From Pseudomonadales bacterium (GTDB lineage Bacteria > Pseudomonadota > Gammaproteobacteria > Pseudomonadales > Azotimanducaceae): a stretch of DNA of 64,000 bases. The stretch lies in contig JAESSY010000096.1 of the NCBI GenBank assembly GCA_016763855.1, positions 1-64,000 of the forward strand. The letters are read 5' to 3'. The position numbers and the translations under genes were made by a program. Below, in pieces: positions 1 to 64,000 of the stretch. The notes beneath the pieces are model-generated. The model had not been told where the DNA came from. It made no database searches and worked only from the letters and a program-made list of their open reading frames with translations. The first letter of the stretch is position 1. Each line of letters opens with the position of its first letter.

Positions 1-290
1 CCAACTTGCCAGCCCCAAGCGGTATCGTCACCTCCCATGTATTTTAGAGCGGTACCTTGAGGAACACTGATAGGATCGCCAGTGACAGGGTGCTGTCCTA
101 CAACGTTATTCTTAGGTGCTGCTGCGCCAAAGCTGCCTTCGCCGATGATGTAACGGATACCACCACCAACGCTGATTGATTCATTGACTTTGTAAGCTGC
201 GTTTAAGTTCGCTTCCATTGTCGTTACGCTTGCTTCGTTACCGAAGTGTGATGCACCAAAGCCTTTACCTAAATCGGTTTCCACTGCAAT
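1..290 (-). CDS. FadL-family outer membrane transporter, internal fragment
   Basis: Reading leftward, this stretch encodes about 96 residues typical of the long-chain fatty acid porin FadL/OmpP1 family. A strand resembling TDLGKGFGAS is followed by the beta-strand pair LNAAYKVNESISVGGGIRY and later a DDTAWGWQVG segment, which matches the family pattern AYKvndklSvGaG ... ddtafGw. FadL proteins form a 14-stranded outer-membrane barrel that takes up hydrophobic compounds. The C-terminal part lies off the left edge of the window. The N-terminal part is absent: family-like sequence stops near 288-290, where sequence of an unrelated gene on the other strand begins. The frame stays open for some distance past the junction, but the residues there are only antisense to the serine hydrolase. 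The family call is fairly secure, the substrate is unknown. Confidence 0.75.
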   Translation of the reverse strand, partial: MAVETDLGKGFGASHFGNEASVTTMEANLNAAYKVNESISVGGGIRYIIGEGSFGAAAPKNNVVGQHPVTGDPISVPQGTALKYMGGDDTAWGWQV

Positions 291-654
291 GATGGCAGCA
301 GGTGGGACCTGGGATGAGAAAGAATATTTCAGTTCCGAAGCTTGGGCAGCATTGCATGAAGGGCCTGTCAAAGCAGATATGGGATTCGTGACCACGACGT
401 TTACACAAGGCGGATTGGCGCTCTTTACTGAGTGTGATCAAAATAGTACACAGCTTGATAGAGCGATTAATACGGGTAGAGAAGGATTTTATGGATGGAT
501 GGGGCTGGGTGGTTCTTTGTTTCAGTGGCATCCAAAACACAAAATAGGATTTGCTTACGTACCCACCTCGTTAAACGTAATTGATATTGTCAATGAGAGA
601 GGCAAGGCCTACCAAACTGAGGTATTAAAGTGTGTTGCAGATATCGGCAGATAG
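289..654 (+). pseudogene. Serine hydrolase (beta-lactamase/PBP-like), C-terminal fragment
   Basis: The product resembles the C-terminal end of the class C beta-lactamase-like serine hydrolases (beta-lactamase superfamily, LACTB-like): MMAAGGTWDE, then ALHEGPVKADMGF, and near the end YGWMGLGGSLFQWHP followed by IGFAYVPTSLN. These are the strand and loop elements next to the third catalytic motif in the fold. The SxxK and YxN motifs expected in the first 250 residues are missing because the gene starts abruptly at the junction with the FadL fragment. The ATG pair at 289-294 corresponds to internal residues of the family, not to a natural start. No ribosome binding site is seen. Probably a non-functional remnant, or one half of an assembly chimera. 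Confidence 0.7.
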
Positions 655-692
655 GCAAAGTTGTTATAAGCTGTGCATAATAGCTCCTATTT

Positions 693-1574
693 ATGCTAAC
701 GGTGAACGTAATGCCTCCAGCTCAATACATTAAAATCACAAAGGAGACCTACGTCAAGCTAGGTTATCCCCCCTATAGATGGTTTCACGCGCCAAGCGAG
801 CCATCTTTTGTACCTGTTTCTAAACCCTTGTCCGAGAGCCGCTTGGGTATGATCACAACCGCGGGCACATACTTACAAGGGCAGCTTGCATATTACTATC
901 AAGATGATACTAGTATCCGAGAGATACCCAGTGACGCTTCTATCAGTAAGATTAGATTTTCACACATTACTGAAAATTATTTAGTGGAAGCGAGGCAAGA
1001 TCCGAACACTGTGTTTCCATTACAAAGTTTGAAGGCCTTGGGAAAAGAGGGGTTTATCGGTGAACTTGCTGAGGAATACTTATCTTGTATGGGGGGGATT
1101 TATTCACAAAGACGGGTTGTAGATGAACTCATTCCCAATCTTGAAACGGCGGTTAAAAGGCAGAAGCTAGATTTACTGCTCTTAGTGCCATTGTGACCCG
1201 TCTGCCATCAGACCGTGAGTCTGTTAGCAAGACATTTTGAATCATTGGGCTTGCCGACCTTAATTGTTGGCAGTGCCCTCGACATACTAGAATCCGGACG
1301 ACCTCCAAGAGCTCAGTTCTTAGATTTTCCGCTGGGTTTTGAAACAGGTCCCTTCAAAGATAAGCATAGACAATTAGAGGTTGTGCGTGAAGCGCTAAAA
1401 GGATTTGAGTCTTTTAAATCGTCGGGTATTCGCCCCCTACCATTTAGATGGCCAGAGGGTTGGGATCTAGTGAAGAACCGTGAAGGCAAAACCGATAATG
1501 ATCAACGATCTCCCCGAAATACTGAGCCGCAGTATCAAACTGACGAGGATCGTTGGGCGGCAGAAAACCAATAA
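693..1574 (+). CDS. GrdB/PrdB-like selenoprotein (UGA 1194-1196 read as Sec)
   Basis: Two apparent reading frames (693-1196 and the part after it) are one gene in a single frame, interrupted only by UGA at 1194-1196. The joined product is 293 residues and matches the proteobacterial relatives of glycine/sarcosine/betaine reductase component B and proline reductase PrdB. Visible marks are YPPYRW (25-30), SRLGMITTAGTY (49-60), a VFPLQSL segment, and after the UGA the segment PVCHQTVSLLARHFE and GLPTLIVGSALDI. In homologues the position of the UGA is a cysteine in a CPVCH motif, so decoding gives Sec168-P-V-Cys171, a UxxC redox motif. A stem-loop with the bacterial SECIS geometry follows the UGA. 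The start is either ATG 693 or ATG 711, and neither has a clear Shine-Dalgarno. Substrate unknown. The selA/B/C/D genes are not in the window. Confidence 0.85.
1197..1225 (+). promoter_or_regulatory. Bacterial SECIS-like stem-loop after in-frame UGA
   Basis: CAGAC (1209-1213) pairs perfectly with GTCTG (1219-1223) around a five-base loop CGTGA (1214-1218). The loop begins 17 nt after the UGA and has G in its second position followed by U. These features fit the published bacterial SECIS consensus: a short upper stem, G among the first two loop bases, and a loop 16-37 nt downstream of UGA. A competing hairpin GTCTG/CAGAC (1200-1213) uses part of the same bases. SelB binding is inferred. Confidence 0.7.
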
Positions 1575-1750
1575 TGTTTGTATCATTGGTTAGATCCCAC
1601 TACCCACATTTACTAAAATGGTCGTAGCGCGAACACATTAAAGAATGATGGGATGATGCAAACAATACATTTGAAAATATGATGCGTGTCAAGATATGAC
1701 CGATGTACTGGCTTGCTGTAAAATAAAGAATACCTAATAAGGAGTTCAGT

Positions 1751-2659
1751 TTGGGAACATTATTCAAAGCAATTGTTTGTGCCTGCCTGCTATCGATACC
1801 GTTTCTATCTTCAAGCAGTGTTGCTAAAACTCAAGTTGTCATGCTAGGTACGGGGACGCCCAATGCAGATCCAGAAAGGTCTGGTCCCAGTGTTGCGTTT
1901 GTCGTCAACGATACACCTTACCTGATTGATTTTGGCCCAGGTGTTGTGCGGCGAGCAGCTGCAGCATATAAAAAAGGGGTTGAAGGATTAGATGTCAAAA
2001 AATTGAATACCGCATTCGTGACTCACTTGCATTCGGATCACACTAGCGGATTTTCCGATTTAATCTTGTCGCCTTGGGTATTAGAGCGGGAATTGCCCCT
2101 TAAGGTTTATGGGCCGCAGGGAATTAAATCAATGGCAGAGTACATTGTTGCTGCGTATTCAGCGGATATCAATATGCGCCTCCATGGCGCTCAGCCATCC
2201 AATCCTAATGGCTATAAAGTCATTGCGCAGGAAATTGAACCCGGTCCCATTTATGCTGATGAGAATGTTAAGGTCGAGGCTATATCGGTCAAGCATGGTT
2301 CGTGGAAACAATCATTTGGATTTAAATTTGTGACTGCGGATAAGGTCATTGTCATTTCAGGAGATGCAGTCCCTAGTGAATCAATTATTCAAGCTTGTAA
2401 TGAATGTGACATCTTAATCCATGAGGTTTATTCTGACGCTGGCTTTAAAACAAGACCTAAAGAATGGCAGAATTATCATTCCAAATACCATACTTCTGCA
2501 ACGGAGCTGGCAGCCATCGCCAATAAATCGAAGCCTAAACTGCTAGTACTCTATCACCAATTATACTGGGGGTTTGATGATAAAAAATTACTGGAAGAAG
2601 TGGGCGCTAGTTACAAGGGTAAGATCGTTAGCGCAAGTGATTTAGATATATATGAGTAG
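1751..2659 (+). CDS. Exported MBL-fold metallohydrolase (RNase Z/arylsulfatase-like)
   Basis: A 302-residue metallo-beta-lactamase-fold protein with a signal peptide (hydrophobic stretch in residues 5-24, then SSSVAK). The core is GTGTPNADPERSGPS at 33-47, the zinc motif HLHSDH at 92-97, a KHGS histidine, SGDAVP and a late LVLYHQLYW histidine. The overall plan is that of the RNase Z-like / AtsA-like branch, but the export signal argues against tRNA processing and for a periplasmic hydrolase of unknown substrate. The start is TTG 1751, supported by a good AAGGAG-type site about 8 bases upstream (1737-1743) and by the complete signal peptide. It stands alone between the selenoprotein and the polysaccharide genes. 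Confidence 0.85.
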   Translation: MGTLFKAIVCACLLSIPFLSSSSVAKTQVVMLGTGTPNADPERSGPSVAFVVNDTPYLIDFGPGVVRRAAAAYKKGVEGLDVKKLNTAFVTHLHSDHTSGFSDLILSPWVLERELPLKVYGPQGIKSMAEYIVAAYSADINMRLHGAQPSNPNGYKVIAQEIEPGPIYADENVKVEAISVKHGSWKQSFGFKFVTADKVIVISGDAVPSESIIQACNECDILIHEVYSDAGFKTRPKEWQNYHSKYHTSATELAAIANKSKPKLLVLYHQLYWGFDDKKLLEEVGASYKGKIVSASDLDIYE

Positions 2660-2684
2660 CCTTTAAGCGGAATTTTACAACAAA

Positions 2685-3722
2685 ATGCCAGATCTAAAAG
2701 TACTTGTCTTGTTTGCTTTAGTCTTTGCGTTGAGCTATCTAGGCTCAAGGCTTTATCAATACTATGCCATTAAAATTGGCCTGTTGGCTAATGTGAATGT
2801 ACGATCTGCACATGAGTTACCTACCCCCACCGGATCAGGACTGGTACTACTAAAACTATTTTTGGTCTCAATTATTTTGCTTTGGTATTGGCAGCTAATC
2901 ACGGTCGAAATGTTACTGGCTTGTCTCGGGCCAATTTTTGTTGGTGCGGTTGGTTATGTCGATGACAAAAGTGATCTGCCGGTCAAGGTGAGAATGCCGC
3001 TGTATATGTTTGCAGCAGTTTGGAGTGTTTATATCCTAGGGTTTCCCGTTATCAATATTTCAGGGATGGAAATTGATTTGGGACTTTTGGGTTTGGTCTT
3101 GGGTGTCATGTCTTTATTCTGGCTTCAGAATCTATTTAATTTTATGGATGGGGTTGATGGTATTGCCAGCATTGAAGTCGTGTTTGTTTGTTTTTCGGCA
3201 GTGTGGATTGGTTGTGAGGCTTTCAATGGGTTAAGTAGTGGTTGGTCTCTACTTGGTATCTTGATTGGAATATTGGCCCTAGGATATTTAATGACTAACT
3301 GGCCTCCTGCAAGGATGTTTATGGGTGATGCTGGAAGTAACTTCTTTGGTTTAATGTTGGGTGTATTTGTTCTGGGAAATGAAGCTATTTCGGTTTGGGT
3401 ATGGATGATCTTGTTGAGCCAATTTATTGTTGATGCCTGTTTGACTGTTTCAATACGATTGATAAAGCATCAAAAAATTTATGAATCTCATAGCCAGCAC
3501 GCTTACCAACATCTGAATCGTCGGTATGGCACAAATCACGTTTTGCAGCTGATGATAATAGTTAATTTCATATGGCTATTACCGATCGCCTACCTAGCCC
3601 ACGAGTTTCCTGACATGGGCTTTATTCTGTTACTATTAGCATCTTTACCTTTAGTACTCCTGTATTGGCTCAGTGGGGCAGGTAAGACAGAACCTCGGAT
3701 GGCACGCCTAAGAGTAAAGTAA
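2685..3722 (+). CDS. Polyprenyl-phosphate sugar-1-P transferase (WbpL/WecA-like, GT family 4 MraY type)
   Basis: This 345-residue polytopic membrane protein, with roughly ten hydrophobic helices, belongs to the MraY/WecA superfamily. It should transfer a sugar-1-phosphate from a UDP-sugar to undecaprenyl phosphate on the cytoplasmic face and so start O-antigen or capsule repeat synthesis. Signature loops are GYVDDKSDLP (DD motif), LFNFMDGVDGIA, ARMFMGDAGSNFFG and the late QHAYQHLNRR histidine motif. It lies 25 bases after the metallohydrolase and its TAA overlaps the ATG of the WbpM-like gene by one base. The pairing WbpL-like/WbpM-like is the one seen in Pseudomonas B-band O-antigen loci. 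The exact sugar (FucNAc, QuiNAc or GlcNAc) cannot be told from sequence. Confidence 0.88.
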   Translation: MPDLKVLVLFALVFALSYLGSRLYQYYAIKIGLLANVNVRSAHELPTPTGSGLVLLKLFLVSIILLWYWQLITVEMLLACLGPIFVGAVGYVDDKSDLPVKVRMPLYMFAAVWSVYILGFPVINISGMEIDLGLLGLVLGVMSLFWLQNLFNFMDGVDGIASIEVVFVCFSAVWIGCEAFNGLSSGWSLLGILIGILALGYLMTNWPPARMFMGDAGSNFFGLMLGVFVLGNEAISVWVWMILLSQFIVDACLTVSIRLIKHQKIYESHSQHAYQHLNRRYGTNHVLQLMIIVNFIWLLPIAYLAHEFPDMGFILLLLASLPLVLLYWLSGAGKTEPRMARLRVK

Positions 3723-5653
3723 TGGAATCCAAGATAACGGACAAATCAAAACGAACCATCATGATGATAGGTGATGGCATCCTCCTGCCATTGGCATTGT
3801 GGGTATCGGTTGCACTTCGATATGGGGATTTTCAAAAGGATATTGCGCCCTTTTGGTGGTTGTTTTTGGTTGCGGCTGTTACGGGAGTTTTCTCCTTGCA
3901 AAAATTGGGTTTGTACAGAGCCGTCGTCCGATACATTGGCCCAAGTTCTATGATACCTGTTGTTCAAGGCGTCACGGTTGCAACCATTGCCATTTCACTA
4001 ACAGCTTATCTGAGTCAGGCAGTCACTTTTCCCCGGTCAGCTCCCATTATGTTCTGGTTTATATCCATCTTGATGATCGGCGGCAGTCGTATTGTGATCA
4101 GAGCCTATTTTTACGGTCTGAATAATAACTATTTGGTGAGGGAGCCCATTGCCATTTATGGTGCGGGAGATTCAGGGGCACAGTTAGCTATTACCTTGCT
4201 CAACGGTAGTGACTTTATGCCGGTTGCCTTTATAGATGATAACCGCGCTTTGAGGAAAAATATCATACATGGTATTAAAGTTTATGACGCGGCTCATATC
4301 GATCGCTTAGTGAAAGAATTTGGCATTAAGCAGATCTTTCTTGCTGTACCCTCAGCGACCGCCGAGCAGCGTGGTAAGATATTGAACAAATTGGCAGCCC
4401 TGCCCATTTTGATTCAAACGGTACCTACATTTGCAGACATCATGGCGGACCGTGCAATTGCAAATGAAGTACGAAGTGTAGATATTGCAGATTTACTCGG
4501 CAGAGAAACCGTACCGCCAAATAAAACATTGCTGGAATCCTGCATTAAGGGTAAGTCAGTTTTAGTCACCGGCGCTGGAGGAACCATTGGTTCAGAGCTT
4601 TGCCGAAAAATATTATCCCTTAAGCCAATGCGATTGGTTTTGTTTGATAATTCCGAGATATCGCTTTATACAGTCGAGCATGAGCTAAATAATCTGTGTG
4701 CAGCTGAAACGGATATCGCTGTATTGTTAGGTTCAATTCTAAATAAATCACAATTGTCGAAAGTGATGGCTGATTTTAATGTGGATACCGTATATCACGC
4801 AGCGGCGTACAAACATGTCACTATTGTAGAGGGAAATGTCATAGAAGGTATTCGAAACAATGTTCTGGGTAGTTGGAATGTTGTCAGTGCAGCAAGTGAT
4901 AATCGTGTCAAAGATTTTGTCCTTATTTCCTCCGATAAAGCTGTACGCCCAACCAATGTGATGGGAGCGACAAAAAGACTGGCTGAACTAATTGTCAAGG
5001 CCCATGCTGAAGAATCTGAATTTACCTGTTTTAGTATGGTTCGTTTTGGCAATGTACTCAGATCTTCAGGTTCTGTCGTCCCCTTATTTGAGAAACAGAT
5101 TCTCGCTGGTGGACCCGTGACTGTTAGGCACAAAGACGCGACAAGATTTTTTATGACAGTGGCTGAGGCGGCAGAATTAGTCATACAGGCGGGGTCTATG
5201 GCAGAAGGCGGCGAGCTGTTTGTTCTCGATATGGGCGAACCCGTTAACATCGATGATCTAGCACATAAGATGATTCACCTTCACGGTAAAAAAGTGGGTC
5301 AAGATGAAGAAGGATTTGAATCCGATGCTATAGAAATAGAGTATGTTGGATTACAACCAGGCGAAAAGTTATATGAAGAGCTGATTATAGGTCAGGCTAT
5401 TTCAGGAACACAACACACCAAGATTATGATGGCAGACGAAGAATTTCTTTCCCTCGGTGCGATGACAGATATCTGTTCAAGCTTAAGCAATGCTTGTGAT
5501 AGTGCGGATTATAAAACCGTCAGAAGCTTACTAGAGAAGCATGTTAGTGGCTACAAGATGCACCTGTCTAAAACCGATCCCTCTATCGCTGCGGAGCAAG
5601 CCCGGGATCTTAGGGAAAACAATATTACCCCTTTCGTTAAGAAAGAGGACTAA
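3722..5653 (+). CDS. Nucleotide-sugar 4,6-dehydratase, WbpM/CapD/FlaA1 family, membrane-anchored
   Basis: The protein has 643 residues: four N-terminal membrane helices (about 10-115), a CoA-binding-like Rossmann domain with GAGDSGAQL (about 147), then the catalytic short-chain dehydrogenase domain with GAGGTIGSE (about 284). The usual YxxxK is replaced by the WbpM-type motif; SSDKAVRPTNVMGATKR carries the lysine and a Met in place of Tyr. Family members convert UDP-GlcNAc to the 4-keto-6-deoxy sugar, the precursor of QuiNAc/FucNAc residues. Length matches WbpM (about 665). The gene is translationally coupled to the upstream transferase, and its 3' end overlaps the possible start region of the next gene. 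Confidence 0.92.
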   Translation: MESKITDKSKRTIMMIGDGILLPLALWVSVALRYGDFQKDIAPFWWLFLVAAVTGVFSLQKLGLYRAVVRYIGPSSMIPVVQGVTVATIAISLTAYLSQAVTFPRSAPIMFWFISILMIGGSRIVIRAYFYGLNNNYLVREPIAIYGAGDSGAQLAITLLNGSDFMPVAFIDDNRALRKNIIHGIKVYDAAHIDRLVKEFGIKQIFLAVPSATAEQRGKILNKLAALPILIQTVPTFADIMADRAIANEVRSVDIADLLGRETVPPNKTLLESCIKGKSVLVTGAGGTIGSELCRKILSLKPMRLVLFDNSEISLYTVEHELNNLCAAETDIAVLLGSILNKSQLSKVMADFNVDTVYHAAAYKHVTIVEGNVIEGIRNNVLGSWNVVSAASDNRVKDFVLISSDKAVRPTNVMGATKRLAELIVKAHAEESEFTCFSMVRFGNVLRSSGSVVPLFEKQILAGGPVTVRHKDATRFFMTVAEAAELVIQAGSMAEGGELFVLDMGEPVNIDDLAHKMIHLHGKKVGQDEEGFESDAIEIEYVGLQPGEKLYEELIIGQAISGTQHTKIMMADEEFLSLGAMTDICSSLSNACDSADYKTVRSLLEKHVSGYKMHLSKTDPSIAAEQARDLRENNITPFVKKED

Positions 5654-6800
5654 CGGTCTGGCTCTCCCTCGAAAAATAAAAGTACTACAGGTCTATAGGA
5701 CTTATTTCCCTGACTCTCAAGGTGGTGCTGAAGAAGTCATCAGGCAAATTTGCCGAAACAGCCTTGCACACGAGATCGAAAGCCGTGTATTTGTTCCAAG
5801 CGCTTCACCGTATCCGAAAGATATCATTGTCGATGATGCTAAGGTGGTTCGCGTTAAATTGAATTTTGAAATTGCATCTTGTGGGTTCTGCTTGACGGGT
5901 TTGAATGAGTTCAAAAAACAAGTTGAGTGGGCGGACCTTGTTCACTATCACTTTCCTTGGCCCTTTGCCGATTTGATGCATCTCGCTGTGTCACAAAATA
6001 AACCGACAATAATCACCTATCACTCTGATATCGTGAGGCAGAAAATGGTAGCAAGAATATATTCTCCATTGATGAATCGATTTTTATCATCAATGGATAG
6101 AATTGTTGCGACGTCTCCAAATTATCTAAAATCTAGCCCGGTTCTTGGGCAATATCAAAATAAGGTTTCAGCGATACCCATCGGTATTGAGGAAGCATCC
6201 TATCCGGATGTAGCCAAAGATATTTTAACAACTTGTAAATCAAGATATGGTGAGGGATTTTTCTTTTTCATTGGTGTGCTGCGATACTACAAGGGATTAC
6301 ATTTGTTAATAGATGCCTGTAAGAACGCAGATTTCAAGGTCGTCATAGCAGGTGCAGGACCACTTGAGCAAAAGCTAAAATCACAGGTTAAAGATTTAGG
6401 TTTGAATAATATTCAGTTTGCGGGACGAATTAGCGACGAAGAAAAAATGGCAATGTATCAACTTTGCCGAGGTGTTATATTTTCTTCCCACATTCGTTCA
6501 GAGGCTTTCGGGGTTACGCTACTTGAAGGCGCAATGTGTAGCAAGCCGTTGATAACTGCTGAGACAGGCACGGGGACTAGTTTCGTCAATAAGGATGGCG
6601 AAACGGGTATTGTTGTCGAAGCAAATAGTGCTAAGGCTTTAGGTGATGCGATGCAGGTGCTTCATGCAGATGCAACAATGGCCGAGAACATGGGGCGAAA
6701 TGCTCGGATGCGATATGAGCAATTGTTCACGGGTAAAAAAATGGGCGAGCGTTACGCTGGACTATATCGAGAAGTCTTGGATGAAGCACAATGCGTATAG
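5541..6800 (+). CDS. GT4-family glycosyltransferase, start uncertain
   Basis: A GT-B fold glycosyltransferase of family 4. The N-terminal part starts with KIKVLQVYRTYFPDSQGGAE, the acceptor-side Rossmann start, and the C-terminal part has the nucleotide-sugar site SEAFGVTLLEGAMCSKP (E-x7-E motif). It should add one sugar to the lipid-linked repeat unit. The start is a problem. Homology begins at about 5673, just after the WbpM stop codon, but no ATG, GTG or TTG exists in frame between 5541 and that point. ATG 5541 would overlap wbpM by 113 bases and add about 40 unrelated residues. A CTG at 5658 has a GAGG-type site nine bases upstream and is the best-placed alternative. The stop overlaps the next gene by 10 bases. 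Confidence 0.85.
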   Translation: MLVATRCTCLKPIPLSLRSKPGILGKTILPLSLRKRTNGLALPRKIKVLQVYRTYFPDSQGGAEEVIRQICRNSLAHEIESRVFVPSASPYPKDIIVDDAKVVRVKLNFEIASCGFCLTGLNEFKKQVEWADLVHYHFPWPFADLMHLAVSQNKPTIITYHSDIVRQKMVARIYSPLMNRFLSSMDRIVATSPNYLKSSPVLGQYQNKVSAIPIGIEEASYPDVAKDILTTCKSRYGEGFFFFIGVLRYYKGLHLLIDACKNADFKVVIAGAGPLEQKLKSQVKDLGLNNIQFAGRISDEEKMAMYQLCRGVIFSSHIRSEAFGVTLLEGAMCSKPLITAETGTGTSFVNKDGETGIVVEANSAKALGDAMQVLHADATMAENMGRNARMRYEQLFTGKKMGERYAGLYREVLDEAQCV

Positions 6801-7867
6801 GTATTGATGCTCGTCCACTCACTGTGCCCATGTTTGGGATTGGTCGATATACCCTCTGCTTACTTAAAGAGTTAACTAAGGTTGAAGGCAATTCTTGGTA
6901 TCTATATGCTGACCGGCCCATTATTCATCCTATCTTTGGTGACAATATCGTCATTCGTGAATACCCTTCACACAAGCGTTGGTTAAGCCTATACCGCACT
7001 CAGGTGCCTTTTGCGCGATGGGCAAAAAAAGATAAGTTGGACGTATTTTGGTCGCCTAGGCATCACTTACCGTTAATGTTAGATAAGTCTATCAGGAGCG
7101 TTTTAACCATACATGATCTTGTCTGGAAAAAATATCCCGAGACAATGTTGAGAGAAAATTTACTAGTTGAGAAATTGTTGATGCCAAGAAGCTTGATAAA
7201 GGCAGATGCGGTCATCGCGGTTTCAGAGTCAACAAAAAATGATCTAGTCGAGTCCTATCCATTGATAGAGAGTAAACTGTCAGTGATATATGAAGCGATT
7301 GATCGCGTTGGAGTTTCAGAAAGCAGACTGCTCGATAAACCCTATTTTCTGTGTGTGGGTACCCAGGAACCTCGAAAAAATTTACGTACTTCCATTGCTG
7401 CTTTCCACCAATATCGAGCAGCAGGGGGTAACCGCCATTTGGTCGTTGTTGGGGGAAAGGGTTGGAACCTAGACGATCCGCAGCAGGGACTAAAACAAAA
7501 TCAAGAATTCATCCATATATTAGGCAGGGTGTGTGATGAAGACTTAATGACCTTCTATCGTTTTGCCGATGCCTTTGTATTCCCTTCTCTTTATGAGGGC
7601 TTTGGTCTGCCGCCCCTTGAAGCCATGCAATTTTCTGTGCCTGTGATCAGTTCAAATCGTTCTTCTTTGCCAGAGGTTGTGGGTGAGGGGGGTATATTGG
7701 TCGATCCGATGTCGAAAGATCAGATATGTGATGCCATGATGAAAATAAGCCGAGACCAGGCCTTTCGAAATAGCCTAGGAGAAAAAGCATTTGAGCAATC
7801 GAAGAAGTTTAGTTGGCTAAAGGCGGCGAAAGAAACCTTAGACGTTTTTAAGTCTCAGCTTCCCTAA
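6791..7867 (+). CDS. GT4-family glycosyltransferase (mannosyltransferase-like)
   Basis: This 358-residue enzyme starts with MRIGIDARPLTVPMFGIGRY, typical of the WbaZ/MtfB-like branch of GT4, has a central VGTQEPRKNL motif and ends with the donor site SLYEGFGLPPLEAM and the segment GGILVDP. The family often uses GDP-mannose or GDP-rhamnose, which agrees with manC in the same block, but donor and acceptor are inferred. Its start overlaps the end of the preceding glycosyltransferase by 10 bases, so the genes are co-transcribed from at least 2685. The 3' end overlaps the convergent polymerase gene by 20 bases. Confidence 0.9.
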   Translation: MRIGIDARPLTVPMFGIGRYTLCLLKELTKVEGNSWYLYADRPIIHPIFGDNIVIREYPSHKRWLSLYRTQVPFARWAKKDKLDVFWSPRHHLPLMLDKSIRSVLTIHDLVWKKYPETMLRENLLVEKLLMPRSLIKADAVIAVSESTKNDLVESYPLIESKLSVIYEAIDRVGVSESRLLDKPYFLCVGTQEPRKNLRTSIAAFHQYRAAGGNRHLVVVGGKGWNLDDPQQGLKQNQEFIHILGRVCDEDLMTFYRFADAFVFPSLYEGFGLPPLEAMQFSVPVISSNRSSLPEVVGEGGILVDPMSKDQICDAMMKISRDQAFRNSLGEKAFEQSKKFSWLKAAKETLDVFKSQLP

Positions 7868-9062
7868 GTCGACTATTTTCCCTTAGGGAGACTGTATGCA
7901 TTAAAGCGATGGCATAAGGCAGCCAAACTAGGAGCCAAACAAAATTAACCTTTGTTAACAATTTGTCTCCATCGACGAGTAAGCAAGTTAGCCCATAGGT
8001 CATCAGAGGCAGGGCATATATCAGATAGGGTTTCGGCTCGATTTTTAACCATGACCAGTATAAGTGACCAATAAAACCCATTAATAAACCCAAACCTAAC
8101 AAGCCTCCATAGAATAAGGTAGCAAGGTAAATACTGTGTGGATGTTCAAACACGTAATCTTGATACTTAATTACTTCTTCAGCATTTAGACCGTGGCCCA
8201 GAATATAAGGGCCAGAAAAAACAGATGAAAGAACTTCAGTCCATATCTCAATGCGAAAACTGGTGGATCGTCTTAGTATTTCTTCGTGAAATCCAAACTT
8301 CCAAAGGACTACTAGAACAACAATAAGACAAAGCTGTGTGATGATCAGAATTCTACGTTTGCGGGAGGTACTGAGATCAGGAAGAAGGTATAACAAAGAA
8401 AAACTGGCAACAAAAAGTCCAATCCAAACACTTCTTGTGCCGGTGTAAATCAGCCCAGTTAACAAAATGATGATGGAGATCCCCAATAAGATTTTCTGGT
8501 GATGGTCTTTCGTACTTGCATACCGGGAAAGTGCGAGCATGGCAATTGCACCATAGGACAGTGCGCTCACAACGGGATTGTACAGTCCACCAAGCGCGTA
8601 AAGCCTAGGTTCATCTAAGGGCTGATAATCTAGGGCATGGAAAACGTAGATGGCATAGCAGACGGAGAGGCAAGCTGACACGATGATTATCAACATAAAC
8701 ACGCCGAAAAAGCCCTTGAATCGCTGTTCAAGTACAGAAAGGCTCACAACAAAACAGAGGATAAGCAAACCATAACCCAAAAATAGCGCGCTGCTTAGTA
8801 TGGATTGATCCATTCTCAAATTTGATAGTGCGAGGTAAGCTAAGAAGAGTGTGAGAAGTCCAAGAGACAATCGATTTTGTTTAACGGTCTGCCGTATTTC
8901 ATGGCTTGCGACTAAACTGAGCACGCAAAGCGCAATGATGTAAGTAGGAAAAAAGCTAACTCTGCTCGATTTGCCTAAAAAGAAAGTGACGGGTAATAAC
9001 AAAGCCGCACCATATAGGCAGTAGTATCGTAGATCTAATAATTTTGAAAATAGCGGTGACAA
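7848..9062 (-). CDS. O-antigen polymerase/ligase (Wzy/WaaL superfamily)
   Basis: A 404-residue, almost entirely hydrophobic protein with about eleven predicted membrane helices. A periplasmic loop in the C-terminal half contains GHGLNAEEVIKYQDYV followed by FEHPHSIYLATLFYGG, which resembles the conserved His-containing loop of the Wzy_C/O-antigen ligase family. It either polymerises repeat units or ligates them to lipid A-core; sequence alone does not separate the two. It is on the opposite strand from the other glycan genes and converges with the upstream glycosyltransferase. The first start in frame is TTG 9062, with only a weak purine stretch in front of it, so the true start may differ. 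Confidence 0.85.
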   Translation of the reverse strand: MSPLFSKLLDLRYYCLYGAALLLPVTFFLGKSSRVSFFPTYIIALCVLSLVASHEIRQTVKQNRLSLGLLTLFLAYLALSNLRMDQSILSSALFLGYGLLILCFVVSLSVLEQRFKGFFGVFMLIIIVSACLSVCYAIYVFHALDYQPLDEPRLYALGGLYNPVVSALSYGAIAMLALSRYASTKDHHQKILLGISIIILLTGLIYTGTRSVWIGLFVASFSLLYLLPDLSTSRKRRILIITQLCLIVVLVVLWKFGFHEEILRRSTSFRIEIWTEVLSSVFSGPYILGHGLNAEEVIKYQDYVFEHPHSIYLATLFYGGLLGLGLLMGFIGHLYWSWLKIEPKPYLIYALPLMTYGLTCLLVDGDKLLTKVNFVWLLVWLPYAIALMHTVSLRENSRLREAET

Positions 9063-9097
9063 ACTAAGTCCACAGAGACGATAGCGAAAAGATTTTG

Positions 9098-9103
9098 TAT
9101 AAT
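9098..9103 (+). promoter_or_regulatory. Perfect -10 box upstream of galU
   Basis: TATAAT lies 67 bases before the galU ATG in the gap separating it from the divergent polymerase gene. No good -35 hexamer is seen 16-18 bases upstream (GAGACG is the nearest), so an activator-dependent or extended form is possible. It is placed to drive galU and perhaps manC. Confidence 0.4.
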
Positions 9104-9169
9104 ACCTTACCCTGACGGGGCTTTAGGCATTATTTAAAAAAGCATTTAAGAAAGCCATTTAGGAGCGCT

Positions 9170-10009
9170 ATGACTTCGACGATTAGAAAGTGTTTATTTC
9201 CGGCAGCCGGTTACGGCACGCGATTTCTGCCAGCAACTAAGGCCATGCCGAAGGAAATGCTCACCTTGGTTAACAAACCTCTTATTCAGTATGGTGTTGA
9301 AGAGGCGATTAACGCGGGACTGACGAATATCGCCTTTGTCTCTGGTCGAGGTAAACGCGCGATTGAAGATCATTTTGATATTTCATACGAACTTGAACAC
9401 CAGATACTCGGGACCTCTAAAGAATCATTGCTTTATCAGATCCGTGATGTGATCAGTCAATGTACCTTTTCTTACACTCGCCAGGTCGAAATGCACGGCT
9501 TGGGACATGCAATTTTGACGGGTGAAACCTTGGTTGGACAAGAACCATTTGCAGTAGTGCTCGCAGATGACTTCTGTTCCGCAGAGGGTGACGGCGTGCT
9601 TAAGCAGATGGTGGCGCTCTACAACGAACACCAATGCACAATAGTGGCGATAGAAGAAATACCCGCGGATCAAACAGAGAGTTACGGCATAATCGCAGGA
9701 GAAGAAATAAGCCCGGGTCTCTATCAAGTTAAGGAAATGGTTGAAAAGCCAAAGCCTGAGGATGCGCCTTCAAACCTCGCGATTATCGGGCGTTACATTT
9801 TAACCCCGGATATATTTGATATATTAAGACATACCGATCCCGGACGTGGTGGAGAAATACAAATCACGGATGCTATTGCTGAGCGGGCTAAAACAGGGAA
9901 AGTGCTAGCCTATAAAATTAAAGGCCAACGCTTTGACTGTGGCCAAATAGAGGGATTTGTCGCAGCCACTAATTTTGTTTTTGAAAACTTGTATACTAAT
10001 GGTTCGTAG
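9170..10009 (+). CDS. galU: UTP--glucose-1-phosphate uridylyltransferase
   Basis: This is a 279-residue GalU, of usual family length. It forms UDP-glucose from UTP and glucose-1-phosphate in the cytoplasm. The nucleotide-binding start CLFPAAGYGTRFLPATKAMP, the KEML segment, VLADDF (metal-binding aspartate) and VEKPKPEDAPSNLAIIGRY are all present and intact. An AGGAG site sits a few bases before ATG 9170. Together with manC it supplies activated sugars for the polysaccharide genes to its left. The gap of 79 bases to manC shows no terminator, so the two may share a transcript. Confidence 0.96.
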   Translation: MTSTIRKCLFPAAGYGTRFLPATKAMPKEMLTLVNKPLIQYGVEEAINAGLTNIAFVSGRGKRAIEDHFDISYELEHQILGTSKESLLYQIRDVISQCTFSYTRQVEMHGLGHAILTGETLVGQEPFAVVLADDFCSAEGDGVLKQMVALYNEHQCTIVAIEEIPADQTESYGIIAGEEISPGLYQVKEMVEKPKPEDAPSNLAIIGRYILTPDIFDILRHTDPGRGGEIQITDAIAERAKTGKVLAYKIKGQRFDCGQIEGFVAATNFVFENLYTNGS

Positions 10010-10088
10010 TGTTTAAGCCAGTGATAAACCCATACGATAGCAACAGCATAATGATAAGCTCCTTCCTTAACTCAAATAAGAATATAGT

Positions 10089-11495
10089 ATGCCGAAAGTA
10101 ATTCCTGTCATTTTATCTGGTGGATCTGGTACTCGCCTCTGGCCTCTCTCTAGAAAGCAATATCCGAAGCAGTTGATTTCACTCGTTAATGAAACCACCA
10201 TGCTGCAGGATACTCTGTTGCGAACGGATGGTTTTGATGCATCCGACCCGTTAATAATTTGTAACGAAGATCACCGTTTTTTAGTTGCTGAGCAAATTCT
10301 GCAATTAAACAAAAAGGCGGCGTCCATCGTACTTGAACCTTGTGGTCGCAATACTGCGCCTGCCATTGCCGTGGCCGCGCTTATGCAAGAAGATCCTGAC
10401 TCAATATTACTGGTGCTATCAGCAGACCATGTGATTATGGATGTGGATCAATTTCAAACCATATTAAGAGAAGGGGTTATCCAAGCTGAGTTAGACATGA
10501 TGGTGGTATTTGGTGTTGTTCCTAACGGTCCAGAAACGTGTTATGGCTATATTCAGGCAGGAGAGTTATTAGGTGAAACCAGTCGACGAGTAGACAGTTT
10601 TGTTGAAAAGCCCGATTTAGCAACAGCAGAAAAGTATTTGGCAGAAGGCAACTATTTTTGGAATGGTGGCATGTTTATGTTTAAAGCCGGTCGCTTTATT
10701 GACGAGCTTAAGACCCATCATCCAGAGATGCTTAAGTACTGTCAGTTGGCGCTGGATAAATCGGAAACCGATCTGGATTTCACTCGATTGGATAAAGACG
10801 CTTTTGAAAAGTGCCCCAGTGACTCAATTGACTATGCTGTGATGGAGCATACAAAAAAAGCCGTGGTCATTCCCATGGATGTGGGTTGGAGTGATGTTGG
10901 TTCCTGGTCTTCCTTGTGGGATGTGAGTGAGAAGGATTCAGAAGGGAATCGTTTCGTCGGGGATGTCTTAAGTACAGATTCCTCTAATAATTACGTCTAT
11001 TCTCGAAACAGACTTGTCGCCCTTGTAGGAATGGAAGATACCGTAGTGGTCGATACACAGGATGCCATACTGATTGCCAGTAAAGACAAGGTTCAGGAGG
11101 TCAAGGATATTGTCTCCCAGCTCAATAAGCTTAATCGTTCTGAGACAGAAAATCATAGACAGGTCTATCGCCCCTGGGGTTATTACGACAGTATTGATGT
11201 GGATGAAGGTTTTCAGGTTAAACGCATTACTGTCAATCCCGGTGCTACCCTAAGCTTGCAAAAGCATCATCATCGGGCCGAGCACTGGATTGTTGTTTCT
11301 GGCACTGCCGAGGTGACCTGTGGAGATAAGGTCTTTATGGTGAGCAAGAATGAATCAACCTATATTCCCATTGGTGAAAAACACAGGTTGAGCAATCCCG
11401 GAAAAATTCCCTTGAAGCTGATAGAAGTCCAGTCTGGTGATTATCTCGGTGAGGACGATATTGTTCGCTTTGATGATGTTTACGGGCGTTCATAA
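10089..11495 (+). CDS. manC: Mannose-1-phosphate guanylyltransferase / mannose-6-phosphate isomerase
   Basis: A bifunctional type II enzyme of 468 residues (ManC/AlgA/CpsB). The N-terminal nucleotidyltransferase domain carries VILSGGSGTRLWPLSRKQYP (residues about 7-26) and FVEKPD, and makes GDP-mannose. The C-terminal cupin isomerase domain shows RPWGYYDSID, the metal-binding KHHHRAEHW and EVQSGDYLGEDDIVRFDD. Both domains look intact. GDP-mannose is the donor for mannose and, after conversion, fucose or rhamnose residues in O-antigen. It is the last glycan gene of the block before the tRNA genes. Confidence 0.95.
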   Translation: MPKVIPVILSGGSGTRLWPLSRKQYPKQLISLVNETTMLQDTLLRTDGFDASDPLIICNEDHRFLVAEQILQLNKKAASIVLEPCGRNTAPAIAVAALMQEDPDSILLVLSADHVIMDVDQFQTILREGVIQAELDMMVVFGVVPNGPETCYGYIQAGELLGETSRRVDSFVEKPDLATAEKYLAEGNYFWNGGMFMFKAGRFIDELKTHHPEMLKYCQLALDKSETDLDFTRLDKDAFEKCPSDSIDYAVMEHTKKAVVIPMDVGWSDVGSWSSLWDVSEKDSEGNRFVGDVLSTDSSNNYVYSRNRLVALVGMEDTVVVDTQDAILIASKDKVQEVKDIVSQLNKLNRSETENHRQVYRPWGYYDSIDVDEGFQVKRITVNPGATLSLQKHHHRAEHWIVVSGTAEVTCGDKVFMVSKNESTYIPIGEKHRLSNPGKIPLKLIEVQSGDYLGEDDIVRFDDVYGRS

Positions 11496-11574
11496 ATTCC
11501 GGCATAGTATTGGCCTGAAAGGGCCGTAGTGCAAAATAAAGATCAAATATTTGATGATTCGAGCCCCTTTGCAC

Positions 11575-11602
11575 TTGACTCAAATCTGTCAATCGTTACA
11601 AT
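11575..11602 (+). promoter_or_regulatory. Promoter of the tRNA-Val/tRNA-Asp unit
   Basis: TTGACT (11575-11580) and TACAAT (11597-11602) are separated by 16 bases, followed by a GC-rich stretch (GCGCTCTC) before the mature 5' end of tRNA-Val 18 bases later. That is the normal arrangement for a strong sigma-70 tRNA promoter with a GC-rich discriminator. Confidence 0.7.
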
Positions 11603-11619
11603 GCGCTCTCTCTTTTTGA

Positions 11620-11695
11620 GGGTGTTTAGCTCAGTTGGGAGAGCGACGGCCTTACAAGCCGTAGGTCGCAGGTTCGACCCCTGCAACACCCACCA
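11620..11695 (+). tRNA. tRNA-Val (anticodon UAC)
   Basis: A 76-base cloverleaf with encoded CCA. The acceptor stem GGGTGTT pairs with AACACCC, D-arm GCTC/GAGC, anticodon stem ACGGC/GCCGT around the loop CTTACAA (anticodon TAC), T-arm with GGTTCGACCC, discriminator A. It is transcribed from the promoter just upstream, probably together with tRNA-Asp 87 bases later. Confidence 0.97.
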
Positions 11696-11782
11696 AGAAC
11701 CTTATAGGCTGACAATATGAGGTTGTAGTTGTAGAAAACTGTACAACGCTACGGAAAACTACAAAGAGTATTAGAGATATGT

Positions 11783-11859
11783 GGAGTGGTAGTTCAGTTG
11801 GTTAGAATACCGGCCTGTCACGCCGGTGGTCGCGGGTTCGAGTCCCGTCCACTCCGCCA
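11783..11859 (+). tRNA. tRNA-Asp (anticodon GUC)
   Basis: A 77-base cloverleaf with encoded CCA. The acceptor GGAGTGG pairs with CCACTCC, anticodon stem CCGGC/GCCGG surrounds CTGTCAC (anticodon GTC), the T-loop is GGTTCGAGTCC, and the discriminator is G as expected for Asp. No integrase or direct repeat of its 3' end is seen nearby. Confidence 0.97.
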
Positions 11860-11900
11860 TTTTCTTGCATCGTAATGCCAAAATAACTTCCCAAAATAAT

Positions 11901-11953
11901 CGAGCAGCGACTTGTCGCGGAACTAGGCGTCCCCGTTGAGTTCCGTCCGCTCG
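11901..11953. other. Compact inverted-repeat element downstream of the tRNAs
   Basis: An outer stem CGAGC (11901-11905) / GCTCG (11949-11953) encloses two inner hairpins: GCGAC-TT-GTCGC (11907-11918) and CGGAACT (11918-11924) / AGTTCCG (11939-11945), giving a three-way-junction shape. It has no run of T and is GC-rich compared with its surroundings. It could be a 3' processing or termination structure for the tRNA transcript, a palindromic REP/MITE-like unit, or a small structured RNA. No known family is recognised. Confidence 0.4.
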
Positions 11954-11982
11954 TTCAGCAACCCCAATTTACCTTCGTGATG

Positions 11983-12843
11983 CTAATGAACTTTCGTATT
12001 GTGCCAACTAAATTCTACGACGAGCGCCGGGTGATCTGAGAGGGGGTCATTATTTCTATCGATAAATTCAGGCGCGATGTAGCGACGCTCAGGGCTCAGG
12101 GTCAATTCTGAAGAAGATCTATACATGATTCTATCTATCAGGTCTGGTAGTTGATTCAATTCCCTTGCAACGACGGTTGTATTGGTGCTTTCTAAAAATT
12201 CCAACAGATTTATTTCGTCAAATTTATCTGTCGATTTCAAATTCGTGTCACCGCCGATGATAAGGGCATTTCCCTTCGAATGAATCGAAATAAATTCTTC
12301 TAATTGAGAAAATTCTTTTTGACGGGATTCTTTGTCGCCTTTATGGCGACCCGCATCAGCATGCAGGTTGTAAATATCAATATATAGATCTTGGGCGATT
12401 TCATGTCGCGCTAGTGTGAATCCTTTATGGGCGAGACAATCATTTGCAGCGCGAAAATATCCATGACAATCGTTCCACCTAATACGTGTAAAATCGATAA
12501 AGCGCTTTTTCGCGTATCTGTTGAGGCCATCGGTATTCAATAGGAGAGGTTTCATCATTGTCATTGAACGATAAGCATGGGTTGCTTTTAGATCCAGTGC
12601 TTCATGAAATTCAAAATCTTCTTGGATCAACACAATATCGTATTGGTTTATCAAAGGGCTAATGATGGGTATATTAATTGAAGGTGTTGATTTGGATATC
12701 CAGTCTGGTAGCCCAGCTATGTTATAGGTCAGAACGCTAATCTCACCTTGTTGAGTGTTAACTTCACTGGCGGGTACCTGCCGAGAATAACAAATAGCAA
12801 AATAGACTAAAAATATTTTGAATATGATACTTTTGGGATTCAT
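11983..12843 (-). CDS. Exported endonuclease/exonuclease/phosphatase-family protein
   Basis: A 286-residue member of the EEP superfamily (exonuclease III/DNase I/sphingomyelinase fold). An N-terminal hydrophobic segment MNPKSIIFKIFLVYFAICYS acts as a signal peptide. The fold's landmarks are LTYNIAGLP, DIVLIQEDFEFHEAL (metal-binding Glu), NLHADAGRHKGD, IIGGDTNLKSTD and the final SDHPALVVEF (catalytic Asp-His). Start 12843 is preferred over an in-frame codon at 12891 because AGGAGG lies nine bases upstream and the signal peptide then begins at residue 1. It is probably a secreted or periplasmic phosphodiesterase, possibly sphingomyelinase C-like; the substrate is not known. Confidence 0.85.
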   Translation of the reverse strand: MNPKSIIFKIFLVYFAICYSRQVPASEVNTQQGEISVLTYNIAGLPDWISKSTPSINIPIISPLINQYDIVLIQEDFEFHEALDLKATHAYRSMTMMKPLLLNTDGLNRYAKKRFIDFTRIRWNDCHGYFRAANDCLAHKGFTLARHEIAQDLYIDIYNLHADAGRHKGDKESRQKEFSQLEEFISIHSKGNALIIGGDTNLKSTDKFDEINLLEFLESTNTTVVARELNQLPDLIDRIMYRSSSELTLSPERRYIAPEFIDRNNDPLSDHPALVVEFSWHNTKVH

Positions 12844-13143
12844 TTGTTTGAGCCTCCTACCTAACACTCGGTCTTTAAAACCATATCTCATTCTGGATAG
12901 AGGGTATTTACTCGCCTCAAAGACTATCTGAGAAAACCCTACGGGCGCAAGTTTAACGGGAATCCGCTTGGAGAGGCAAAATTACTGTCATTACTCACGG
13001 GCATTGATCCATCAATTCCAAATATGGAAACGAATGAAACCTTGTGCATATTTCTTGCAGTTAATCAGCGATTTTAAAAAGATAGGCGATACCTGTTAAT
13101 GAGTTTTGAGTTAGACTATCCAGAAATAACAGGGTTTCTATTA
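12844..13143. other. Intergenic region between divergent EEP and SPOR genes
   Basis: No convincing gene. A plus-strand frame is open from 12901 to 13077 (59 codons) but has no upstream start codon or ribosome binding site and no family that I recognise. It could be a gene remnant or chance. The promoters of the two flanking genes must lie here, but no strong -35/-10 pair was identified. Confidence 0.4.
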
Positions 13144-14061
13144 ATGACAAAAACAGTACTAGCAATTTGTTTTTTTATTCTTTCAATCTCTGTTGCAGCA
13201 GAGGAAATATCAAAGCGTTACTGGGTAGTGGGTAGTTTTGCTTCGACTGCTAGTGCTAAGAAAGAGTTAAAACGCTTAGAGTATCGAATTCGGCCCATCC
13301 GAATAGTTGTTGCAAAATCAGGGGATAAGACGCGATATCGTCTCTTGGTATCTGATGAGGTGTATTCTCAACATCAAGAAGCATTAAGAAACTTTGGGAT
13401 TGAACCATGGCAAACGAGTATGACCCTAGGTGAAATGGGCGCGCCCATGGTTACCGCGAAACTAGGGGCTAATTTGAACTATGTGTTGGTACTAGCGGGT
13501 TTTCGAGATAAAAATTATGCAGAGCAGCATGCCGAGAAATTAAAAGCCGATACAAGCGAACCCGTGCGTGTGATTGAAGCTTCAATTGGAAATGGTGAAT
13601 ACTACCGAGTTGTTAGTGGGCCTTACGATGCCGAAATTGCAGGGGTACGAGATCAGTTTGTGCTAATGGGCATTGATGATGCCTGGTGGCTTGATGTGCC
13701 TGCGCTCGTGACCCATGTGCCTGCTTTGATACTAACCCAACCTGAGCAAGTAGTCGTTTCAGAATATGCACCAAGTCAGATTCCTGTCGTCGAAGCTTCT
13801 GTTAACACCATTCCTGAAGGCGTGGTGCTTAGATCTCCCGAGGCTGGAGAAAGCTATATAGATTACTGTGTGAAAAAAGCCAATGCCGCAGAGCGGGAAC
13901 AATACTGTCGGGATGGAGAATTTGTTCCCAAGATGGTATATCGCGTTGAATCGATGGGGGAGACGGCACTGTTCAAGTTTTGTGCGACTGAAGCAACAGG
14001 AGCAGAACGCCGGCTCTATTGTGATAATGACGACTTAGCCGAAAGAGGTTTGTCCCAATAG
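13144..14061 (+). CDS. Exported SPOR-domain protein
   Basis: About 305 residues. The start chosen here, ATG 13144, begins a clean signal peptide (MTKTVLAICFFILSISVAA, cleavage before EE). An upstream ATG at 13099 would add 15 residues before it, and neither site has a strong Shine-Dalgarno. Two related segments of the SPOR type follow: YWVVGSFASTASAKKELKRL and YVLVLAGFRDKNYAEQHAEKL, the latter ending in YRVVSGPYD. SPOR domains bind denuded peptidoglycan at division sites. The C-terminal part has two short cysteine-bearing repeats (DYCVKKANAAEREQYC and KFCATEATGAERRLYC), each with two Cys, which may form disulfides. Role in cell-wall binding is inferred. Confidence 0.8.
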   Translation: MTKTVLAICFFILSISVAAEEISKRYWVVGSFASTASAKKELKRLEYRIRPIRIVVAKSGDKTRYRLLVSDEVYSQHQEALRNFGIEPWQTSMTLGEMGAPMVTAKLGANLNYVLVLAGFRDKNYAEQHAEKLKADTSEPVRVIEASIGNGEYYRVVSGPYDAEIAGVRDQFVLMGIDDAWWLDVPALVTHVPALILTQPEQVVVSEYAPSQIPVVEASVNTIPEGVVLRSPEAGESYIDYCVKKANAAEREQYCRDGEFVPKMVYRVESMGETALFKFCATEATGAERRLYCDNDDLAERGLSQ

Positions 14062-14187
14062 CGTGACAATTTGTCGCGATGTGTCTATTTTGTAAAATTC
14101 TATGAATATTTTGGCGATACAGATTGAAAAATAACTAAAAATGACGATAATGGCTAATTGCGACAATATCTACCTTGGTCAAATGTT

Positions 14188-15693
14188 ATGTCATTACCTG
14201 AAACTATTTTTGAAAATAGGACAGATGAGCATGGAGCGTTACGCTTCTGGGATACTCAATCAGTCCACAAAATCCTGCAAAAAATAGATAAAGATCAATC
14301 CCTAAGGACGACAGAAAGGAGCTTAGAATCTTCTGGCATTTTACCCCAAAGCCTAAATCTAAGTGATCTACTTGATGAAGAAAATCGCCCACCGAAAGCC
14401 CAGGTTGTTGCGCATCTAGATGCTCAAGCTAAGAAAAAGCGTTTTTTATCTCTCATTATTCAAATTCATAGAACTGACAAAGATGGCATTGTTTTATTTT
14501 CGAATGATGGCAGATTAGGTAGGCGGTGGATTTTTCTGGATGGTGCGGATGCTGATAACCAGAATGATCAGATAAATCTGTTGGGGGCTATCACTGCACT
14601 GGCAGGGGGTAAAAACCTTATCGTTTGGCCTCATGGTGAAATTACGCGCAATCTACGAAAACTGGTAGCCGATAATGGTAGCCATGATATCGTCATTAAA
14701 AAGGGACAGATTATTCGCATCGGTACATCTGCATATCAAGAAACTAAAATTTCAAGAACGATCGAAACAGCTCGAACAAAACGGCCTTCTTCAAACCAAC
14801 TCTCTCATCTTGATCGATTAGAAGCGGAGAGCATGCACATTATGCGTGAAGTGATGGCTCAGGCAGAAAACCCCGTTATGTTGTATTCGGTCGGCAAAGA
14901 TTCATCAGTGATGTTACATCTTGCCAAAAAAGCCTTTTACCCAAGTCCGCCCCCCTTTCCCCTTATGCATGTTGATACACGTTGGAAATTTCAAGCGATG
15001 TACCAATTTCGAGAAAAAGCCGTTGCTGAAAGTGGCATGGAATTAATCGTGCATATTAATCCTGACGGTGTTGAAAAAAATATTAACCCCTTTGATCACG
15101 GTAGCGCCCTGCACACAGACATTATGAAAACCCAAGGCTTAAAGCAGGCTTTAGATAAACACAAGTTTGATGTTGCCTTTGGTGGCGCCCGAAGAGATGA
15201 AGAAAAAAGCCGTGCGAAGGAAAGAGTTTTTTCGTTCAGGACTCCAGCACATAGATGGGATCCAAAAAATCAGCGTCCAGAACTTTGGAACCTCTACAAC
15301 GGATATAAAACTAAAGGTGAAGGCATCCGGGTTTTTCCCCTTTCAAACTGGACTGAGCTTGATATATGGCAATATATTTATCGCGAAAATATCGACATCG
15401 TACCTTTGTATTATTCCGCTGAAAGGCCTGTTGTTGAACGAGATGGCATGTTGTTGATGATAGATGACGATAGAACGCAATTGTTAGAAGGTGAAGAAAT
15501 TAAAATAAAAAAAGTGCGGTTTAGAACACTTGGATGTTACCCGCTGGCAGGTGCTGTTGAATCAAATGCAGATGATTTACCTTCTATTGTGCTTGAACTA
15601 CTGAATAGCCGAACAAGCGAGCGACAGGGGAGGGCGATCGATTCTGATTCCTCCAGTTCGATGGAAAAGAAAAAGCAAGAGGGGTATTTCTAG
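14188..15693 (+). CDS. cysD: Sulfate adenylyltransferase subunit 2 with novel N-terminal extension
   Basis: The last 300 or so residues are a complete Cys[17 protein letters not shown], the PP-loop [62 protein letters not shown] and the C-terminal RQGRAIDSD...GYF. CysD with CysN makes APS from sulfate and ATP. Family members are about 300 residues; this protein has about 200 extra residues in front, containing [20 protein letters not shown], a WIFLDGAD segment and [20 protein letters not shown], which match no domain I know. ATG 14188 is chosen; TTG 14158 is the other option and is directly preceded by a stop. Two bases separate it from cysNC. Confidence 0.9.
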
Positions 15694-15695
15694 CC

Positions 15696-17564
15696 GTGAC
15701 TAATCAACTTTCAAAAATTGATATCTATCTAGAACAACAAGAAAATGCTGATTTACTGCGTTTTATTACCTGCGGCAGCGTCGATGATGGCAAAAGTACT
15801 TTAATTGGTCGTATGTTGTATGAGGCCCAGATGATCTTTGAGGATCAGGTGACGGCATTACAAAATGACTCTAAGAAAATGGGCACGCAAGGTGGAGATA
15901 TTGACTTTGCACTACTTGTGGATGGACTAGCTGCCGAGAGAGAGCAGGGAATCACAATTGATGTAGCCTATCGATTCTTCAATACCGACAGACGTAAATT
16001 CATCGTCGCTGATACTCCAGGTCATGAGCAGTACACGCGCAATATGGTCACGGGAGCATCCACGGCTGATGTCGCTGTCATTCTGATTGATGCAAGTCAG
16101 GGGGTGTTAGTTCAAACAAGGCGTCACGCGTTTATTGTTTCGCTATTGGGCATCAAACATATTGTGCTTGCCGTAAACAAGATGGATTTGGTTGAGTTTG
16201 ATCAGGAAGTATTCACAAAAATTGTAGATTCCTTTAAAGCATTTGCAAGTAATCTGAAGTTCGAATCAATAACAGAAATCCCGCTGTCTGCGCTTAAGGG
16301 TGACAACGTTATTGAGCGTTCTAAGCAGACTAGTTGGTATGTTGGGCCTACCTTGCTGGGTTATCTGGAAACTGTTGCTGTAAGGCAATCGCAAATAGAT
16401 CATCCGTTTCGTTTTCCCGTTCAGTGGGTGAACAGGCCAAATTCAGATTTTCGCGGTTTCTCTGGTACCGTCGTCGCAGGCTCAATTGAAACGGGTCAGT
16501 CAATTCGAGTTTTACCTTCTGGCGAAGTCGCAAATGTGAAAGAAATTGTGCTCTATAAAGATTTTCTGAACAAGGCCATAGTGGATCAGGCAGTGACTAT
16601 TACGCTGGATCACGAAGTCGATGTATCAAGAGGAGATGTTTTGGTCGCAGCGGATGATCCTTGTGAGGTCTCTGATCAGTTTGAAGTTTCACTTGTTTGG
16701 ATGGATCAGGAAAAAGGCTTCGTCGGTAGATCTTATTGGTTGAAAATCGGCACTCAGCGCGTGAATGCCACCATCACGGATATCAAATTCAAGTACAACG
16801 TTAATACTTTTGAACATCTTTCAACCCAAGATTTGTCCCTCAATGACATCGGTGAGGTTACTTTGAGTTTGGATAAAGCGGTTGCGTTTGAGACCTATGA
16901 TAAGTGCAAACCGATGGGAGCATTTGTGCTGATAGATCGATACAGTCATTCAACTGTGGGGGCAGGCATGATTAATTTTGCCTTGCGTCGCGCACAAAAT
17001 GTCCACAGGCAAGCGCTAGTCATTGACAAAAAGGCTAGAGCAAAATTAAATGGTCACCCTGGTCGCGTACTGTGGTTTACAGGCTTAAGCGGTTCAGGTA
17101 AATCAACAATCGCAAATGCGCTTGAACAAGTTTTACACGAGCGGGGTATTCGAACTTACATTTTAGACGGCGATAACATTCGTCATGGTCTTAATAAGGA
17201 TTTAGGTTTTACCGATGCAGATCGTGTTGAAAACATTCGCCGCGTAGCGGAGGTCGCAAGGTTAATGGCAGATGCCGGCATCGTCGTATTAACTTCATTT
17301 ATTTCCCCATTTAGATCCGAGCGCGATATGGCGCGAAGCTTATTTGAACCCAGCGAGTTTGTTGAGATCTATGTCAATGTGTCATTAGAAGTAGCAGAAG
17401 CGAGGGATGTGAAAGGGCTATACAAAAAGGCGCGAAGAGGCGAGCTGCCGAATTTCACCGGCATAGATAGCGATTATGAAATTCCTGAGAATGCAGAGAT
17501 CGATCTTGCCGCCGCAGACTTAACGATTGATCAATGTGTTGAACAGATACTCAAGTATATTTGA
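15696..17564 (+). CDS. cysNC: Sulfate adenylyltransferase subunit 1 / APS kinase fusion
   Basis: A 622-residue CysN-CysC (NodQ-type) fusion starting with GTG 15696. The GTPase half (about 1-440) carries [17 protein letters not shown], the CysN-typical [32 protein letters not shown] and NKMDL. The kinase half (about 445-622) has [32 protein letters not shown] and the region [15 protein letters not shown]. Together with CysD it converts sulfate to PAPS. PAPS can serve cysteine synthesis or sulfation of surface polysaccharide; no PAPS reductase or sulfotransferase is in the window to decide. Its stop overlaps the front of the DUF2061 gene's leader. Confidence 0.96.
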
Positions 17565-17578
17565 GGGATAACAAACTG

Positions 17579-17818
17579 ATGGAAGCTGAATTATCCCAAT
17601 ATCGAGAGTCCAAGTTAAGAAGCCTGCTTAAAGCATTGTCATGGCGCATCATTGCGACTTTAACAACCACGGTGATAGCGTATGTGATCACAGGTGAGAT
17701 TGCAGCGGCATTAACGATAGGGGGTATCGAGTTCGTCCTCAAGTTTGTTATTTATTATGTTCATGAGCGAGCATGGCAATGGGTACCAAGAGGGTCGGTT
17801 AGGAGGTTATTGGATTAA
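17579..17818 (+). CDS. DUF2061 small membrane protein
   Basis: A 79-residue protein with two predicted membrane helices: SWRIIATLTTTVIAYVITG and the region ALTIGGIEFVLKFVIYYVHE, followed by RAWQWVPRG. This matches the DUF2061 family, which often sits beside or is fused to sulfate-activation genes. ATG 17579 is preferred because TGAGGGA lies about ten bases in front; a TTG at 17561 overlapping the cysNC stop is also possible. It is the last gene of the cysD-cysNC unit. Function is not established; a role linked to sulfate or PAPS metabolism is an inference from context. Confidence 0.85.
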   Translation: MEAELSQYRESKLRSLLKALSWRIIATLTTTVIAYVITGEIAAALTIGGIEFVLKFVIYYVHERAWQWVPRGSVRRLLD

Positions 17819-17875
17819 GCTTGAAATTGCCTTTCAGATTATAGATTGAGCTCTAATTGCCCCAGTACTGGCGTT

Positions 17876-17905
17876 AAAAATGGTGACTACATTACAGTAG
17901 TCACC
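17876..17905 (-). terminator. Rho-independent terminator of the giant surface-protein gene
   Basis: Perfect nine-base arms GGTGACTAC (17882-17890) and GTAGTCACC (17897-17905) enclose a six-base loop, and on the minus strand the stem is followed by ATTTTT (17881-17876). It lies 20 bases after the stop at 17926. Confidence 0.8.
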
Positions 17906-17925
17906 CATTAGCTAATCAATCAGAC

Positions 17926-20900
17926 CTAAAGAAACGACTCGCCATCACTCAAGTTAGCGTAGATAACAAACTGTGCACTGCTACCATCACTGAAATAAGT
18001 CGTCAGAGCATCTCCGCCACCAGACGCGTTGCTTACCAGACTAGAATCCAGTGCCGATACTGTACTGTTTAGTTCAATAACATTATCGCCGCCAAACAAT
18101 TCACTCAGATCATTTTGTTGGCCGCTATCGTTTAAATCGTCGATTAAATCGGATAAATTCAAACCTGAGAGGTTGTTGGTATCAGGCGCAGTAGAAGGTA
18201 AGTTTGTGACACCGCTGAGATCAATATGATCTTCGAGTGAAGCTTCTTCACTATTTTGGCTTATCAATTCACTTCCGAGGGATTCTCCGGGGGCGAATAC
18301 GAAAGCACTTCCATCTGATCCGCTTACTTCAAGAGAAATATCATCACTAACAAATAGTGTGTTTTCACCGTCGCTGAACATTCTGAATGATTCATCACCT
18401 CTACCCGCATCGAGAGTTGATTCACCAGAGAACAAGAAGTCGCCACTCAAGTTCACGGTATCACCAAGATTACCGATAACGACCAGGCTATTGTCGAGGC
18501 CGGTTAATTCGTTATTACCATCTACCAATTTGGCGATAGCGTCAGCATCAAGATCGATAGAATCGGTATCGTTGTCATCAAGAGACAATACTTCAATGCG
18601 ATCAATTTGCGTGCCTTCAATCTGGGTGAAATCGATATCCTCGGCAAGGACAAGCGTGTCGATACCTTCACCGCCATCGACGCGTTGGAAGTCAGCGTTA
18701 ACCGTAATTGAATCGTCACCAGCCTGAGCATAAATAATACTTGAATCGCCAGTAGCATTAATAATGTCGTTTCCACCTCCAGCAACAATGACGCTTTGAG
18801 CCGCATCGGTTGTAATAACATCATTTGCTGCGGTACCAATGTCAGTGGTGTCTATTCGAGTGAGAGATACGACGTTGTCCGTGTAATTTAGATCGAGTAC
18901 TTCATTATCAGAGAAGTCCAGACCGCTTGCTTGATCAAAAGATCCGAGCAAAAGCCCTGCGGTTAGAATAGCGTAACTTGTACCAGTGACGGGTTGATAG
19001 CCATTCAGTAATGTCGTGTTTAACCCGCCTTTGAGTGTAGCGGTACCCAGCACGGCCAATTGGTCATAAGTAATCCCAGCTTCTTCGCCTTCCAATTCTG
19101 CTTCTAGCACTGAACTCTCTCCAGCAGTGAAGTCTTCAGTAATGGTCACAAGGCCAGGGGAAGTACCAACGGTTGGGGCGTTGCCGGCGACTGCACCCGT
19201 GATAGTGCCGATACCATTAATGCTGCCATTGTTGGTAAATGTGGGAACACCCGATACATCTAAGATTGTTGTGGCGGCTGTGACGCCGGTTACACCATTC
19301 AAATTAATGATGCCGTTATTGGTTCCTCCGGTCACGGCGGTGATAGTGAGGGTACCATTGCTTTCTATGTTGATGGTGCCTGTGTTGTCGAAAATTCCTG
19401 TGTCATTGATTGTTAATTGGTCTAGAACAGTTAACATACCCTGATTTAAAAAGTTCGTATCTATAACACGTGCAGTAGTAGCTGATGAATTAGAGGTAAT
19501 GCTAGTGATCGTGCCCGTGACACCGTTAATGAAAGTCCCCCCCACTGTTAGTGTGGCCGTACCTGATGCAACAATCACATCAAGGGTAATATCTCCGGAG
19601 TTGGTAAATCCAGTGGTGACCACTAGATTAGCATTAGCAGGTACATCTCCTAGTACGGTTAAATTACCACTCTGATTGAAGTTAGTACTGCTTATGGTGG
19701 AAGTGCCTAGCGCTATGACGGAACCAAAATTGTCAAAGTCGACGATTGCGTCAATTGTGTCGCCGCTTAAATCGAGTTGTCCCCCATCCGCTATGAACAA
19801 TTTGGAACCATTACCAGTCGTAATAGTAATAGTGCCTACACTAAGATCTAGATTGAAAGTGCTACTGGCTAAATTTAAGTCATCTGTTAGCGTTAAGGTC
19901 TGTATTCCTTGGAGGGCGATGGTGCCAGTGCCGTTAAAATTGGAACCACCAAAAGTGCTGCCAGCGGTTGCGTCGATATTAATGAGCGCCCCGGGGTTGA
20001 TGTTTATCGTGCCTGCACTATTTGAAAAGATGCCTGCAGTGACCACGTTCAACACGGCATTGATATCGATATTACCGAGGTTGGCGAAATTGCCTGTTTG
20101 ATTGATTGTTAGATCAGAGTCAACTTGGATTAAACCTTGATTGTCGACTGCGGCATTAATCACTCTCAAATTTCCGGCTGTGGCATTTGAACTAGTACTT
20201 AGAATGATGCCTGTTAGGGGATTAATGAGCGTACTATTTGGTACGTTTAAGGTTGCTGATCCAGCGGCCGTACTATCCAGTGTCAAAATGCCGTTGTTGG
20301 TAAAACCACCTGTAGCATTTACATTTACAACAGCTATTCCTGCGCCGTTTGTTTGTATGGTGAAATTACCATCTTGCTGGAAATTTGTTCCGCCAAAGGA
20401 CGAAGTTTTTTCCACTTGCAGTGAACCTCGATTTTGTACATCAATGTTAACGGCACTACCGTCGACCAAGAGACTACCAGATTCATCTACGACTAACATG
20501 CCACTGGCATTACCAGAAATAGTTGCGGTTGTAACGCTGCCCATACCAGCAATTTTAAGTATGGTATCGACATTCTTAACACCTGCGGTCGTCGCGCTGA
20601 ATATGCCCGGTACGATGACAGGACCTGTTCCTGTGAGTGCCCCCGTCGTAAAATTGAATGTGCCATTAATATGTAAGTCAGCATCTGCCTGGTATGTGCC
20701 GCCGCTTAAATTAAATGTCGATCCAGAAAAAAATGTCGAGCCAGTTGTCGTATTAATTAGTCCACTTGTTAGGTTGAGTGTCGTGGTTCCTTGTAAAGTC
20801 AAACTTGCGATTAGCTCAGTAGCGATAGAGCCGTGTGTGACAATAAAGCTATTAATCAGTACGTTGTTTGGGGTTGCAGGTAGTGTGTCTGTATTCCAAT

Positions 20901-23900
20901 TGATTGCGGTTTCCCAAAATCCATCAGTACTCGTATTATCAAAGGAGAGATCGAAAACGGCGTTGATCGTCACATCAACATTAGTAATATTTTGAGCGGC
21001 AGTCACGGTGAAGGCGTTGCCTAAATTGTGGATGATGCCTCCGCCATAGCTGCCGGCAGTAATGCTGGATGCGGTAACAATGGTGACAACTTCGCCTGCT
21101 CCCAAAATATTGTTGCCAGGTAAGAAATTGAGATCTAACCCACCGATAATAGTGTAGTCTCCAAGCACATTGAGTACGTCAAAACTACCTGTGTTAGCGA
21201 CATCAACCAACAACACCGCAGAGGCACTTTGTGCGAAATTGCCACTAATGGTCAGTGTGTCGACGGTAAGATCTCCTCCGGGTACTAGAAAACCGTCATT
21301 TGTAAAAGTGAGTGCGCTAACGTCTAGTGTTCCACCACCCTCAATTCTTCCACCGTTTTGATTGGTAAAGGATGTACCCGTTATGGTAAATGTAATACCT
21401 GAATCAATGCCGATTGAACCGGAGTTAACATGAGTGGCTGCGGCCTGGCTTAATGTGGCGTCATGTGCAACTTTTAAATCCCCCTGATTATCTAACTGTG
21501 CTGCGATATCCCTAGATCCACCGGCGACGACGCCACCCGTATAGATAAGATCGATGCTTGAGCCAATGCTATTAACGAGTGGTCCTCCTGTAACGGAGAG
21601 TATTGTTGTTCGTGCTACGGCACCGTCTTCACTATCGAGGGTAATAAGACCGTTATTGGTGAAACCGTTTGCAATCACGACACTGGCGTTGCCGACACTT
21701 GTCGAATTGACAAACAATTCTCCGTTTAGACCAAATATCGGGGAGTTAATGTTGGAGGTACCTTCCCTCACTTCCAATTCGCCGCCGAAATTGACATCTA
21801 AATTATTATTGAAAGTGTCTGCAGTGATACTCTGCTTGCCACCGGTACCAACGATGAATTTTCCTGCCCCCCCAACGGTGATAGTGCCTCCAAAGGTGAC
21901 TTCAGCATTTGCAGGTGTGACGATAAAATCAGTCAGGACGGTTAAGCTCTGTGGACCCACTAAGTCGATTTGGCCACCACCAATAAAGGTCGTAAGGCTA
22001 TCGACGGTTGTATTCGTAGCAGCAATCGATAAAACAAACCCGGGGGCAACATCTATCATTCCATTGCTTGTCAGAAAGCTACCACTGCTGTTAATGACAG
22101 AATTAAAATTGACGCTAATGATGCCCTGATTATCAAGTAATCCATCAAATGAACGTGATCCGCCGGCATTGAGGCCAGTATTTTTTAGGTTTATGGTTCC
22201 TAAGTTTAACAATGTGCCGGAAGTTTGAACGAATGATGTTGTCAGGGCTGCATTTTCCTCGTTATCAATTCTTATCATTCCGTTGTTGGTGAATGAGAAA
22301 CCAACGTTTAAGTTCGCTGGGCCCAGTGCAGTTGAACTCACACTAAGTGATCCATTTTGAATCAGCGCGGTGGAACCAATAGTAGAACTCGCGTCAACAA
22401 CTTTTACTTCTGCTGCTGGGTTGATGGTGAGATCGGCATTAATCACATCGTTGCTAAGTACCAGTTTTGAGCCATTCTCGATTGTTAACAAAAACAATCC
22501 GCCGACAGTGACTGAACCACCGAAAGTGAGGTTGGGTTGGAGGGTCTTATCTATGGTGAAATTACCGGTCAATGTTAAGGCTTGATTACCTATTAGGTCG
22601 ATGGAACCACCACCCGTTAGTATTGTCCCCGAACCAAATGTGGTAGTGACTGAGTCGATTGTCAGTGTTGCACCAAGAGCGACATCAATTGATCCCATAT
22701 CACTGGTAAAGTTTGTTGAGCCCGAAATAGAGGAGTTAAAATTAACATCGAGTGAACCCATTCCATTGTCAATGTTGCCGACAAAGTCGCGGCTACCACC
22801 AGGGCGATTACTGGTGTTATCAAAGCTAATAATACCCGAGACACTGTTCAATAAGATGCCTGTTTGAGTTACTGAGGTAAATCTGTCGACTCCGGCGTCT
22901 ACGCTATTATCGATGTTAATGGTGCCATTATTGGTAAATGAATTTGAAATAATCAGCGATCCCGTGCCGAGATTAGTTGAGTCGATGAGCAAGAATCCAT
23001 CTTGCGTAAATATGCTTGAACCAATAGTTGTAGGAGCATCGACTACTGAGATTTGAGAACCGGATGTGATGATTAGGTTGACGTTGATCGTCTCAGAATC
23101 TAGAAACACGGTTGTACCTGATTGAATGGTAAGTGAACCAGGTCCGTTAACCGTGATTGAACCGCTCAGCCCCCCAAAGACAATATTTGGGTTAGTGACA
23201 TCATCTATGATGAGATTGCTGCTGAGTGTTAGTATGTTGGTTCCAACAAAATCAATAAAACCGTTTCCTAACAGAATGGTTGATGTACCAAGGGTTGTAT
23301 CGGCATTAATCGTGAGAGTTGTGCCTGTAGCCACATCTATTGTACCTAAGTCACTGATTAGGCTTGTTCCTGTGATAGTGGCGTCATGATTAATATCGAG
23401 TAAACCGCCACTGGCATTGTTAATATTACCTATGAAATCACGTGAGCCGCCGGCTACGGCTCCTGTATTCTCAAATACTAGGGTCGAATTATTAATGAGT
23501 GTTCCCATGCTAAGGGTAAAGGAAGTGGTTCTGGCGGTAGCGCCATCGGTATTATCAATGTTAATGAGGCCGTCATTCGTAAACCCGTTTGCCACAAGTA
23601 GATTGGTATTTCCAAATATAGAAGATTCTACGTTGATTTGACCCGCTTGCATCAGTGCTGCTGAATTTATGTTGGATGTCCCTGCTTCGGCAACCAATAA
23701 ACCGCCGATATTGATAGTGAGGTCGGTGTTGATAATGTCGTTCGTTAAAATAATAAGATCGCCGGCGTCTATTAAAAAAGTGCCAGCACCATCCACTGAT
23801 ACTGTACCGGAGAAGTTGATGCCTGGTCCATTGCCAGCGAAGCCGAAAATACTATCAATCTGAATACTTTGCGTTCCTAGAAAGTCAATCGTTCCATTAC

Positions 23901-23907
23901 CTGACAA
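17926..23907 (-). CDS. Giant repetitive surface protein, C-terminal part (separate frame)
   Basis: This frame encodes 1993 residues from the first possible start (TTG 23907), but the same frame is open and clearly homologous up to 24363, with no ATG, GTG or TTG in those 450 bases. It is therefore best seen as the continuation of 24327-28961 in another frame. Its first part has about four diverged repeats of roughly 200 residues, each opening with a G-x-IDF(V/L)GTQ-like strand and containing NG(L/I)I-x-IDN and GGSRDF motifs, a beta-helix-like pattern. A second series after a FWETAINWNTDTLP block has NQG-, NSG- and NNG-type turns. The end carries degenerate RTX-like turns (VIVAGGGNDIINATGD, YAQAGDDSITV) and an acidic tail, consistent with type I secretion. 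No transporter genes are nearby. A terminator follows. Confidence 0.8.
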   Translation of the reverse strand: MSGNGTIDFLGTQSIQIDSIFGFAGNGPGINFSGTVSVDGAGTFLIDAGDLIILTNDIINTDLTINIGGLLVAEAGTSNINSAALMQAGQINVESSIFGNTNLLVANGFTNDGLINIDNTDGATARTTSFTLSMGTLINNSTLVFENTGAVAGGSRDFIGNINNASGGLLDINHDATITGTSLISDLGTIDVATGTTLTINADTTLGTSTILLGNGFIDFVGTNILTLSSNLIIDDVTNPNIVFGGLSGSITVNGPGSLTIQSGTTVFLDSETINVNLIITSGSQISVVDAPTTIGSSIFTQDGFLLIDSTNLGTGSLIISNSFTNNGTINIDNSVDAGVDRFTSVTQTGILLNSVSGIISFDNTSNRPGGSRDFVGNIDNGMGSLDVNFNSSISGSTNFTSDMGSIDVALGATLTIDSVTTTFGSGTILTGGGSIDLIGNQALTLTGNFTIDKTLQPNLTFGGSVTVGGLFLLTIENGSKLVLSNDVINADLTINPAAEVKVVDASSTIGSTALIQNGSLSVSSTALGPANLNVGFSFTNNGMIRIDNEENAALTTSFVQTSGTLLNLGTINLKNTGLNAGGSRSFDGLLDNQGIISVNFNSVINSSGSFLTSNGMIDVAPGFVLSIAATNTTVDSLTTFIGGGQIDLVGPQSLTVLTDFIVTPANAEVTFGGTITVGGAGKFIVGTGGKQSITADTFNNNLDVNFGGELEVREGTSNINSPIFGLNGELFVNSTSVGNASVVIANGFTNNGLITLDSEDGAVARTTILSVTGGPLVNSIGSSIDLIYTGGVVAGGSRDIAAQLDNQGDLKVAHDATLSQAAATHVNSGSIGIDSGITFTITGTSFTNQNGGRIEGGGTLDVSALTFTNDGFLVPGGDLTVDTLTISGNFAQSASAVLLVDVANTGSFDVLNVLGDYTIIGGLDLNFLPGNNILGAGEVVTIVTASSITAGSYGGGIIHNLGNAFTVTAAQNITNVDVTINAVFDLSFDNTSTDGFWETAINWNTDTLPATPNNVLINSFIVTHGSIATELIASLTLQGTTTLNLTSGLINTTTGSTFFSGSTFNLSGGTYQADADLHINGTFNFTTGALTGTGPVIVPGIFSATTAGVKNVDTILKIAGMGSVTTATISGNASGMLVVDESGSLLVDGSAVNIDVQNRGSLQVEKTSSFGGTNFQQDGNFTIQTNGAGIAVVNVNATGGFTNNGILTLDSTAAGSATLNVPNSTLINPLTGIILSTSSNATAGNLRVINAAVDNQGLIQVDSDLTINQTGNFANLGNIDINAVLNVVTAGIFSNSAGTININPGALINIDATAGSTFGGSNFNGTGTIALQGIQTLTLTDDLNLASSTFNLDLSVGTITITTGNGSKLFIADGGQLDLSGDTIDAIVDFDNFGSVIALGTSTISSTNFNQSGNLTVLGDVPANANLVVTTGFTNSGDITLDVIVASGTATLTVGGTFINGVTGTITSITSNSSATTARVIDTNFLNQGMLTVLDQLTINDTGIFDNTGTINIESNGTLTITAVTGGTNNGIINLNGVTGVTAATTILDVSGVPTFTNNGSINGIGTITGAVAGNAPTVGTSPGLVTITEDFTAGESSVLEAELEGEEAGITYDQLAVLGTATLKGGLNTTLLNGYQPVTGTSYAILTAGLLLGSFDQASGLDFSDNEVLDLNYTDNVVSLTRIDTTDIGTAANDVITTDAAQSVIVAGGGNDIINATGDSSIIYAQAGDDSITVNADFQRVDGGEGIDTLVLAEDIDFTQIEGTQIDRIEVLSLDDNDTDSIDLDADAIAKLVDGNNELTGLDNSLVVIGNLGDTVNLSGDFLFSGESTLDAGRGDESFRMFSDGENTLFVSDDISLEVSGSDGSAFVFAPGESLGSELISQNSEEASLEDHIDLSGVTNLPSTAPDTNNLSGLNLSDLIDDLNDSGQQNDLSELFGGDNVIELNSTVSALDSSLVSNASGGGDALTTYFSDGSSAQFVIYANLSDGESFL

Positions 23908-24326
23908 TGTCGTACCGGTCCCCAGGAGGGTAGTCGTGGCATCAATTGATAGTGTTGCGCCAACAGCTACGTCAATCGTTCCAATTGTTGAGGTAAAGGT
24001 TGTTGTTGTGACATTGGTATCAATATTGATATCAATTAACCCTTGATTATCGATAACACCGTTTATCGTTCTAGAGTCTGCTACACCATCGACAAGAATT
24101 GTCGCGCCTGCGAAATTAGTGAACGCGCCACCAGCTAGTACGATGTTTGCGCCCTCATCACCACCACCAATTACGCCGCCCGTAAGTTGAAAAATACCAT
24201 TGTTATCTACAGTTGAATTAAATGTCAGGGTTTGCCCTGTATTTGCGCCGACTACGCTGAACGTACCGCCTGCTACAATACTAACTGGACTTGCTACCGA
24301 CGCGGTATCTTGATGAGTAACTTGGC

Positions 24327-27300
24327 CTAATTGGAGACAATGAGTGGGCCTAAGCCAACGTAACTACCGCCAAAGACATTCAAATCACCGTCAACCTGAA
24401 GTGTGTTGTAATCGATTACATCCCCGGCTGTGGTCACTATATTGCCGAAAGATATTTGTACATCTTCTGATGCGATCGGTGCAGTGCCTAATGACCAGGT
24501 AGCGCCATCTGAGAAAAGACCAGAAATAAGCACAGAACTGTTAAGGGGCACCGGGTTGACATTAATCGTTGCAGTACCAGTTGAGATGCCACCATTACCA
24601 TCGCTAATTTGATATTGAAAACTATCTACACCTGTAAACAAAGTATTGGGTGTATAAGTGAATGTACCATCTACATTTATAGTAAGAGTGCCATTTAACA
24701 CATTGGTTATTGGTGTTGTATTGATACCTAAGGTATCACCGTCTGCATCAATATCGTTGAACAGTAAATCATCGACGCCGACAGAGGTTACGAGTACCCC
24801 GTCAACAGTTACATTGTACACATCGGCTACAGCAACCGGTGGATCATTTACGGGCGTTACGGTAACAGGAATGCTAACATTTGCTGTCAGTGGTCCTGGT
24901 GTCCCAGTATTACCTTGGTCACTAATAGTGATATCAATTTGACCAGTACCATTAAAATCTGGATCCGGGGCAAAGTCTAATAATGAAAGTGTAGAATTTA
25001 GATTAGCCAGTGTTCCCGATAATGTGATCGATGTTGTACCGACGTTGCCTGCATCTATCGTTACAGAGCTTACATCTGAAAGAAAAAGGACACCATTTGT
25101 TGTTGTAATGGTGACGGTTGCCAATCCACCCCCAATATCAGGGTCAGAAAAAACTGGTGCGACCTGGACAGGGGTGTCTTCAGCAGTGCTGAGTGGCAAG
25201 GGTGCTGAAATCGAGGGTGGATCATTTATGTCAACAAAAGTGACGTCAAAAGAAACAGTCGCTATATTTGTGCCACCAGCACCATCTTGCAAAGTGTAAG
25301 TAAAGGTATCCGCCCCGTTAAATCCTGCCGCTGATGTATAGGTGAAGTCACCCGTGCTGCTTATTGAAAACGTACCCCCGGAAGCTGTGGCACCACTGCT
25401 CGTCACAACAGTGAGCGGGTTGCTATCAATGTCAGAATCATTGCCTAGTACATTTCCTGATATCGAGACGCCTGCATCAGCTGGGAAATTATCATCTACT
25501 GCGACAGGGGGGTCATTTAAGCCCGTTACTGTAATCGTTGCCGTTTGATCTACGGGGCTGCCTTTTCCATCATCGATTTGATAGTTAAGAGTTACTACCT
25601 CTTGTACGCCATCTGCTAGGAAATCATAAAAACCCGGTGTTATTGAAAGCTGTGTGCCGCTGAGTGTTATGCCATTACTGTTTGGTACAAAAATGGGATT
25701 GATGACAGAAAGTATGTCGCCATCCATATCTACCGCAGTATCTAAGAGATCAAAGGGGACAGTTGTGTCATTTTGAGTAACATTTGCACTAAGGCTCGTG
25801 CCCACGGTGGGTGCATTATTCACACCTGTTATCGTTATGGTCGCTGTTTGAGTTACAGTTAATCCCGTTGTATCAACGATATCGTACTGAAGAACAATCT
25901 GCTCGGTTTGTCCAGGGCCGAGAGTAAACCCACTTGGGTCAACTAAAAAAGTTGAGCTGGTAGAAGACGTAATTATTGTACCTGCTGAGGCAGAGAGATT
26001 CGCAACGACCAAATTACCCTGATCATTGGTGTCTACATCGGTTGCGCCAATGAGTAGATCAATACCTAAAGGCGCATCGCTAGTCGTTAGATCGATTACA
26101 ATGGGTGCATCAACTACAGGTGCATCTGCAACACCATTAATGGTAAGGGTATATCGCCCATCGACTCTTAGATTATCTGTATCTGCTGCCGTAAAACCAA
26201 AACTGTCGGTGATTGATTGACCTTCATTTAGAAAGTCGAATTGACCATTGGCATCGTATAAGACGCTGCCAAGAATGACTGTACCAACTGTGCCTGTTGT
26301 ATCCAAAGCCACTATCGATAAATTTGCACTATCATCGGAGACGATTGCGAGTACATCAGCCGTGATATCAATGGGTCCAACGGTGTTGGCATCAAGCGGA
26401 GCAGCGGGTACTGGATTTTCGATTAAGACCGGTGGATTATTAATACCCGTTGCAGTGACGGCGATGCTTTCTGTGCTTGTAAGATTTCCATCTGAGACAG
26501 TGTAGGTAAATGTATCGATAAACTCGCCCGCATCAAGCTGATCTGACGCAGTGTATTCAATACTGAGTCCATCCGCAGAGATTGAGGCCGTTCCGGTTTC
26601 AGGTGCTGTAATACTGGTAATGGTGAGATTATTGCCTTCTGGGTCAGAGTCATTGTCAAGAGGCGTAAGCGTGATTGTCTCCCCTTCGTTAAGAATGGCA
26701 GTATCGGTTTCAGTTATCGGGGCATCATCTATGCCTCGAACAATAATATTTACTGTGGCGGTAGAAGTTGCCCCTGCGCTATCCGTGATGGTGTATAAGA
26801 AACTTGAAGTAAATGTTTCTCCATCTGTTAATGCATTAAGCACATCTGAACTGCTTGAAATAAACTCTAAACTACCATCGCCTTGAATGACGATCGTTGT
26901 TGCATCATTACTTAAAAATTCTGCTCCTGTGATACTAAAGGTGTCATTGACATCTGGATCACTATCATTTGTAAGAAGGCCATCCGTATTGCCGAGCGAT
27001 AATGTTGTATCTTCATCAATTGTAAACTCGTTGTCTGCCGCAATAGGTGCGTCATTGGCGCCATTGAGTACGATGGTCGCTTGTGCCGTGGCTGTAAAAT
27101 CACCAGATTGAATTTGGTAAGTGAATGATTCGCTAAATGTCTCGCCCTGGCCAAGAGGCCCAATTACTGTGGGGTCTGGGGTGTAATTAATAGTTTGACT
27201 GGCTTGATCAAAGGTCAATGTGCCGCTTAAATTATTTGCGGTGACACCAATGATTGTGGGTGACTGGCCTTCGTCAGGATCATTATCATTGCTCAGTAAT

Positions 27301-28961
27301 GCGGAGCCAATTTCAATCGTGTTGTTGTCGCTGATATTAACGGTGTCGTCATTTGCCACCGGTGGATTATCGGGTGGTAGTTGGGGTTCAGGAGGAGGGG
27401 TATTGTCCGCTGGCGCGGGGTCGGTTGATGTATCACCCGTTCCCGTATTTGTGCCTGTGTCACCCGTCCCCGAAGCGATTCCTGTGTCTCCGCTATCTGA
27501 TCCTGTTGAAGTGGATCCTGAATCTGCACCTGTTGAAGGACTGCTTGAGTCTCCGCCGGTATCTGATCCGCCCTCACCTGTGCCGCCATCGGAGCTGTCG
27601 CCGCTGTCTCCAGAATTTGTTGAACTTTCACTTGCACCGGTCTCTGATGATGCGCCTGCGGTTTCGCCGCTAGTGTCGCCTCCGGTTTCGCTGCCAGATT
27701 CTCCGCCAGTTCCGGTTTCACCTTCTGCTCCGGTTTCACCTCCAGATTCACCTTCTGCTCCGGTTTCACCTCCAGGTTCACCTTCTGCTCCGGTTTCACC
27801 TCCAGATTCGCCTTCTGCTCCGGTTTCGCCTCCAGATTCGCCTTCTGCTCCGGTTTCGCCTCCAGATTCGCCTCCAGATTCGCCTTCTGCTCCGGCTTCA
27901 CCTTCGCCTTCACCTTCGCCTTCACCTTCGCCTTCACCTTCGGCTTCACCTTCGGCTGCTTCGGCAGTTCCTTCCTCGCCTGTAGTTTCACCTTCTCCGG
28001 TTTCTTCGTTGGTATCTTCGGCTTGTGGGTCCTTGGCTTTTTCTTCAGTTTGTTGTTTTTCTGAGGCTTCGTTATCTGCTTTTTCTTCGTTGCTCGGTGG
28101 TGGCATACCTTCTTGCACATTCGCTTGTTGTGCTGCAGTAGGTTGAGGGGTAAAGGTGGCTTTACCCCCTAAGATAATGACAGAAGTATTGCCGGGGATA
28201 TCCAATGTAACTGGGTTTGCGCCACTAGGGTCGGTTACCGTAAGCACGCCTGATGAGTGAATAACGGTGGTTGAACCATCCGCTAGAACTTTTCCGGCTA
28301 ATTCACTACCTCTGATTCCAATAATGGCAGAGGGTGTTTTTATTTTTGAGTGTTCACCCTCTTTATTGAAACGATTGAGCAAACCACTCTTATAACTAAA
28401 GCTGCCTTGAGTGACCGTAGCTTCAAAACTACCTTTCTTTGCTGCAATGTCATATTCAAATTCATCAAATGTCGCTCTGGCATCACTACCTAATCGGAAC
28501 CGGGTACCATCTATCATTTTTGCAAGGATAAACCCTTTGCCATCAACTCGAATTTCATCTCCTTTAAAAATGTCATCTCCTCTCTTGAGTACTTGCTCGA
28601 TGCCATCGTCTCCAATCCTGATAACCCGTCCACTCAGAAATCCCACTGTGCCAATTTTGATTAACACCGCGCCACCCACTACTCCTGAGCTAGCAGCATA
28701 TAAAGCGTCTTCAAATCTGTCGTGTAACAGGCCTTTGACCATTTGTGCTGTCATCCCAGCGCCATTCTCTAAAACGAGCATGGGTGGGGGATTGAAGGAG
28801 AAATAATCAGCGACAACGATGGATTCGCCATCCGAGCCTGAAATATGTAGGTCAAAGCCTTCCCGAGTGTACGTACCCCCGAAAAGCAGTTGAGAATTTT
28901 CTACTAAATGCGTTGGAAGCGCACTCGAATTATTATTATTGGAATCGTTTGTCACGGACAT
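24327..28961 (-). CDS. Giant repetitive surface protein, N-terminal part (FecR-like domain, cadherin-like repeats)
   Basis: 1544 residues. Residues about 110-275 form a FecR-like domain (VGFLSGRVIRIGDDG, GDEIRVDGKGF, KTPSAIIGIRGSELAG). Residues about 280-530 are a low-complexity linker rich in Gly, Glu, Ser and Thr, encoded by tandem DNA repeats. From about 530 on there are eight or so cadherin/VCBS-like repeats of about 100 residues, marked by NPPVAVDD, NDSDPD and DTFTYTLQDG-type strings. The frame stops at TAG 24329-24327, where the next frame continues. The architecture is that of BapA/LapA-type biofilm adhesins. ATG 28961 is preceded by a weak GGGA site. Together with the downstream part the protein would have about 3680 residues. 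Confidence 0.82.
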   Translation of the reverse strand: MSVTNDSNNNNSSALPTHLVENSQLLFGGTYTREGFDLHISGSDGESIVVADYFSFNPPPMLVLENGAGMTAQMVKGLLHDRFEDALYAASSGVVGGAVLIKIGTVGFLSGRVIRIGDDGIEQVLKRGDDIFKGDEIRVDGKGFILAKMIDGTRFRLGSDARATFDEFEYDIAAKKGSFEATVTQGSFSYKSGLLNRFNKEGEHSKIKTPSAIIGIRGSELAGKVLADGSTTVIHSSGVLTVTDPSGANPVTLDIPGNTSVIILGGKATFTPQPTAAQQANVQEGMPPPSNEEKADNEASEKQQTEEKAKDPQAEDTNEETGEGETTGEEGTAEAAEGEAEGEGEGEGEGEGEGEAGAEGESGGESGGETGAEGESGGETGAEGESGGETGAEGEPGGETGAEGESGGETGAEGETGTGGESGSETGGDTSGETAGASSETGASESSTNSGDSGDSSDGGTGEGGSDTGGDSSSPSTGADSGSTSTGSDSGDTGIASGTGDTGTNTGTGDTSTDPAPADNTPPPEPQLPPDNPPVANDDTVNISDNNTIEIGSALLSNDNDPDEGQSPTIIGVTANNLSGTLTFDQASQTINYTPDPTVIGPLGQGETFSESFTYQIQSGDFTATAQATIVLNGANDAPIAADNEFTIDEDTTLSLGNTDGLLTNDSDPDVNDTFSITGAEFLSNDATTIVIQGDGSLEFISSSSDVLNALTDGETFTSSFLYTITDSAGATSTATVNIIVRGIDDAPITETDTAILNEGETITLTPLDNDSDPEGNNLTITSITAPETGTASISADGLSIEYTASDQLDAGEFIDTFTYTVSDGNLTSTESIAVTATGINNPPVLIENPVPAAPLDANTVGPIDITADVLAIVSDDSANLSIVALDTTGTVGTVILGSVLYDANGQFDFLNEGQSITDSFGFTAADTDNLRVDGRYTLTINGVADAPVVDAPIVIDLTTSDAPLGIDLLIGATDVDTNDQGNLVVANLSASAGTIITSSTSSTFLVDPSGFTLGPGQTEQIVLQYDIVDTTGLTVTQTATITITGVNNAPTVGTSLSANVTQNDTTVPFDLLDTAVDMDGDILSVINPIFVPNSNGITLSGTQLSITPGFYDFLADGVQEVVTLNYQIDDGKGSPVDQTATITVTGLNDPPVAVDDNFPADAGVSISGNVLGNDSDIDSNPLTVVTSSGATASGGTFSISSTGDFTYTSAAGFNGADTFTYTLQDGAGGTNIATVSFDVTFVDINDPPSISAPLPLSTAEDTPVQVAPVFSDPDIGGGLATVTITTTNGVLFLSDVSSVTIDAGNVGTTSITLSGTLANLNSTLSLLDFAPDPDFNGTGQIDITISDQGNTGTPGPLTANVSIPVTVTPVNDPPVAVADVYNVTVDGVLVTSVGVDDLLFNDIDADGDTLGINTTPITNVLNGTLTINVDGTFTYTPNTLFTGVDSFQYQISDGNGGISTGTATINVNPVPLNSSVLISGLFSDGATWSLGTAPIASEDVQISFGNIVTTAGDVIDYNTLQVDGDLNVFGGSYVGLGPLIVSN
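27721..27870. repeat. Five tandem 30-bp units in the adhesin linker
   Basis: Five consecutive 30-base copies beginning CCTTCTGCTCCGGTTTC differ only at a few third positions and encode ten-residue Gly/Glu/Ser/Thr units in the adhesin. Such arrays commonly vary in copy number between strains. Confidence 0.9.
27901..27950. repeat. 12-bp tandem array coding a Gly-Glu run
   Basis: About four copies of CCTTCGCCTTCA encode an alternating Glu-Gly stretch in the linker next to the 30-bp array. Confidence 0.85.
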
Positions 28962-29215
28962 ATGTTCCCTATGGTAAGGGTTGTAAGTTAACTATTTTAC
29001 GTCGGCCAAGCAATACCAGATTAGGGGGTATTAAAGTAAATTTGTAAGTTTTTTGTGAGCAACTTAAGTCATTGTTGTAAATAGGGCTCATTTAGGGATT
29101 TTTAGCCTAATAGATGTCGAAAATCTTACAGGAAATGCAGATATTGGATATATCTCCTTTAGTAATTACACTTCATGATTGGTTAACACTAAGAATGTTT
29201 AATTGCGGAGTCAAT

Positions 29216-29431
29216 ATGAAGAATCTAAACCTACGTGAAACGCCAAAAGTCAGCGGTGGTACCAGTAATCTGGAACTTGAAATCCCACTGGGGTTTAAGC
29301 GACTTATTGAGGCAATTGAGGAATACGGGTCCTTTCCGAAGGAATTGGTTCAAGTTATAGAAAATAGAGCACATTCTGCGCCTAGAAAAGAAAGCAGCTA
29401 TCGCCAGCGACCTCAAAGAATAGCTCCTTAA
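29216..29431 (+). CDS. Small protein with a double-glycine leader (bacteriocin-type signal)
   Basis: A 71-residue product starting MKNLNLRETPKVSGG. This resembles the double-glycine leaders of bacteriocins and related peptides (M-x-x-L ... V-S-G-G), which are cut after GG by ABC transporters with a C39 peptidase domain. The putative mature part of 56 residues starts TSNLELEIPLGFKRLIEAI and ends with a basic, Arg/Gln-rich tail; it is not strongly hydrophobic. The start at 29216 is supported by GGAG five bases upstream; an upstream in-frame ATG at 29114 has no such site. It is divergent from the adhesin, and a small membrane-protein gene begins two bases after its stop. No C39 transporter is in the window. 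The leader assignment is by eye, so moderate confidence. Confidence 0.5.
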   Translation: MKNLNLRETPKVSGGTSNLELEIPLGFKRLIEAIEEYGSFPKELVQVIENRAHSAPRKESSYRQRPQRIAP

Positions 29432-29432
29432 G

Positions 29433-29726
29433 TTGTCCATAGAAGAGACGTTGATTCTGGTTAGTACTTCTCTGATTGTCATCTGGTCTGTTGCTTACAT
29501 GATAATAAGAGATTGGCATAGCTGTAAGTGGCTCCTATCCTCTAGCATCTTGTTTGTTTGTGTAGTCGAATTGATTTCGTCACAGGATTATCCCCTCAAC
29601 TACTTGAGAATATCCTATATGTTGGCTTTGGGAGGGTATTTTTGCTTAAGTCCACTGACGTGGGGATCTAAGGGTATTAAGGGGCCTAAAGAGCCTAGGG
29701 CTTTGCAATCGGCGAATAATAGATAG
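29433..29726 (+). CDS. Small membrane protein of unknown function
   Basis: 97 residues with three likely membrane helices (LILVSTSLIVIWSVAYMII; WLLSSSILFVCVVELIS; a third around YMLALGGYFCLSPL) and a basic tail. It follows the double-glycine gene by one base, suggesting co-translation. The only early start is TTG 29433 without a ribosome binding site of its own. Its end overlaps the convergent protease gene by 32 bases. No family is recognised. Position would allow a role as immunity or partner protein of the small gene, which is only an inference. Confidence 0.45.
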   Translation: MSIEETLILVSTSLIVIWSVAYMIIRDWHSCKWLLSSSILFVCVVELISSQDYPLNYLRISYMLALGGYFCLSPLTWGSKGIKGPKEPRALQSANNR

Positions 29727-31959
29727 TGGTTTGCTGATCATTAGACATCAATTCTTTCTCTGTCAAGAGTTCAGAATTCCAAAACATAATATTCAAGGCA
29801 TCGGGACATTCGTCTAAATCTGCAATCCCGTTGCCGTTGCTATCGTGAATAGCCAACCGGCATTCCGGCGTATCAGTGATAACATCATGGTCTCCAAAGC
29901 GTCTTTCCGTTGTATGGTACAGCCCTAAAAAATGTCCCATCTCATGGAAAGCGAATTCTGCTGTTGTTCTGGCATAAAATTCGTCAGGCCCGCCTCTGGT
30001 GGCCGTTGCATTGATTAGCACACCATTAAATTTTCCCTTAATGCCCATGGTCCCAGGTAACCCGCCGGATATGCCAAGAATACCGCCACCATTAAACCCG
30101 GTAAAACTTTCTATAAAAAACAGATTTATCGTGCCGGCATCCCCCATGGTCACGAGTTCCGCCGTGTCAACATTTTCAAAGTCACTAGAAACTTCTTCAA
30201 AGCGGCTATCAACGAGAATTGTAATGGGTGCGATGTTGACATTAATTCGATTGTTATTCGCGATCTTTGTGAATTGCGTGAGCACTAAGCCAAGTTCTTC
30301 TTCCGAAATTGAAGTGGCGGTTAAATAGGGTTTGATTTCTAATGTGGCGGGGAAATTCGCCGCAAGATTAGGTTGCGGTCCTTTTCGAACGACGATGTTC
30401 AAGATAAGTGAATTTAGATCTATTCCCGTCAGGCTACTCTCTAAGGTGCCAAGGGTATATTGCCAGCTTCCCGTTTGCGTAATAATTTCTGGTTTGCGTG
30501 GAATAAGTGCGCTGCAAAGTCCTGGGTCGCAAAATAATACTTCCTTTTGAAAGGGACTAGGACCCATCCCAAGCGGATCGCTCAGTGATGAGATGAAAAG
30601 GTTTTGCCCATCTGTTGCTACATCATCACCCTGTAATGTAATGGAAAAAGAAACAGTGTCATTTGAAATACTAAATGGAAAATTTGGTGATGTTAGTACA
30701 GTACTGCTTAGTTCTACATTGTTTTGCTGAGTATAGTTTGTTGTTGGTATGGTGAGATTCGAAGTTACGATGCGGGTTGCAACAAAAGCGACAACAGTAA
30801 TTGATAATTCTCCTATGAGTAAATTACCGGTGCCATCCGTAACAGAATATAGAAGGAGGTCTTCACCGGTAAAGTTATCGTTGGGTGTATAATCTATCAA
30901 TCCGTTATTAACTACTGCTAAACCGTTAGTTGGATTTTGAGAAATGCTTAAGCTATTTTCGTTAATGTTTTCATCATTTTGCAGCACGTCAATTGAGATC
31001 AATATATTTTCACTTGTGCTGATTGAATCGTTTAATACTAAAGGGATGGGAACGACAGTGCCTAAGTCAAATACTTCAACTATTCCTATTCCTCCTAGTG
31101 CATTATTGCTTTCTACAATCGCTGTGTAAGCGCCAGGAGCGAGTTCGATAAGAATGGCTGAATCAAGATCATTTGTGGGTTTTAGGGATACGGGGATGTC
31201 ATTCATGCGAGGGTGAGATTGCCAGTCATCATTGTTGTCGATAACGTTCTGCCCTGAAAGTAGCGTTAGCCGGGGATTTTCTAAGGCATCGGGAACACCG
31301 TCATCTATTAAGCTCGGACCTTTTGCTCTTATTAACACCCGTTGATGTTCAATCCCTGTGATGATTAACCCCGTAATCAGAATGTTGTCATCCGAAGTTA
31401 TTTGCGCTCTTGCAGAAAGGTTGAGTAGGCGGGTGTCACCATTGCTGTCTAGTCCAAATACTTCAATTAGACCAATGCCTTGTTCGTTACCCACTCCGCT
31501 AACAATGACAGTATAGGCGCCAGCGTCTAGCGATCTTAAAATGACAGATTCGAGTGAATTGCTCGGTTTCAAATTTTCAGGAACTAAATGTTGGTTTCCA
31601 TGATTTTGCCAATCGTCATTGGAATCGATTGCGCTTTGCCCAGAGAAGAGTGTCATTGTTGGATTGCTTAAAGCGCCGGTGACTCCCGCGTTGCTAAGCG
31701 CAGGACCTCTCGCCCTTAACACAACGGTTTTCTGAGTTGATCCCGTTATGACAAAGCCTCCGATCAGTATTTCATCATTAACGCCAACAAAACCGCGGGC
31801 AGATAGGTTTTGTAGTCTTGATTCGGCGAATAATAAATTAGAAAACAAGAAACCAAAGCCGATTAAAATTACGGTGATATGTAGGCGCGCGCAATGGAAT
31901 GTGATGTTGAACTTCGTGATAAAATACTTCCAAAATCTGTATAAGGCCCATGCTAACAC
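29695..31959 (-). CDS. Secreted metzincin-like metalloprotease with Ig/cadherin-like and NDDW repeats
   Basis: 754 residues. After a long hydrophobic signal region (helix about 28-45) come two repeats of about 130 residues, each running from LSARGFVGVNDEILIGGF-like start through RARGPAL to SNDDWQNH, a pattern found in many secreted bacterial proteins. A cadherin-like segment (LVLNDSISTSENI...DNFTGEDLLLYSVTDGTG) follows. Near the C-terminus is the zinc motif HEMGHFLGLYH with a downstream NIMFW, which fits the metzincin Met-turn, and a CRLAIHDSNGNGIADLDEC calcium-binding-like loop with cysteines. This suggests a pappalysin/M43-like extracellular protease. The start is uncertain because the first 25 residues are unusual for a signal peptide. 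The start region lies next to a 13-bp repeat array. Confidence 0.8.
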   Translation of the reverse strand: MLAWALYRFWKYFITKFNITFHCARLHITVILIGFGFLFSNLLFAESRLQNLSARGFVGVNDEILIGGFVITGSTQKTVVLRARGPALSNAGVTGALSNPTMTLFSGQSAIDSNDDWQNHGNQHLVPENLKPSNSLESVILRSLDAGAYTVIVSGVGNEQGIGLIEVFGLDSNGDTRLLNLSARAQITSDDNILITGLIITGIEHQRVLIRAKGPSLIDDGVPDALENPRLTLLSGQNVIDNNDDWQSHPRMNDIPVSLKPTNDLDSAILIELAPGAYTAIVESNNALGGIGIVEVFDLGTVVPIPLVLNDSISTSENILISIDVLQNDENINENSLSISQNPTNGLAVVNNGLIDYTPNDNFTGEDLLLYSVTDGTGNLLIGELSITVVAFVATRIVTSNLTIPTTNYTQQNNVELSSTVLTSPNFPFSISNDTVSFSITLQGDDVATDGQNLFISSLSDPLGMGPSPFQKEVLFCDPGLCSALIPRKPEIITQTGSWQYTLGTLESSLTGIDLNSLILNIVVRKGPQPNLAANFPATLEIKPYLTATSISEEELGLVLTQFTKIANNNRINVNIAPITILVDSRFEEVSSDFENVDTAELVTMGDAGTINLFFIESFTGFNGGGILGISGGLPGTMGIKGKFNGVLINATATRGGPDEFYARTTAEFAFHEMGHFLGLYHTTERRFGDHDVITDTPECRLAIHDSNGNGIADLDECPDALNIMFWNSELLTEKELMSNDQQTTIYYSPIAKP

Positions 31960-31963
31960 TCTT

Positions 31964-32028
31964 ATGAAGAAAACCTATGAAGAAAACCTATGAAGAAAAC
32001 CTATGAAGAAAACCTATGAAGAAAACCT
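31964..32028. repeat. Five perfect 13-bp copies, each with an ATG
   Basis: ATGAAGAAAACCT is repeated five times without change and runs straight into ATG 32029 of the next gene, whose first bases (ATGAAAAAAA) resemble a sixth, diverged copy. Each copy starts a nine-codon frame ending in TGA three units later. The array spans the gap between two divergent genes. Confidence 0.95.
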
Positions 32029-32934
32029 ATGAAAAAAATATCTTTCGGTCAAACGACAGTAAGCCTTTTTGAAATTGATAAACCCGGCGGCAATAAATAT
32101 TACAAACTTAAATATAATTTAGTCGCCGCAAAGCAAGCGGGTCTGAAAACGCTGCTCAGCTTTGGTGGAGCTTGGTCAAATCATCTTCATGCTTTGGCGC
32201 AGCTTGGTTCTGAAGAAGGGTTTCGTACTATCGGAGTCATCAGAGGCGAAAAGCCAAAGTGTTTGTCTGCCATGCTCGAAGATGTTCAAAAGGTTGGTAT
32301 GCAACTGGTCTTCGTCACGAGACAGAAATACCGTGAGAAAGAATCACCTGAATTCATGCGGTGGCTAAAAAACCAGTTTGGTGAATTTTATCTATTGCCA
32401 GAGGGAGGTACCAATGATCTGGCTGTGGCTGGTTGCACTGAAATCATTACGTCATTTGAATCGGAAGATTATGACCTGATTTGTATTCCAGTCGGTACGG
32501 GCGGGACCCTCGCGGGGATTGCAAAATCATTAAGGCCACCTCAGTCAGTACTTGGGTTTTCTGTATTAAAAGGGGCTAAGAATTTGGATGAAAAAGTCGC
32601 AGCGCTCCTGGAGGCTGATACAGAACAGTCTGATATAAAACAGCCTGATTTAGCTCAGACTGACTTAGAAACTGACTTAGTTGAAACAGCCCAGCAAAAC
32701 TGGTCTATCAATCATCAATTTCATTGTGGTGGTTATGCAAAGTGCCCAGATTACTTGAAAGAATTTGTGCTTCATTTAGAAAGCGAATATGAGATACGAT
32801 TAGATCCAGTTTATACCGGCAAGATGCTCTATGGCATCCATCGACTGCTTGAGGATGGGGGTTTGCATGCCGATCTAAAAATTATTGCCATCCATACCGG
32901 CGGTCTGCAGGGTCGCCGGGGATATGATTTCTAG
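32029..32934 (+). CDS. PLP-dependent D-cysteine desulfhydrase / ACC deaminase-like enzyme
   Basis: A 301-residue fold type II PLP enzyme. GGNKYYKLKYNL (residues about 21-32) holds the lysine that binds PLP; FGGAWSNHLHALAQLG and PVGTGGTLAGIA are the cofactor phosphate and substrate loops. The family includes DcyD and ACC deaminase; the bacterial short forms with this pattern are usually annotated 1-aminocyclopropane-1-carboxylate deaminase/D-cysteine desulfhydrase, and the substrate is not certain. An insertion at residues about 200-220 (from 32626) is built from 15-base DNA repeats. The translation start directly follows five ATG-bearing repeats. The neighbour cysE supports a link with cysteine metabolism. 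Confidence 0.85.
   Translation: MKKISFGQTTVSLFEIDKPGGNKYYKLKYNLVAAKQAGLKTLLSFGGAWSNHLHALAQLGSEEGFRTIGVIRGEKPKCLSAMLEDVQKVGMQLVFVTRQKYREKESPEFMRWLKNQFGEFYLLPEGGTNDLAVAGCTEIITSFESEDYDLICIPVGTGGTLAGIAKSLRPPQSVLGFSVLKGAKNLDEKVAALLEADTEQSDIKQPDLAQTDLETDLVETAQQNWSINHQFHCGGYAKCPDYLKEFVLHLESEYEIRLDPVYTGKMLYGIHRLLEDGGLHADLKIIAIHTGGLQGRRGYDF
32626..32682 (+). repeat. In-frame 15-bp repeats inside the PLP-enzyme gene
   Basis: Three diverged units (CAGTCTGATATAAAA, CAGCCTGATTTAGCT, CAGACTGACTTAGAA) and a partial fourth encode Q-(S/P/T)-D-(I/L)-x steps. The repeats keep the frame and add a surface loop absent from the core fold. Confidence 0.75.
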
Positions 32935-32935
32935 G

Positions 32936-33008
32936 TTGACGGCTCTTTATTTAAGCTGATGGCTCTTTATTTAAGCTGATGGCTCTTTATTTAAGCTGAT
33001 GGCTCTTC
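32936..33008. repeat. 20-bp tandem repeat across the cysE stop codon
   Basis: CTGATGGCTCTTTATTTAAG occurs three times in a row (the first copy with two changes) plus a partial fourth that is the cysE 3' end. On the minus strand each copy repeats the codons for Glu-Pro-Ser-Ala-stop, so the end of cysE has been multiplied into the intergenic gap. Confidence 0.9.
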
Positions 33009-33848
33009 CAAACAATATTGTTGCATGCTTTTGGAAGGGAAAGGGCAGTCGGGTTTGCCGATTATCTCTGCGGGTACACCTGCTACCGTGACATGGGGTG
33101 GTACATCTTTCATCACCACGCTGCCTGCACCGATTTTTGCACCCTCACCGATTTCAAGATTGCCGATAATTGAGGCATTAGCACCAATCAGTACGCCTTT
33201 TCTAACCTTGGGATGACGATCTCCTGAGGCCTTACCTGTTCCGCCAAGCGTCACGCCGTGAAGAATAGAAACATCATCTTCTATTACGGCTGTTTCCCCC
33301 ACAACCAAGCCTGTTGCATGGTCAAACATGATGCCACAACCAATTTTTGCAGCTGGATGAATATCAACATTAAAAATCGTACTAACTTGATTCTGTAAAA
33401 AGAAAGCCAAAGAATGTCTTTCTTGTGACCATAGCCAATGTGCTACACGATGAATTTGCAAAGCGTGAAAGCCTTTGTAAAACAGAAAAGGCGTAGAGTA
33501 ACTGTTGCAGGCTGGGTCGCGTTCTCGGATGGCTTTGATGTCGATTTCCACTGCCTGGGTGATAGCAGGTTCAGCTTCCAATGCTTCTTGAATAATTTCT
33601 CTGAGGGCCATACTCGAAACCACAGAACTATCTAATTTACTGGCAAGGAGGAAGCTCAATGCTCCCTCAAGGGTATCGTGATTAATAACCACTGCCTGAA
33701 AGTAGGTTGCCATAATCGGCTCAAATTCTGCTCGGGCCTTCACTTCTCTGCGCATAGCCTTCCAGAGTGATCCTGCTGCGGCAATCTCAGCAATATTGGA
33801 TTCCTCGGCTAGTTCAGCCTTATAACGTTGTTTTATCAATGTATTCAT
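32991..33848 (-). CDS. cysE: Serine O-acetyltransferase
   Basis: A 285-residue CysE that makes O-acetylserine, the carbon skeleton for cysteine. The N-terminal helical SATase domain (LWKAMRREVKARAEFEPIMA) is followed by RDPACNSYSTPFLFYKGFHALQIHRVAHW, here given as a segment at residues about 110-138, and by the left-handed beta-helix of hexapeptide repeats with the catalytic region FDHATGLVVGETAVIEDDV and GGTGKASGDRHPKV. Length is typical (270-290). It ends inside a 20-bp tandem repeat. It is convergent with the PLP enzyme, and regulation by cysteine feedback through the C-terminal tail is known for the family; the tail here ends LEEPSA. Confidence 0.95.
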   Translation of the reverse strand: MNTLIKQRYKAELAEESNIAEIAAAGSLWKAMRREVKARAEFEPIMATYFQAVVINHDTLEGALSFLLASKLDSSVVSSMALREIIQEALEAEPAITQAVEIDIKAIRERDPACNSYSTPFLFYKGFHALQIHRVAHWLWSQERHSLAFFLQNQVSTIFNVDIHPAAKIGCGIMFDHATGLVVGETAVIEDDVSILHGVTLGGTGKASGDRHPKVRKGVLIGANASIIGNLEIGEGAKIGAGSVVMKDVPPHVTVAGVPAEIIGKPDCPFPSKSMQQYCLEEPSA

Positions 33849-34081
33849 GGGTCTTTCCTGTGTGGAGAGCTTGCTAAGGATGACAGTTTCGCTTTCTGGA
33901 GAAAAATATCAAGGGAAAGGTCATTCCAAATTTGAATAAATCCTATCCTTATTTGGCTTTATTATACGGTTGATGTAACAAGACAGAGAATCCAGTGCGC
34001 TAAAATAGTGAAATCAAAATATTGAAACTGAGGTGAATCTGACATTTAATGCGCTTTCTGTGTTGGTTAGGCATTCATTCT

Positions 34082-34963
34082 ATGAGTGAATTTAAAAACG
34101 TCGGTTTGGTTGCTCGAATGGGTAGTGAACAAGTCCTGGAATCTCTCCGGCGTGTACGTGATTATTTGGCATCGCGAGGCGTTAGTGTCTTCCTTGAAGA
34201 TACCGCTCAAGAATTATTGTGTGAGACCGAAAACGATTGTGAGGGGTTTACGCAATTGGAGATGGCGACTCGCTGTGATCTCATCATCGCCGTGGGTGGA
34301 GATGGCAACATCTTGGGGGCAGCGAGAACATTTGCGCCCTATGATGTGCCCATATTAGGCATAAACCGTGGTCGTATGGGTTTCCTTGCTGACGTCTCTC
34401 CTGATGAAATAGAAGAGAGTATCGGCGAGGTATTAGCAGGCAACTATGTCATGGAAGAACATTTTCTCCTTGAGGGAGAAGTTTCCGGTATGAAAGAAGT
34501 ACCTTGTGCCTTGAATGAGGTATTAATCCACTCGGCAAAAATGCCAAAAATGTTGGAGTTCAATCTCTATATAGATGACATCTTCGTATACAACCAATAT
34601 TCAGATGGCCTTATCATTGCTTCTCCCACAGGTTCGACTGCCTATGCTTTGTCAGCGGGCGGGCCAATTATGCACCCTAGTCTGGATGCGATTGTGTTGG
34701 TACCCATGTTTCCGCATCAATTGAATAGTCGGCCCTTGCTAGTGCCTGGAGATTCTGAGCTTAGAATCGTCATTGGTTCTCACATTGGCACCAATGCCAA
34801 AATAAGTTTTGATTCGCAGGTTGAGTTTGAGATCGAAGCGGGTGAATCGATATGTGTTAAGAAGAAAAAGGAGCTATTAAAGCTAGTGCATCCGCCCGGG
34901 CATAGTTTCTATGGTGTTTGTCGCAGTAAACTCAATTGGGCAAGTGAAAAGCAGCGTCGATAA
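34082..34963 (+). CDS. nadK: NAD kinase
   Basis: About 293 residues from ATG 34082 (MSEFKNVGLVARMGSEQVLE), which matches the usual NadK start; an ATG at 34049 would add 11 atypical residues, although it has a weak GAGGTG element upstream. The enzyme phosphorylates NAD to NADP. Landmarks are VGGDGNILGAART (the GGDGN motif), NRGRMGFLADV, ALNEVLIHSA and SPTGSTAYALSAGGPI. All are intact and the length matches the family. It is monocistronic by appearance, divergent from cysE. Confidence 0.95.
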   Translation: MSEFKNVGLVARMGSEQVLESLRRVRDYLASRGVSVFLEDTAQELLCETENDCEGFTQLEMATRCDLIIAVGGDGNILGAARTFAPYDVPILGINRGRMGFLADVSPDEIEESIGEVLAGNYVMEEHFLLEGEVSGMKEVPCALNEVLIHSAKMPKMLEFNLYIDDIFVYNQYSDGLIIASPTGSTAYALSAGGPIMHPSLDAIVLVPMFPHQLNSRPLLVPGDSELRIVIGSHIGTNAKISFDSQVEFEIEAGESICVKKKKELLKLVHPPGHSFYGVCRSKLNWASEKQRR

Positions 34964-35002
34964 AAATACGATTTTATCAAAGTGCTTCGAAGTGCCTTAA
35001 AA

Positions 35003-35587
35003 TTAACCCCCTAAGTCAGCGGGAGTATCAATATCTCTGATAACACCAGGGTCTAACACTTCGATGGTAAACACATTGTCTGGGTGGGCATCAACTACCA
35101 CGCGAGCGCCTCGGTCTCCTCTCAGTGCTTGAATTTCATCGAAGTAATCCTGACAAAAAAGTACGGGGTGACCCCTTTCGCCTTCTTTAGTCGGTAAAAC
35201 AATAGGGCTATTTCCTTTTCTGAACTGATATTCCCCCATAATGGAGTCTATGGTTTCTGCTTGAACAAATGGCATATCCCCCAGAAAGACGATTGCCGCT
35301 TCCCACTCTTTAACTTGATGAATGGCGTTTGCAAGGCTATGAGCCATGCCTTGAGCAGAATCCGGCGCGCATAAAAAGCTGACGTTTGAGTTGTCTATAC
35401 TCGCTTCCAGTTCCTTGGCATATTCTCTGTCACCAAATCTAAGTACGACAACGACTTTATCGAGTGCGCTGATCGCCTTATGAATTGATTCTTCTAACAT
35501 GGCTTGCCCCGAGGGCATTGTAGATTTGCGTTTGTCATCACCAAATCTTCGACTGCTGCCTGCAGCCAGAATTATTCCACCTATCAT
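35003..35587 (-). CDS. mocA: Molybdenum cofactor cytidylyltransferase (MocA/MobA-like)
   Basis: 194 residues with the nucleotidyltransferase start GGIILAAGSSRRFGDDKR, the region QGMAHSLANAI, the metal-binding LGDMPFV and GERGHPVLF. MocA adds CMP to molybdopterin to make the cofactor for xanthine dehydrogenase-family enzymes. The next gene downstream in transcription order is on the same strand upstream at 35645-36658 (XdhC), which loads that cofactor, so the pair supports a MocA rather than MobA role. No molybdoenzyme is in the window. Confidence 0.85.
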   Translation of the reverse strand: MIGGIILAAGSSRRFGDDKRKSTMPSGQAMLEESIHKAISALDKVVVVLRFGDREYAKELEASIDNSNVSFLCAPDSAQGMAHSLANAIHQVKEWEAAIVFLGDMPFVQAETIDSIMGEYQFRKGNSPIVLPTKEGERGHPVLFCQDYFDEIQALRGDRGARVVVDAHPDNVFTIEVLDPGVIRDIDTPADLGG

Positions 35588-35606
35588 GTCTGTACTCCCT
35601 TAATTT

Positions 35607-35632
35607 GTCAGGTTTACTTGCCAGGTTTATTT
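35607..35632. repeat. 13-bp direct duplication between mocA and xdhC
   Basis: GTCAGGTTTACTT (35607-35619) is followed at once by GCCAGGTTTATTT (35620-35632), two changes in 13 bases. Confidence 0.75.
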
Positions 35633-35644
35633 AAAGAGCGCTGC

Positions 35645-36658
35645 TTAGTTGCATTGCTGTTCAGCGACTAATTCAGATCGCAAAGATGTTAATTGCGCTA
35701 AAATCGATATGGCTATTTCGGCTGGTGTTTTACTGCCAATTGACAAGCCAACAGGTGCGTGAAGGCGCTCAATTTCAGCCACCGTTAAGTCTAGTTGTAA
35801 TAGTCTTCCCCGCCTCTTTTCTGATGTTCGCTTGGATCCCATAGCGCCGATAAAAAATGCTTTGGTTTTGAGCGCTTCCATTAATCCCATATCATCGATT
35901 CGAGGATCGTGCGTTAAAGCAATGATTGCCGAGAAATTGTCATCGGCGTACTTTTTTACAGCATCGTCAGGCATTAGCTTAACGATTTGTGCATCTTCAA
36001 CTGGCCATTGTTCAATCATGCTTTCTCTGGGATCACAAACGACGACATGATAATCCAATGCTAGGGCCATTTGGGCAACATAAATGGAAACCTGACCCGC
36101 ACCGATGAGGAACAATTGATATCGAGGTCCATGGGTTTGCACCATAAAGCGATTATCTGTTTCGGCATCAATGTCCCCTCTTAATTCGAGGTGTCGAAAG
36201 CGATTACTATCTTCGCAAGTAAACTCTCCACTTGAAATATTCAATTTACGCTCAACACATAGTCTTTGTTCTAAGCGGTCGACTAGGTGCTTCAAGGTGC
36301 TCAATCTATTGCTGTTTGTTTTCTTATCCTGCTGTGGGAAAGGTTCGATAATGATATGCAGTTGACCCCCGCAAGGAAGACCAAACCGATCGGATTCTTC
36401 CTGGCTTTTACCATAGACAAGAACTTCAGGTGTTGTCTGGGCCAGATCACCGCTTTGTAATTTTTCAAGTAAATCTTCTTCAACACACCCGCCTGAAAGT
36501 GATCCTGCAATGAGCCCTTTAGTGTTGCAACAAAAGAGTGAACCAATCGGCCTTGGAGAAGAACCCCAGGTTTTAACAACGGTGCAGAGCCAACACATTT
36601 CCCCAGCCTCGACCCAAGCTGTGACTTGGTCTAATACTTGATGATCAGGATTCTGCAT
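35645..36658 (-). CDS. xdhC: XdhC/CoxI-family molybdenum cofactor insertion protein
   Basis: 337 residues. The N-terminal XdhC_CoxI domain has VKTWGSSPRPIGS, SGGCVEEDLLEKLQ and GLPCGGQLHIIIEP (the conserved Cys-Gly-Gly). The C-terminal Rossmann domain carries IGAGQVSIYVAQMAL, VVCDPRESMI, LTHDPRIDDMGLMEAL and GAMGSKRTSEKRRGRL. XdhC binds the Moco and hands it to the target hydroxylase after sulfuration. It lies 57 bases upstream of mocA on the same strand, forming a small Moco-maturation unit. Confidence 0.92.
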   Translation of the reverse strand: MQNPDHQVLDQVTAWVEAGEMCWLCTVVKTWGSSPRPIGSLFCCNTKGLIAGSLSGGCVEEDLLEKLQSGDLAQTTPEVLVYGKSQEESDRFGLPCGGQLHIIIEPFPQQDKKTNSNRLSTLKHLVDRLEQRLCVERKLNISSGEFTCEDSNRFRHLELRGDIDAETDNRFMVQTHGPRYQLFLIGAGQVSIYVAQMALALDYHVVVCDPRESMIEQWPVEDAQIVKLMPDDAVKKYADDNFSAIIALTHDPRIDDMGLMEALKTKAFFIGAMGSKRTSEKRRGRLLQLDLTVAEIERLHAPVGLSIGSKTPAEIAISILAQLTSLRSELVAEQQCN

Positions 36659-36756
36659 TCAATCTAGCGTCCATAATGTTATGATGGATGAGTTTACAAC
36701 ACATACCATTCAACCCTCTACAGCCTTAGAGTTTAATTTTCTGGCAATCACATTAA

Positions 36757-37707
36757 ATGATAATAGCGCTCGAAATAAATCGTGAGATTAATCTTTTAAC
36801 TTTTTCTCGATATCTCGCCCAAAATGGCGTGATGCATCGCATTGTAGAATCAGGTGCGAAGCAGATTCTTTCCGTGAGGACGGAAGAAGATAAATCGAAT
36901 GTCGTCAAGCTATATGAATCTTATCTTTCAGGGGAAATGCAGCTGATAGAGCAGGAATCCGTAACCCCAGCCAAAAAATCTTATGTCGCAGGGCTTTTGA
37001 TTGAGTTCTTTCGAGCGCCTTTAGTGATGACGATACTATTGGCAAATCTGATTTGTTTTCCCATCACTATGGGTACTGATACAGGAGAATTCACAGAGTG
37101 GTTCCATCTTTTTACCTTTCTGGACTTTAAAGTTTTTGGCGATAAGTTGTATTTTGCCGATTTAAATTACACTTTTTCTTCTGGTCAATACTGGCGATTA
37201 TTATCGCCGATGTTTCTTCATTTTGGTTGGATGCACATTGTTTTTAATGCCTTGTGGATTTGGGAGATCGGTAAGCGAATAGAGCATCATAGCGGGGCGT
37301 CAATTTTATTTTTGCTCGTGATTGTCTCTTCTTTGACCGCTAACCTTACGCAGTATTGGATGTCCGGCGCTGGACTTTTCGGCGGTATGTCAGGGGTTGT
37401 TTTCGGTTTATTAGCTTATGCACTGTGTTGGCACCTGGCCAGTTCAAAACTATTTTTCTCGCGACACGCTTTTTCAGAGCATGCTTTCTCAAAAAAAGGC
37501 TCTCCGCGAGATTTAGGTTTGCCAAAAGGGATCTACATATTCATGTTGGCCTATTTAGCAATTGGGTTTACAGGTGCAATCGACCTTTTGGGCATCGGCT
37601 CGTTAGCAAATGGTGCGCACTTAGGTGGACTTATAGGAGGATTGTTCGTGGGTGTTACGTCGGTTGCGATAAGTTTCTATTTTCATAGACGCCGCAATTT
37701 AAACTAG
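36757..37707 (+). CDS. Rhomboid-family intramembrane serine protease
   Basis: A 316-residue protein with a cytoplasmic N-terminal domain (about 1-80) and six or seven membrane helices. The active site shows WRLLSPMFLHFGWMHIVFNA (helix 2 with the H-x3-N element), GGMSGVVFGLLAY with serine about 212, and NGAHLGGLIGG with histidine about 288. These give an intact Ser-His dyad. A loop RHAFSEHAFSKKG looks like a short internal duplication. The stop lies in a 13-bp duplication. Substrate unknown. The start has no strong ribosome binding site. Confidence 0.9.
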   Translation: MIIALEINREINLLTFSRYLAQNGVMHRIVESGAKQILSVRTEEDKSNVVKLYESYLSGEMQLIEQESVTPAKKSYVAGLLIEFFRAPLVMTILLANLICFPITMGTDTGEFTEWFHLFTFLDFKVFGDKLYFADLNYTFSSGQYWRLLSPMFLHFGWMHIVFNALWIWEIGKRIEHHSGASILFLLVIVSSLTANLTQYWMSGAGLFGGMSGVVFGLLAYALCWHLASSKLFFSRHAFSEHAFSKKGSPRDLGLPKGIYIFMLAYLAIGFTGAIDLLGIGSLANGAHLGGLIGGLFVGVTSVAISFYFHRRRNLN

Positions 37708-37719
37708 CAATTTAAACTA
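37694..37719. repeat. Perfect 13-bp duplication at the rhomboid stop codon
   Basis: GCAATTTAAACTA occurs twice without change (37694-37706 and 37707-37719); the TAG stop of the rhomboid gene spans the join. Confidence 0.9.
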
Positions 37720-38527
37720 AAAGCTCAACATCGTAACCGGTAAATTTACGAATGTTGATAACCCCCGTATCAAAGATGAGATACTGGGCTTTGATCCCCA
37801 TCAGTGTGCCTTCTATGACGGGCATTTTGTCGAAATTTTTAGATGTGACTTTGGTTGGATAGGTGTTGACTGGGTAAGAGATAGACTGAGTGTCAAGGTG
37901 AGTAATGGGCTGAATAGCTTGTAAGCCAAAACGGTTTTGCAAGGCGATGATCTCATCGCTAACTTTATCCAACAGCGTTTCTCGAAGGGCAACTAAGTCG
38001 ACTTCTTCATTTGCAGATTTTAACATGCGCTGCCAATGGGTTTTGTCTGAAATATGTTTTTTGAAAATTACTTCGACTAGCCCAGATATTTGTCGAGTGC
38101 TAACTGAAAATATCGGCAAGCCCTGAACTGCGCCCTGATCGATCCAACGTGTAGGAATTTGAGAAGGGCGGGTTATACCTACTTTTACGCCGGAAGAATT
38201 TGCTAAATAAACAATGTGATCCTGAAAACAAAACCCTTTTGCCCATTCGGGTTCTCGGCATGTTCCCTGATCAAAGTGACATCGCTCTGGACTCATTATG
38301 CATAGGTCACATTGGGCAAGTTTTTTGAAGCAAGGGTAACAGTAGCCTTGACTAAAGCTCTTTTTTGCCGCTCGGCCACAATGTTGACATTGGATTTGAT
38401 TGTGGTAGATCAACTGTATGGGTTGACCAATATAGGGATTGAGGTGAAATTCATCTTCTCCCAGGGGAAGGTAGTAGTTGACAGGGTCAGCCAGCTTGGT
38501 CGTCATTTTTTTTAAGAATCCGCGCAT
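37712..38527 (-). CDS. DUF2797 zinc-binding protein
   Basis: 271 residues. The N-terminal half has a cysteine cluster CQHCG...YCYPC...CDLC with further cysteines and HFDQGTCREPEWAKGFC, followed by VYLANSSGVKVGITRPSQIPTRWIDQGA, which resembles a GIY-YIG-like core (YLANSSG-VKVGIT). These features match the DUF2797 family, whose function is unknown; a nuclease role is suggested only by the GIY-YIG resemblance. ATG 38527 is used, TTG 38530 directly before it is also possible. The gene overlaps the duplication at the end of the convergent rhomboid gene. Confidence 0.85.
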   Translation of the reverse strand: MRGFLKKMTTKLADPVNYYLPLGEDEFHLNPYIGQPIQLIYHNQIQCQHCGRAAKKSFSQGYCYPCFKKLAQCDLCIMSPERCHFDQGTCREPEWAKGFCFQDHIVYLANSSGVKVGITRPSQIPTRWIDQGAVQGLPIFSVSTRQISGLVEVIFKKHISDKTHWQRMLKSANEEVDLVALRETLLDKVSDEIIALQNRFGLQAIQPITHLDTQSISYPVNTYPTKVTSKNFDKMPVIEGTLMGIKAQYLIFDTGVINIRKFTGYDVELLV

Positions 38528-38666
38528 CAAGACATTGTACCATTTTGAATGATGAGATGAGTAGCGGCCGTGGGACGAGGGGAGTACACTTCGCCAATCC
38601 GAAATTGAATTCCAGTGAGCCTTATCTGATGCCTCTGGAGAAATTAGATTAAGTGAGAAATGAATA

Positions 38667-41375
38667 ATGGAAGAAGGCCAGCCAAAAGCGATTGCGCTTG
38701 CAGATTATGAACCCCCGGGATTTTTGATCGAAACCACAGACCTTCAATTTGATATCAATGAAGACCTTACTCTTGTCACCGCTACATTGAAAATGGTTAG
38801 AAATCCTGCTTCTGAGCAGGCACCAGTAGATTTAATTTTAAACGGCGGGCCTGGACTCGTCACTCAATCTATCAAAATAGACGGCAGAGAATTACGGTCT
38901 AACGAATATGCTCAATCAACAGATAATCTGACACTTTTCGTCGTTCCCGAGAATTTTCAATTGGTCACTCAGGTTGAGATTAAGCCTCAGGAAAACACTG
39001 CCTTAGAAGGCTTGTACCAATCCGGTGATATGCTTTGCACTCAGTGTGAAGCTGAGGGATTTAGAAATATCACGTGGTTTTTAGATCGTCCAGATGTGAT
39101 GTCAAAATACACCACCACTATAAGGGCAGATAAATCACGTTTTCCTATTTTGTTGTCAAATGGCAATGAAATTAATCGAGTTGATGAAGGTAAAAGACAT
39201 GCTGTGACTTGGGAAGACCCGTTTAACAAACCTGCGTACCTTTTTGCACTGGTGGCAGGTGATCTTGAGCATATTGAAGATAGTTTTGAGACGAAAAGTG
39301 GACGTAAGGTTAAATTACAAATTTTCACTGAAATCCATAATATCGATAAGTTAGATCATGCCATGGTGTCTTTAAAAAATTCTATGGCTTGGGACGAGAA
39401 GGTTTACGGACGTGAATATGATCTTGATATCTTTATGATCGTTGCGGTTGAAAGCTTCAACATGGGGGCTATGGAAAATAAGGGACTGAATATTTTCAAT
39501 ACCTCCTGCGTACTTGCTAGGCCTGATACCACAACAGATGCTGCCTATCAGCGTGTTGAATCTGTTGTTGCCCACGAATATTTTCATAACTGGTCAGGAA
39601 ACCGTGTCACTTGTCGAGACTGGTTCCAATTGAGTTTAAAGGAAGGCTTTACTGTCTTTCGGGATCAGCAATTTTCTGCAGACATGGGTTCAGCATCTGT
39701 TTGCCGAGTAAGTGATGTTTTTGTACTTCGAAGCGCGCAGTTTCCTGAAGATGCAGGGCCGATGGCGCATCCCATTCGACCGGATTCTTATATCGAAATT
39801 AATAATTTCTACACCGCGACGGTTTATGAAAAGGGAGCTGAAGTCGCGCGAATGATTCGAACTTTACTCGGTGCAGAAAACTTTAGGAAGGGAACAGATC
39901 ACTATTTTAATCGCCACGATGGAGAAGCTGCGACCACAGAAGATTTTGTTAAGGCTATGGAAGATGCAACAGGAATTGATTTGAAGCAATTCCGACGTTG
40001 GTATAGCCAAGCGGGTACCCCAGTGCTAACAGCCTCAAGTGAATATGATGAAAATAAAAAGACATTTACGCTCAAGGTTCACCAACAATGCCTTCCCAGC
40101 GCATGTGAAGCAACTGGGGAGAAAGCGCCTCTGCACATGCCTTTAGCACTTGCCCTCTTGGATGAAAATGGTAGTGACATAAGAATTGATGGCGGGGCTA
40201 ATAGTCGTGCTATGGATATTGCCAATATCGTTGAAGACGAACAATTTACGGTGGTCCTCAATTTTAAAGAAAGAGAGCAAATCTTTGTTTTCGAGGGAAT
40301 TGACACTAAGCCTATTCCTTCCTTGCTAAGAGGATTCTCAGCACCCGTCAAATTGAACTATGAATATTCTCGCGACGAACTATTGTTTTTGAGTCATCAT
40401 GATGCGGATGGTTTTAATCGATGGGAGGCGGGGCAGAGATTAGCCGTTGGTGTTATTCAAGATGTGGTGCAACAGATCATAAACAAGGAAACATTTGAAA
40501 TTGATGATCGCCTAATTCAAGTCTGCGCAAATGTATTAGATGAGGCTATTGCCCATGACCTCGATGGACTGGTTGATAAAGAAATGCTAGCGCGTATGTT
40601 GTTTATGCCGTCGGAAACCTATTTGGCAGAATTAGTTGATGTCGCGGATGTGGATGCGATCCATCAGGCCAGAGAAGCGGTCAGAAGTGAAATTTCCTCT
40701 AAGTTGAAAGGAGCTTTGCTCTCGGTTTACAAGTTGAATGTTTCAAGTGAAGTTTATGCGCCAATCGCAAAAGATATTGCTCAACGGGCGATTAAGAATA
40801 CTTGTTTGTCCTATTTGATGATTGGGGACGATACGGAATATGTTCCTCTCGCGGTGGCACAATTTGAATCATCAAACAATATGACTGACACCAGTGCAGC
40901 GATACGATCTCTCGTCAATTCTTCATCCCAAGATGCAGTGGCTGCAAAAGAAAAAGCCCTCGCGACCTATTATGATCGTTGGTCGGAAGAAGCCCTTGTG
41001 ATTGATCAATGGTTTAATATTCAAGCAAGTTGCCCTCTACCCGGTGCACTTGCAAAGGTTAAGGCGCTTGAAAAACACGCAGCGTTTAGCATGAAGAACC
41101 CCAATCGTATGCGCTCATTGGTTGTAGCATTTGCTTCAATGAATAATGTGAATTTTCATAGTACTGATGGGTCGGGTTATCGGTATTTGGCAGATTGTGT
41201 CATCGAACTAAATACAATCAATCCCCAAATGGCAGCAAGGATGTTGTCACCTTTGACCCGATGGCGTAAATATGACAAGCCGAGACAGAGTCTGATGAAA
41301 GGTGAACTCAAGCGTATTTTGGAGATTGAAAACATTTCTCCTGATGTATTTGAGATTGTAAGTAAGAGCGTCTAA
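38667..41375 (+). CDS. pepN: Aminopeptidase N
   Basis: A 902-residue M1-family zinc aminopeptidase, slightly longer than the E. coli enzyme. The exopeptidase motif MGAMENKGLNIF and zinc motif HEYFHNW (starting at about residue 303) with the distal KEGFTVFRDQQF glutamate are intact. The C-terminal PepN-specific helical domain is present to the end. It removes N-terminal residues from peptides in the cytoplasm. There is a gap of about 135 bases upstream to the divergent DUF2797 gene, enough for a promoter, and 22 bases downstream to the convergent batD. A monocistronic unit. Confidence 0.96.
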   Translation: MEEGQPKAIALADYEPPGFLIETTDLQFDINEDLTLVTATLKMVRNPASEQAPVDLILNGGPGLVTQSIKIDGRELRSNEYAQSTDNLTLFVVPENFQLVTQVEIKPQENTALEGLYQSGDMLCTQCEAEGFRNITWFLDRPDVMSKYTTTIRADKSRFPILLSNGNEINRVDEGKRHAVTWEDPFNKPAYLFALVAGDLEHIEDSFETKSGRKVKLQIFTEIHNIDKLDHAMVSLKNSMAWDEKVYGREYDLDIFMIVAVESFNMGAMENKGLNIFNTSCVLARPDTTTDAAYQRVESVVAHEYFHNWSGNRVTCRDWFQLSLKEGFTVFRDQQFSADMGSASVCRVSDVFVLRSAQFPEDAGPMAHPIRPDSYIEINNFYTATVYEKGAEVARMIRTLLGAENFRKGTDHYFNRHDGEAATTEDFVKAMEDATGIDLKQFRRWYSQAGTPVLTASSEYDENKKTFTLKVHQQCLPSACEATGEKAPLHMPLALALLDENGSDIRIDGGANSRAMDIANIVEDEQFTVVLNFKEREQIFVFEGIDTKPIPSLLRGFSAPVKLNYEYSRDELLFLSHHDADGFNRWEAGQRLAVGVIQDVVQQIINKETFEIDDRLIQVCANVLDEAIAHDLDGLVDKEMLARMLFMPSETYLAELVDVADVDAIHQAREAVRSEISSKLKGALLSVYKLNVSSEVYAPIAKDIAQRAIKNTCLSYLMIGDDTEYVPLAVAQFESSNNMTDTSAAIRSLVNSSSQDAVAAKEKALATYYDRWSEEALVIDQWFNIQASCPLPGALAKVKALEKHAAFSMKNPNRMRSLVVAFASMNNVNFHSTDGSGYRYLADCVIELNTINPQMAARMLSPLTRWRKYDKPRQSLMKGELKRILEIENISPDVFEIVSKSV

Positions 41376-41397
41376 GCCCTTCTTTAAGGAGTACAGG

Positions 41398-43065
41398 CTA
41401 AGCAGGGTTGAGATTTACAGCTAATGCAGCAGGCTTATTTGCGCGGTCTTTATTCTTCTCTAGATCGGTCAATAAAACTGCAAGCTCCTGACCTCTCCAA
41501 GATTGTGCTTCTTCTTTTGAATAAAGGAGGGTTTCTAATTGGACTATTTCATCTTTTAGCTGGCTATTCCCTGATTGGATTGCCAGTTCAGCATTAGATT
41601 TTATGCTGGGGTATCGAGTTTTCCCCCAACGGAAAAGTTTATTTAGAACGATGTCCCCTCGATTATCTTGACAAGCTTTGATCAAGCTTTTGAAAAGTTT
41701 GGTGTCACTAACGCTTGGTTCTGGTTTAGTCTCGATGTCTTTTGTTTTCCTACTAGGCTTTCGCCACCAGAGTATTGTTGTGCCAAGCCAAAGGATTGTT
41801 GTAATAGCTGCTACAATTTTCCAAAAAGGGGATGTGGGCGTGATCAGAACTGTCTGTTTAGTTTGAGTCAAATTCTCTACCGGTAGGCTTAATTGAGACA
41901 CGGGAGCGATCTCGCCGCTGACTTCGAATGATTGTGCTTCTATCACTGCGACTTCTGCTGTATTGCTCGTGGTGTTCCACCAGGGAATTCTAATCTCAGG
42001 AATGATAATAATGCCCGGTTTTGTCGGCACAATGCCTATGGTAATGACTTTGGTCGAAATGATGCCGTCCTGAGTAAGGGATTGAGATTCTATTGCTGGG
42101 TCTTCGTAGATTTTTGCGCCATCAATTTCAAGGTCAGTTGGTAGCGGAATGAGTGAAACCGCGAGGCCATCGACGACTAAAGTCAGTATGCGGTTTACAG
42201 GTTCTCCTACTTTAAAAACAGGGACTTCGCTATTCCAGGACTCAGTAATTCTCAGTGCTTTTGCAGGCAACCAATCGCCGCCACTATAGCTGTCTGGCTT
42301 AGGCAAAACAGTGATTTCATGGGACTCAGAAGATGTACCAATTTGCTCCCGCGCAGAAAATAGTCTGTTACCGCTCCGGACCCCGGTAAAGCTCTCTCGA
42401 GGGATTGAGAACTTGCCGCTACGTTGGGGGAAAATCGCATAGCTCTTTTCTAGTACATAGTAACGGCGTCCATTTTGAATCGTATCATAACGCCGCTCGT
42501 CTTCGAGAGTTTCGACAATGGCGTTTTCAAAGACAGGTGGTGCTGGGAAATTCCCACTTATATTTTCGACATAGAACAGTCTGACGGTGTAAATAAGTTG
42601 GCCTTGAACATAAGTTTCCGTTGCGTTTACCGATGTCTCTAAGAGAACATACTGATCCATGCGTTGCTTCATCGCTTGGGTTTGAGGGACAACTGTTATC
42701 ACAATAGGATTAGATCGTTCAGCGCCGAAGGAGAAACCAGGAATGGTGATTGTACCGACTCGCCGTGGTCTTAGTTGCAATTCCCATGAAGTGCTGGATT
42801 GATTGATTCGTTGACCGTTAGTAATTGAGATTTTGGTTTCCGTGTTGGGACCGCTCATACCTAATACTTCAAAATCTTGTGTTAGTGCCGTTAAGTTAGG
42901 TTGGCCAGAAACGCTTGCATTCTCAATTTTGATAACCAATCTCAATACATCGGCATCACTTAATTGCGTGCGGTTTACCGTGACAGATAGACTCGCCATG
43001 GCTATTTCTGTCAAGCATAAACTTACTATGAGGCAAGTTATTATTTTACCAATTCGAGGCATCAT
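41398..43065 (-). CDS. batD: BatD (oxygen-tolerance operon protein)
   Basis: About 555 residues. Start ATG 43065 gives MMPRIGKIITCLIVSLCL with cleavage after IAMA; an in-frame start at 43146 would add 27 non-signal residues. A series of beta-sandwich segments (LSVTVNRTQLSDADVLRL, RRVGTITIPGFSFG, LEKSYAIFPQRSGKFSIP) matches the BatD family, and one membrane helix lies at about two-thirds (VAAITTILWLGTTILWW). The cytoplasmic tail has a GKTRYPSIKSN segment. It is the last gene of the bat operon and its start overlaps the end of batB by about 20 bases. Confidence 0.88.
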   Translation of the reverse strand: MMPRIGKIITCLIVSLCLTEIAMASLSVTVNRTQLSDADVLRLVIKIENASVSGQPNLTALTQDFEVLGMSGPNTETKISITNGQRINQSSTSWELQLRPRRVGTITIPGFSFGAERSNPIVITVVPQTQAMKQRMDQYVLLETSVNATETYVQGQLIYTVRLFYVENISGNFPAPPVFENAIVETLEDERRYDTIQNGRRYYVLEKSYAIFPQRSGKFSIPRESFTGVRSGNRLFSAREQIGTSSESHEITVLPKPDSYSGGDWLPAKALRITESWNSEVPVFKVGEPVNRILTLVVDGLAVSLIPLPTDLEIDGAKIYEDPAIESQSLTQDGIISTKVITIGIVPTKPGIIIIPEIRIPWWNTTSNTAEVAVIEAQSFEVSGEIAPVSQLSLPVENLTQTKQTVLITPTSPFWKIVAAITTILWLGTTILWWRKPSRKTKDIETKPEPSVSDTKLFKSLIKACQDNRGDIVLNKLFRWGKTRYPSIKSNAELAIQSGNSQLKDEIVQLETLLYSKEEAQSWRGQELAVLLTDLEKNKDRANKPAALAVNLNPA

Positions 43066-44845
43066 CTTTTCGTTTTCCGCTATTTTTGCTGTCGTATTGC
43101 ATTTTAAATTTACGGCGCAGTAGTCCTCCTGGATCATCAGGAACACGCCGTAGCCATTGTTTTAAGGCTTGCTCTTCTTCTTCGTCTAAGGGCTTTAGTT
43201 CAGCATCAGCCATTTGTTGATCTTTTGCTTCTTTTTCCTGATCTTCTTGTTCTTGCTGCTCGGCTTCTTTTTGTTGTTCAGCCTCTTTGTCTTTTGATTC
43301 CTGATCTTCTTCCTGACTTTGCTGAGGGTCTTCAGACTCTTGATCCTGATTCTCGTTTTTAGTGTCCTGGTCCTGTTGATCTTTTTCCTTGTTCTCTTCG
43401 CTTTTTTCGGAATCCTCGTCGTTCTCTCCGTCCTGTCCTTCTTGATCCTGGGATTCCATCAGCTTTTCGATTAGTTGTTTATTAAATTTTGCATCCTCGT
43501 TGTTGGGATTCAGGCTGAGTGCTTCTTCATAAGCTTTAATTGATTTTTCGTATTGGCCTTGTTTTGCCAGGGTATTGCCGAGGTTGTATTGTCCGTCGCT
43601 GGTTTTATTTTCACTAAAAAGTGATTGAGCGCTAGAGTAGTTACCACTTAGATATTGGGCGCTACCTTTCCATTGGGGGTCATTGAACAATTCAGCTGCT
43701 GACTGAGCATCTCCAGATTGCAAAGCTTTCGCCCCTTGTTGATCACGTGTCAGCCATAGGTCATCCCAGAGGGAAGCTTCCGCTTGTGGTGTAGGCAGGA
43801 TGAATACGAAGGCAAGAGTCCAAATCCAGCCTCGCCTAAAACTGAAGGCTGCTAGGGGTAGCAGTAACAATAGTAACCAGGGTCCTTCTTCAAACCAGAT
43901 ATCAAAATCTCTTTCTACTTCTCTAAAAGCGTTTTGATCTAAGAGGGCTTCTTCAGCAAGTAGAAAATCTAAATCAGCATCAGCGAGGTGCATTTTTGCA
44001 TAACGACCGCCTGCTATATTTGCAAAATCTTCGAGTCTTGAAAAATTGACTTTGGCTCTAACAATAGCGCCGTTGCCGTCTTTGACAAATGTGCCGTCGA
44101 TGAGAAAAGTTGACGATGGGATAGGGCCTCCGATCTCTGTACCCACAGCCAACACCGATATGGGATAGGCATTGGATATGTTTCTCGCGAAACTCTGAGC
44201 CTCTGCAATATCGCGAATTTCATCCGTCACAATCAGCATGCGTCCGCTCATCATGCCCGCGTCTTTGAAAAGAGATTCTGCCAGTTTCAGAGCAGGAAGT
44301 AATTTGCTTCCTGGGGCTGGCATAATGTCCGGCGAAACCACAGGGATCATTTCGGCGATGGTTTTAGTATCATCAGTGAGCGGTGTTACTGTGTGAGCGT
44401 CACCGGCATAGACGATGAGAGCAGTTACGCCCTCTGTTCTTTGTTTGAGTAAATCCAGAAGTTTTCTTCGCGCTCGTACTAGACGGTTAGGTTTAACATC
44501 TGTTGCGTACATTGATCGTGTCAAATCGAATATGATAACCAGCGCATCTTCACGCTCATGGACAGGTTGAGGGGTTTTTTCCCAGACCGGTCCCGCAAGT
44601 GAAACGATCGCCACGAACCAGGCGATTAATATTAGAAAAAGGGGATTCTTGTTTACTTTTACAGAGGAGTCATCAATGAGATGAGGCAGAAGTGAAGGAT
44701 CGATTGTCTTTTCCCAATTTGATCCCTTGCCTTGTCTCGTCTTCATAATGGCAAAAAGCAACATCGCTGGTGCCAGTGCAAAGAACCAGTAAGGTCGCAA
44801 AAAATGGAATTGCTCGAACAAGAGACTGAGTTCAATATTCGTCAT
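43046..44845 (-). CDS. batB: BatB/BatC: von Willebrand A protein with TPR domain
   Basis: About 599 residues. Two N-terminal membrane helices, then a VWA domain with a MIDAS-like DLTRSMYATDVKPNRL (Thr in place of the first Ser), a further membrane segment, TPR repeats (SDGQYNLGNTLAKQGQYEKS, KAYEEALSLNPNNEDAKFN) and a long Glu/Gln/Lys/Asp-rich tail ending with LRRVPDDPGGLLRRKF. This is the fused BatB-BatC form. ATG 44845 is selected because it forms a four-base ATGA overlap with the batA stop, with GGAAG upstream. It probably acts in a membrane complex that helps cells tolerate envelope or oxidative stress (inferred from the Bacteroides operon). Confidence 0.9.
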   Translation of the reverse strand: MTNIELSLLFEQFHFLRPYWFFALAPAMLLFAIMKTRQGKGSNWEKTIDPSLLPHLIDDSSVKVNKNPLFLILIAWFVAIVSLAGPVWEKTPQPVHEREDALVIIFDLTRSMYATDVKPNRLVRARRKLLDLLKQRTEGVTALIVYAGDAHTVTPLTDDTKTIAEMIPVVSPDIMPAPGSKLLPALKLAESLFKDAGMMSGRMLIVTDEIRDIAEAQSFARNISNAYPISVLAVGTEIGGPIPSSTFLIDGTFVKDGNGAIVRAKVNFSRLEDFANIAGGRYAKMHLADADLDFLLAEEALLDQNAFREVERDFDIWFEEGPWLLLLLLPLAAFSFRRGWIWTLAFVFILPTPQAEASLWDDLWLTRDQQGAKALQSGDAQSAAELFNDPQWKGSAQYLSGNYSSAQSLFSENKTSDGQYNLGNTLAKQGQYEKSIKAYEEALSLNPNNEDAKFNKQLIEKLMESQDQEGQDGENDEDSEKSEENKEKDQQDQDTKNENQDQESEDPQQSQEEDQESKDKEAEQQKEAEQQEQEDQEKEAKDQQMADAELKPLDEEEEQALKQWLRRVPDDPGGLLRRKFKMQYDSKNSGKRKDDASNW

Positions 44846-45855
44846 GATCTTCCGGCCTGTCGGCGAAACCATATCGTGATTTGAGGGTGAGTGAGTATGA
44901 TCAGAAAACTTATTAGCAATGCAAATGCGAGGGGCCAGAAGTAAAGAGATTTAACAGGGCGATAGGTTTCCCTATCTTGCTCAATGGGTTCTAGTTCATC
45001 CAAAGCCTCATAGATATCAGAAAGTTCACTGCTATCTCTGGCTCTTTGATAAATACCGCCTGTTGTTTCCGCGATGAGGCTCAATACTTCTTCATCGAGT
45101 TCAGCAGATGGGTTTATTGTACGATTAAATATGAGTCCCGGAACGACTAATTCGTCTGCACCAAAACCAATCGTGTAAATTTTCACGCCTTCTTTGGCAG
45201 CAATTTGTGCCGCCTTAATGGGGTCTACCTCTCCAACATTGTTTCTACCGTCTGTGAGTAATATTACAACCCGGCTATCTGCTGGTCGTTCATGTAATCT
45301 CTTGATAGCTAAACCAATTGCATCACCGATAGCGGTTTTGCCACCGGCGATCCCGACCGGTGTTTCTTCAAGTAGTGACCTGACGGTGCTTCTATCAAAG
45401 GTAAGTGGGGTTTGCAGATAGGCCTCGGTGCCAAAGAGAATGAGCCCTAAGCGATCTCCCTTCCGACGTTCTACAAAATCACCAATGACTTGTTTAACGA
45501 TTTCAAGTCGAGTGATTTTCTGTCGGTTAAGGACCATGTCTTCAGTTCCCATCGACCCAGAAATGTCCACAGCAAGGAGCAAGTCTCGCCCGTTTGTGGG
45601 TAGTTCTATGGACTCTCCTATCCACTGGGGGCGACTGAGTGCCAAAACCAACGCCAGCCAACATAGTATCAGTAACAAACGGCGCATAAAGTGTCGTCCG
45701 TTAGGACTAATACCAGCATTATCAAAAGCAGCGGCAGTTTGATAGAAAGGCACTAATAAGGCAGCTTCTTGTTTCTTGGATTTTGGAATAACAAAGTAAA
45801 CAAGTAAGGGTAATGGGAGAATTAATGCTGCCATAGGCCATAGGAATTCAATCAT
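44842..45855 (-). CDS. batA: BatA: von Willebrand A membrane protein
   Basis: 337 residues with an intact MIDAS (LLLAVDISGSMGTEDMVLNR, then TPLTFDRSTV and LLTDGRNNVGEV), two helices before the VWA domain and one near the C-terminus (LYFWPLAFALLISFLIIL). It is the metal-binding protein-interaction subunit of the Bat/MoxR system. It overlaps batB and the DUF4381 gene by four bases each, so all are translationally coupled. Confidence 0.92.
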   Translation of the reverse strand: MIEFLWPMAALILPLPLLVYFVIPKSKKQEAALLVPFYQTAAAFDNAGISPNGRHFMRRLLLILCWLALVLALSRPQWIGESIELPTNGRDLLLAVDISGSMGTEDMVLNRQKITRLEIVKQVIGDFVERRKGDRLGLILFGTEAYLQTPLTFDRSTVRSLLEETPVGIAGGKTAIGDAIGLAIKRLHERPADSRVVILLTDGRNNVGEVDPIKAAQIAAKEGVKIYTIGFGADELVVPGLIFNRTINPSAELDEEVLSLIAETTGGIYQRARDSSELSDIYEALDELEPIEQDRETYRPVKSLYFWPLAFALLISFLIILTHPQITIWFRRQAGRS

Positions 45856-46373
45856 GGCATAATTCTCTTGTGGTTTTTAATCCACAGTAGACCAAGATCA
45901 TGTAAAGCTTGGTGATTAAACTCGACTGATTGTGCGTAATTGCCTTCGATTAATACCTGGCCGCAACCCATGCTAAATTCCTTTGTGTTTCCGCTCAGAT
46001 CAAGAAATGCAACCCAACTTTCACCTGTAAGGCTGGCGACTTCATCTCGTGAGAAACAACCAAAGGCAACCCGCTTCAATAATTGAGAATATTCTTGCAG
46101 ATAATGAGTTGACTCCGGTGAGCCCTCATAATTTTCTTTTAGCTTTTGAAGTGCCCGAATGCCCTCTCGACGATATTGCTTACTTTTCCAATATCGAAGG
46201 ATTCGGATTGTTAGAAAAATTGTGAGTACAACGACCAGAATACCCAATAACCACCACCCTGGTGCGGGTGACCAATCCTGTATTGCGCCCGGGAGATGAA
46301 TATCTCGGAGTTCTGCCAAGGGGTCAGTTTGCCCAGAATCCGCTATTGGCGGCATGCCTTGCTGCTCAGCCAT
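45852..46373 (-). CDS. DUF4381 membrane protein
   Basis: 173 residues, with PLAELRDIHLPGAIQDWSPA just before a single membrane helix (GWWLLGILVVVLTIFLTIRI), then a cytoplasmic helical tail including REGIRALQKLKENY and the region LLKRVAFGCFSRDEVASLTG. This order is characteristic of DUF4381 proteins, which occur between DUF58 and BatA genes in proteobacteria. Both ends overlap the neighbours (four bases with batA, one with the DUF58 gene). Function within the complex is unknown. Confidence 0.88.
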   Translation of the reverse strand: MAEQQGMPPIADSGQTDPLAELRDIHLPGAIQDWSPAPGWWLLGILVVVLTIFLTIRILRYWKSKQYRREGIRALQKLKENYEGSPESTHYLQEYSQLLKRVAFGCFSRDEVASLTGESWVAFLDLSGNTKEFSMGCGQVLIEGNYAQSVEFNHQALHDLGLLWIKNHKRIMP

Positions 46374-47332
46374 TAGCGTTTCACCATAGAATAGTTGTAA
46401 TAAGCGCTCGCAAGGCTTTGAACTAACTCGTCTTCCGTGCTGAGTTCAAAAAGGGGTGATTTTAGCTTGCTAAATTCCGTTTGTACTTGAGCTAATTTAT
46501 TGATGAAAGCGTTTTGATAGTTTTTACGTTCCTTTGTATTTGCTGTATCAATTTGGACGCGTTGCTCCCCATTGGTAATGGTGTAAAGGTCAGGTATCGG
46601 TAATTCCTTTTCCATATTGTCTGAGACATGCAGTCCGATAATATCATTGTGGCGGCTAAGCTGACGCAGGTGAAGTAGTGCATCTGCATTGAGATGTTTG
46701 AAATCACTAATAATAAAAATGGTACTGCCATGCTTCGAAACACGTCGAGCATTGATAATGGCATCAGCAAGATAATTTTCATTCTGTGGATGATCAGACT
46801 TTATGAGTCTATTGTTGAAGTCAGCAATCTCGTGGAGTAAGCGGAGCACTGCATGTTTATTTCTCCTTGGTCTGACTTCGCGATGATGGATGTCTGAAAA
46901 TACGATTCCTCCAACACGATCGCCATTGTCCAGAGAGATCCAGGCAATAAGAGAGGCGAGTTGTGCAGCGACAACCGACTTAAATGCTTTTCTTGATCCA
47001 AAAAACATAGATTGACTTTGGTCTACTAAAATTAGGACAGGCCTTTCTTTTTCTTCCTGGAATAATTTTGTGTAGGGGATCTGCGTTCTAGCGGTGACCT
47101 TCCAGTCTATGCTTCTAACATCGTCCCCGGGTTCATAGATTCTTACTTCAGCGAAATCAATCCCGCGTCCCCGAAAATTGGATGAAAGCAATCCTGCCAT
47201 AGGGTTACTGGATCGGCTGATGGTGACGGAGTCAATTTCCTTTGCAGCATGCCGAAATTGAATCAACGCTTTGATGTCTGTGTAAGCCCCACCTTTGGCC
47301 AGAAATTGATGATGAGATAATTTGCGAGACAT
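46373..47332 (-). CDS. DUF58 protein (VWA-like, MoxR partner)
   Basis: 319 residues without membrane helices. The DUF58 signature GRGIDFAEVRIYEPGDDVRS-IDWKVTAR is complete, followed by RPVLILVDQSQSMFFGSR, a degenerate MIDAS motif. DUF58 proteins regularly pair with MoxR ATPases. The gene lies five bases after moxR and is coupled to the DUF4381 gene. Confidence 0.92.
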   Translation of the reverse strand: MSRKLSHHQFLAKGGAYTDIKALIQFRHAAKEIDSVTISRSSNPMAGLLSSNFRGRGIDFAEVRIYEPGDDVRSIDWKVTARTQIPYTKLFQEEKERPVLILVDQSQSMFFGSRKAFKSVVAAQLASLIAWISLDNGDRVGGIVFSDIHHREVRPRRNKHAVLRLLHEIADFNNRLIKSDHPQNENYLADAIINARRVSKHGSTIFIISDFKHLNADALLHLRQLSRHNDIIGLHVSDNMEKELPIPDLYTITNGEQRVQIDTANTKERKNYQNAFINKLAQVQTEFSKLKSPLFELSTEDELVQSLASAYYNYSMVKR

Positions 47333-47337
47333 CTTCG

Positions 47338-48303
47338 TTAAGCGGTAGCAACTCTTTCTACAAGGGTATCTATAATTTGATCTGAATCGATGCCCGTCGC
47401 TTCTGCTTCAAAGCTGACAATAAGTCGATGTCTAAAAACATCATTAACAACGGCCTGGACATCATCTGGACTTACGAAATCTTTACCCAACAAAAAGGCA
47501 TTTGCTCTGGCGCAGATATCGAGAGATATCGTTCCTCGAGGCGACGCGCCGTAGTCAAGCCAGTTGGCTAAATCGTCTCCGTAGGCGCCGGGGTTTCTGG
47601 TAGCCATCGTGAGCTGAACGATATATTCCTCAACTACGGGGGACATATGCATAGAAAGTATTTCTTTCCTCGCGGCAAAAATTGTTTCTTGAGATATTTT
47701 TGGTGGATCGGTTTCGTAGTTTCTGGAAGACAAAGCTTCGCGTCGAACCAATTGGAGAATGTTTCTTTCGGACACGGCATCAGGGTAGTCAATATTGACT
47801 TGCATTAAGAAGCGATCTAATTGCGCTTCTGGAAGAGGGTAGGTACCTTCCTGTTCGATGGGATTTTGAGTTGCCATAACTAAAAAAAGATCACTAAGTT
47901 GGTAGGTTTGAGCACCAACACTCACTTGGCGTTCTGCCATCGCTTCGAGCAGCGCGGATTGAACTTTCGCGGGAGCGCGGTTGATCTCGTCTGCGAGCAC
48001 CAAATTATGAAAAATTGGACCTCGTTGAAATTCAAATGTGCCTTCCTGGGCTCGGTAGATTTCTGTTCCGGTAATATCTGAGGGCAGAAGATCCGGTGTA
48101 AATTGTATCCGATGAAACTCCCCTTCAATGCCATCAGCGAGAATCTTAATCGCCTTGGTTTTTGCAAGACCCGGTGCGCCTTCGACTAGTAGGTGCCCAT
48201 CTGCTAATAACGTCATAAGCAGTCTGTTGACAAGTTTTTCTTGGCCGATGATTTGTTTTGTGAGCCATCTTTCGAGGGTCAATATTTCTTCGCGATGTTG
48301 CAT
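47338..48303 (-). CDS. MoxR-family AAA+ ATPase
   Basis: 321 residues. Walker A is GAPGLAKTKAIK, Walker B LVLADEINRAPAKVQSALLE, followed by ATQNPIEQEGTYPLPEAQLDRF (the sensor 1/arginine-finger region, split here as residues around 140-162), all intact. MoxR ATPases act as chaperones for VWA proteins such as BatA. It is the first gene of the six-gene operon that runs leftward to 41398. The 450-base gap upstream should hold the promoter. Confidence 0.95.
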   Translation of the reverse strand: MQHREEILTLERWLTKQIIGQEKLVNRLLMTLLADGHLLVEGAPGLAKTKAIKILADGIEGEFHRIQFTPDLLPSDITGTEIYRAQEGTFEFQRGPIFHNLVLADEINRAPAKVQSALLEAMAERQVSVGAQTYQLSDLFLVMATQNPIEQEGTYPLPEAQLDRFLMQVNIDYPDAVSERNILQLVRREALSSRNYETDPPKISQETIFAARKEILSMHMSPVVEEYIVQLTMATRNPGAYGDDLANWLDYGASPRGTISLDICARANAFLLGKDFVSPDDVQAVVNDVFRHRLIVSFEAEATGIDSDQIIDTLVERVATA

Positions 48304-48753
48304 AGGTCCGCTGTATTCTTCTCAGTGATTGAAAGTTTATTTTTTGAAGTTTCGCTTTGCTTCGTGATTTTTTCAAGAGACTGAATTAATTTATGTCTCA
48401 TTTTCTGACCACATCGAGAGTACTAAGTTCCAGCGTGTTGCAATCTCGTCGCGTTGTCATCTCGTACCGTCAAAATGCGCATCGTAGACTAAACTGAAAT
48501 CAGTTTAATTGCTAGTATTTGGGACCAATTTGGGCGCGTATTTAAATCGAATCATCGAACCTAGAATCCGCAGTTGGATCACGAAGTTCTCAAAAAGAGT
48601 TGAATAGATCTTAATTATGGGGTGCTATCAAGTGTAAGGATTTGCTAAAATAAAACCACTAAAGTAGCACGCGAACCACGGTTAATGCTCAAACTGAAAA
48701 TGTTGTTGATTTGAGCCAATACGAGCCAATAAGAGTTTGACTAAGGAAAACCC
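48304..48753. promoter_or_regulatory. Divergent intergenic region moxR/gdhB with an 18-bp inverted repeat
   Basis: No gene is supported in these 450 bases. TAAACTG (48490-48496) and CAGTTTA (48501-48507) form a perfect seven-base inverted repeat with a four-base spacer and no T run, the form of an operator for a dimeric regulator. It could control either the bat operon or gdhB. A 10-base duplication lies just before gdhB. No clear promoter hexamers were found. Confidence 0.45.
48713..48732. repeat. 10-bp duplication upstream of gdhB
   Basis: GAGCCAATAC is followed directly by GAGCCAATAA, 21 bases before the gdhB start. Confidence 0.65.
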
Positions 48754-51700
48754 ATGACCAGAATCAAGGTTGATGATAAGGCAGCTTTTCAGGCTGGAAT
48801 TAATCGAAGATTGAAGGCAAAAAGCGCTGATCCGATCAAAGACTTTGCGAAATATTTCTTTGCAGATCTTGGTCTGGGCGAGCTGAATCAAAGACAGTGG
48901 GAAGACGTTATAACCAGTCTCCGTTCATGTTGGAAATTTTACCGTGGTTTCAGAGGAAATAAAGCACAAATAAGAATTGTCCCTGGTGCAAGCAATTTAC
49001 TCGTGATTGAAGTCGCGAGTATAAACTTACCCTTCCTCCTGGATTCAATTCGTTTGGAATTAAAACGATTGGATCTTGTTCTTGCTGATGTCCAGCAGTG
49101 TTTGATGGGCGTCGTTCGAAGTAGCCGAAAACTTGTTTTCAGTGATGCAGTTGAGATCAATGAAAGTTTAATACGATTAGAGATTGAATCCGCAGGTGTG
49201 CCAGACAACCTTGCCGATTGCATTGTTGAAGTGATAGAAATCGTGGCGCAAGTCGTTGAAGATTTTTCTCCGATGCGTAAGCAACTTTTATTATGGAGTG
49301 ATGATTCGACTTTCAGAATCAATCAAGAAGAAACTTTTGAATTGTTGCGCTGGTTTTACGCAAATAATTTCACTTTTCTTGGATATGAAGAGCACAAAAC
49401 TGATAAGAATGGAAAGCTCAGGCTGTTACCGCGATCGAGATTAGGATTGTCAAAATCTGGTATGTCAGCAGATGGGGTTTCATTGCAAACCCCTTTAGAC
49501 GTTCTTACGATAGAAAAGTTACCCATTAAAAGCAGAGTACACAGGCCTGCTTACTTGGATTCAATTACCATATGTGAACGTCGTGGGAAAAAAGTCATTA
49601 GAGTGTGTCGCTTCGTGGGTTTGTTTACATCAACTGTATACAATTGCAATCCGGTTAAAATCCCTCTGATTAGGCAAAAAATCGCTAATATTTTTTCAGC
49701 ATCAGATGTCATACCTTCCAGCCATAAAGGCCGGGAAATTAGTCGAATTATTGAAATCTTGCCCAGAGAAGAATTGTTTTTTGCATCCGGGGATGATTTG
49801 CAGCACTTGGTAATGCACATCTTTGGGATGCAAGAACGAAGAATTGTCAGAGTTTTGGTGCGTCAGGACACTTATTTTGCTAACTGCATCGTTTATCTTC
49901 CGAAGGATGTTTATGACACAGCAGTGCGGATACTAATACAAAATGAACTCGTGAAGACCTTTGATGCTAGCGAGGCAGAATTCGCGACCTATTTCTCCGA
50001 ATCTTCTCTTATTCGTACCCATTTCACGCTCAGAATTCCAGGTCCACAAAAGGTAGATGAGGAAGCACTTGAACAACGCGTTATTCAGCTGACCCGTTCC
50101 TGGAGTGATGATTTACAGCAAATTATTTACGCTCAGCATGAACCCGATGAAGCGGAACACCTATTTCAAGAATATCGCAACGTATTTTCTCCTGGATATC
50201 GCGCGGACTTTACCGTTGGATCTGCATACGGAGATTTGCATTATATAGAGCAATTATCTGCAGATTTCCCGCTTGCCTTAAAGTTCTATAAAATCGACAT
50301 AGAGGGGGAGCAAAATATACGCTTTAAACTTTTTCACTGGGGCGGCGCATTGCCTTTGTCAGATGTAATTCCGATACTCGAAAATCTCGGTGCTAAGACC
50401 GTAGAAGAACATCCTTATGAACTGAATCGAGGTGGAGAAGAAGTCTGGATTCATGATTTCGTCCTAGCATTAATTTCCACGCCAATTGGTGGTTTTGCCG
50501 CCCTGCAACTTATTTTTGAAGAAGCCTTTAGTGAAATATGGCGTCATGGTAAGGAAAATGATTCGTTCAACAGATTGGTCCCAACTGCCGGAATGAATTA
50601 TCGCCATGTCGGTTTGATCCGTACTTATTCGAGATATTTTGGTCAGTTACAAACAGGAACGAGTCAACAATTTATTGCTGACTGCGTGACTCGGTACGCT
50701 CATATCACCCGTCAGATATTCACGTTGTTTGAGCGTAGGTTCGATCCAGAGACAAGGGAGCCCAAAGGGAAAATTCGATTATTCCAACAGAAAATCATTG
50801 ATCAGATAGCGGAAGAGGTGATCAATCTTGGGGATGATAGGGTACTTCGTGGTTTTGTAGAATTAATTCTAGCGACTCAGCGCACAAATTATTTTCAGTT
50901 AGATGAAAATAACAAAGAGAAAGACTACTTATCGCTAAAATTTCTACCAGGGGAAATATCCGAGATGCCTGAACCTAAACCGGCCTACGAAATCTTTGTC
51001 TATTCTCCTCGTATAGAAGGTGTTCATCTAAGGGGCGGCAAAATTGCCAGAGGCGGATTACGTTGGTCAGATCGTTCAGAAGACTATCGAACAGAAGTGC
51101 TTGGTTTAATGAAAGCTCAACAAGTTAAAAATTCAATTATCGTACCTGTCGGCGCTAAAGGTGGCTTCTTACCAAAAAGGCTTCCTGAGATGGGTAGTCG
51201 CGATGAGATAATGGCAGAAGGCATTGCTTGTTATAAGATTTTTATTCAGGGTTTGCTCGATGTGACGGATAATTTGGTTCAGGGTAAGGTTGTTAAACCT
51301 AAGAGCGTAGTTTGCTATGACGAGGATGATTATTACCTAGTGGTTGCGGCTGATAAAGGCACGGCAACTTTTTCGGATATCGCTAATGAATTGGCTGAAA
51401 AGAATAATTTTTGGTTGGGAGATGCTTTTGCTTCTGGGGGTAGTATTGGCTATGACCATAAAGTGATGGGCATCACTGCAAAGGGAGCCTGGAAATCTGT
51501 GCAACAACATTTTAGAGATATGGGTACCAATATTCAAAAAAAGGATTTTACTGTCATTGGCATAGGCGATATGTCCGGGGACGTTTTTGGAAATGGCATG
51601 TTGCTATCAGAACATATTTGCCTTATGGCTGCGTTTAATCACATGCATATATTCGTTGATCCTAATCCGAATGCAATGAATAGTCACAAGGAAAGAGAAC

Positions 51701-53469
51701 GCCTCTTTGAGCTGCCTAGATCTTCCTGGACAGATTACAACGAAAATTTAATATCCAAAGGTGGCGGTGTATTTAGTCGTTCAGCCAAGACGATTAAAAT
51801 AAGCAAGGAAATGGCGACTAGATTTGACATTGAAGAGGCGGTTTTGTCACCTAATCAATTGATCTTAGTCATTTTGAAAGCCAATGTAGATTTAATGTGG
51901 AATGGTGGTATCGGTACCTACGTTAAGAGCAAGACTGAATCGGATCTGGATGTTTCTGACAAAGCAAATGACTATATCCGCGTAGATGCCTATGAGCTTC
52001 GATGCAAAGTCGTCGGTGAGGGCGGCAATCTTGGTATGACGCAATTAGCAAGGGTAGAATTTTCACTTGGTGGTGGCATTTGCTTCACAGACTTTATTGA
52101 TAATGCGGGTGGTGTCAACTGTTCAGATATCGAAGTGAATATTAAAATCCTGTTGAATCAACTTTTGGAAAATGGTGTTTTGACCCCTGCTGCACGTAAT
52201 ACTTTGTTACGTCAAATGACAGATGCTGTTTCGAAACAGGTTCTTGCTAATAATTACCGGCAAGCGCAGGCAATCAATTTAATGAACTATCAGTCGAAAC
52301 GCCGGGGGCAGGAATATGCCCAATTGATGCGTGCACTCGAAGATCAGGGGCGATTAAATCGTCGCCTAGAATTTTTGCCTACAGAGGAAGAGTTGCAAGA
52401 CAGAAAAGCAAAGGGGAAGAGCTTAACTGCGCCGGAGCTAGCTATCTTAGCCAGTTATGTTAAGGGCTTGTTAAAACAAGATCTGGTTTCTTCAGATGTT
52501 GCTGATAACGACTATATAGCTAAAGAAATGTGGGATGCTTTCCCTGCGATTCTCGTGAAGCGTTATGAACCTGCCTTGTCATCCCATAGGTTGAAACGAG
52601 AGTTGGTCGCAACTCAACTTGCTAATGGCATGGTAGATTATGTCGGTATGATGTTTGTCACGCGAATGAAAGAATCTACCGGAGCGGCTACGGGGAAAAT
52701 TGCAAAGTCATATATTGTTGCGCGAGATATTTTTGATCTGGAAGGAAGATGGAAAGAAATAAGTGATTTAGACTATCTTATTGATCATAGAATTCAGAAA
52801 GAAATGATGATGGATGTAAGACGATTGATTCGGAGAATTACACGTTGGTTACTTAGAAATAGGAGGCGTGGTCTGGATTTACAAAAAGAAATTCCTGTAT
52901 TTCAACATGCTTACCTTGGCTTGTTCGGGCAGTGGCAAGATGTACTGGGTGGGAAAGAATTAGCGCGTTGGAAGAAAAAAAGAACCTATTTTCAAGATGC
53001 GGGTGTGCCGATATCTTTAGCGGGCTTTGTTGCAGCCACCCATCATCTTTATGCTGTTATGGGAATAGTGGAAGCAGCGGCTCGAACGGGCCAGAGCATT
53101 GATAGAATAGCCAAGGTGTATTTTTCCCTAGGGGAATCATTGCAGCTCAATTGGTTTAGTATGAAGATTCATGATTATCAGGCGGATACGCAATGGCAGG
53201 CACTTGCTCGTGAAGCCATGCAAGATGATTTAAATTGGCAGCAGGTTGCCTTGACATTAGGTGTGGTGAGCGAATCCTCCAAGTCTAAATCCATTGAGAC
53301 TGTTATAAACAATTGGATTGTTAAACATGAAACTCAGGTGGCGCGGTGGATGGCTTTACAATCTGAAATGAAATCATCAGTCGTTCTAGATCCTGCCGTA
53401 TTTACTGTGGGGATTCGAGAGCTATTGGATTTGGCTCAGTCAAGTTCTGGTGTGGGCAAGCGGTTTTAA
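48754..53469 (+). CDS. gdhB: NAD-specific glutamate dehydrogenase, large type
   Basis: A 1571-residue GDH of the 180-kDa class known from Pseudomonas and Streptomyces (about 1600 residues). The N-terminal half carries ACT-like regulatory regions; the catalytic core shows GGKIARGGLRWSDRSEDYR, the lysine motif VPVGAKGGF, VIGIGDMSGDVFGNG (nucleotide-binding) and NGGIGTYVK, then a long C-terminal helical domain. It deaminates glutamate to 2-oxoglutarate using NAD and mainly serves catabolism. AAGGA lies at good distance before ATG 48754. The two-base gap to DUF2835 and the location before pyrD reproduce an arrangement known from Pseudomonas-like genomes. Confidence 0.97.
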   Translation: MTRIKVDDKAAFQAGINRRLKAKSADPIKDFAKYFFADLGLGELNQRQWEDVITSLRSCWKFYRGFRGNKAQIRIVPGASNLLVIEVASINLPFLLDSIRLELKRLDLVLADVQQCLMGVVRSSRKLVFSDAVEINESLIRLEIESAGVPDNLADCIVEVIEIVAQVVEDFSPMRKQLLLWSDDSTFRINQEETFELLRWFYANNFTFLGYEEHKTDKNGKLRLLPRSRLGLSKSGMSADGVSLQTPLDVLTIEKLPIKSRVHRPAYLDSITICERRGKKVIRVCRFVGLFTSTVYNCNPVKIPLIRQKIANIFSASDVIPSSHKGREISRIIEILPREELFFASGDDLQHLVMHIFGMQERRIVRVLVRQDTYFANCIVYLPKDVYDTAVRILIQNELVKTFDASEAEFATYFSESSLIRTHFTLRIPGPQKVDEEALEQRVIQLTRSWSDDLQQIIYAQHEPDEAEHLFQEYRNVFSPGYRADFTVGSAYGDLHYIEQLSADFPLALKFYKIDIEGEQNIRFKLFHWGGALPLSDVIPILENLGAKTVEEHPYELNRGGEEVWIHDFVLALISTPIGGFAALQLIFEEAFSEIWRHGKENDSFNRLVPTAGMNYRHVGLIRTYSRYFGQLQTGTSQQFIADCVTRYAHITRQIFTLFERRFDPETREPKGKIRLFQQKIIDQIAEEVINLGDDRVLRGFVELILATQRTNYFQLDENNKEKDYLSLKFLPGEISEMPEPKPAYEIFVYSPRIEGVHLRGGKIARGGLRWSDRSEDYRTEVLGLMKAQQVKNSIIVPVGAKGGFLPKRLPEMGSRDEIMAEGIACYKIFIQGLLDVTDNLVQGKVVKPKSVVCYDEDDYYLVVAADKGTATFSDIANELAEKNNFWLGDAFASGGSIGYDHKVMGITAKGAWKSVQQHFRDMGTNIQKKDFTVIGIGDMSGDVFGNGMLLSEHICLMAAFNHMHIFVDPNPNAMNSHKERERLFELPRSSWTDYNENLISKGGGVFSRSAKTIKISKEMATRFDIEEAVLSPNQLILVILKANVDLMWNGGIGTYVKSKTESDLDVSDKANDYIRVDAYELRCKVVGEGGNLGMTQLARVEFSLGGGICFTDFIDNAGGVNCSDIEVNIKILLNQLLENGVLTPAARNTLLRQMTDAVSKQVLANNYRQAQAINLMNYQSKRRGQEYAQLMRALEDQGRLNRRLEFLPTEEELQDRKAKGKSLTAPELAILASYVKGLLKQDLVSSDVADNDYIAKEMWDAFPAILVKRYEPALSSHRLKRELVATQLANGMVDYVGMMFVTRMKESTGAATGKIAKSYIVARDIFDLEGRWKEISDLDYLIDHRIQKEMMMDVRRLIRRITRWLLRNRRRGLDLQKEIPVFQHAYLGLFGQWQDVLGGKELARWKKKRTYFQDAGVPISLAGFVAATHHLYAVMGIVEAAARTGQSIDRIAKVYFSLGESLQLNWFSMKIHDYQADTQWQALAREAMQDDLNWQQVALTLGVVSESSKSKSIETVINNWIVKHETQVARWMALQSEMKSSVVLDPAVFTVGIRELLDLAQSSSGVGKRF

Positions 53470-53471
53470 AA

Positions 53472-53690
53472 ATGCGTTCATTAATCATCGATATCCAACT
53501 CCCTCGTGATGAATATCTGCGTGTGTACCAAGATTATATTCGTCAGGTGAAAGCTGTCGCGAGAAGCGGGGAGTCAGTTCGTTTTCCTGTGAGCGTCTTG
53601 CAGAAGTTTGTCGCAGAAGATGGGGTGCGAGGCACTTTTGAGTTGTTTTTTGATAACGATAATAAATTTGTTGAAATTGTAAGAATCTAA
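53472..53690 (+). CDS. DUF2835 small protein
   Basis: 72 residues: MRSLIIDIQLPRDEYLRVYQ, then VRFPVSVLQKFVAEDGVRG and a terminal FELFFDNDNKF. This agrees in length and pattern with DUF2835, a family usually located next to pyrD. It begins two bases after the gdhB stop and ends 20 bases before pyrD, so the three genes likely share a transcript. Function unknown. Confidence 0.88.
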   Translation: MRSLIIDIQLPRDEYLRVYQDYIRQVKAVARSGESVRFPVSVLQKFVAEDGVRGTFELFFDNDNKFVEIVRI

Positions 53691-53710
53691 CATCGAGCGA
53701 AGTCATTAAC

Positions 53711-54742
53711 ATGAACTATAAGTCACTGCAAAAATTACTGTTTCTATTACCTACGGAAACATCTCATCATCTATCGTTGCAATCAGTGGCTCTGATGCAA
53801 CAAATGAACCTTTCCGCTCTAGTGGCGAAGGATAGAGTTCAGGATTCTGTTGAACTTATGGGTATTCAATTTCCTAATCGCGTTGGATTAGCTGCGGGAT
53901 TAGATAAGGATGCACGTTGTATAGAGGGCATGTCTGCCCTTGGGTTTGGGTTCTTAGAAGTGGGCACCGTGACACCTAAACCCCAGAGTGGAAATTCTAA
54001 ACCTCGGTTGTTTCGTCTCGTATCGAGTCGTGCCATCATCAATCGCATGGGGTTTAATAATGAAGGTGTTGATGCCATGGTAAAGAGAATTCGCCGCTCT
54101 AATTTCAAAGGTGTACTGGGAATCAATATTGGTAAGAATGCAACGACTGCTTTAGAAGACGCACTTGCGGATTATGAATATTGCCTTCGAAAGATATATA
54201 AGTCTGCGTCTTATATCGTGGTTAATATATCCTCCCCGAATACAAAGGGTTTACGTTCACTACAGCATGGTGACGAATTATCAGCCTTGCTGGAGGGCTT
54301 AAAGGAAACCCATGCCACGTTAATCCATAAACATCAAAAAACGGTGCCGCTACTCGTTAAAATTGCCCCCGATATGGATGATGATGAAGTGTTTCAAGTC
54401 AGTAGGAAACTACTTGAATTCGAACTTGACGGTGTTGTTGTCAGCAATACCACCATTTCTCGTAGTGGTGTTATAGGGCAGAAATATGCAAATGAATCAG
54501 GTGGTCTGAGTGGTACGCCTCTGAAAGATCAAAGCAACCGCGTGCTTGCGCTGGTCTCATCCGAAGTGAAGGATAAAATAACGATTATAGGCGTCGGTGG
54601 CATCCTCGATAAAGAGGATGCTTTGACGAAAATTAAGCTCGGTGCGGATCTTGTACAGATTTACACCGGATTTATTTTTAAAGGACCTGATTTAATTTTT
54701 GAAGCCGCTTCTGCCATTCAGGCTCATTATGCTACCGCGTGA
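53711..54742 (+). CDS. pyrD: Dihydroorotate dehydrogenase (quinone), class 2
   Basis: 343 residues with the N-terminal membrane-associating helices (LLFLLPTETSHHLSLQ) of class 2 enzymes. FMN and active-site motifs are NRVGLAAGLDKDARCIEGM, EVGTVTPKPQSGNSKPR, INRMGFNNEG, VNISSPNTKGLR (catalytic Ser) and GVGGILDKEDALTKIKLGA. It oxidises dihydroorotate in pyrimidine synthesis and passes electrons to quinone. Its end overlaps the convergent rmf gene by 16 bases. Confidence 0.97.
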   Translation: MNYKSLQKLLFLLPTETSHHLSLQSVALMQQMNLSALVAKDRVQDSVELMGIQFPNRVGLAAGLDKDARCIEGMSALGFGFLEVGTVTPKPQSGNSKPRLFRLVSSRAIINRMGFNNEGVDAMVKRIRRSNFKGVLGINIGKNATTALEDALADYEYCLRKIYKSASYIVVNISSPNTKGLRSLQHGDELSALLEGLKETHATLIHKHQKTVPLLVKIAPDMDDDEVFQVSRKLLEFELDGVVVSNTTISRSGVIGQKYANESGGLSGTPLKDQSNRVLALVSSEVKDKITIIGVGGILDKEDALTKIKLGADLVQIYTGFIFKGPDLIFEAASAIQAHYATA

Positions 54743-54916
54743 CTAACACCAGCGGTACCTACATAACCATCCCAATTATCTTCTCGACCGGTTCGCCAAC
54801 CACTTATCCATGAAAGTCTGGATTCGTTGTTGTGATAGGGGCATAACTCTTTTGATTTTCCGTGAACACCCATGGGTGTAGGCGCGGTTACTCTTGTCTC
54901 TTTTTTGTCTTCTCAT
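54727..54916 (-). pseudogene. rmf: Ribosome modulation factor, broken by an internal deletion
   Basis: The first frame (from ATG 54916, with AAGGAG eleven bases upstream) reads MRRQKRDKSNRAYTHG, an excellent match to the Rmf N-terminus. The rest of Rmf (VHGKSKELCPY..., SWISGWRTGREDNWDGYVG, TAGVSHAVA) is encoded in another frame from about 54873 to the stop at 54727. Relative to the Rmf pattern RGYQAG-x-x-GKSKE the four residues YQAG-like are missing; an 11-base deletion between two GGGT-type repeats at about 54874 explains both the loss and the frameshift. As written, the product would be a 46-residue peptide without the second half. Rmf dimerises 70S ribosomes in stationary phase. Position convergent to pyrD matches Pseudomonas. 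Confidence 0.85.
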
Positions 54917-54981
54917 ACAGCAAAAAACTCCTTTGGCTCGTGTAACCAGAAATTGAGGTTAAGTAAACTGCTCTAGATCTC

Positions 54982-54996
54982 CTGAGGTTCCCTCAG
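54982..54996. other. Small inverted repeat between rmf and amt
   Basis: CTGAGG-TTC-CCTCAG is a perfect six-base hairpin in the gap between the divergent genes. It has no T run; its role is unknown. Confidence 0.3.
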
Positions 54997-55097
54997 TGAC
55001 AGTGGTATTTTTAACCTATGTGGGGCGACATGTATATGAATAATTTGATCTAGAAAATTGTCTTTATATTTTAACTTGGAATATTAATCGCACCAAA

Positions 55098-55113
55098 TTG
55101 GCGCGGTTTTTGC
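55098..55113 (+). promoter_or_regulatory. Sigma-54 promoter of the ammonium transporter gene
   Basis: TTGGCGCG-GTTT-TTGC matches the -24/-12 consensus (YTGGCACG-N4-TTGC) with one change in the -24 box; GG at 55100-55101 and GC at 55112-55113 are ten bases apart as required. The predicted start is about 55125, some 68 bases before the gene. A GCACC-N5-GGCGC half-palindrome overlapping the -24 box (55090-55104) resembles the NtrC site GCACY-N5-GGTGC. Nitrogen control of amt genes by NtrC and sigma-54 is well known. Confidence 0.7.
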
Positions 55114-55192
55114 GCGGTGGAATATTGTGACGAAAATTCTGAATAGGTAGACTCTTGAGATATCTGAGTACTCCCACCTTAAGAGAAATTGT

Positions 55193-56484
55193 TTGAGCAA
55201 TAAAGCGACACAGTTATTGATGCTTATTTCGTTGTTAAGCTATGGCTGTACAGCCATAGCGGCAGAGACCAGCGCTGGTGACACATCCTGGATTATGACC
55301 TCTACTGCACTTGTGCTCTTTATGACGATACCGGGTTTGTCTCTTTTCTACGGTGCCTTGTGAGAGTCAAGAATGTGCTGAGTATTCTTATGCAGTGTTT
55401 TGCTATTACCTGCTTGGTCTCTGTTTTGTGGTTGGTGGGTGTTTATTCAATGGCGTTTAGTGAGGGTAATGCGCTAGTGGGAGGATTGGGTTATTTGTTC
55501 ATGGGAAACATTTCAGAAGGCACCGTTAATGGCACTATCCCAGAAAGTGTCTTTGCCCTGTTTCAAATGACGTTTGCGATTATTACGCTTGCTTTAATCG
55601 TAGGTGGATTTGCGGAAAGGATGCGATTCTCATCTATGCTACTTTTTTCAGGAATTTGGTTGGTTCTGGTTTACGGCCCTGTTACTCACTGGGTTTGGGG
55701 CGGAGGTTGGTTAAGCGAAATGGGTGTTCTGGACTTTGCTGGTGGATTGGTTGTTCATGTGACCGCCGGTGTTGCAGCTTTAGTTTGCGCGATTGTGCTT
55801 GCGCCCCGAAAAGGATTTAACCATGTACCCATGCCGCCTCATAATCTAACAATGACCATGACCGGAGCAGGTATGCTTTGGGTGGGTTGGTTCGGATTTA
55901 ATGGTGGCAGTGCCCTGGCTGCGAATGGCGATGCTGGAATGGCGATGTTGGTAACGCATATGTCAGCATCAGCTGGGGCTTTAACCTGGATGGTTTGCGA
56001 GTGGATGCGGTTTGGTAAACCTTCTGCTTTGGGTGCTGTGACAGGAATGGTGGCGGGTCTGGGTACTATCACACCTGCATCGGGATTTGTGGGTCCCGGT
56101 GGGGGACTTATGTTAGGTATCATGGGTGGGTTTATGTGCTTCCATGCGACAAACCTGCTAAAACAGAAATTAAAGATTGATGACAGCTTGGATGTTTTTC
56201 CTGTTCATGGGGTTGGTGGAGCGCTAGGAACGATTATGGCAGCAGTTTTTGCGAGCGGGAGTCTCGGTGTATTGAGCGGCCAAGGATACAACGACGGTAT
56301 GACGATGGGTTCTCAAGTTGTTGTTCAAATTATCGCTGTGATATCAGTAGGGCTTTATACTGGAATTCTCACTTATGGCATTTTGAAACTGGTCGATGCA
56401 ATTACCGGCCTCAGAGTTTCCCCGGATGACGAAACAGAGGGGCTAGATATCAATCAGCACAATGAAAGAGGGTACGATCTATAA
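55193..56484 (+). pseudogene. amt: Ammonium transporter, frameshifted after about 56 codons
   Basis: The frame from TTG 55193 (or ATG 55220) encodes a signal-peptide-like start, then AGDTSWIMTSTALVLFMTIP and GLSLFYGAL, the usual first helix of AmtB, and ends at TGA 55361-55363. The rest of the protein continues in another frame from GTG 55360 (RVKNVLSILMQCFAI ... HFNGGSALAANGD-type core, DVFPVHGVGG, SQVVVQIIAVIS). Family proteins read FYGGLVRSKN here, so a single G is missing at about 55360 (CCTTGTGAG should be CCTTGGTGAG). All later pore residues are present, including the pore histidines in THMSASAGALTW and FPVHGVGG. The lesion may be a real mutation or a sequencing error. A sigma-54 promoter precedes it. 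Confidence 0.88.
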
Positions 56485-56486
56485 GT

Positions 56487-56514
56487 GCTTGTCTACCGGA
56501 GCTTGTTTACTGGA
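56487..56514. repeat. 14-bp duplication between amt and ddl
   Basis: GCTTGTCTACCGGA is followed by GCTTGTTTACTGGA (two changes) and a partial third copy, directly after the amt stop and covering the ddl stop. Confidence 0.75.
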
Positions 56515-57457
56515 GCTTTCTGGCGAGTGCTCTCTCAACTAAGTGGCGCATTAACGCGGGAAAAGATAAACCGTACACTTTAGCTGCATCTGGATATAAA
56601 CTGGTTGGCGTCATGCCTGGCAGTGTATTGACCTCCAACAATATTTCTTCCTTGTCATTGGGTACGATAAAATCAGCCCGAGATAAATCCCGGCAGCCTA
56701 AGGCGACGTGGGCTTGAATTGCGATGTCCTGTAATCGATTCGTTTGCTCTGCACTAAGATCAGCGGGGACGATGTGTTGACTTAACCCTTTTGTGTAGCG
56801 ATGTTCAAAATCGTACCGGGATTCTTCTTTTGTGATGATGTCAATCACGGGAAAAGCAATAGGTCCAGCGTCGGTGTCGAGAACACCCACGGTTATTTCT
56901 TTACCAAATACTCTTTCCTCTACTAATACCTTCTTGTCAAAATCAAATGCGGTGGTGAGTGCTTGGTGTAGGCTGTTTTCATCACTGACAAGTGTCACCC
57001 CGAGTGCGCTACCTTGCGTTGCGGGTTTCACAACAACTTGATTACCGAGTTCCCCTACAACAGATTTGACGGCATCTGCTATGTCATCAGATTGTTTGAA
57101 CACCTTCTGTGCAGCAATTGGAAGATTTGCATTGTCGAATATCTGCTTTGCGGTGACTTTGTCCATAGCGACAGCACTGGCGTGGACACCACTGCCAACA
57201 TATTCCAAACCCAAAATTTCAAGATAACCTTGTAAGGTTCCATCTTCTCCGGGGGGGCCATGGAGTATCGGCACGACGATATCAGGAGAGAATTGTCCAA
57301 GGTTTAGAGAAAGAGAGGCATCGAGTTCAATGCTGTTGACTTGCTTATAGTTTTCTTTAAGCGCGCTGATGACGCCTTGAGCGGAAACTCTGGAAACGGA
57401 TGCTTCTGCTGAACTGCCGCCGTTGATGACAGCGATCTTAAGGGTGTTATTAATGAT
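56507..57457 (-). CDS. ddl: D-alanine--D-alanine ligase, without a canonical start codon
   Basis: The ATP-grasp enzyme for the peptidoglycan dipeptide. The frame carries LKIAVINGGSSAEASVSRVS at its beginning, PILHGPPGEDGTLQGYLEIL, VVVKPATQGSALGVTLVSD, VEERVFGKEITVGVL and LEVNTLPGMTPTSLYPDAA, a complete Ddl of about 316 residues. However, between the in-frame stop at 57463 and residue 61 no ATG, GTG or TTG exists; GTG 57274 lies inside the conserved VVPILHG strand and would lose the first 61 residues. The codon expected to start is ATC (57457) or ATT (57454), preceded by a GTGAG element. Either a rare start codon is used, ATG was mutated, or the sequence has an error. Confidence 0.87.
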   Translation of the reverse strand: MINNTLKIAVINGGSSAEASVSRVSAQGVISALKENYKQVNSIELDASLSLNLGQFSPDIVVPILHGPPGEDGTLQGYLEILGLEYVGSGVHASAVAMDKVTAKQIFDNANLPIAAQKVFKQSDDIADAVKSVVGELGNQVVVKPATQGSALGVTLVSDENSLHQALTTAFDFDKKVLVEERVFGKEITVGVLDTDAGPIAFPVIDIITKEESRYDFEHRYTKGLSQHIVPADLSAEQTNRLQDIAIQAHVALGCRDLSRADFIVPNDKEEILLEVNTLPGMTPTSLYPDAAKVYGLSFPALMRHLVERALARKLQ

Positions 57458-57669
57458 GCGGTCTCACTTTAATTGATAATCGCGAATAATAGAGATGATC
57501 AGTGGAAACTAAAAGGGTTCAAAATTGAGATTTACTGGAAATAATCCAATAAAGTCTTGACCCTGTAGTAAACTTTAAGGTTTAGAATGAGTCAGCTTAG
57601 GTTAATCAGGAAAGTGCTTGTTAATAGCATTGGTTAAAAACGGCTAAAAAAATTGCTGAGGAAAGACAA

Positions 57670-58074
57670 ATGAGTTATTTGAGAATAGGGGATCTATCAA
57701 AGCGAACACAAGTCAACAATGAGACTTTGAGGTTTTACGAGACCAAGGGTCTATTGGAAGAACCCAGTCGAAGTGATGCAGGTTATCGTCTTTACAACGA
57801 AAGTGTTGTGACACGGGTTAACTTTATCGTCCGTGCCAAAAAGCTGGGATTCTCGCTAAAGGAGATAATGGAATTGTTGTCACTGAGAGTGGATAGACAA
57901 GACAGCACTTGTGGTGACGTAAAGGCGGTCGCTGAGAAAAAACTCGAGGATATCGAGGAGAAGATTTTCGAATTAAACAGGATGAAAACAGCACTAGATC
58001 GCATCACACTTGCCTGCTGTGGAGGAGAAGAATCGGCTGTTCATTGTACTATTTTGAATGCGTTAGAGGTTTGA
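57670..58074 (+). CDS. zntR: MerR-family Zn(II)-responsive regulator (ZntR-like)
   Basis: 134 residues. The MerR helix-turn-helix (IGDLSKRTQVNNETLRFYET) is followed by a dimerisation helix and a metal-binding C-terminus. Cys81 (STCGDVK), Cys116-Cys117 and Cys126 (CCGGEESAVHC) occupy the ZntR/CadR positions; the ZntR histidine four residues after the Cys pair is replaced by Glu, while His125 lies beside the last Cys. Such proteins activate zntA-type exporters by twisting a long-spacer promoter. No exporter gene is adjacent. AGGAAAG lies before ATG 57670. Confidence 0.85.
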   Translation: MSYLRIGDLSKRTQVNNETLRFYETKGLLEEPSRSDAGYRLYNESVVTRVNFIVRAKKLGFSLKEIMELLSLRVDRQDSTCGDVKAVAEKKLEDIEEKIFELNRMKTALDRITLACCGGEESAVHCTILNALEV

Positions 58075-58091
58075 ATCTAGAGATTTGAACA
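58064..58091. repeat. 14-bp imperfect duplication at the zntR stop
   Basis: TAGAGGTTTGAATC is followed by TAGAGATTTGAACA (11 of 14 identical); the first copy contains the TGA stop of zntR. Confidence 0.7.
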
Positions 58092-58101
58092 CCTCGTAAG
58101 T

Positions 58102-59814
58102 TCAACTTATCTTTTCATTCAGTTGGCTTAACTCTTGATCCCAGGCGAGCTGAAGCTTTGGTTTTTGGAATTTGATTTTTCGTTGCTTATCTTCTGCAAG
58201 CAGACTTTCCAATTCCAAAATTCTTTCTAATATATCTTCTTCGGAGTCAATAGCTTCACGCTCTATCTTTTTAGTTTCAGCGATCTGAACGTGTGGTTTT
58301 TTTAAATCATAGAACCATTGGGGGTCATTTATTTCGGTGAGCTTGCCATCTTGTATCAGGACATAACGCTCGGCAATATTGTCAACAAAGCGTCTGTCAT
58401 GGGATGTGATTAAAACAGTGGCATTGGCTTCTAATATTTGAGTTTCAAGCTCTTCTTTCCCCTGAATATCAATATGGTTTGTCGGTTCGTCAAGTATGAG
58501 GAAGTTGGGGCGATTGAGTTTGATGACTAAAAACATCAGCCGAGCTTTCTCTCCACCACTCAGGACTGAGACTTTTTTATCTAGATCTCCAAAGGGAAAT
58601 CCGGCTTTGATTAAGGCTGTTTTATATTCATTTTCTGTTCCGTTAAGACATTTCTGTCTAAGCACCTCAATCAGGGTAGCTGTAAGATCAAGATCGTCTA
58701 TCTCCTGATCGTAATATCCAATATCACATTGAGGGTTGAATTTGAAAATGTCACTTTCCCTGTCTAGGTTGTAGTGCTGGATGATTTGTTTTATCAAGGT
58801 CGTTTTCCCGGTACCGTTATGTCCTAAAAGCGCAATTCGATCACCTGGTCTAATAAAAAATTCTTTTATTCTAAACAAACAAATGGGTTGATTGCCTGGT
58901 GACAGAATGTCTTGGTTCTCGATGTGGAGCATGCGATTGACGCGACTGGTTCGGACCTCTAAGGAAAGATTTAGATTGGATCCTTTGGAAACAAAAGTTT
59001 TATTCCCTTCGAGTTTCTCGATTCGCTTTTCCATATTTTTTGCTTTGCGCGCTAGTTTTTCGTTGTCATAAACCTTTCCCCATAGCGCTAATCGTTTCGC
59101 GCTTGCCGAGAGATCCTTGATAGCTTTTTCTTCTTCTTTTCTTCTTTCCTCAGCCATTGCATCTTCTTCATCGAGTTTTTCTTTGGCGAGCGTATAAGGA
59201 AGATTAAAGTTGTATATTTTCTCGTCCCTAAGAAAGAGTGTTCTATCTGTAACGGCGTCCAGAAATTGGCGATCGTGAGAAATGATAATGTAGCTTGCAT
59301 TTTGATTGTTCAGAAAGCCCTCGAAAAATAGAAGCGTTTTCAGGTCGAGATGATTGGTTGGTTCGTCGAATAGAATAAGATTAGGTTTGTTAATAATTGC
59401 ACGGGCAAACATTAAGCGATTTTGTTGCCCGCCACTGAGGTCTGAGACAAGATATGAAAACTCATGGCTTGAGAATCCCAGCTCGCTTAATAATTGTTCA
59501 GCTTGATACTGTTTAAACTGCCGGTCTTCAGTGGGCAGCTTAATGGCAAGAGCGCTGATCAAGCTCAATCTATTAAGAGAATCCGAAATAAATTGTTCAA
59601 CCGTTTCCAAATGTAAATGACGGCTTGTGGAAAGATCTCCGTCATCGGCGACAAGACTACCGCTGAGAATTGACAGCAGGGTGGATTTTCCAGAACCGTT
59701 GTGTCCCACAAGACCAATTCTATCGCCGTCGTTGATACTGATATTGAGCGACTTGAAAAGCATTTTTGTGCCAGCAGCATGGGTCAGGCGATGGCACTGC
59801 AGCAATGAACTCAT
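58102..59814 (-). CDS. ABC-F family ATP-binding protein
   Basis: 570 residues with two ABC cassettes and no membrane domain. Cassette one: GLVGHNGSGKSTLLSILSG, LSGGQQNRLMFARAI, LFDEPTNHLDL. A charged linker (EERRKEEEKAIKDLSAS) follows; cassette two: ALLGHNGTGKTTLIKQII, LSGGEKARLMFLVI, ILDEPTNHIDI. A coiled tail ends the protein. ABC-F proteins act on ribosomes; this one is not close enough to EttA, Uup or RbbA motifs for a name. Its start overlaps the end of the glutaredoxin gene by four bases. Confidence 0.93.
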   Translation of the reverse strand: MSSLLQCHRLTHAAGTKMLFKSLNISINDGDRIGLVGHNGSGKSTLLSILSGSLVADDGDLSTSRHLHLETVEQFISDSLNRLSLISALAIKLPTEDRQFKQYQAEQLLSELGFSSHEFSYLVSDLSGGQQNRLMFARAIINKPNLILFDEPTNHLDLKTLLFFEGFLNNQNASYIIISHDRQFLDAVTDRTLFLRDEKIYNFNLPYTLAKEKLDEEDAMAEERRKEEEKAIKDLSASAKRLALWGKVYDNEKLARKAKNMEKRIEKLEGNKTFVSKGSNLNLSLEVRTSRVNRMLHIENQDILSPGNQPICLFRIKEFFIRPGDRIALLGHNGTGKTTLIKQIIQHYNLDRESDIFKFNPQCDIGYYDQEIDDLDLTATLIEVLRQKCLNGTENEYKTALIKAGFPFGDLDKKVSVLSGGEKARLMFLVIKLNRPNFLILDEPTNHIDIQGKEELETQILEANATVLITSHDRRFVDNIAERYVLIQDGKLTEINDPQWFYDLKKPHVQIAETKKIEREAIDSEEDILERILELESLLAEDKQRKIKFQKPKLQLAWDQELSQLNEKIS

Positions 59815-60065
59815 GTCTTTGTCAGGAATACTTTAAGCAACGCACTGTCAAAAGGCCAGCCCAACTCTAGTTGGTTTGTGGGTAGCTGAATGACAGGAAT
59901 CCGAATACCGTAGCGATCGACTAAGACGTCGGAATCCGCTATCTCAATTTCAACGATATCCAGTGGAGACGTCTTAGTGCTATATTCATCTAACAACTTC
60001 AAGGCATCATCACAAAGATGGCAACCTAGTGTGGTGTAGAGATTTACTGTCTTAGTTAATGCCAC
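59811..60065 (-). CDS. Glutaredoxin-family protein
   Basis: 84 residues starting MALTKTVNLYTTLGCHLCDD; the redox pair is CHLC (residues about 15-18) and the cis-proline region is YGIRIPVIQ, the layout of the DUF836/YbbN-type small glutaredoxins. It is coupled by a four-base overlap to the ABC-F gene. Physiological partner unknown. Confidence 0.88.
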   Translation of the reverse strand: MALTKTVNLYTTLGCHLCDDALKLLDEYSTKTSPLDIVEIEIADSDVLVDRYGIRIPVIQLPTNQLELGWPFDSALLKVFLTKT

Positions 60066-60115
60066 TCGCTACTCTTGTTTGGTTCTTTTCTCAGGTTCTT
60101 TCCTTAGGATATTTT

Positions 60116-60922
60116 CTAAGAGAGTGCAAAAAATTTTTGTGCATTTTTAGTTGTTTGCTTTGCGATCTCTTCATAGGGCAATTGCAAGATATCAGCAATA
60201 AACTGACAAATATAGCTAAGGTTTTTCGGTTCGTTTCTGCGCGTTTTGGGTTTTGGTCTGATTGTACGCGGCATTAGATAAGGAGAGTCAGTCTCTATCA
60301 TGAGTTTATCGAGAGGAATATCTTTCAGTAAGGGAATGAGATGGTAACCTCTGCGTTCATCGCAAATCCAGCCGGTAATGCCTATTGAACAATCAAGATC
60401 TAAGTAAGCATGTAGCGCGTCTTTCTCCCCCGTAAAACAATGTACAACCACTTGATTCAATTTGTCTCGATGCGTTTTCAATACCTTACCAAATGTTGGG
60501 TAAGAATCCCGCTCATGTAGAAACATGGGCAAACCCGTTTCAATGGCTAATTCAATATGAGCTTCAAATGAAGAGATTTGAATGTTTCTTGGGCTGATAT
60601 CCCTGAAAAAATCCAATCCGGTCTCACCAACGGCTTTAACTTCTTTGTTCTTTAAAAGCGATCTTAGTTTGGAGAGTGCTTCGGGGTTGGTGTCTTCTGC
60701 ATGGTGAGGATGAATCCCTGCTGTCGAGAATAAATGCTCAGGATATGATCGGGCAAGTTCTAATGCTGCTTCGCTACTTTGCAAATCAGCACCGGTGACA
60801 ATGAGTCGAGTAACATTTTTTTTGGAGGCAGAATCCAATACGGAATTCAGATCTTCGGTAAATGACTCGTGGGTTAGGTTTGCACCAATGTCGATCAGTT
60901 CTGCGCTCATATGGTTTTTCAA
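60116..60922 (-). CDS. tatD: TatD-family metal-dependent DNase
   Basis: 268 residues, closely following the E. coli TatD pattern: LIDIGANLTHESF, TAGIHPHHAED, VGETGLDFFRD, MFLHERDSYPTF, VVHCFTGEKDALHAYLD, GITGWICDERRG, LMIETDSPYLMPR and RNEPKNLSYI. Metal-binding residues of the amidohydrolase barrel are preserved. The enzyme is a 3'-5' exonuclease linked to DNA repair and apoptosis-like decay. It has no tatABC genes near it. Confidence 0.93.
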   Translation of the reverse strand: MKNHMSAELIDIGANLTHESFTEDLNSVLDSASKKNVTRLIVTGADLQSSEAALELARSYPEHLFSTAGIHPHHAEDTNPEALSKLRSLLKNKEVKAVGETGLDFFRDISPRNIQISSFEAHIELAIETGLPMFLHERDSYPTFGKVLKTHRDKLNQVVVHCFTGEKDALHAYLDLDCSIGITGWICDERRGYHLIPLLKDIPLDKLMIETDSPYLMPRTIRPKPKTRRNEPKNLSYICQFIADILQLPYEEIAKQTTKNAQKFFALS

Positions 60923-60970
60923 TTGCTAAAAAACTGATTATACCCGGAGATAAGGCAGTTGACGTTTATT

Positions 60971-62176
60971 TTAGTGCGGAGTGGACTGATGCCAGATAAT
61001 CGTCTCTTGATGAACCTCGTTGATGAATTCAGGTGAAATACCATATTCGTATAGGTAGGCCCAATTGATATCATCGAACTCAGCTTTTTCTAGATGAATG
61101 ACAGTCGAAAGAATTTCGCCGTAAAAACCCTCATGTCTTAATAGTGCGTCGCTGAGCTTCTGATTTAGAGATAAGGCGTTGACAACAGATTCGAGTGGTT
61201 GATCAAAGAATGCATCTAGCAAAGAGAATAATCCGACCGAAAAAAAGGCGGCGGCATCCCCCCGGGAAACCTTTTCGCCCAGCTTTTCACACATTCTAGC
61301 GCGAAGTACAGCTTGATCTTTTAAAGCGTTTGGTTTGTCTGACAGGTTTGAAAGGGAGAGTAGGCTAGCTAAGCTACGTATTAGATCGAGCCCTAGATAG
61401 GTAATGGCCTTTGTCAGTGATTCAATTTTCTGTCTTGGTACATAACTGGCGGAGTTAACTAATTTGAGTACTTTGAAACTTAATATTGGGTCGCGGCAGA
61501 TTAAAGCATCAAGTTCTTTTACGGTGATGTTTGGATTCTGGAGTTTGCCTAATAGTTCCAAAACGAGGAGTTTACTGGGGGGGATATTTTTGCCGGATAT
61601 GATCTCAGGCTTGGAAAGGAAATAGCCCTGGAACAACTCAAATCCCAGATCTAGACAAAATTCCCACATCTCACGGGTTTCTACCTTTTCCGCAAGCAAG
61701 GTTAAGTCGTATTTACGTAGTGCTATAACATGTTCCACAAGCTCTTTCTGGCTTAAGAGCAAAACATCTATTTTGACAATATCTGCCAAGGGTAAGATGC
61801 GATGGCTTTGGTCATTGTAGATGAAATCATCAAGTGCAATCACATAATTTTGTTGTCTTAAGCTGGTCAAATTTGCCACTAAGCTATCGTTGATTTCAAT
61901 ATCTTCTAGAACCTCGATGACAAAATGCCGTTTGTCAAAAGGTGGAGGTTCGGCGATGAGTTTTTCTGTGAAATTGATATAGGCTTTTTTGTTGCCGACA
62001 ATGTCGTCAATATTAAAGTGCGTAAAAACATTCACTAAGACTTCTGATGTAGCTGCGTCACCATCGACGACAAGAGCATGTTCTTCTCCGTATTGCCTGA
62101 ATAATAATTCATAAGCGGTTATGTTAGACATTTGATCGTATATTGGCTGTCTTGCCATGATGACATGTTCAAACAT
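60971..62176 (-). CDS. EAL-HDOD two-domain signalling protein
   Basis: 401 residues. The first half is an EAL domain (YELLFRQYG, NFTEKLIAEPPP, FVIEVLEDIE, IALDDFIYND, IVKIDV, LAEKVET, FELFQGYFLSKP). The EAL triplet is E-L-L, but the metal and catalytic Glu/Asn/Asp/Lys residues seem to be kept, so c-di-GMP hydrolysis is possible. The second half is an HDOD domain (DALICRDPILSFKVLKLVNSA region, ALKDQAVLRARMCEKL). This YuxH/CdgJ-like plan is linked to motility regulation. It starts two bases after the preceding gene, 62179-62757, and forms a unit with it. Confidence 0.9.
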   Translation of the reverse strand: MFEHVIMARQPIYDQMSNITAYELLFRQYGEEHALVVDGDAATSEVLVNVFTHFNIDDIVGNKKAYINFTEKLIAEPPPFDKRHFVIEVLEDIEINDSLVANLTSLRQQNYVIALDDFIYNDQSHRILPLADIVKIDVLLLSQKELVEHVIALRKYDLTLLAEKVETREMWEFCLDLGFELFQGYFLSKPEIISGKNIPPSKLLVLELLGKLQNPNITVKELDALICRDPILSFKVLKLVNSASYVPRQKIESLTKAITYLGLDLIRSLASLLSLSNLSDKPNALKDQAVLRARMCEKLGEKVSRGDAAAFFSVGLFSLLDAFFDQPLESVVNALSLNQKLSDALLRHEGFYGEILSTVIHLEKAEFDDINWAYLYEYGISPEFINEVHQETIIWHQSTPH

Positions 62177-62178
62177 AA

Positions 62179-62757
62179 CTAAAACAATTCAATGTCGTCA
62201 CCAGTGTCATCTTGCTGCTCCTTTTGATTAAAATTGTGATGGTAGATCTCCAATGCTTCTTCTACGCTCGCGCCCATCATGATGTGCTCAAACATGAGGC
62301 GTTCCGTTCCCATGGTGTAGCTATCTTTAATTTGTGATTGTAGTAATTGCCAGTTATCTTGTGAGTGATATTTTTCTGGGCTTGAGAGAATATGACACAC
62401 TTTACTAAGTGCAGATGTGACATGTTCTAAACGTTGAGTATTTCTATCATGAAACTGACAAGCCGTAATGGATAAATTGACCTGTTGATTAATTTCCGCT
62501 GCAGAGGAACGTAATTCCTCTAAAAGTGTATTATTGCCTGTAGGTACGATCTGAGATAAGTTGGCTTCGATTGATAGAGATGCAGCGGCGATAGAAACCA
62601 TAGCGTCAGACAATTGCTGAAATACCCCTGTATCTTCGTGCATTGATGACTCTATCTGCGCGGAAGAGAGATATAACATCGTCAGTGTTTCTTTAACTTG
62701 ACACCAATCAGCGTCCGACTCTCCCGGTACTGAAATTGAAGATGATGCTGAATCCAT
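62179..62757 (-). CDS. Helical protein with a CheZ-like motif, unknown function
   Basis: 192 residues, mainly alpha-helical and acidic. The helix around ACQFHDRNTQRLEHV resembles the QDxxxQ active motif of CheZ phosphatase and the QFQDR helices found in other chemotaxis proteins, and the terminal DDTGDDIELF is an acidic-aromatic tail like the CheY-binding peptide of CheZ. This suggests a response-regulator-binding or phosphatase role, not proven. It is directly followed by the EAL-HDOD gene. No chemotaxis gene is in the window. Confidence 0.6.
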   Translation of the reverse strand: MDSASSSISVPGESDADWCQVKETLTMLYLSSAQIESSMHEDTGVFQQLSDAMVSIAAASLSIEANLSQIVPTGNNTLLEELRSSAAEINQQVNLSITACQFHDRNTQRLEHVTSALSKVCHILSSPEKYHSQDNWQLLQSQIKDSYTMGTERLMFEHIMMGASVEEALEIYHHNFNQKEQQDDTGDDIELF

Positions 62758-62883
62758 TAATGGGCCCTAGTATATAAAGTGTCATACGCCCCATATCGAG
62801 AGGCTTCCCTAAAGCATAGTTGAATAAGCCTTTTTTGCAGGTACATTTTTTCCAATGATTTGTTTGCAGGTGTATTGGTGAGA

Positions 62884-64000
62884 TCAGAGATCGGCGTTGA
62901 TTTCTCTTGCTATACCCTTCCTAGATGGTGATGTGGGTGATTTTGCTGTCATTTTTATTTCTTGCTGGCTAAATAGACTGGTTTGCTGTTTGAGCAAGTG
63001 TTGGTAGATATTCGAAAACATCATTACATTCATGACATAGTTTCGAGTTTCTTTGAAGGGGATGGTTTCAATCCAGACATCCAGAGGCAAGAGATCATCC
63101 CTCCAAGCGCGCGCCCTTGAGGGACCGGCGTTATAAGCTGATGATGCTAAAACACGACTATTGTTAAATTGACGTAAGAGTTGACCTAGATAAGTACTAC
63201 CAATCTTAATACTTGTGGCTGGATTGGTAAGTTGAATATTTGTTGGGGTCTTTTTCTGCTTGAGTACGTACTTGGCTGTAGATGGCAGGACCTGCATGAT
63301 GCCGAGGGCACCCGCACTCGATTTTGCATCAGGCATAAAGGCACTTTCTTGTCGCGCTACTGCAAGACTCCAGCTCAAGGGAATATCAGAGGTTCTGGCA
63401 CCAATGATGAAGTTATGCTGATAGGCGATTGGGAAGCGGATGTCTAGATCATCCCAGTTTCGGGCGTTTATGGAGGATTGTATTGATTGTTTGTACCAGC
63501 CCCATTTTTGAGCCAGTTGTGCGGCAATTTGATATTCCCTATTGGAAAAACCTGTTGTTGTGAATTTCCACTCTCGCCTGGCTAATGTTTTCTCCCCTAA
63601 AGTAAAAAGCTCTAGCGATCTTTGAATTCCAGGAGTTTCTTCTAAGGACAGAATCTCTTCGTGGGTAATGTCTATGGTTTGGTTGTTATAGGCATAATCT
63701 TGTCCCAGAAGGTCCGCGGTCAGAAAACCGTAGTAGCTCCGATTCCCTGCCAATGAATTGAATACCTTATTTTTAGGGTCTGCAGAATAAAGTGATTCTG
63801 AAATTGCTCTCGCTTGCCAGTATTGCCAACGTTCTGTGCTTTTGTTGGTCGGGCTCAATTGTGCAAGGTGTTTTAGGACGGAAGGCCAGTCAAGTTTACG
63901 TAATGACATCAATATTAAACTTTCAATGACTTCCTCGTCGATACGTAGCTTCTCTGGTATACGATTTAAATGATGACTAAGATCGTATTGGCGTGCCAGA
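62884..64000 (-). CDS. slt: Soluble lytic murein transglycosylase, 5' part outside the window
   Basis: The frame is open to the right edge, so the gene is cut. Visible are the helical ring region (LARQYDLSHHLN at the edge, LTADLLGQDYAY) and the C-terminal catalytic SLT domain: SLAVARQESAFMPDAKSS with the catalytic Glu, SAGALGIMQVLP, ILSS-like STYLGQLLRQF and ASSAYNAGPSRARAW. A TTG at 63912 is only an internal codon. The enzyme cleaves peptidoglycan with formation of anhydromuropeptides. A tail of about 40 residues after the domain ends is poor in conserved features. Confidence 0.9.
   Translation of the reverse strand, partial: LARQYDLSHHLNRIPEKLRIDEEVIESLILMSLRKLDWPSVLKHLAQLSPTNKSTERWQYWQARAISESLYSADPKNKVFNSLAGNRSYYGFLTADLLGQDYAYNNQTIDITHEEILSLEETPGIQRSLELFTLGEKTLARREWKFTTTGFSNREYQIAAQLAQKWGWYKQSIQSSINARNWDDLDIRFPIAYQHNFIIGARTSDIPLSWSLAVARQESAFMPDAKSSAGALGIMQVLPSTAKYVLKQKKTPTNIQLTNPATSIKIGSTYLGQLLRQFNNSRVLASSAYNAGPSRARAWRDDLLPLDVWIETIPFKETRNYVMNVMMFSNIYQHLLKQQTSLFSQQEIKMTAKSPTSPSRKGIAREINADL

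Follow-up and report, generated by a model that had tools for sequence, protein, structure and literature searches.

Selenoproteins named after the PrdB subunit of D-proline reductase have been described from marine metagenomes. A 2005 study of the Sargasso Sea reports proline reductase prdB as the third most abundant known selenoprotein family, with 42 genes and a UxxC motif (PMC1088965). The GOS survey of 2008 lists 235 PrdB selenoproteins (pfam07355, UxxC) and 110 Cys homologues, and places the family among the most abundant ones (PMC2398784). D-proline reductase is also counted among the prokaryotic selenoproteins in two further papers (PMC13188914, PMC1794560). The gene analyzed here shares with the marine proteins Sec in a UxxC motif and the existence of Cys homologues (PMC1088965, PMC2398784), and it likely belongs to the same set. 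It is a further member of a selenoprotein kind that had already been described. Among the papers that our literature searches listed, none was a functional study of this PrdB-like subfamily.

The gene lies on the forward strand of a 64,000-nucleotide stretch of contig JAESSY010000096.1 from a Pseudomonadales bacterium (Azotimanducaceae); this whole stretch is referred to as the window. A preliminary description of the DNA had placed a GrdB/PrdB-like gene at positions 693-1574, with a reading frame interrupted solely by UGA and with unbroken homology on both sides of it. The frame indeed contains a single TGA, at 1194-1196, which would encode Sec and is followed at 1203-1205 by TGC, the second Cys of a UPVC (UxxC) motif. 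The tblastn alignments to three related loci run through the TGA, and each of them has TGA at the same place (L021, residues 7-291, 73.1% identity; L022, residues 7-291, 72.7%; L023, residues 7-287, 70.2%). Throughout this study, residues were numbered from ATG 693, by which Sec is residue 168, the second Cys is residue 171 and the protein is 293 aa long. The proposed extent held as a single gene on the plus strand, except that translation probably begins a little further in: ATG 711 is the more likely start codon and ATG 693 a less likely alternative, because from ATG 711 the Sec becomes residue 162, the same number as in relatives. L021 and L022 each have a sole ATG that is far enough upstream, and from it Sec is residue 162, as it is from one of two ATGs in L023; three other loci (L110-L112) have further possible starts and are less clear on this point. 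Sequence inspection also points to a possible ribosome-binding site, GGTGA at 701-705 on the plus strand, 5 nt upstream of ATG 711. The resulting CDS, 711-1574, encodes 287 aa including Sec, followed by a stop codon. From the sequence evidence presented below, we consider it highly probable that the region is one PrdB-like selenoprotein gene, in which UGA 1194-1196 is translated as Sec within the UPVC motif.

The surroundings of the gene were also inspected. A match to a FadL/OmpP1 outer membrane protein (PF03349) covers positions of about 3-290 on the minus strand and breaks off near 290. An ORF at 289-654 starts at this break and is similar to the C-terminal portion of a 428-aa protein (the locus L172 in genome G417, 61% identity), and its first 26 residues recur with 100% identity at the end of another contig of the same genome (C81). 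Positions 1-366 of the window thus look like a misjoined contig end, which leaves the selenoprotein gene unaffected. Downstream of the gene, positions 1751-2659 encode an MBL-fold hydrolase that scores above the PF12706 cut-off and is related to RNase Z and GntH, with scores below those NCBIfam cut-offs. A tblastn search with this hydrolase against the 150 loci of our set (L021-L170) returned only the window's own copy.

To what extent the product is PrdB was judged by profile scores and by its potential partners. The best NCBIfam match was PrdB itself (TIGR04483, E = 1.8e-32), and the window protein is homologous to the annotated PrdB of Terrisporobacter over residues 26-253 with 28% identity, residue 168 being aligned with the TGA codon at 4000-4002 of that record (L178) and the second Cys following three residues on. 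These matches, together with the name PrdB given to marine UxxC selenoproteins that are probably of the same kind (PMC1088965 and PMC2398784), would favor a D-proline reductase subunit working with PrdA on D-proline. However, the score of 112.7 bits is far below the TIGR04483 cut-off of 300, whereas the Terrisporobacter PrdB scored 422.6 and a PrdB from an unannotated Acetoanaerobium record, which has PrdA beside it, scored 417.7. The window protein is also longer than the Terrisporobacter PrdB (293 versus 241 aa). PrdA was found in none of 34 genomes, the window's own (a draft of 95.96% completeness) and 33 related ones, although the same search detected it in both positive-control records; an earlier search, run without a positive control, likewise found PrdA in none of 11 genomes, three of them Cys-form. 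Inspection by eye of the ORFs listed for window positions 1-9000 and for 12 loci revealed no prd-type neighbors. A proline reductase subunit in the proper sense is accordingly improbable; the protein is PrdB-like, and a proline reductase function is not supported for its subfamily.

Homology to GrdB was limited to a weak similarity around the Sec motif. The E-values were 0.00045 for PF07355 (20 bits, cut-off 22) and 4.8e-06 for TIGR01918 (25.8 bits, cut-off 65.45), and the window protein is shorter, at 293 aa, than these profiles of 347 and 431 positions, respectively. The GrdB partner PF09338 was found in none of 30 genomes in a search run without a positive control. The label GrdB/PrdB-like from the preliminary description therefore applies in a loose sense, as the best match is PrdB, but not in a strict one, because all matched models scored below their curated cut-offs and PrdA was not found. 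In an alignment of the window protein with 65 related proteins picked from 82 non-redundant rows (alignment A2), all 66 matched TIGR04483 at E-values up to 0.01, and D103, P109, residue 168 (Sec or Cys), P169, C171, E183, R206, L214 and G215 were invariant. The UGSC (seleno)protein family NF041046 was matched weakly by four A2 members and by the two true PrdBs, from Terrisporobacter and Acetoanaerobium, a hint that the region around the Sec motif may have a common origin in UGSC and PrdB/GrdB.

In a single genome, a lone stop codon within intact homology looks identical whether it encodes Sec, truly ends translation in a gene undergoing decay, or is a sequencing error for TGC or TGT. The corresponding codon was compared across 150 loci, the window's own copy included (L101); two of them, L131 and L166, stop short of it. 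Cys or Sec had been expected at this position, and all 148 covering loci had one or the other: 62 TGA, among them the window and 61 further loci, and 86 Cys codons (65 TGC and 21 TGT). A different residue class, which the preliminary description had named as evidence against a selenoprotein, did not occur in these 148 loci. None of the 62 TGA loci had a second stop in the aligned stretch, and the half of the gene downstream of the UGA was still conserved. Among the Cys loci, one of the three that contain a stop (L095, at query position 94) was excluded from the protein alignment.

The loci come from searches of different scope. A search of genome_contigs confirmed 125 relatives, of which the best 80 were kept. 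Counting the window's own, relatives were present in 8 of 369 genomes in the class search, in 25 of 390 in the order search and in 30 of 36 from the order of genome G091; these counts are not a census, because a distant search with a single query favors close relatives. One TGA was present in 35 of the 37 matches of the order search, the exceptions being the match in G560, which lies at a contig end, and that in G744, which has the Cys form. Five genomes (G433, G572, G743, G806 and G815) each carried three to five PrdB-like matches, 18 of 19 with one TGA; the family is expanded in its Sec form in these genomes. Two paralogues with a TAA, in G796 and G797, show nothing that points to recoding of this codon: their motif codon is TGC, and the TAA comes close to the C-terminal end, at query position 270. 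The loci L108, L109 and L133 form a distant subgroup in which the motif reads UPAC or UPLC and continues with TRxVS, in place of UPVC-HQTVS, and L132 (CPNC-SRTVC) looks like a Cys form of this subgroup.

The hairpin that had been proposed as a SECIS element, CAGAC-CGUGA-GUCUG at 1209-1223 on the plus strand, is present, and its loop begins after 17 nt from the UGA. The first two loop positions were said to be G, but they are C and G, so only the second agrees. The claimed agreement with bacterial SECIS features nevertheless stands, as the hairpin is directly downstream of the UGA, has a small apical loop containing G, and is conserved and covarying. Folding of 1194-1240 gave -12.6 kcal/mol (z = -2.59), a modest value that 4 of 200 shuffled sequences equaled. 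A loose bSECIS-like rule demands five Watson-Crick pairs, a loop of 3-14 nt, G in loop position 1 or 2 and a distance of 16-37 nt. This rule was satisfied behind 228 of 2728 TGAs on both strands of the window (8.4%), so the hairpin by itself settles little; the decisive evidence is its conservation and covariation. An Rfam search of window positions 1-4000 returned no match at E-values up to 5.

Conservation was evaluated by resampling codons synonymously from the usage of each gene itself. Of the 53 distinct TGA sequences, 48 form the five-pair stem (G-U allowed), where this recoding predicts 3.98; among the 73 distinct Cys sequences the stem forms in 4, where 1.58 are predicted. For the window sequence alone the expectation was 0.07. 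The remaining 5 of the 53 TGA sequences lack the full stem in this register. G in loop position 1 or 2 was present in all TGA and all Cys sequences and is therefore uninformative. The mean folding energy did not separate TGA loci (-13.45, 8 loci) from Cys loci (-14.83, 81 loci), which weakens a naive argument from energy, whereas the specific stem does separate the two forms.

Covariation was examined in a gap-free alignment of the 62 TGA loci (A1; 53 distinct rows), using a seven-pair version of the stem. Paired cells made up 93.3%, versus 83.7% in shuffled alignments and at most 34.2% when the stem was slid. Changes on both sides of a pair occurred in 40 cells versus 10.8 in the shuffles, a number reached by none of 500, although these counts are inflated by related rows. 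Double changes were found at 4 of 7 pairs, only slightly above the 2.6 in shuffles (14 of 500 reached it); two of the seven pairs never vary, and the outermost pair deviates only through unpaired cells (12 of 53). Columns 18-28 changed from G-C to A-U, C-G or U-A and columns 19-27 from A-U to U-A or G-C, and such double changes occurred in several subgroups. Having passed the synonymous-recoding and covariation tests, the hairpin at 1209-1223 is, at the level of sequence, a SECIS element.

A selenoprotein had also been expected to imply selA, selB, selC and selD elsewhere in the genome, and the absence of this machinery would have counted against it. All four genes were found in the same assembly: selA on contig C12 at 14971 (528.6 bits), selB at 16122 of the same contig, overlapping the end of selA (452.2 bits, cut-off 242.25), tRNA-Sec with anticodon TCA on contig C115 at 62207 (64.9 bits, cut-off 47), and selD on C115 at 64977 (270.5 bits, cut-off 125). 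SelD forms the C-terminal portion of a 722-aa frame, whose N-terminal portion reads as oxidoreductase-like. The window is on a different contig (C62), and the link between gene and machinery therefore rests on correct binning of the assembly (207 contigs, completeness 95.96, contamination 1.09). In a survey of 37 genomes, selA was detected at E-values up to 1e-20 in 7 of 8 TGA-form genomes versus 10 of 29 Cys-form genomes (Fisher p = 0.014), where 29 of the 80 genome_contigs loci were entered, the Cys class was assigned by the loci examined, further copies were searched in 3 of the 29 Cys genomes, and one genome with both forms (G265) was counted as TGA. The TGA genome in which selA was not found, G369, is a MAG of 2.6 Mb. 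Near other copies of the gene, selA lies 3.1 kb after L108 (G361) and 1.5 kb after L109 (G265). The gene adjoining L102 (G091) encodes a product that by eye begins like the fused SelD, and selA is 13 kb off on the same contig.

With TGA shared at the exact same codon, the downstream half conserved, the stem maintained through compensatory changes and the Sec machinery present, a pseudogene or sequencing error is very improbable. The reading as two separate genes without Sec is hardly credible: standard ORF calling does yield 693-1196 and 1215-1574, the two broken proteins that had been predicted, but 83 of the 86 Cys homologues are free of stops across the aligned stretch including the junction, the other three (L095, L167 and L168) have their stop elsewhere, and the second ORF, from GTG 1215, begins past the UPVC motif, in which positions 168, 169 and 171 do not vary within A2.

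To see how the Sec and Cys forms of this selenoprotein family are related, a quick tree was built from the 66 A2 proteins (37 Sec rows and 29 Cys rows) with the Sec column omitted. The distribution of Sec and Cys needs three changes on this tree, at least two of them forced by the starred branches, compared with a mean of 21.8 when shuffled. The window protein belongs to a group made up of 16 Sec rows (SH-aLRT 89). All but one of the 29 Cys rows fall in one group of 30, together with two Sec rows, and this group stands beside 12 Sec rows. The tree suggests that Sec is the older state, and no more than suggests it because it is midpoint-rooted and has long branches. Known relatives also include alphaproteobacterial proteins annotated as 'Glycine/sarcosine/betaine reductase selenoprotein B family protein', two plasmid copies of which share 35.6 and 35.1% identity with the window protein. 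As in the window, the Roseomonas copy has no prd genes annotated beside it; unlike the window, all 77 related genome_contigs loci L024-L100, the majority of them from Bradyrhizobium and other Alphaproteobacteria, carry Cys in the motif. On the Roseomonas plasmid (L176, 4001-6353), the PrdB-like gene has a neighbor that is annotated as protein adenylyltransferase SelO.

The AlphaFold model of the protein (pLDDT 94.9) places Sec between a strand (161-165) and a helix (169-184). A strand-helix junction of this type is a frequent place of thiol redox centers. Sequence searches of the PDB revealed no relative with the single protein and one non-significant match with a profile (E = 0.5). Foldseek and VIA-align gave generic alpha/beta matches only (best E = 0.024, best Z = 7.8), and since the rows shown contain no PrdB or GrdB structure, they are uninformative on the fold. 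Reductase chemistry is thus proposed from homology and motif, as the structure searches gave no standout relative. In the mechanism that we infer, SelA and SelD would serve the production of Sec-tRNA, and SelB loaded with Sec-tRNA(Sec) would bind the hairpin at 1209-1223, so that the ribosome reads UGA 1194-1196 as Sec. The UPVC motif would then sit just before the helix in an alpha/beta fold, where the selenol could attack an electrophilic substrate and Cys171 resolve the intermediate before thiol-dependent recycling. On balance, the product appears most likely to be a stand-alone reductase, a view we hold with some reserve.

These results correct the annotation of the locus, replacing two broken ORFs with one selenoprotein. 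We lean, with similar reserve, toward placing the gene in a separate, PrdA-less subfamily of Sec reductases, gammaproteobacterial by the names of its nearest relatives, that has gone by the name of proline reductase but acts on another substrate, with Sec as the probable older form and the Cys forms, mostly from Alpha- and Betaproteobacteria, nested inside. That PrdA turned up in none of the 34 genomes searched suggests that for marine selenoproteins of this kind the name 'proline reductase' should not be taken as a statement of function.
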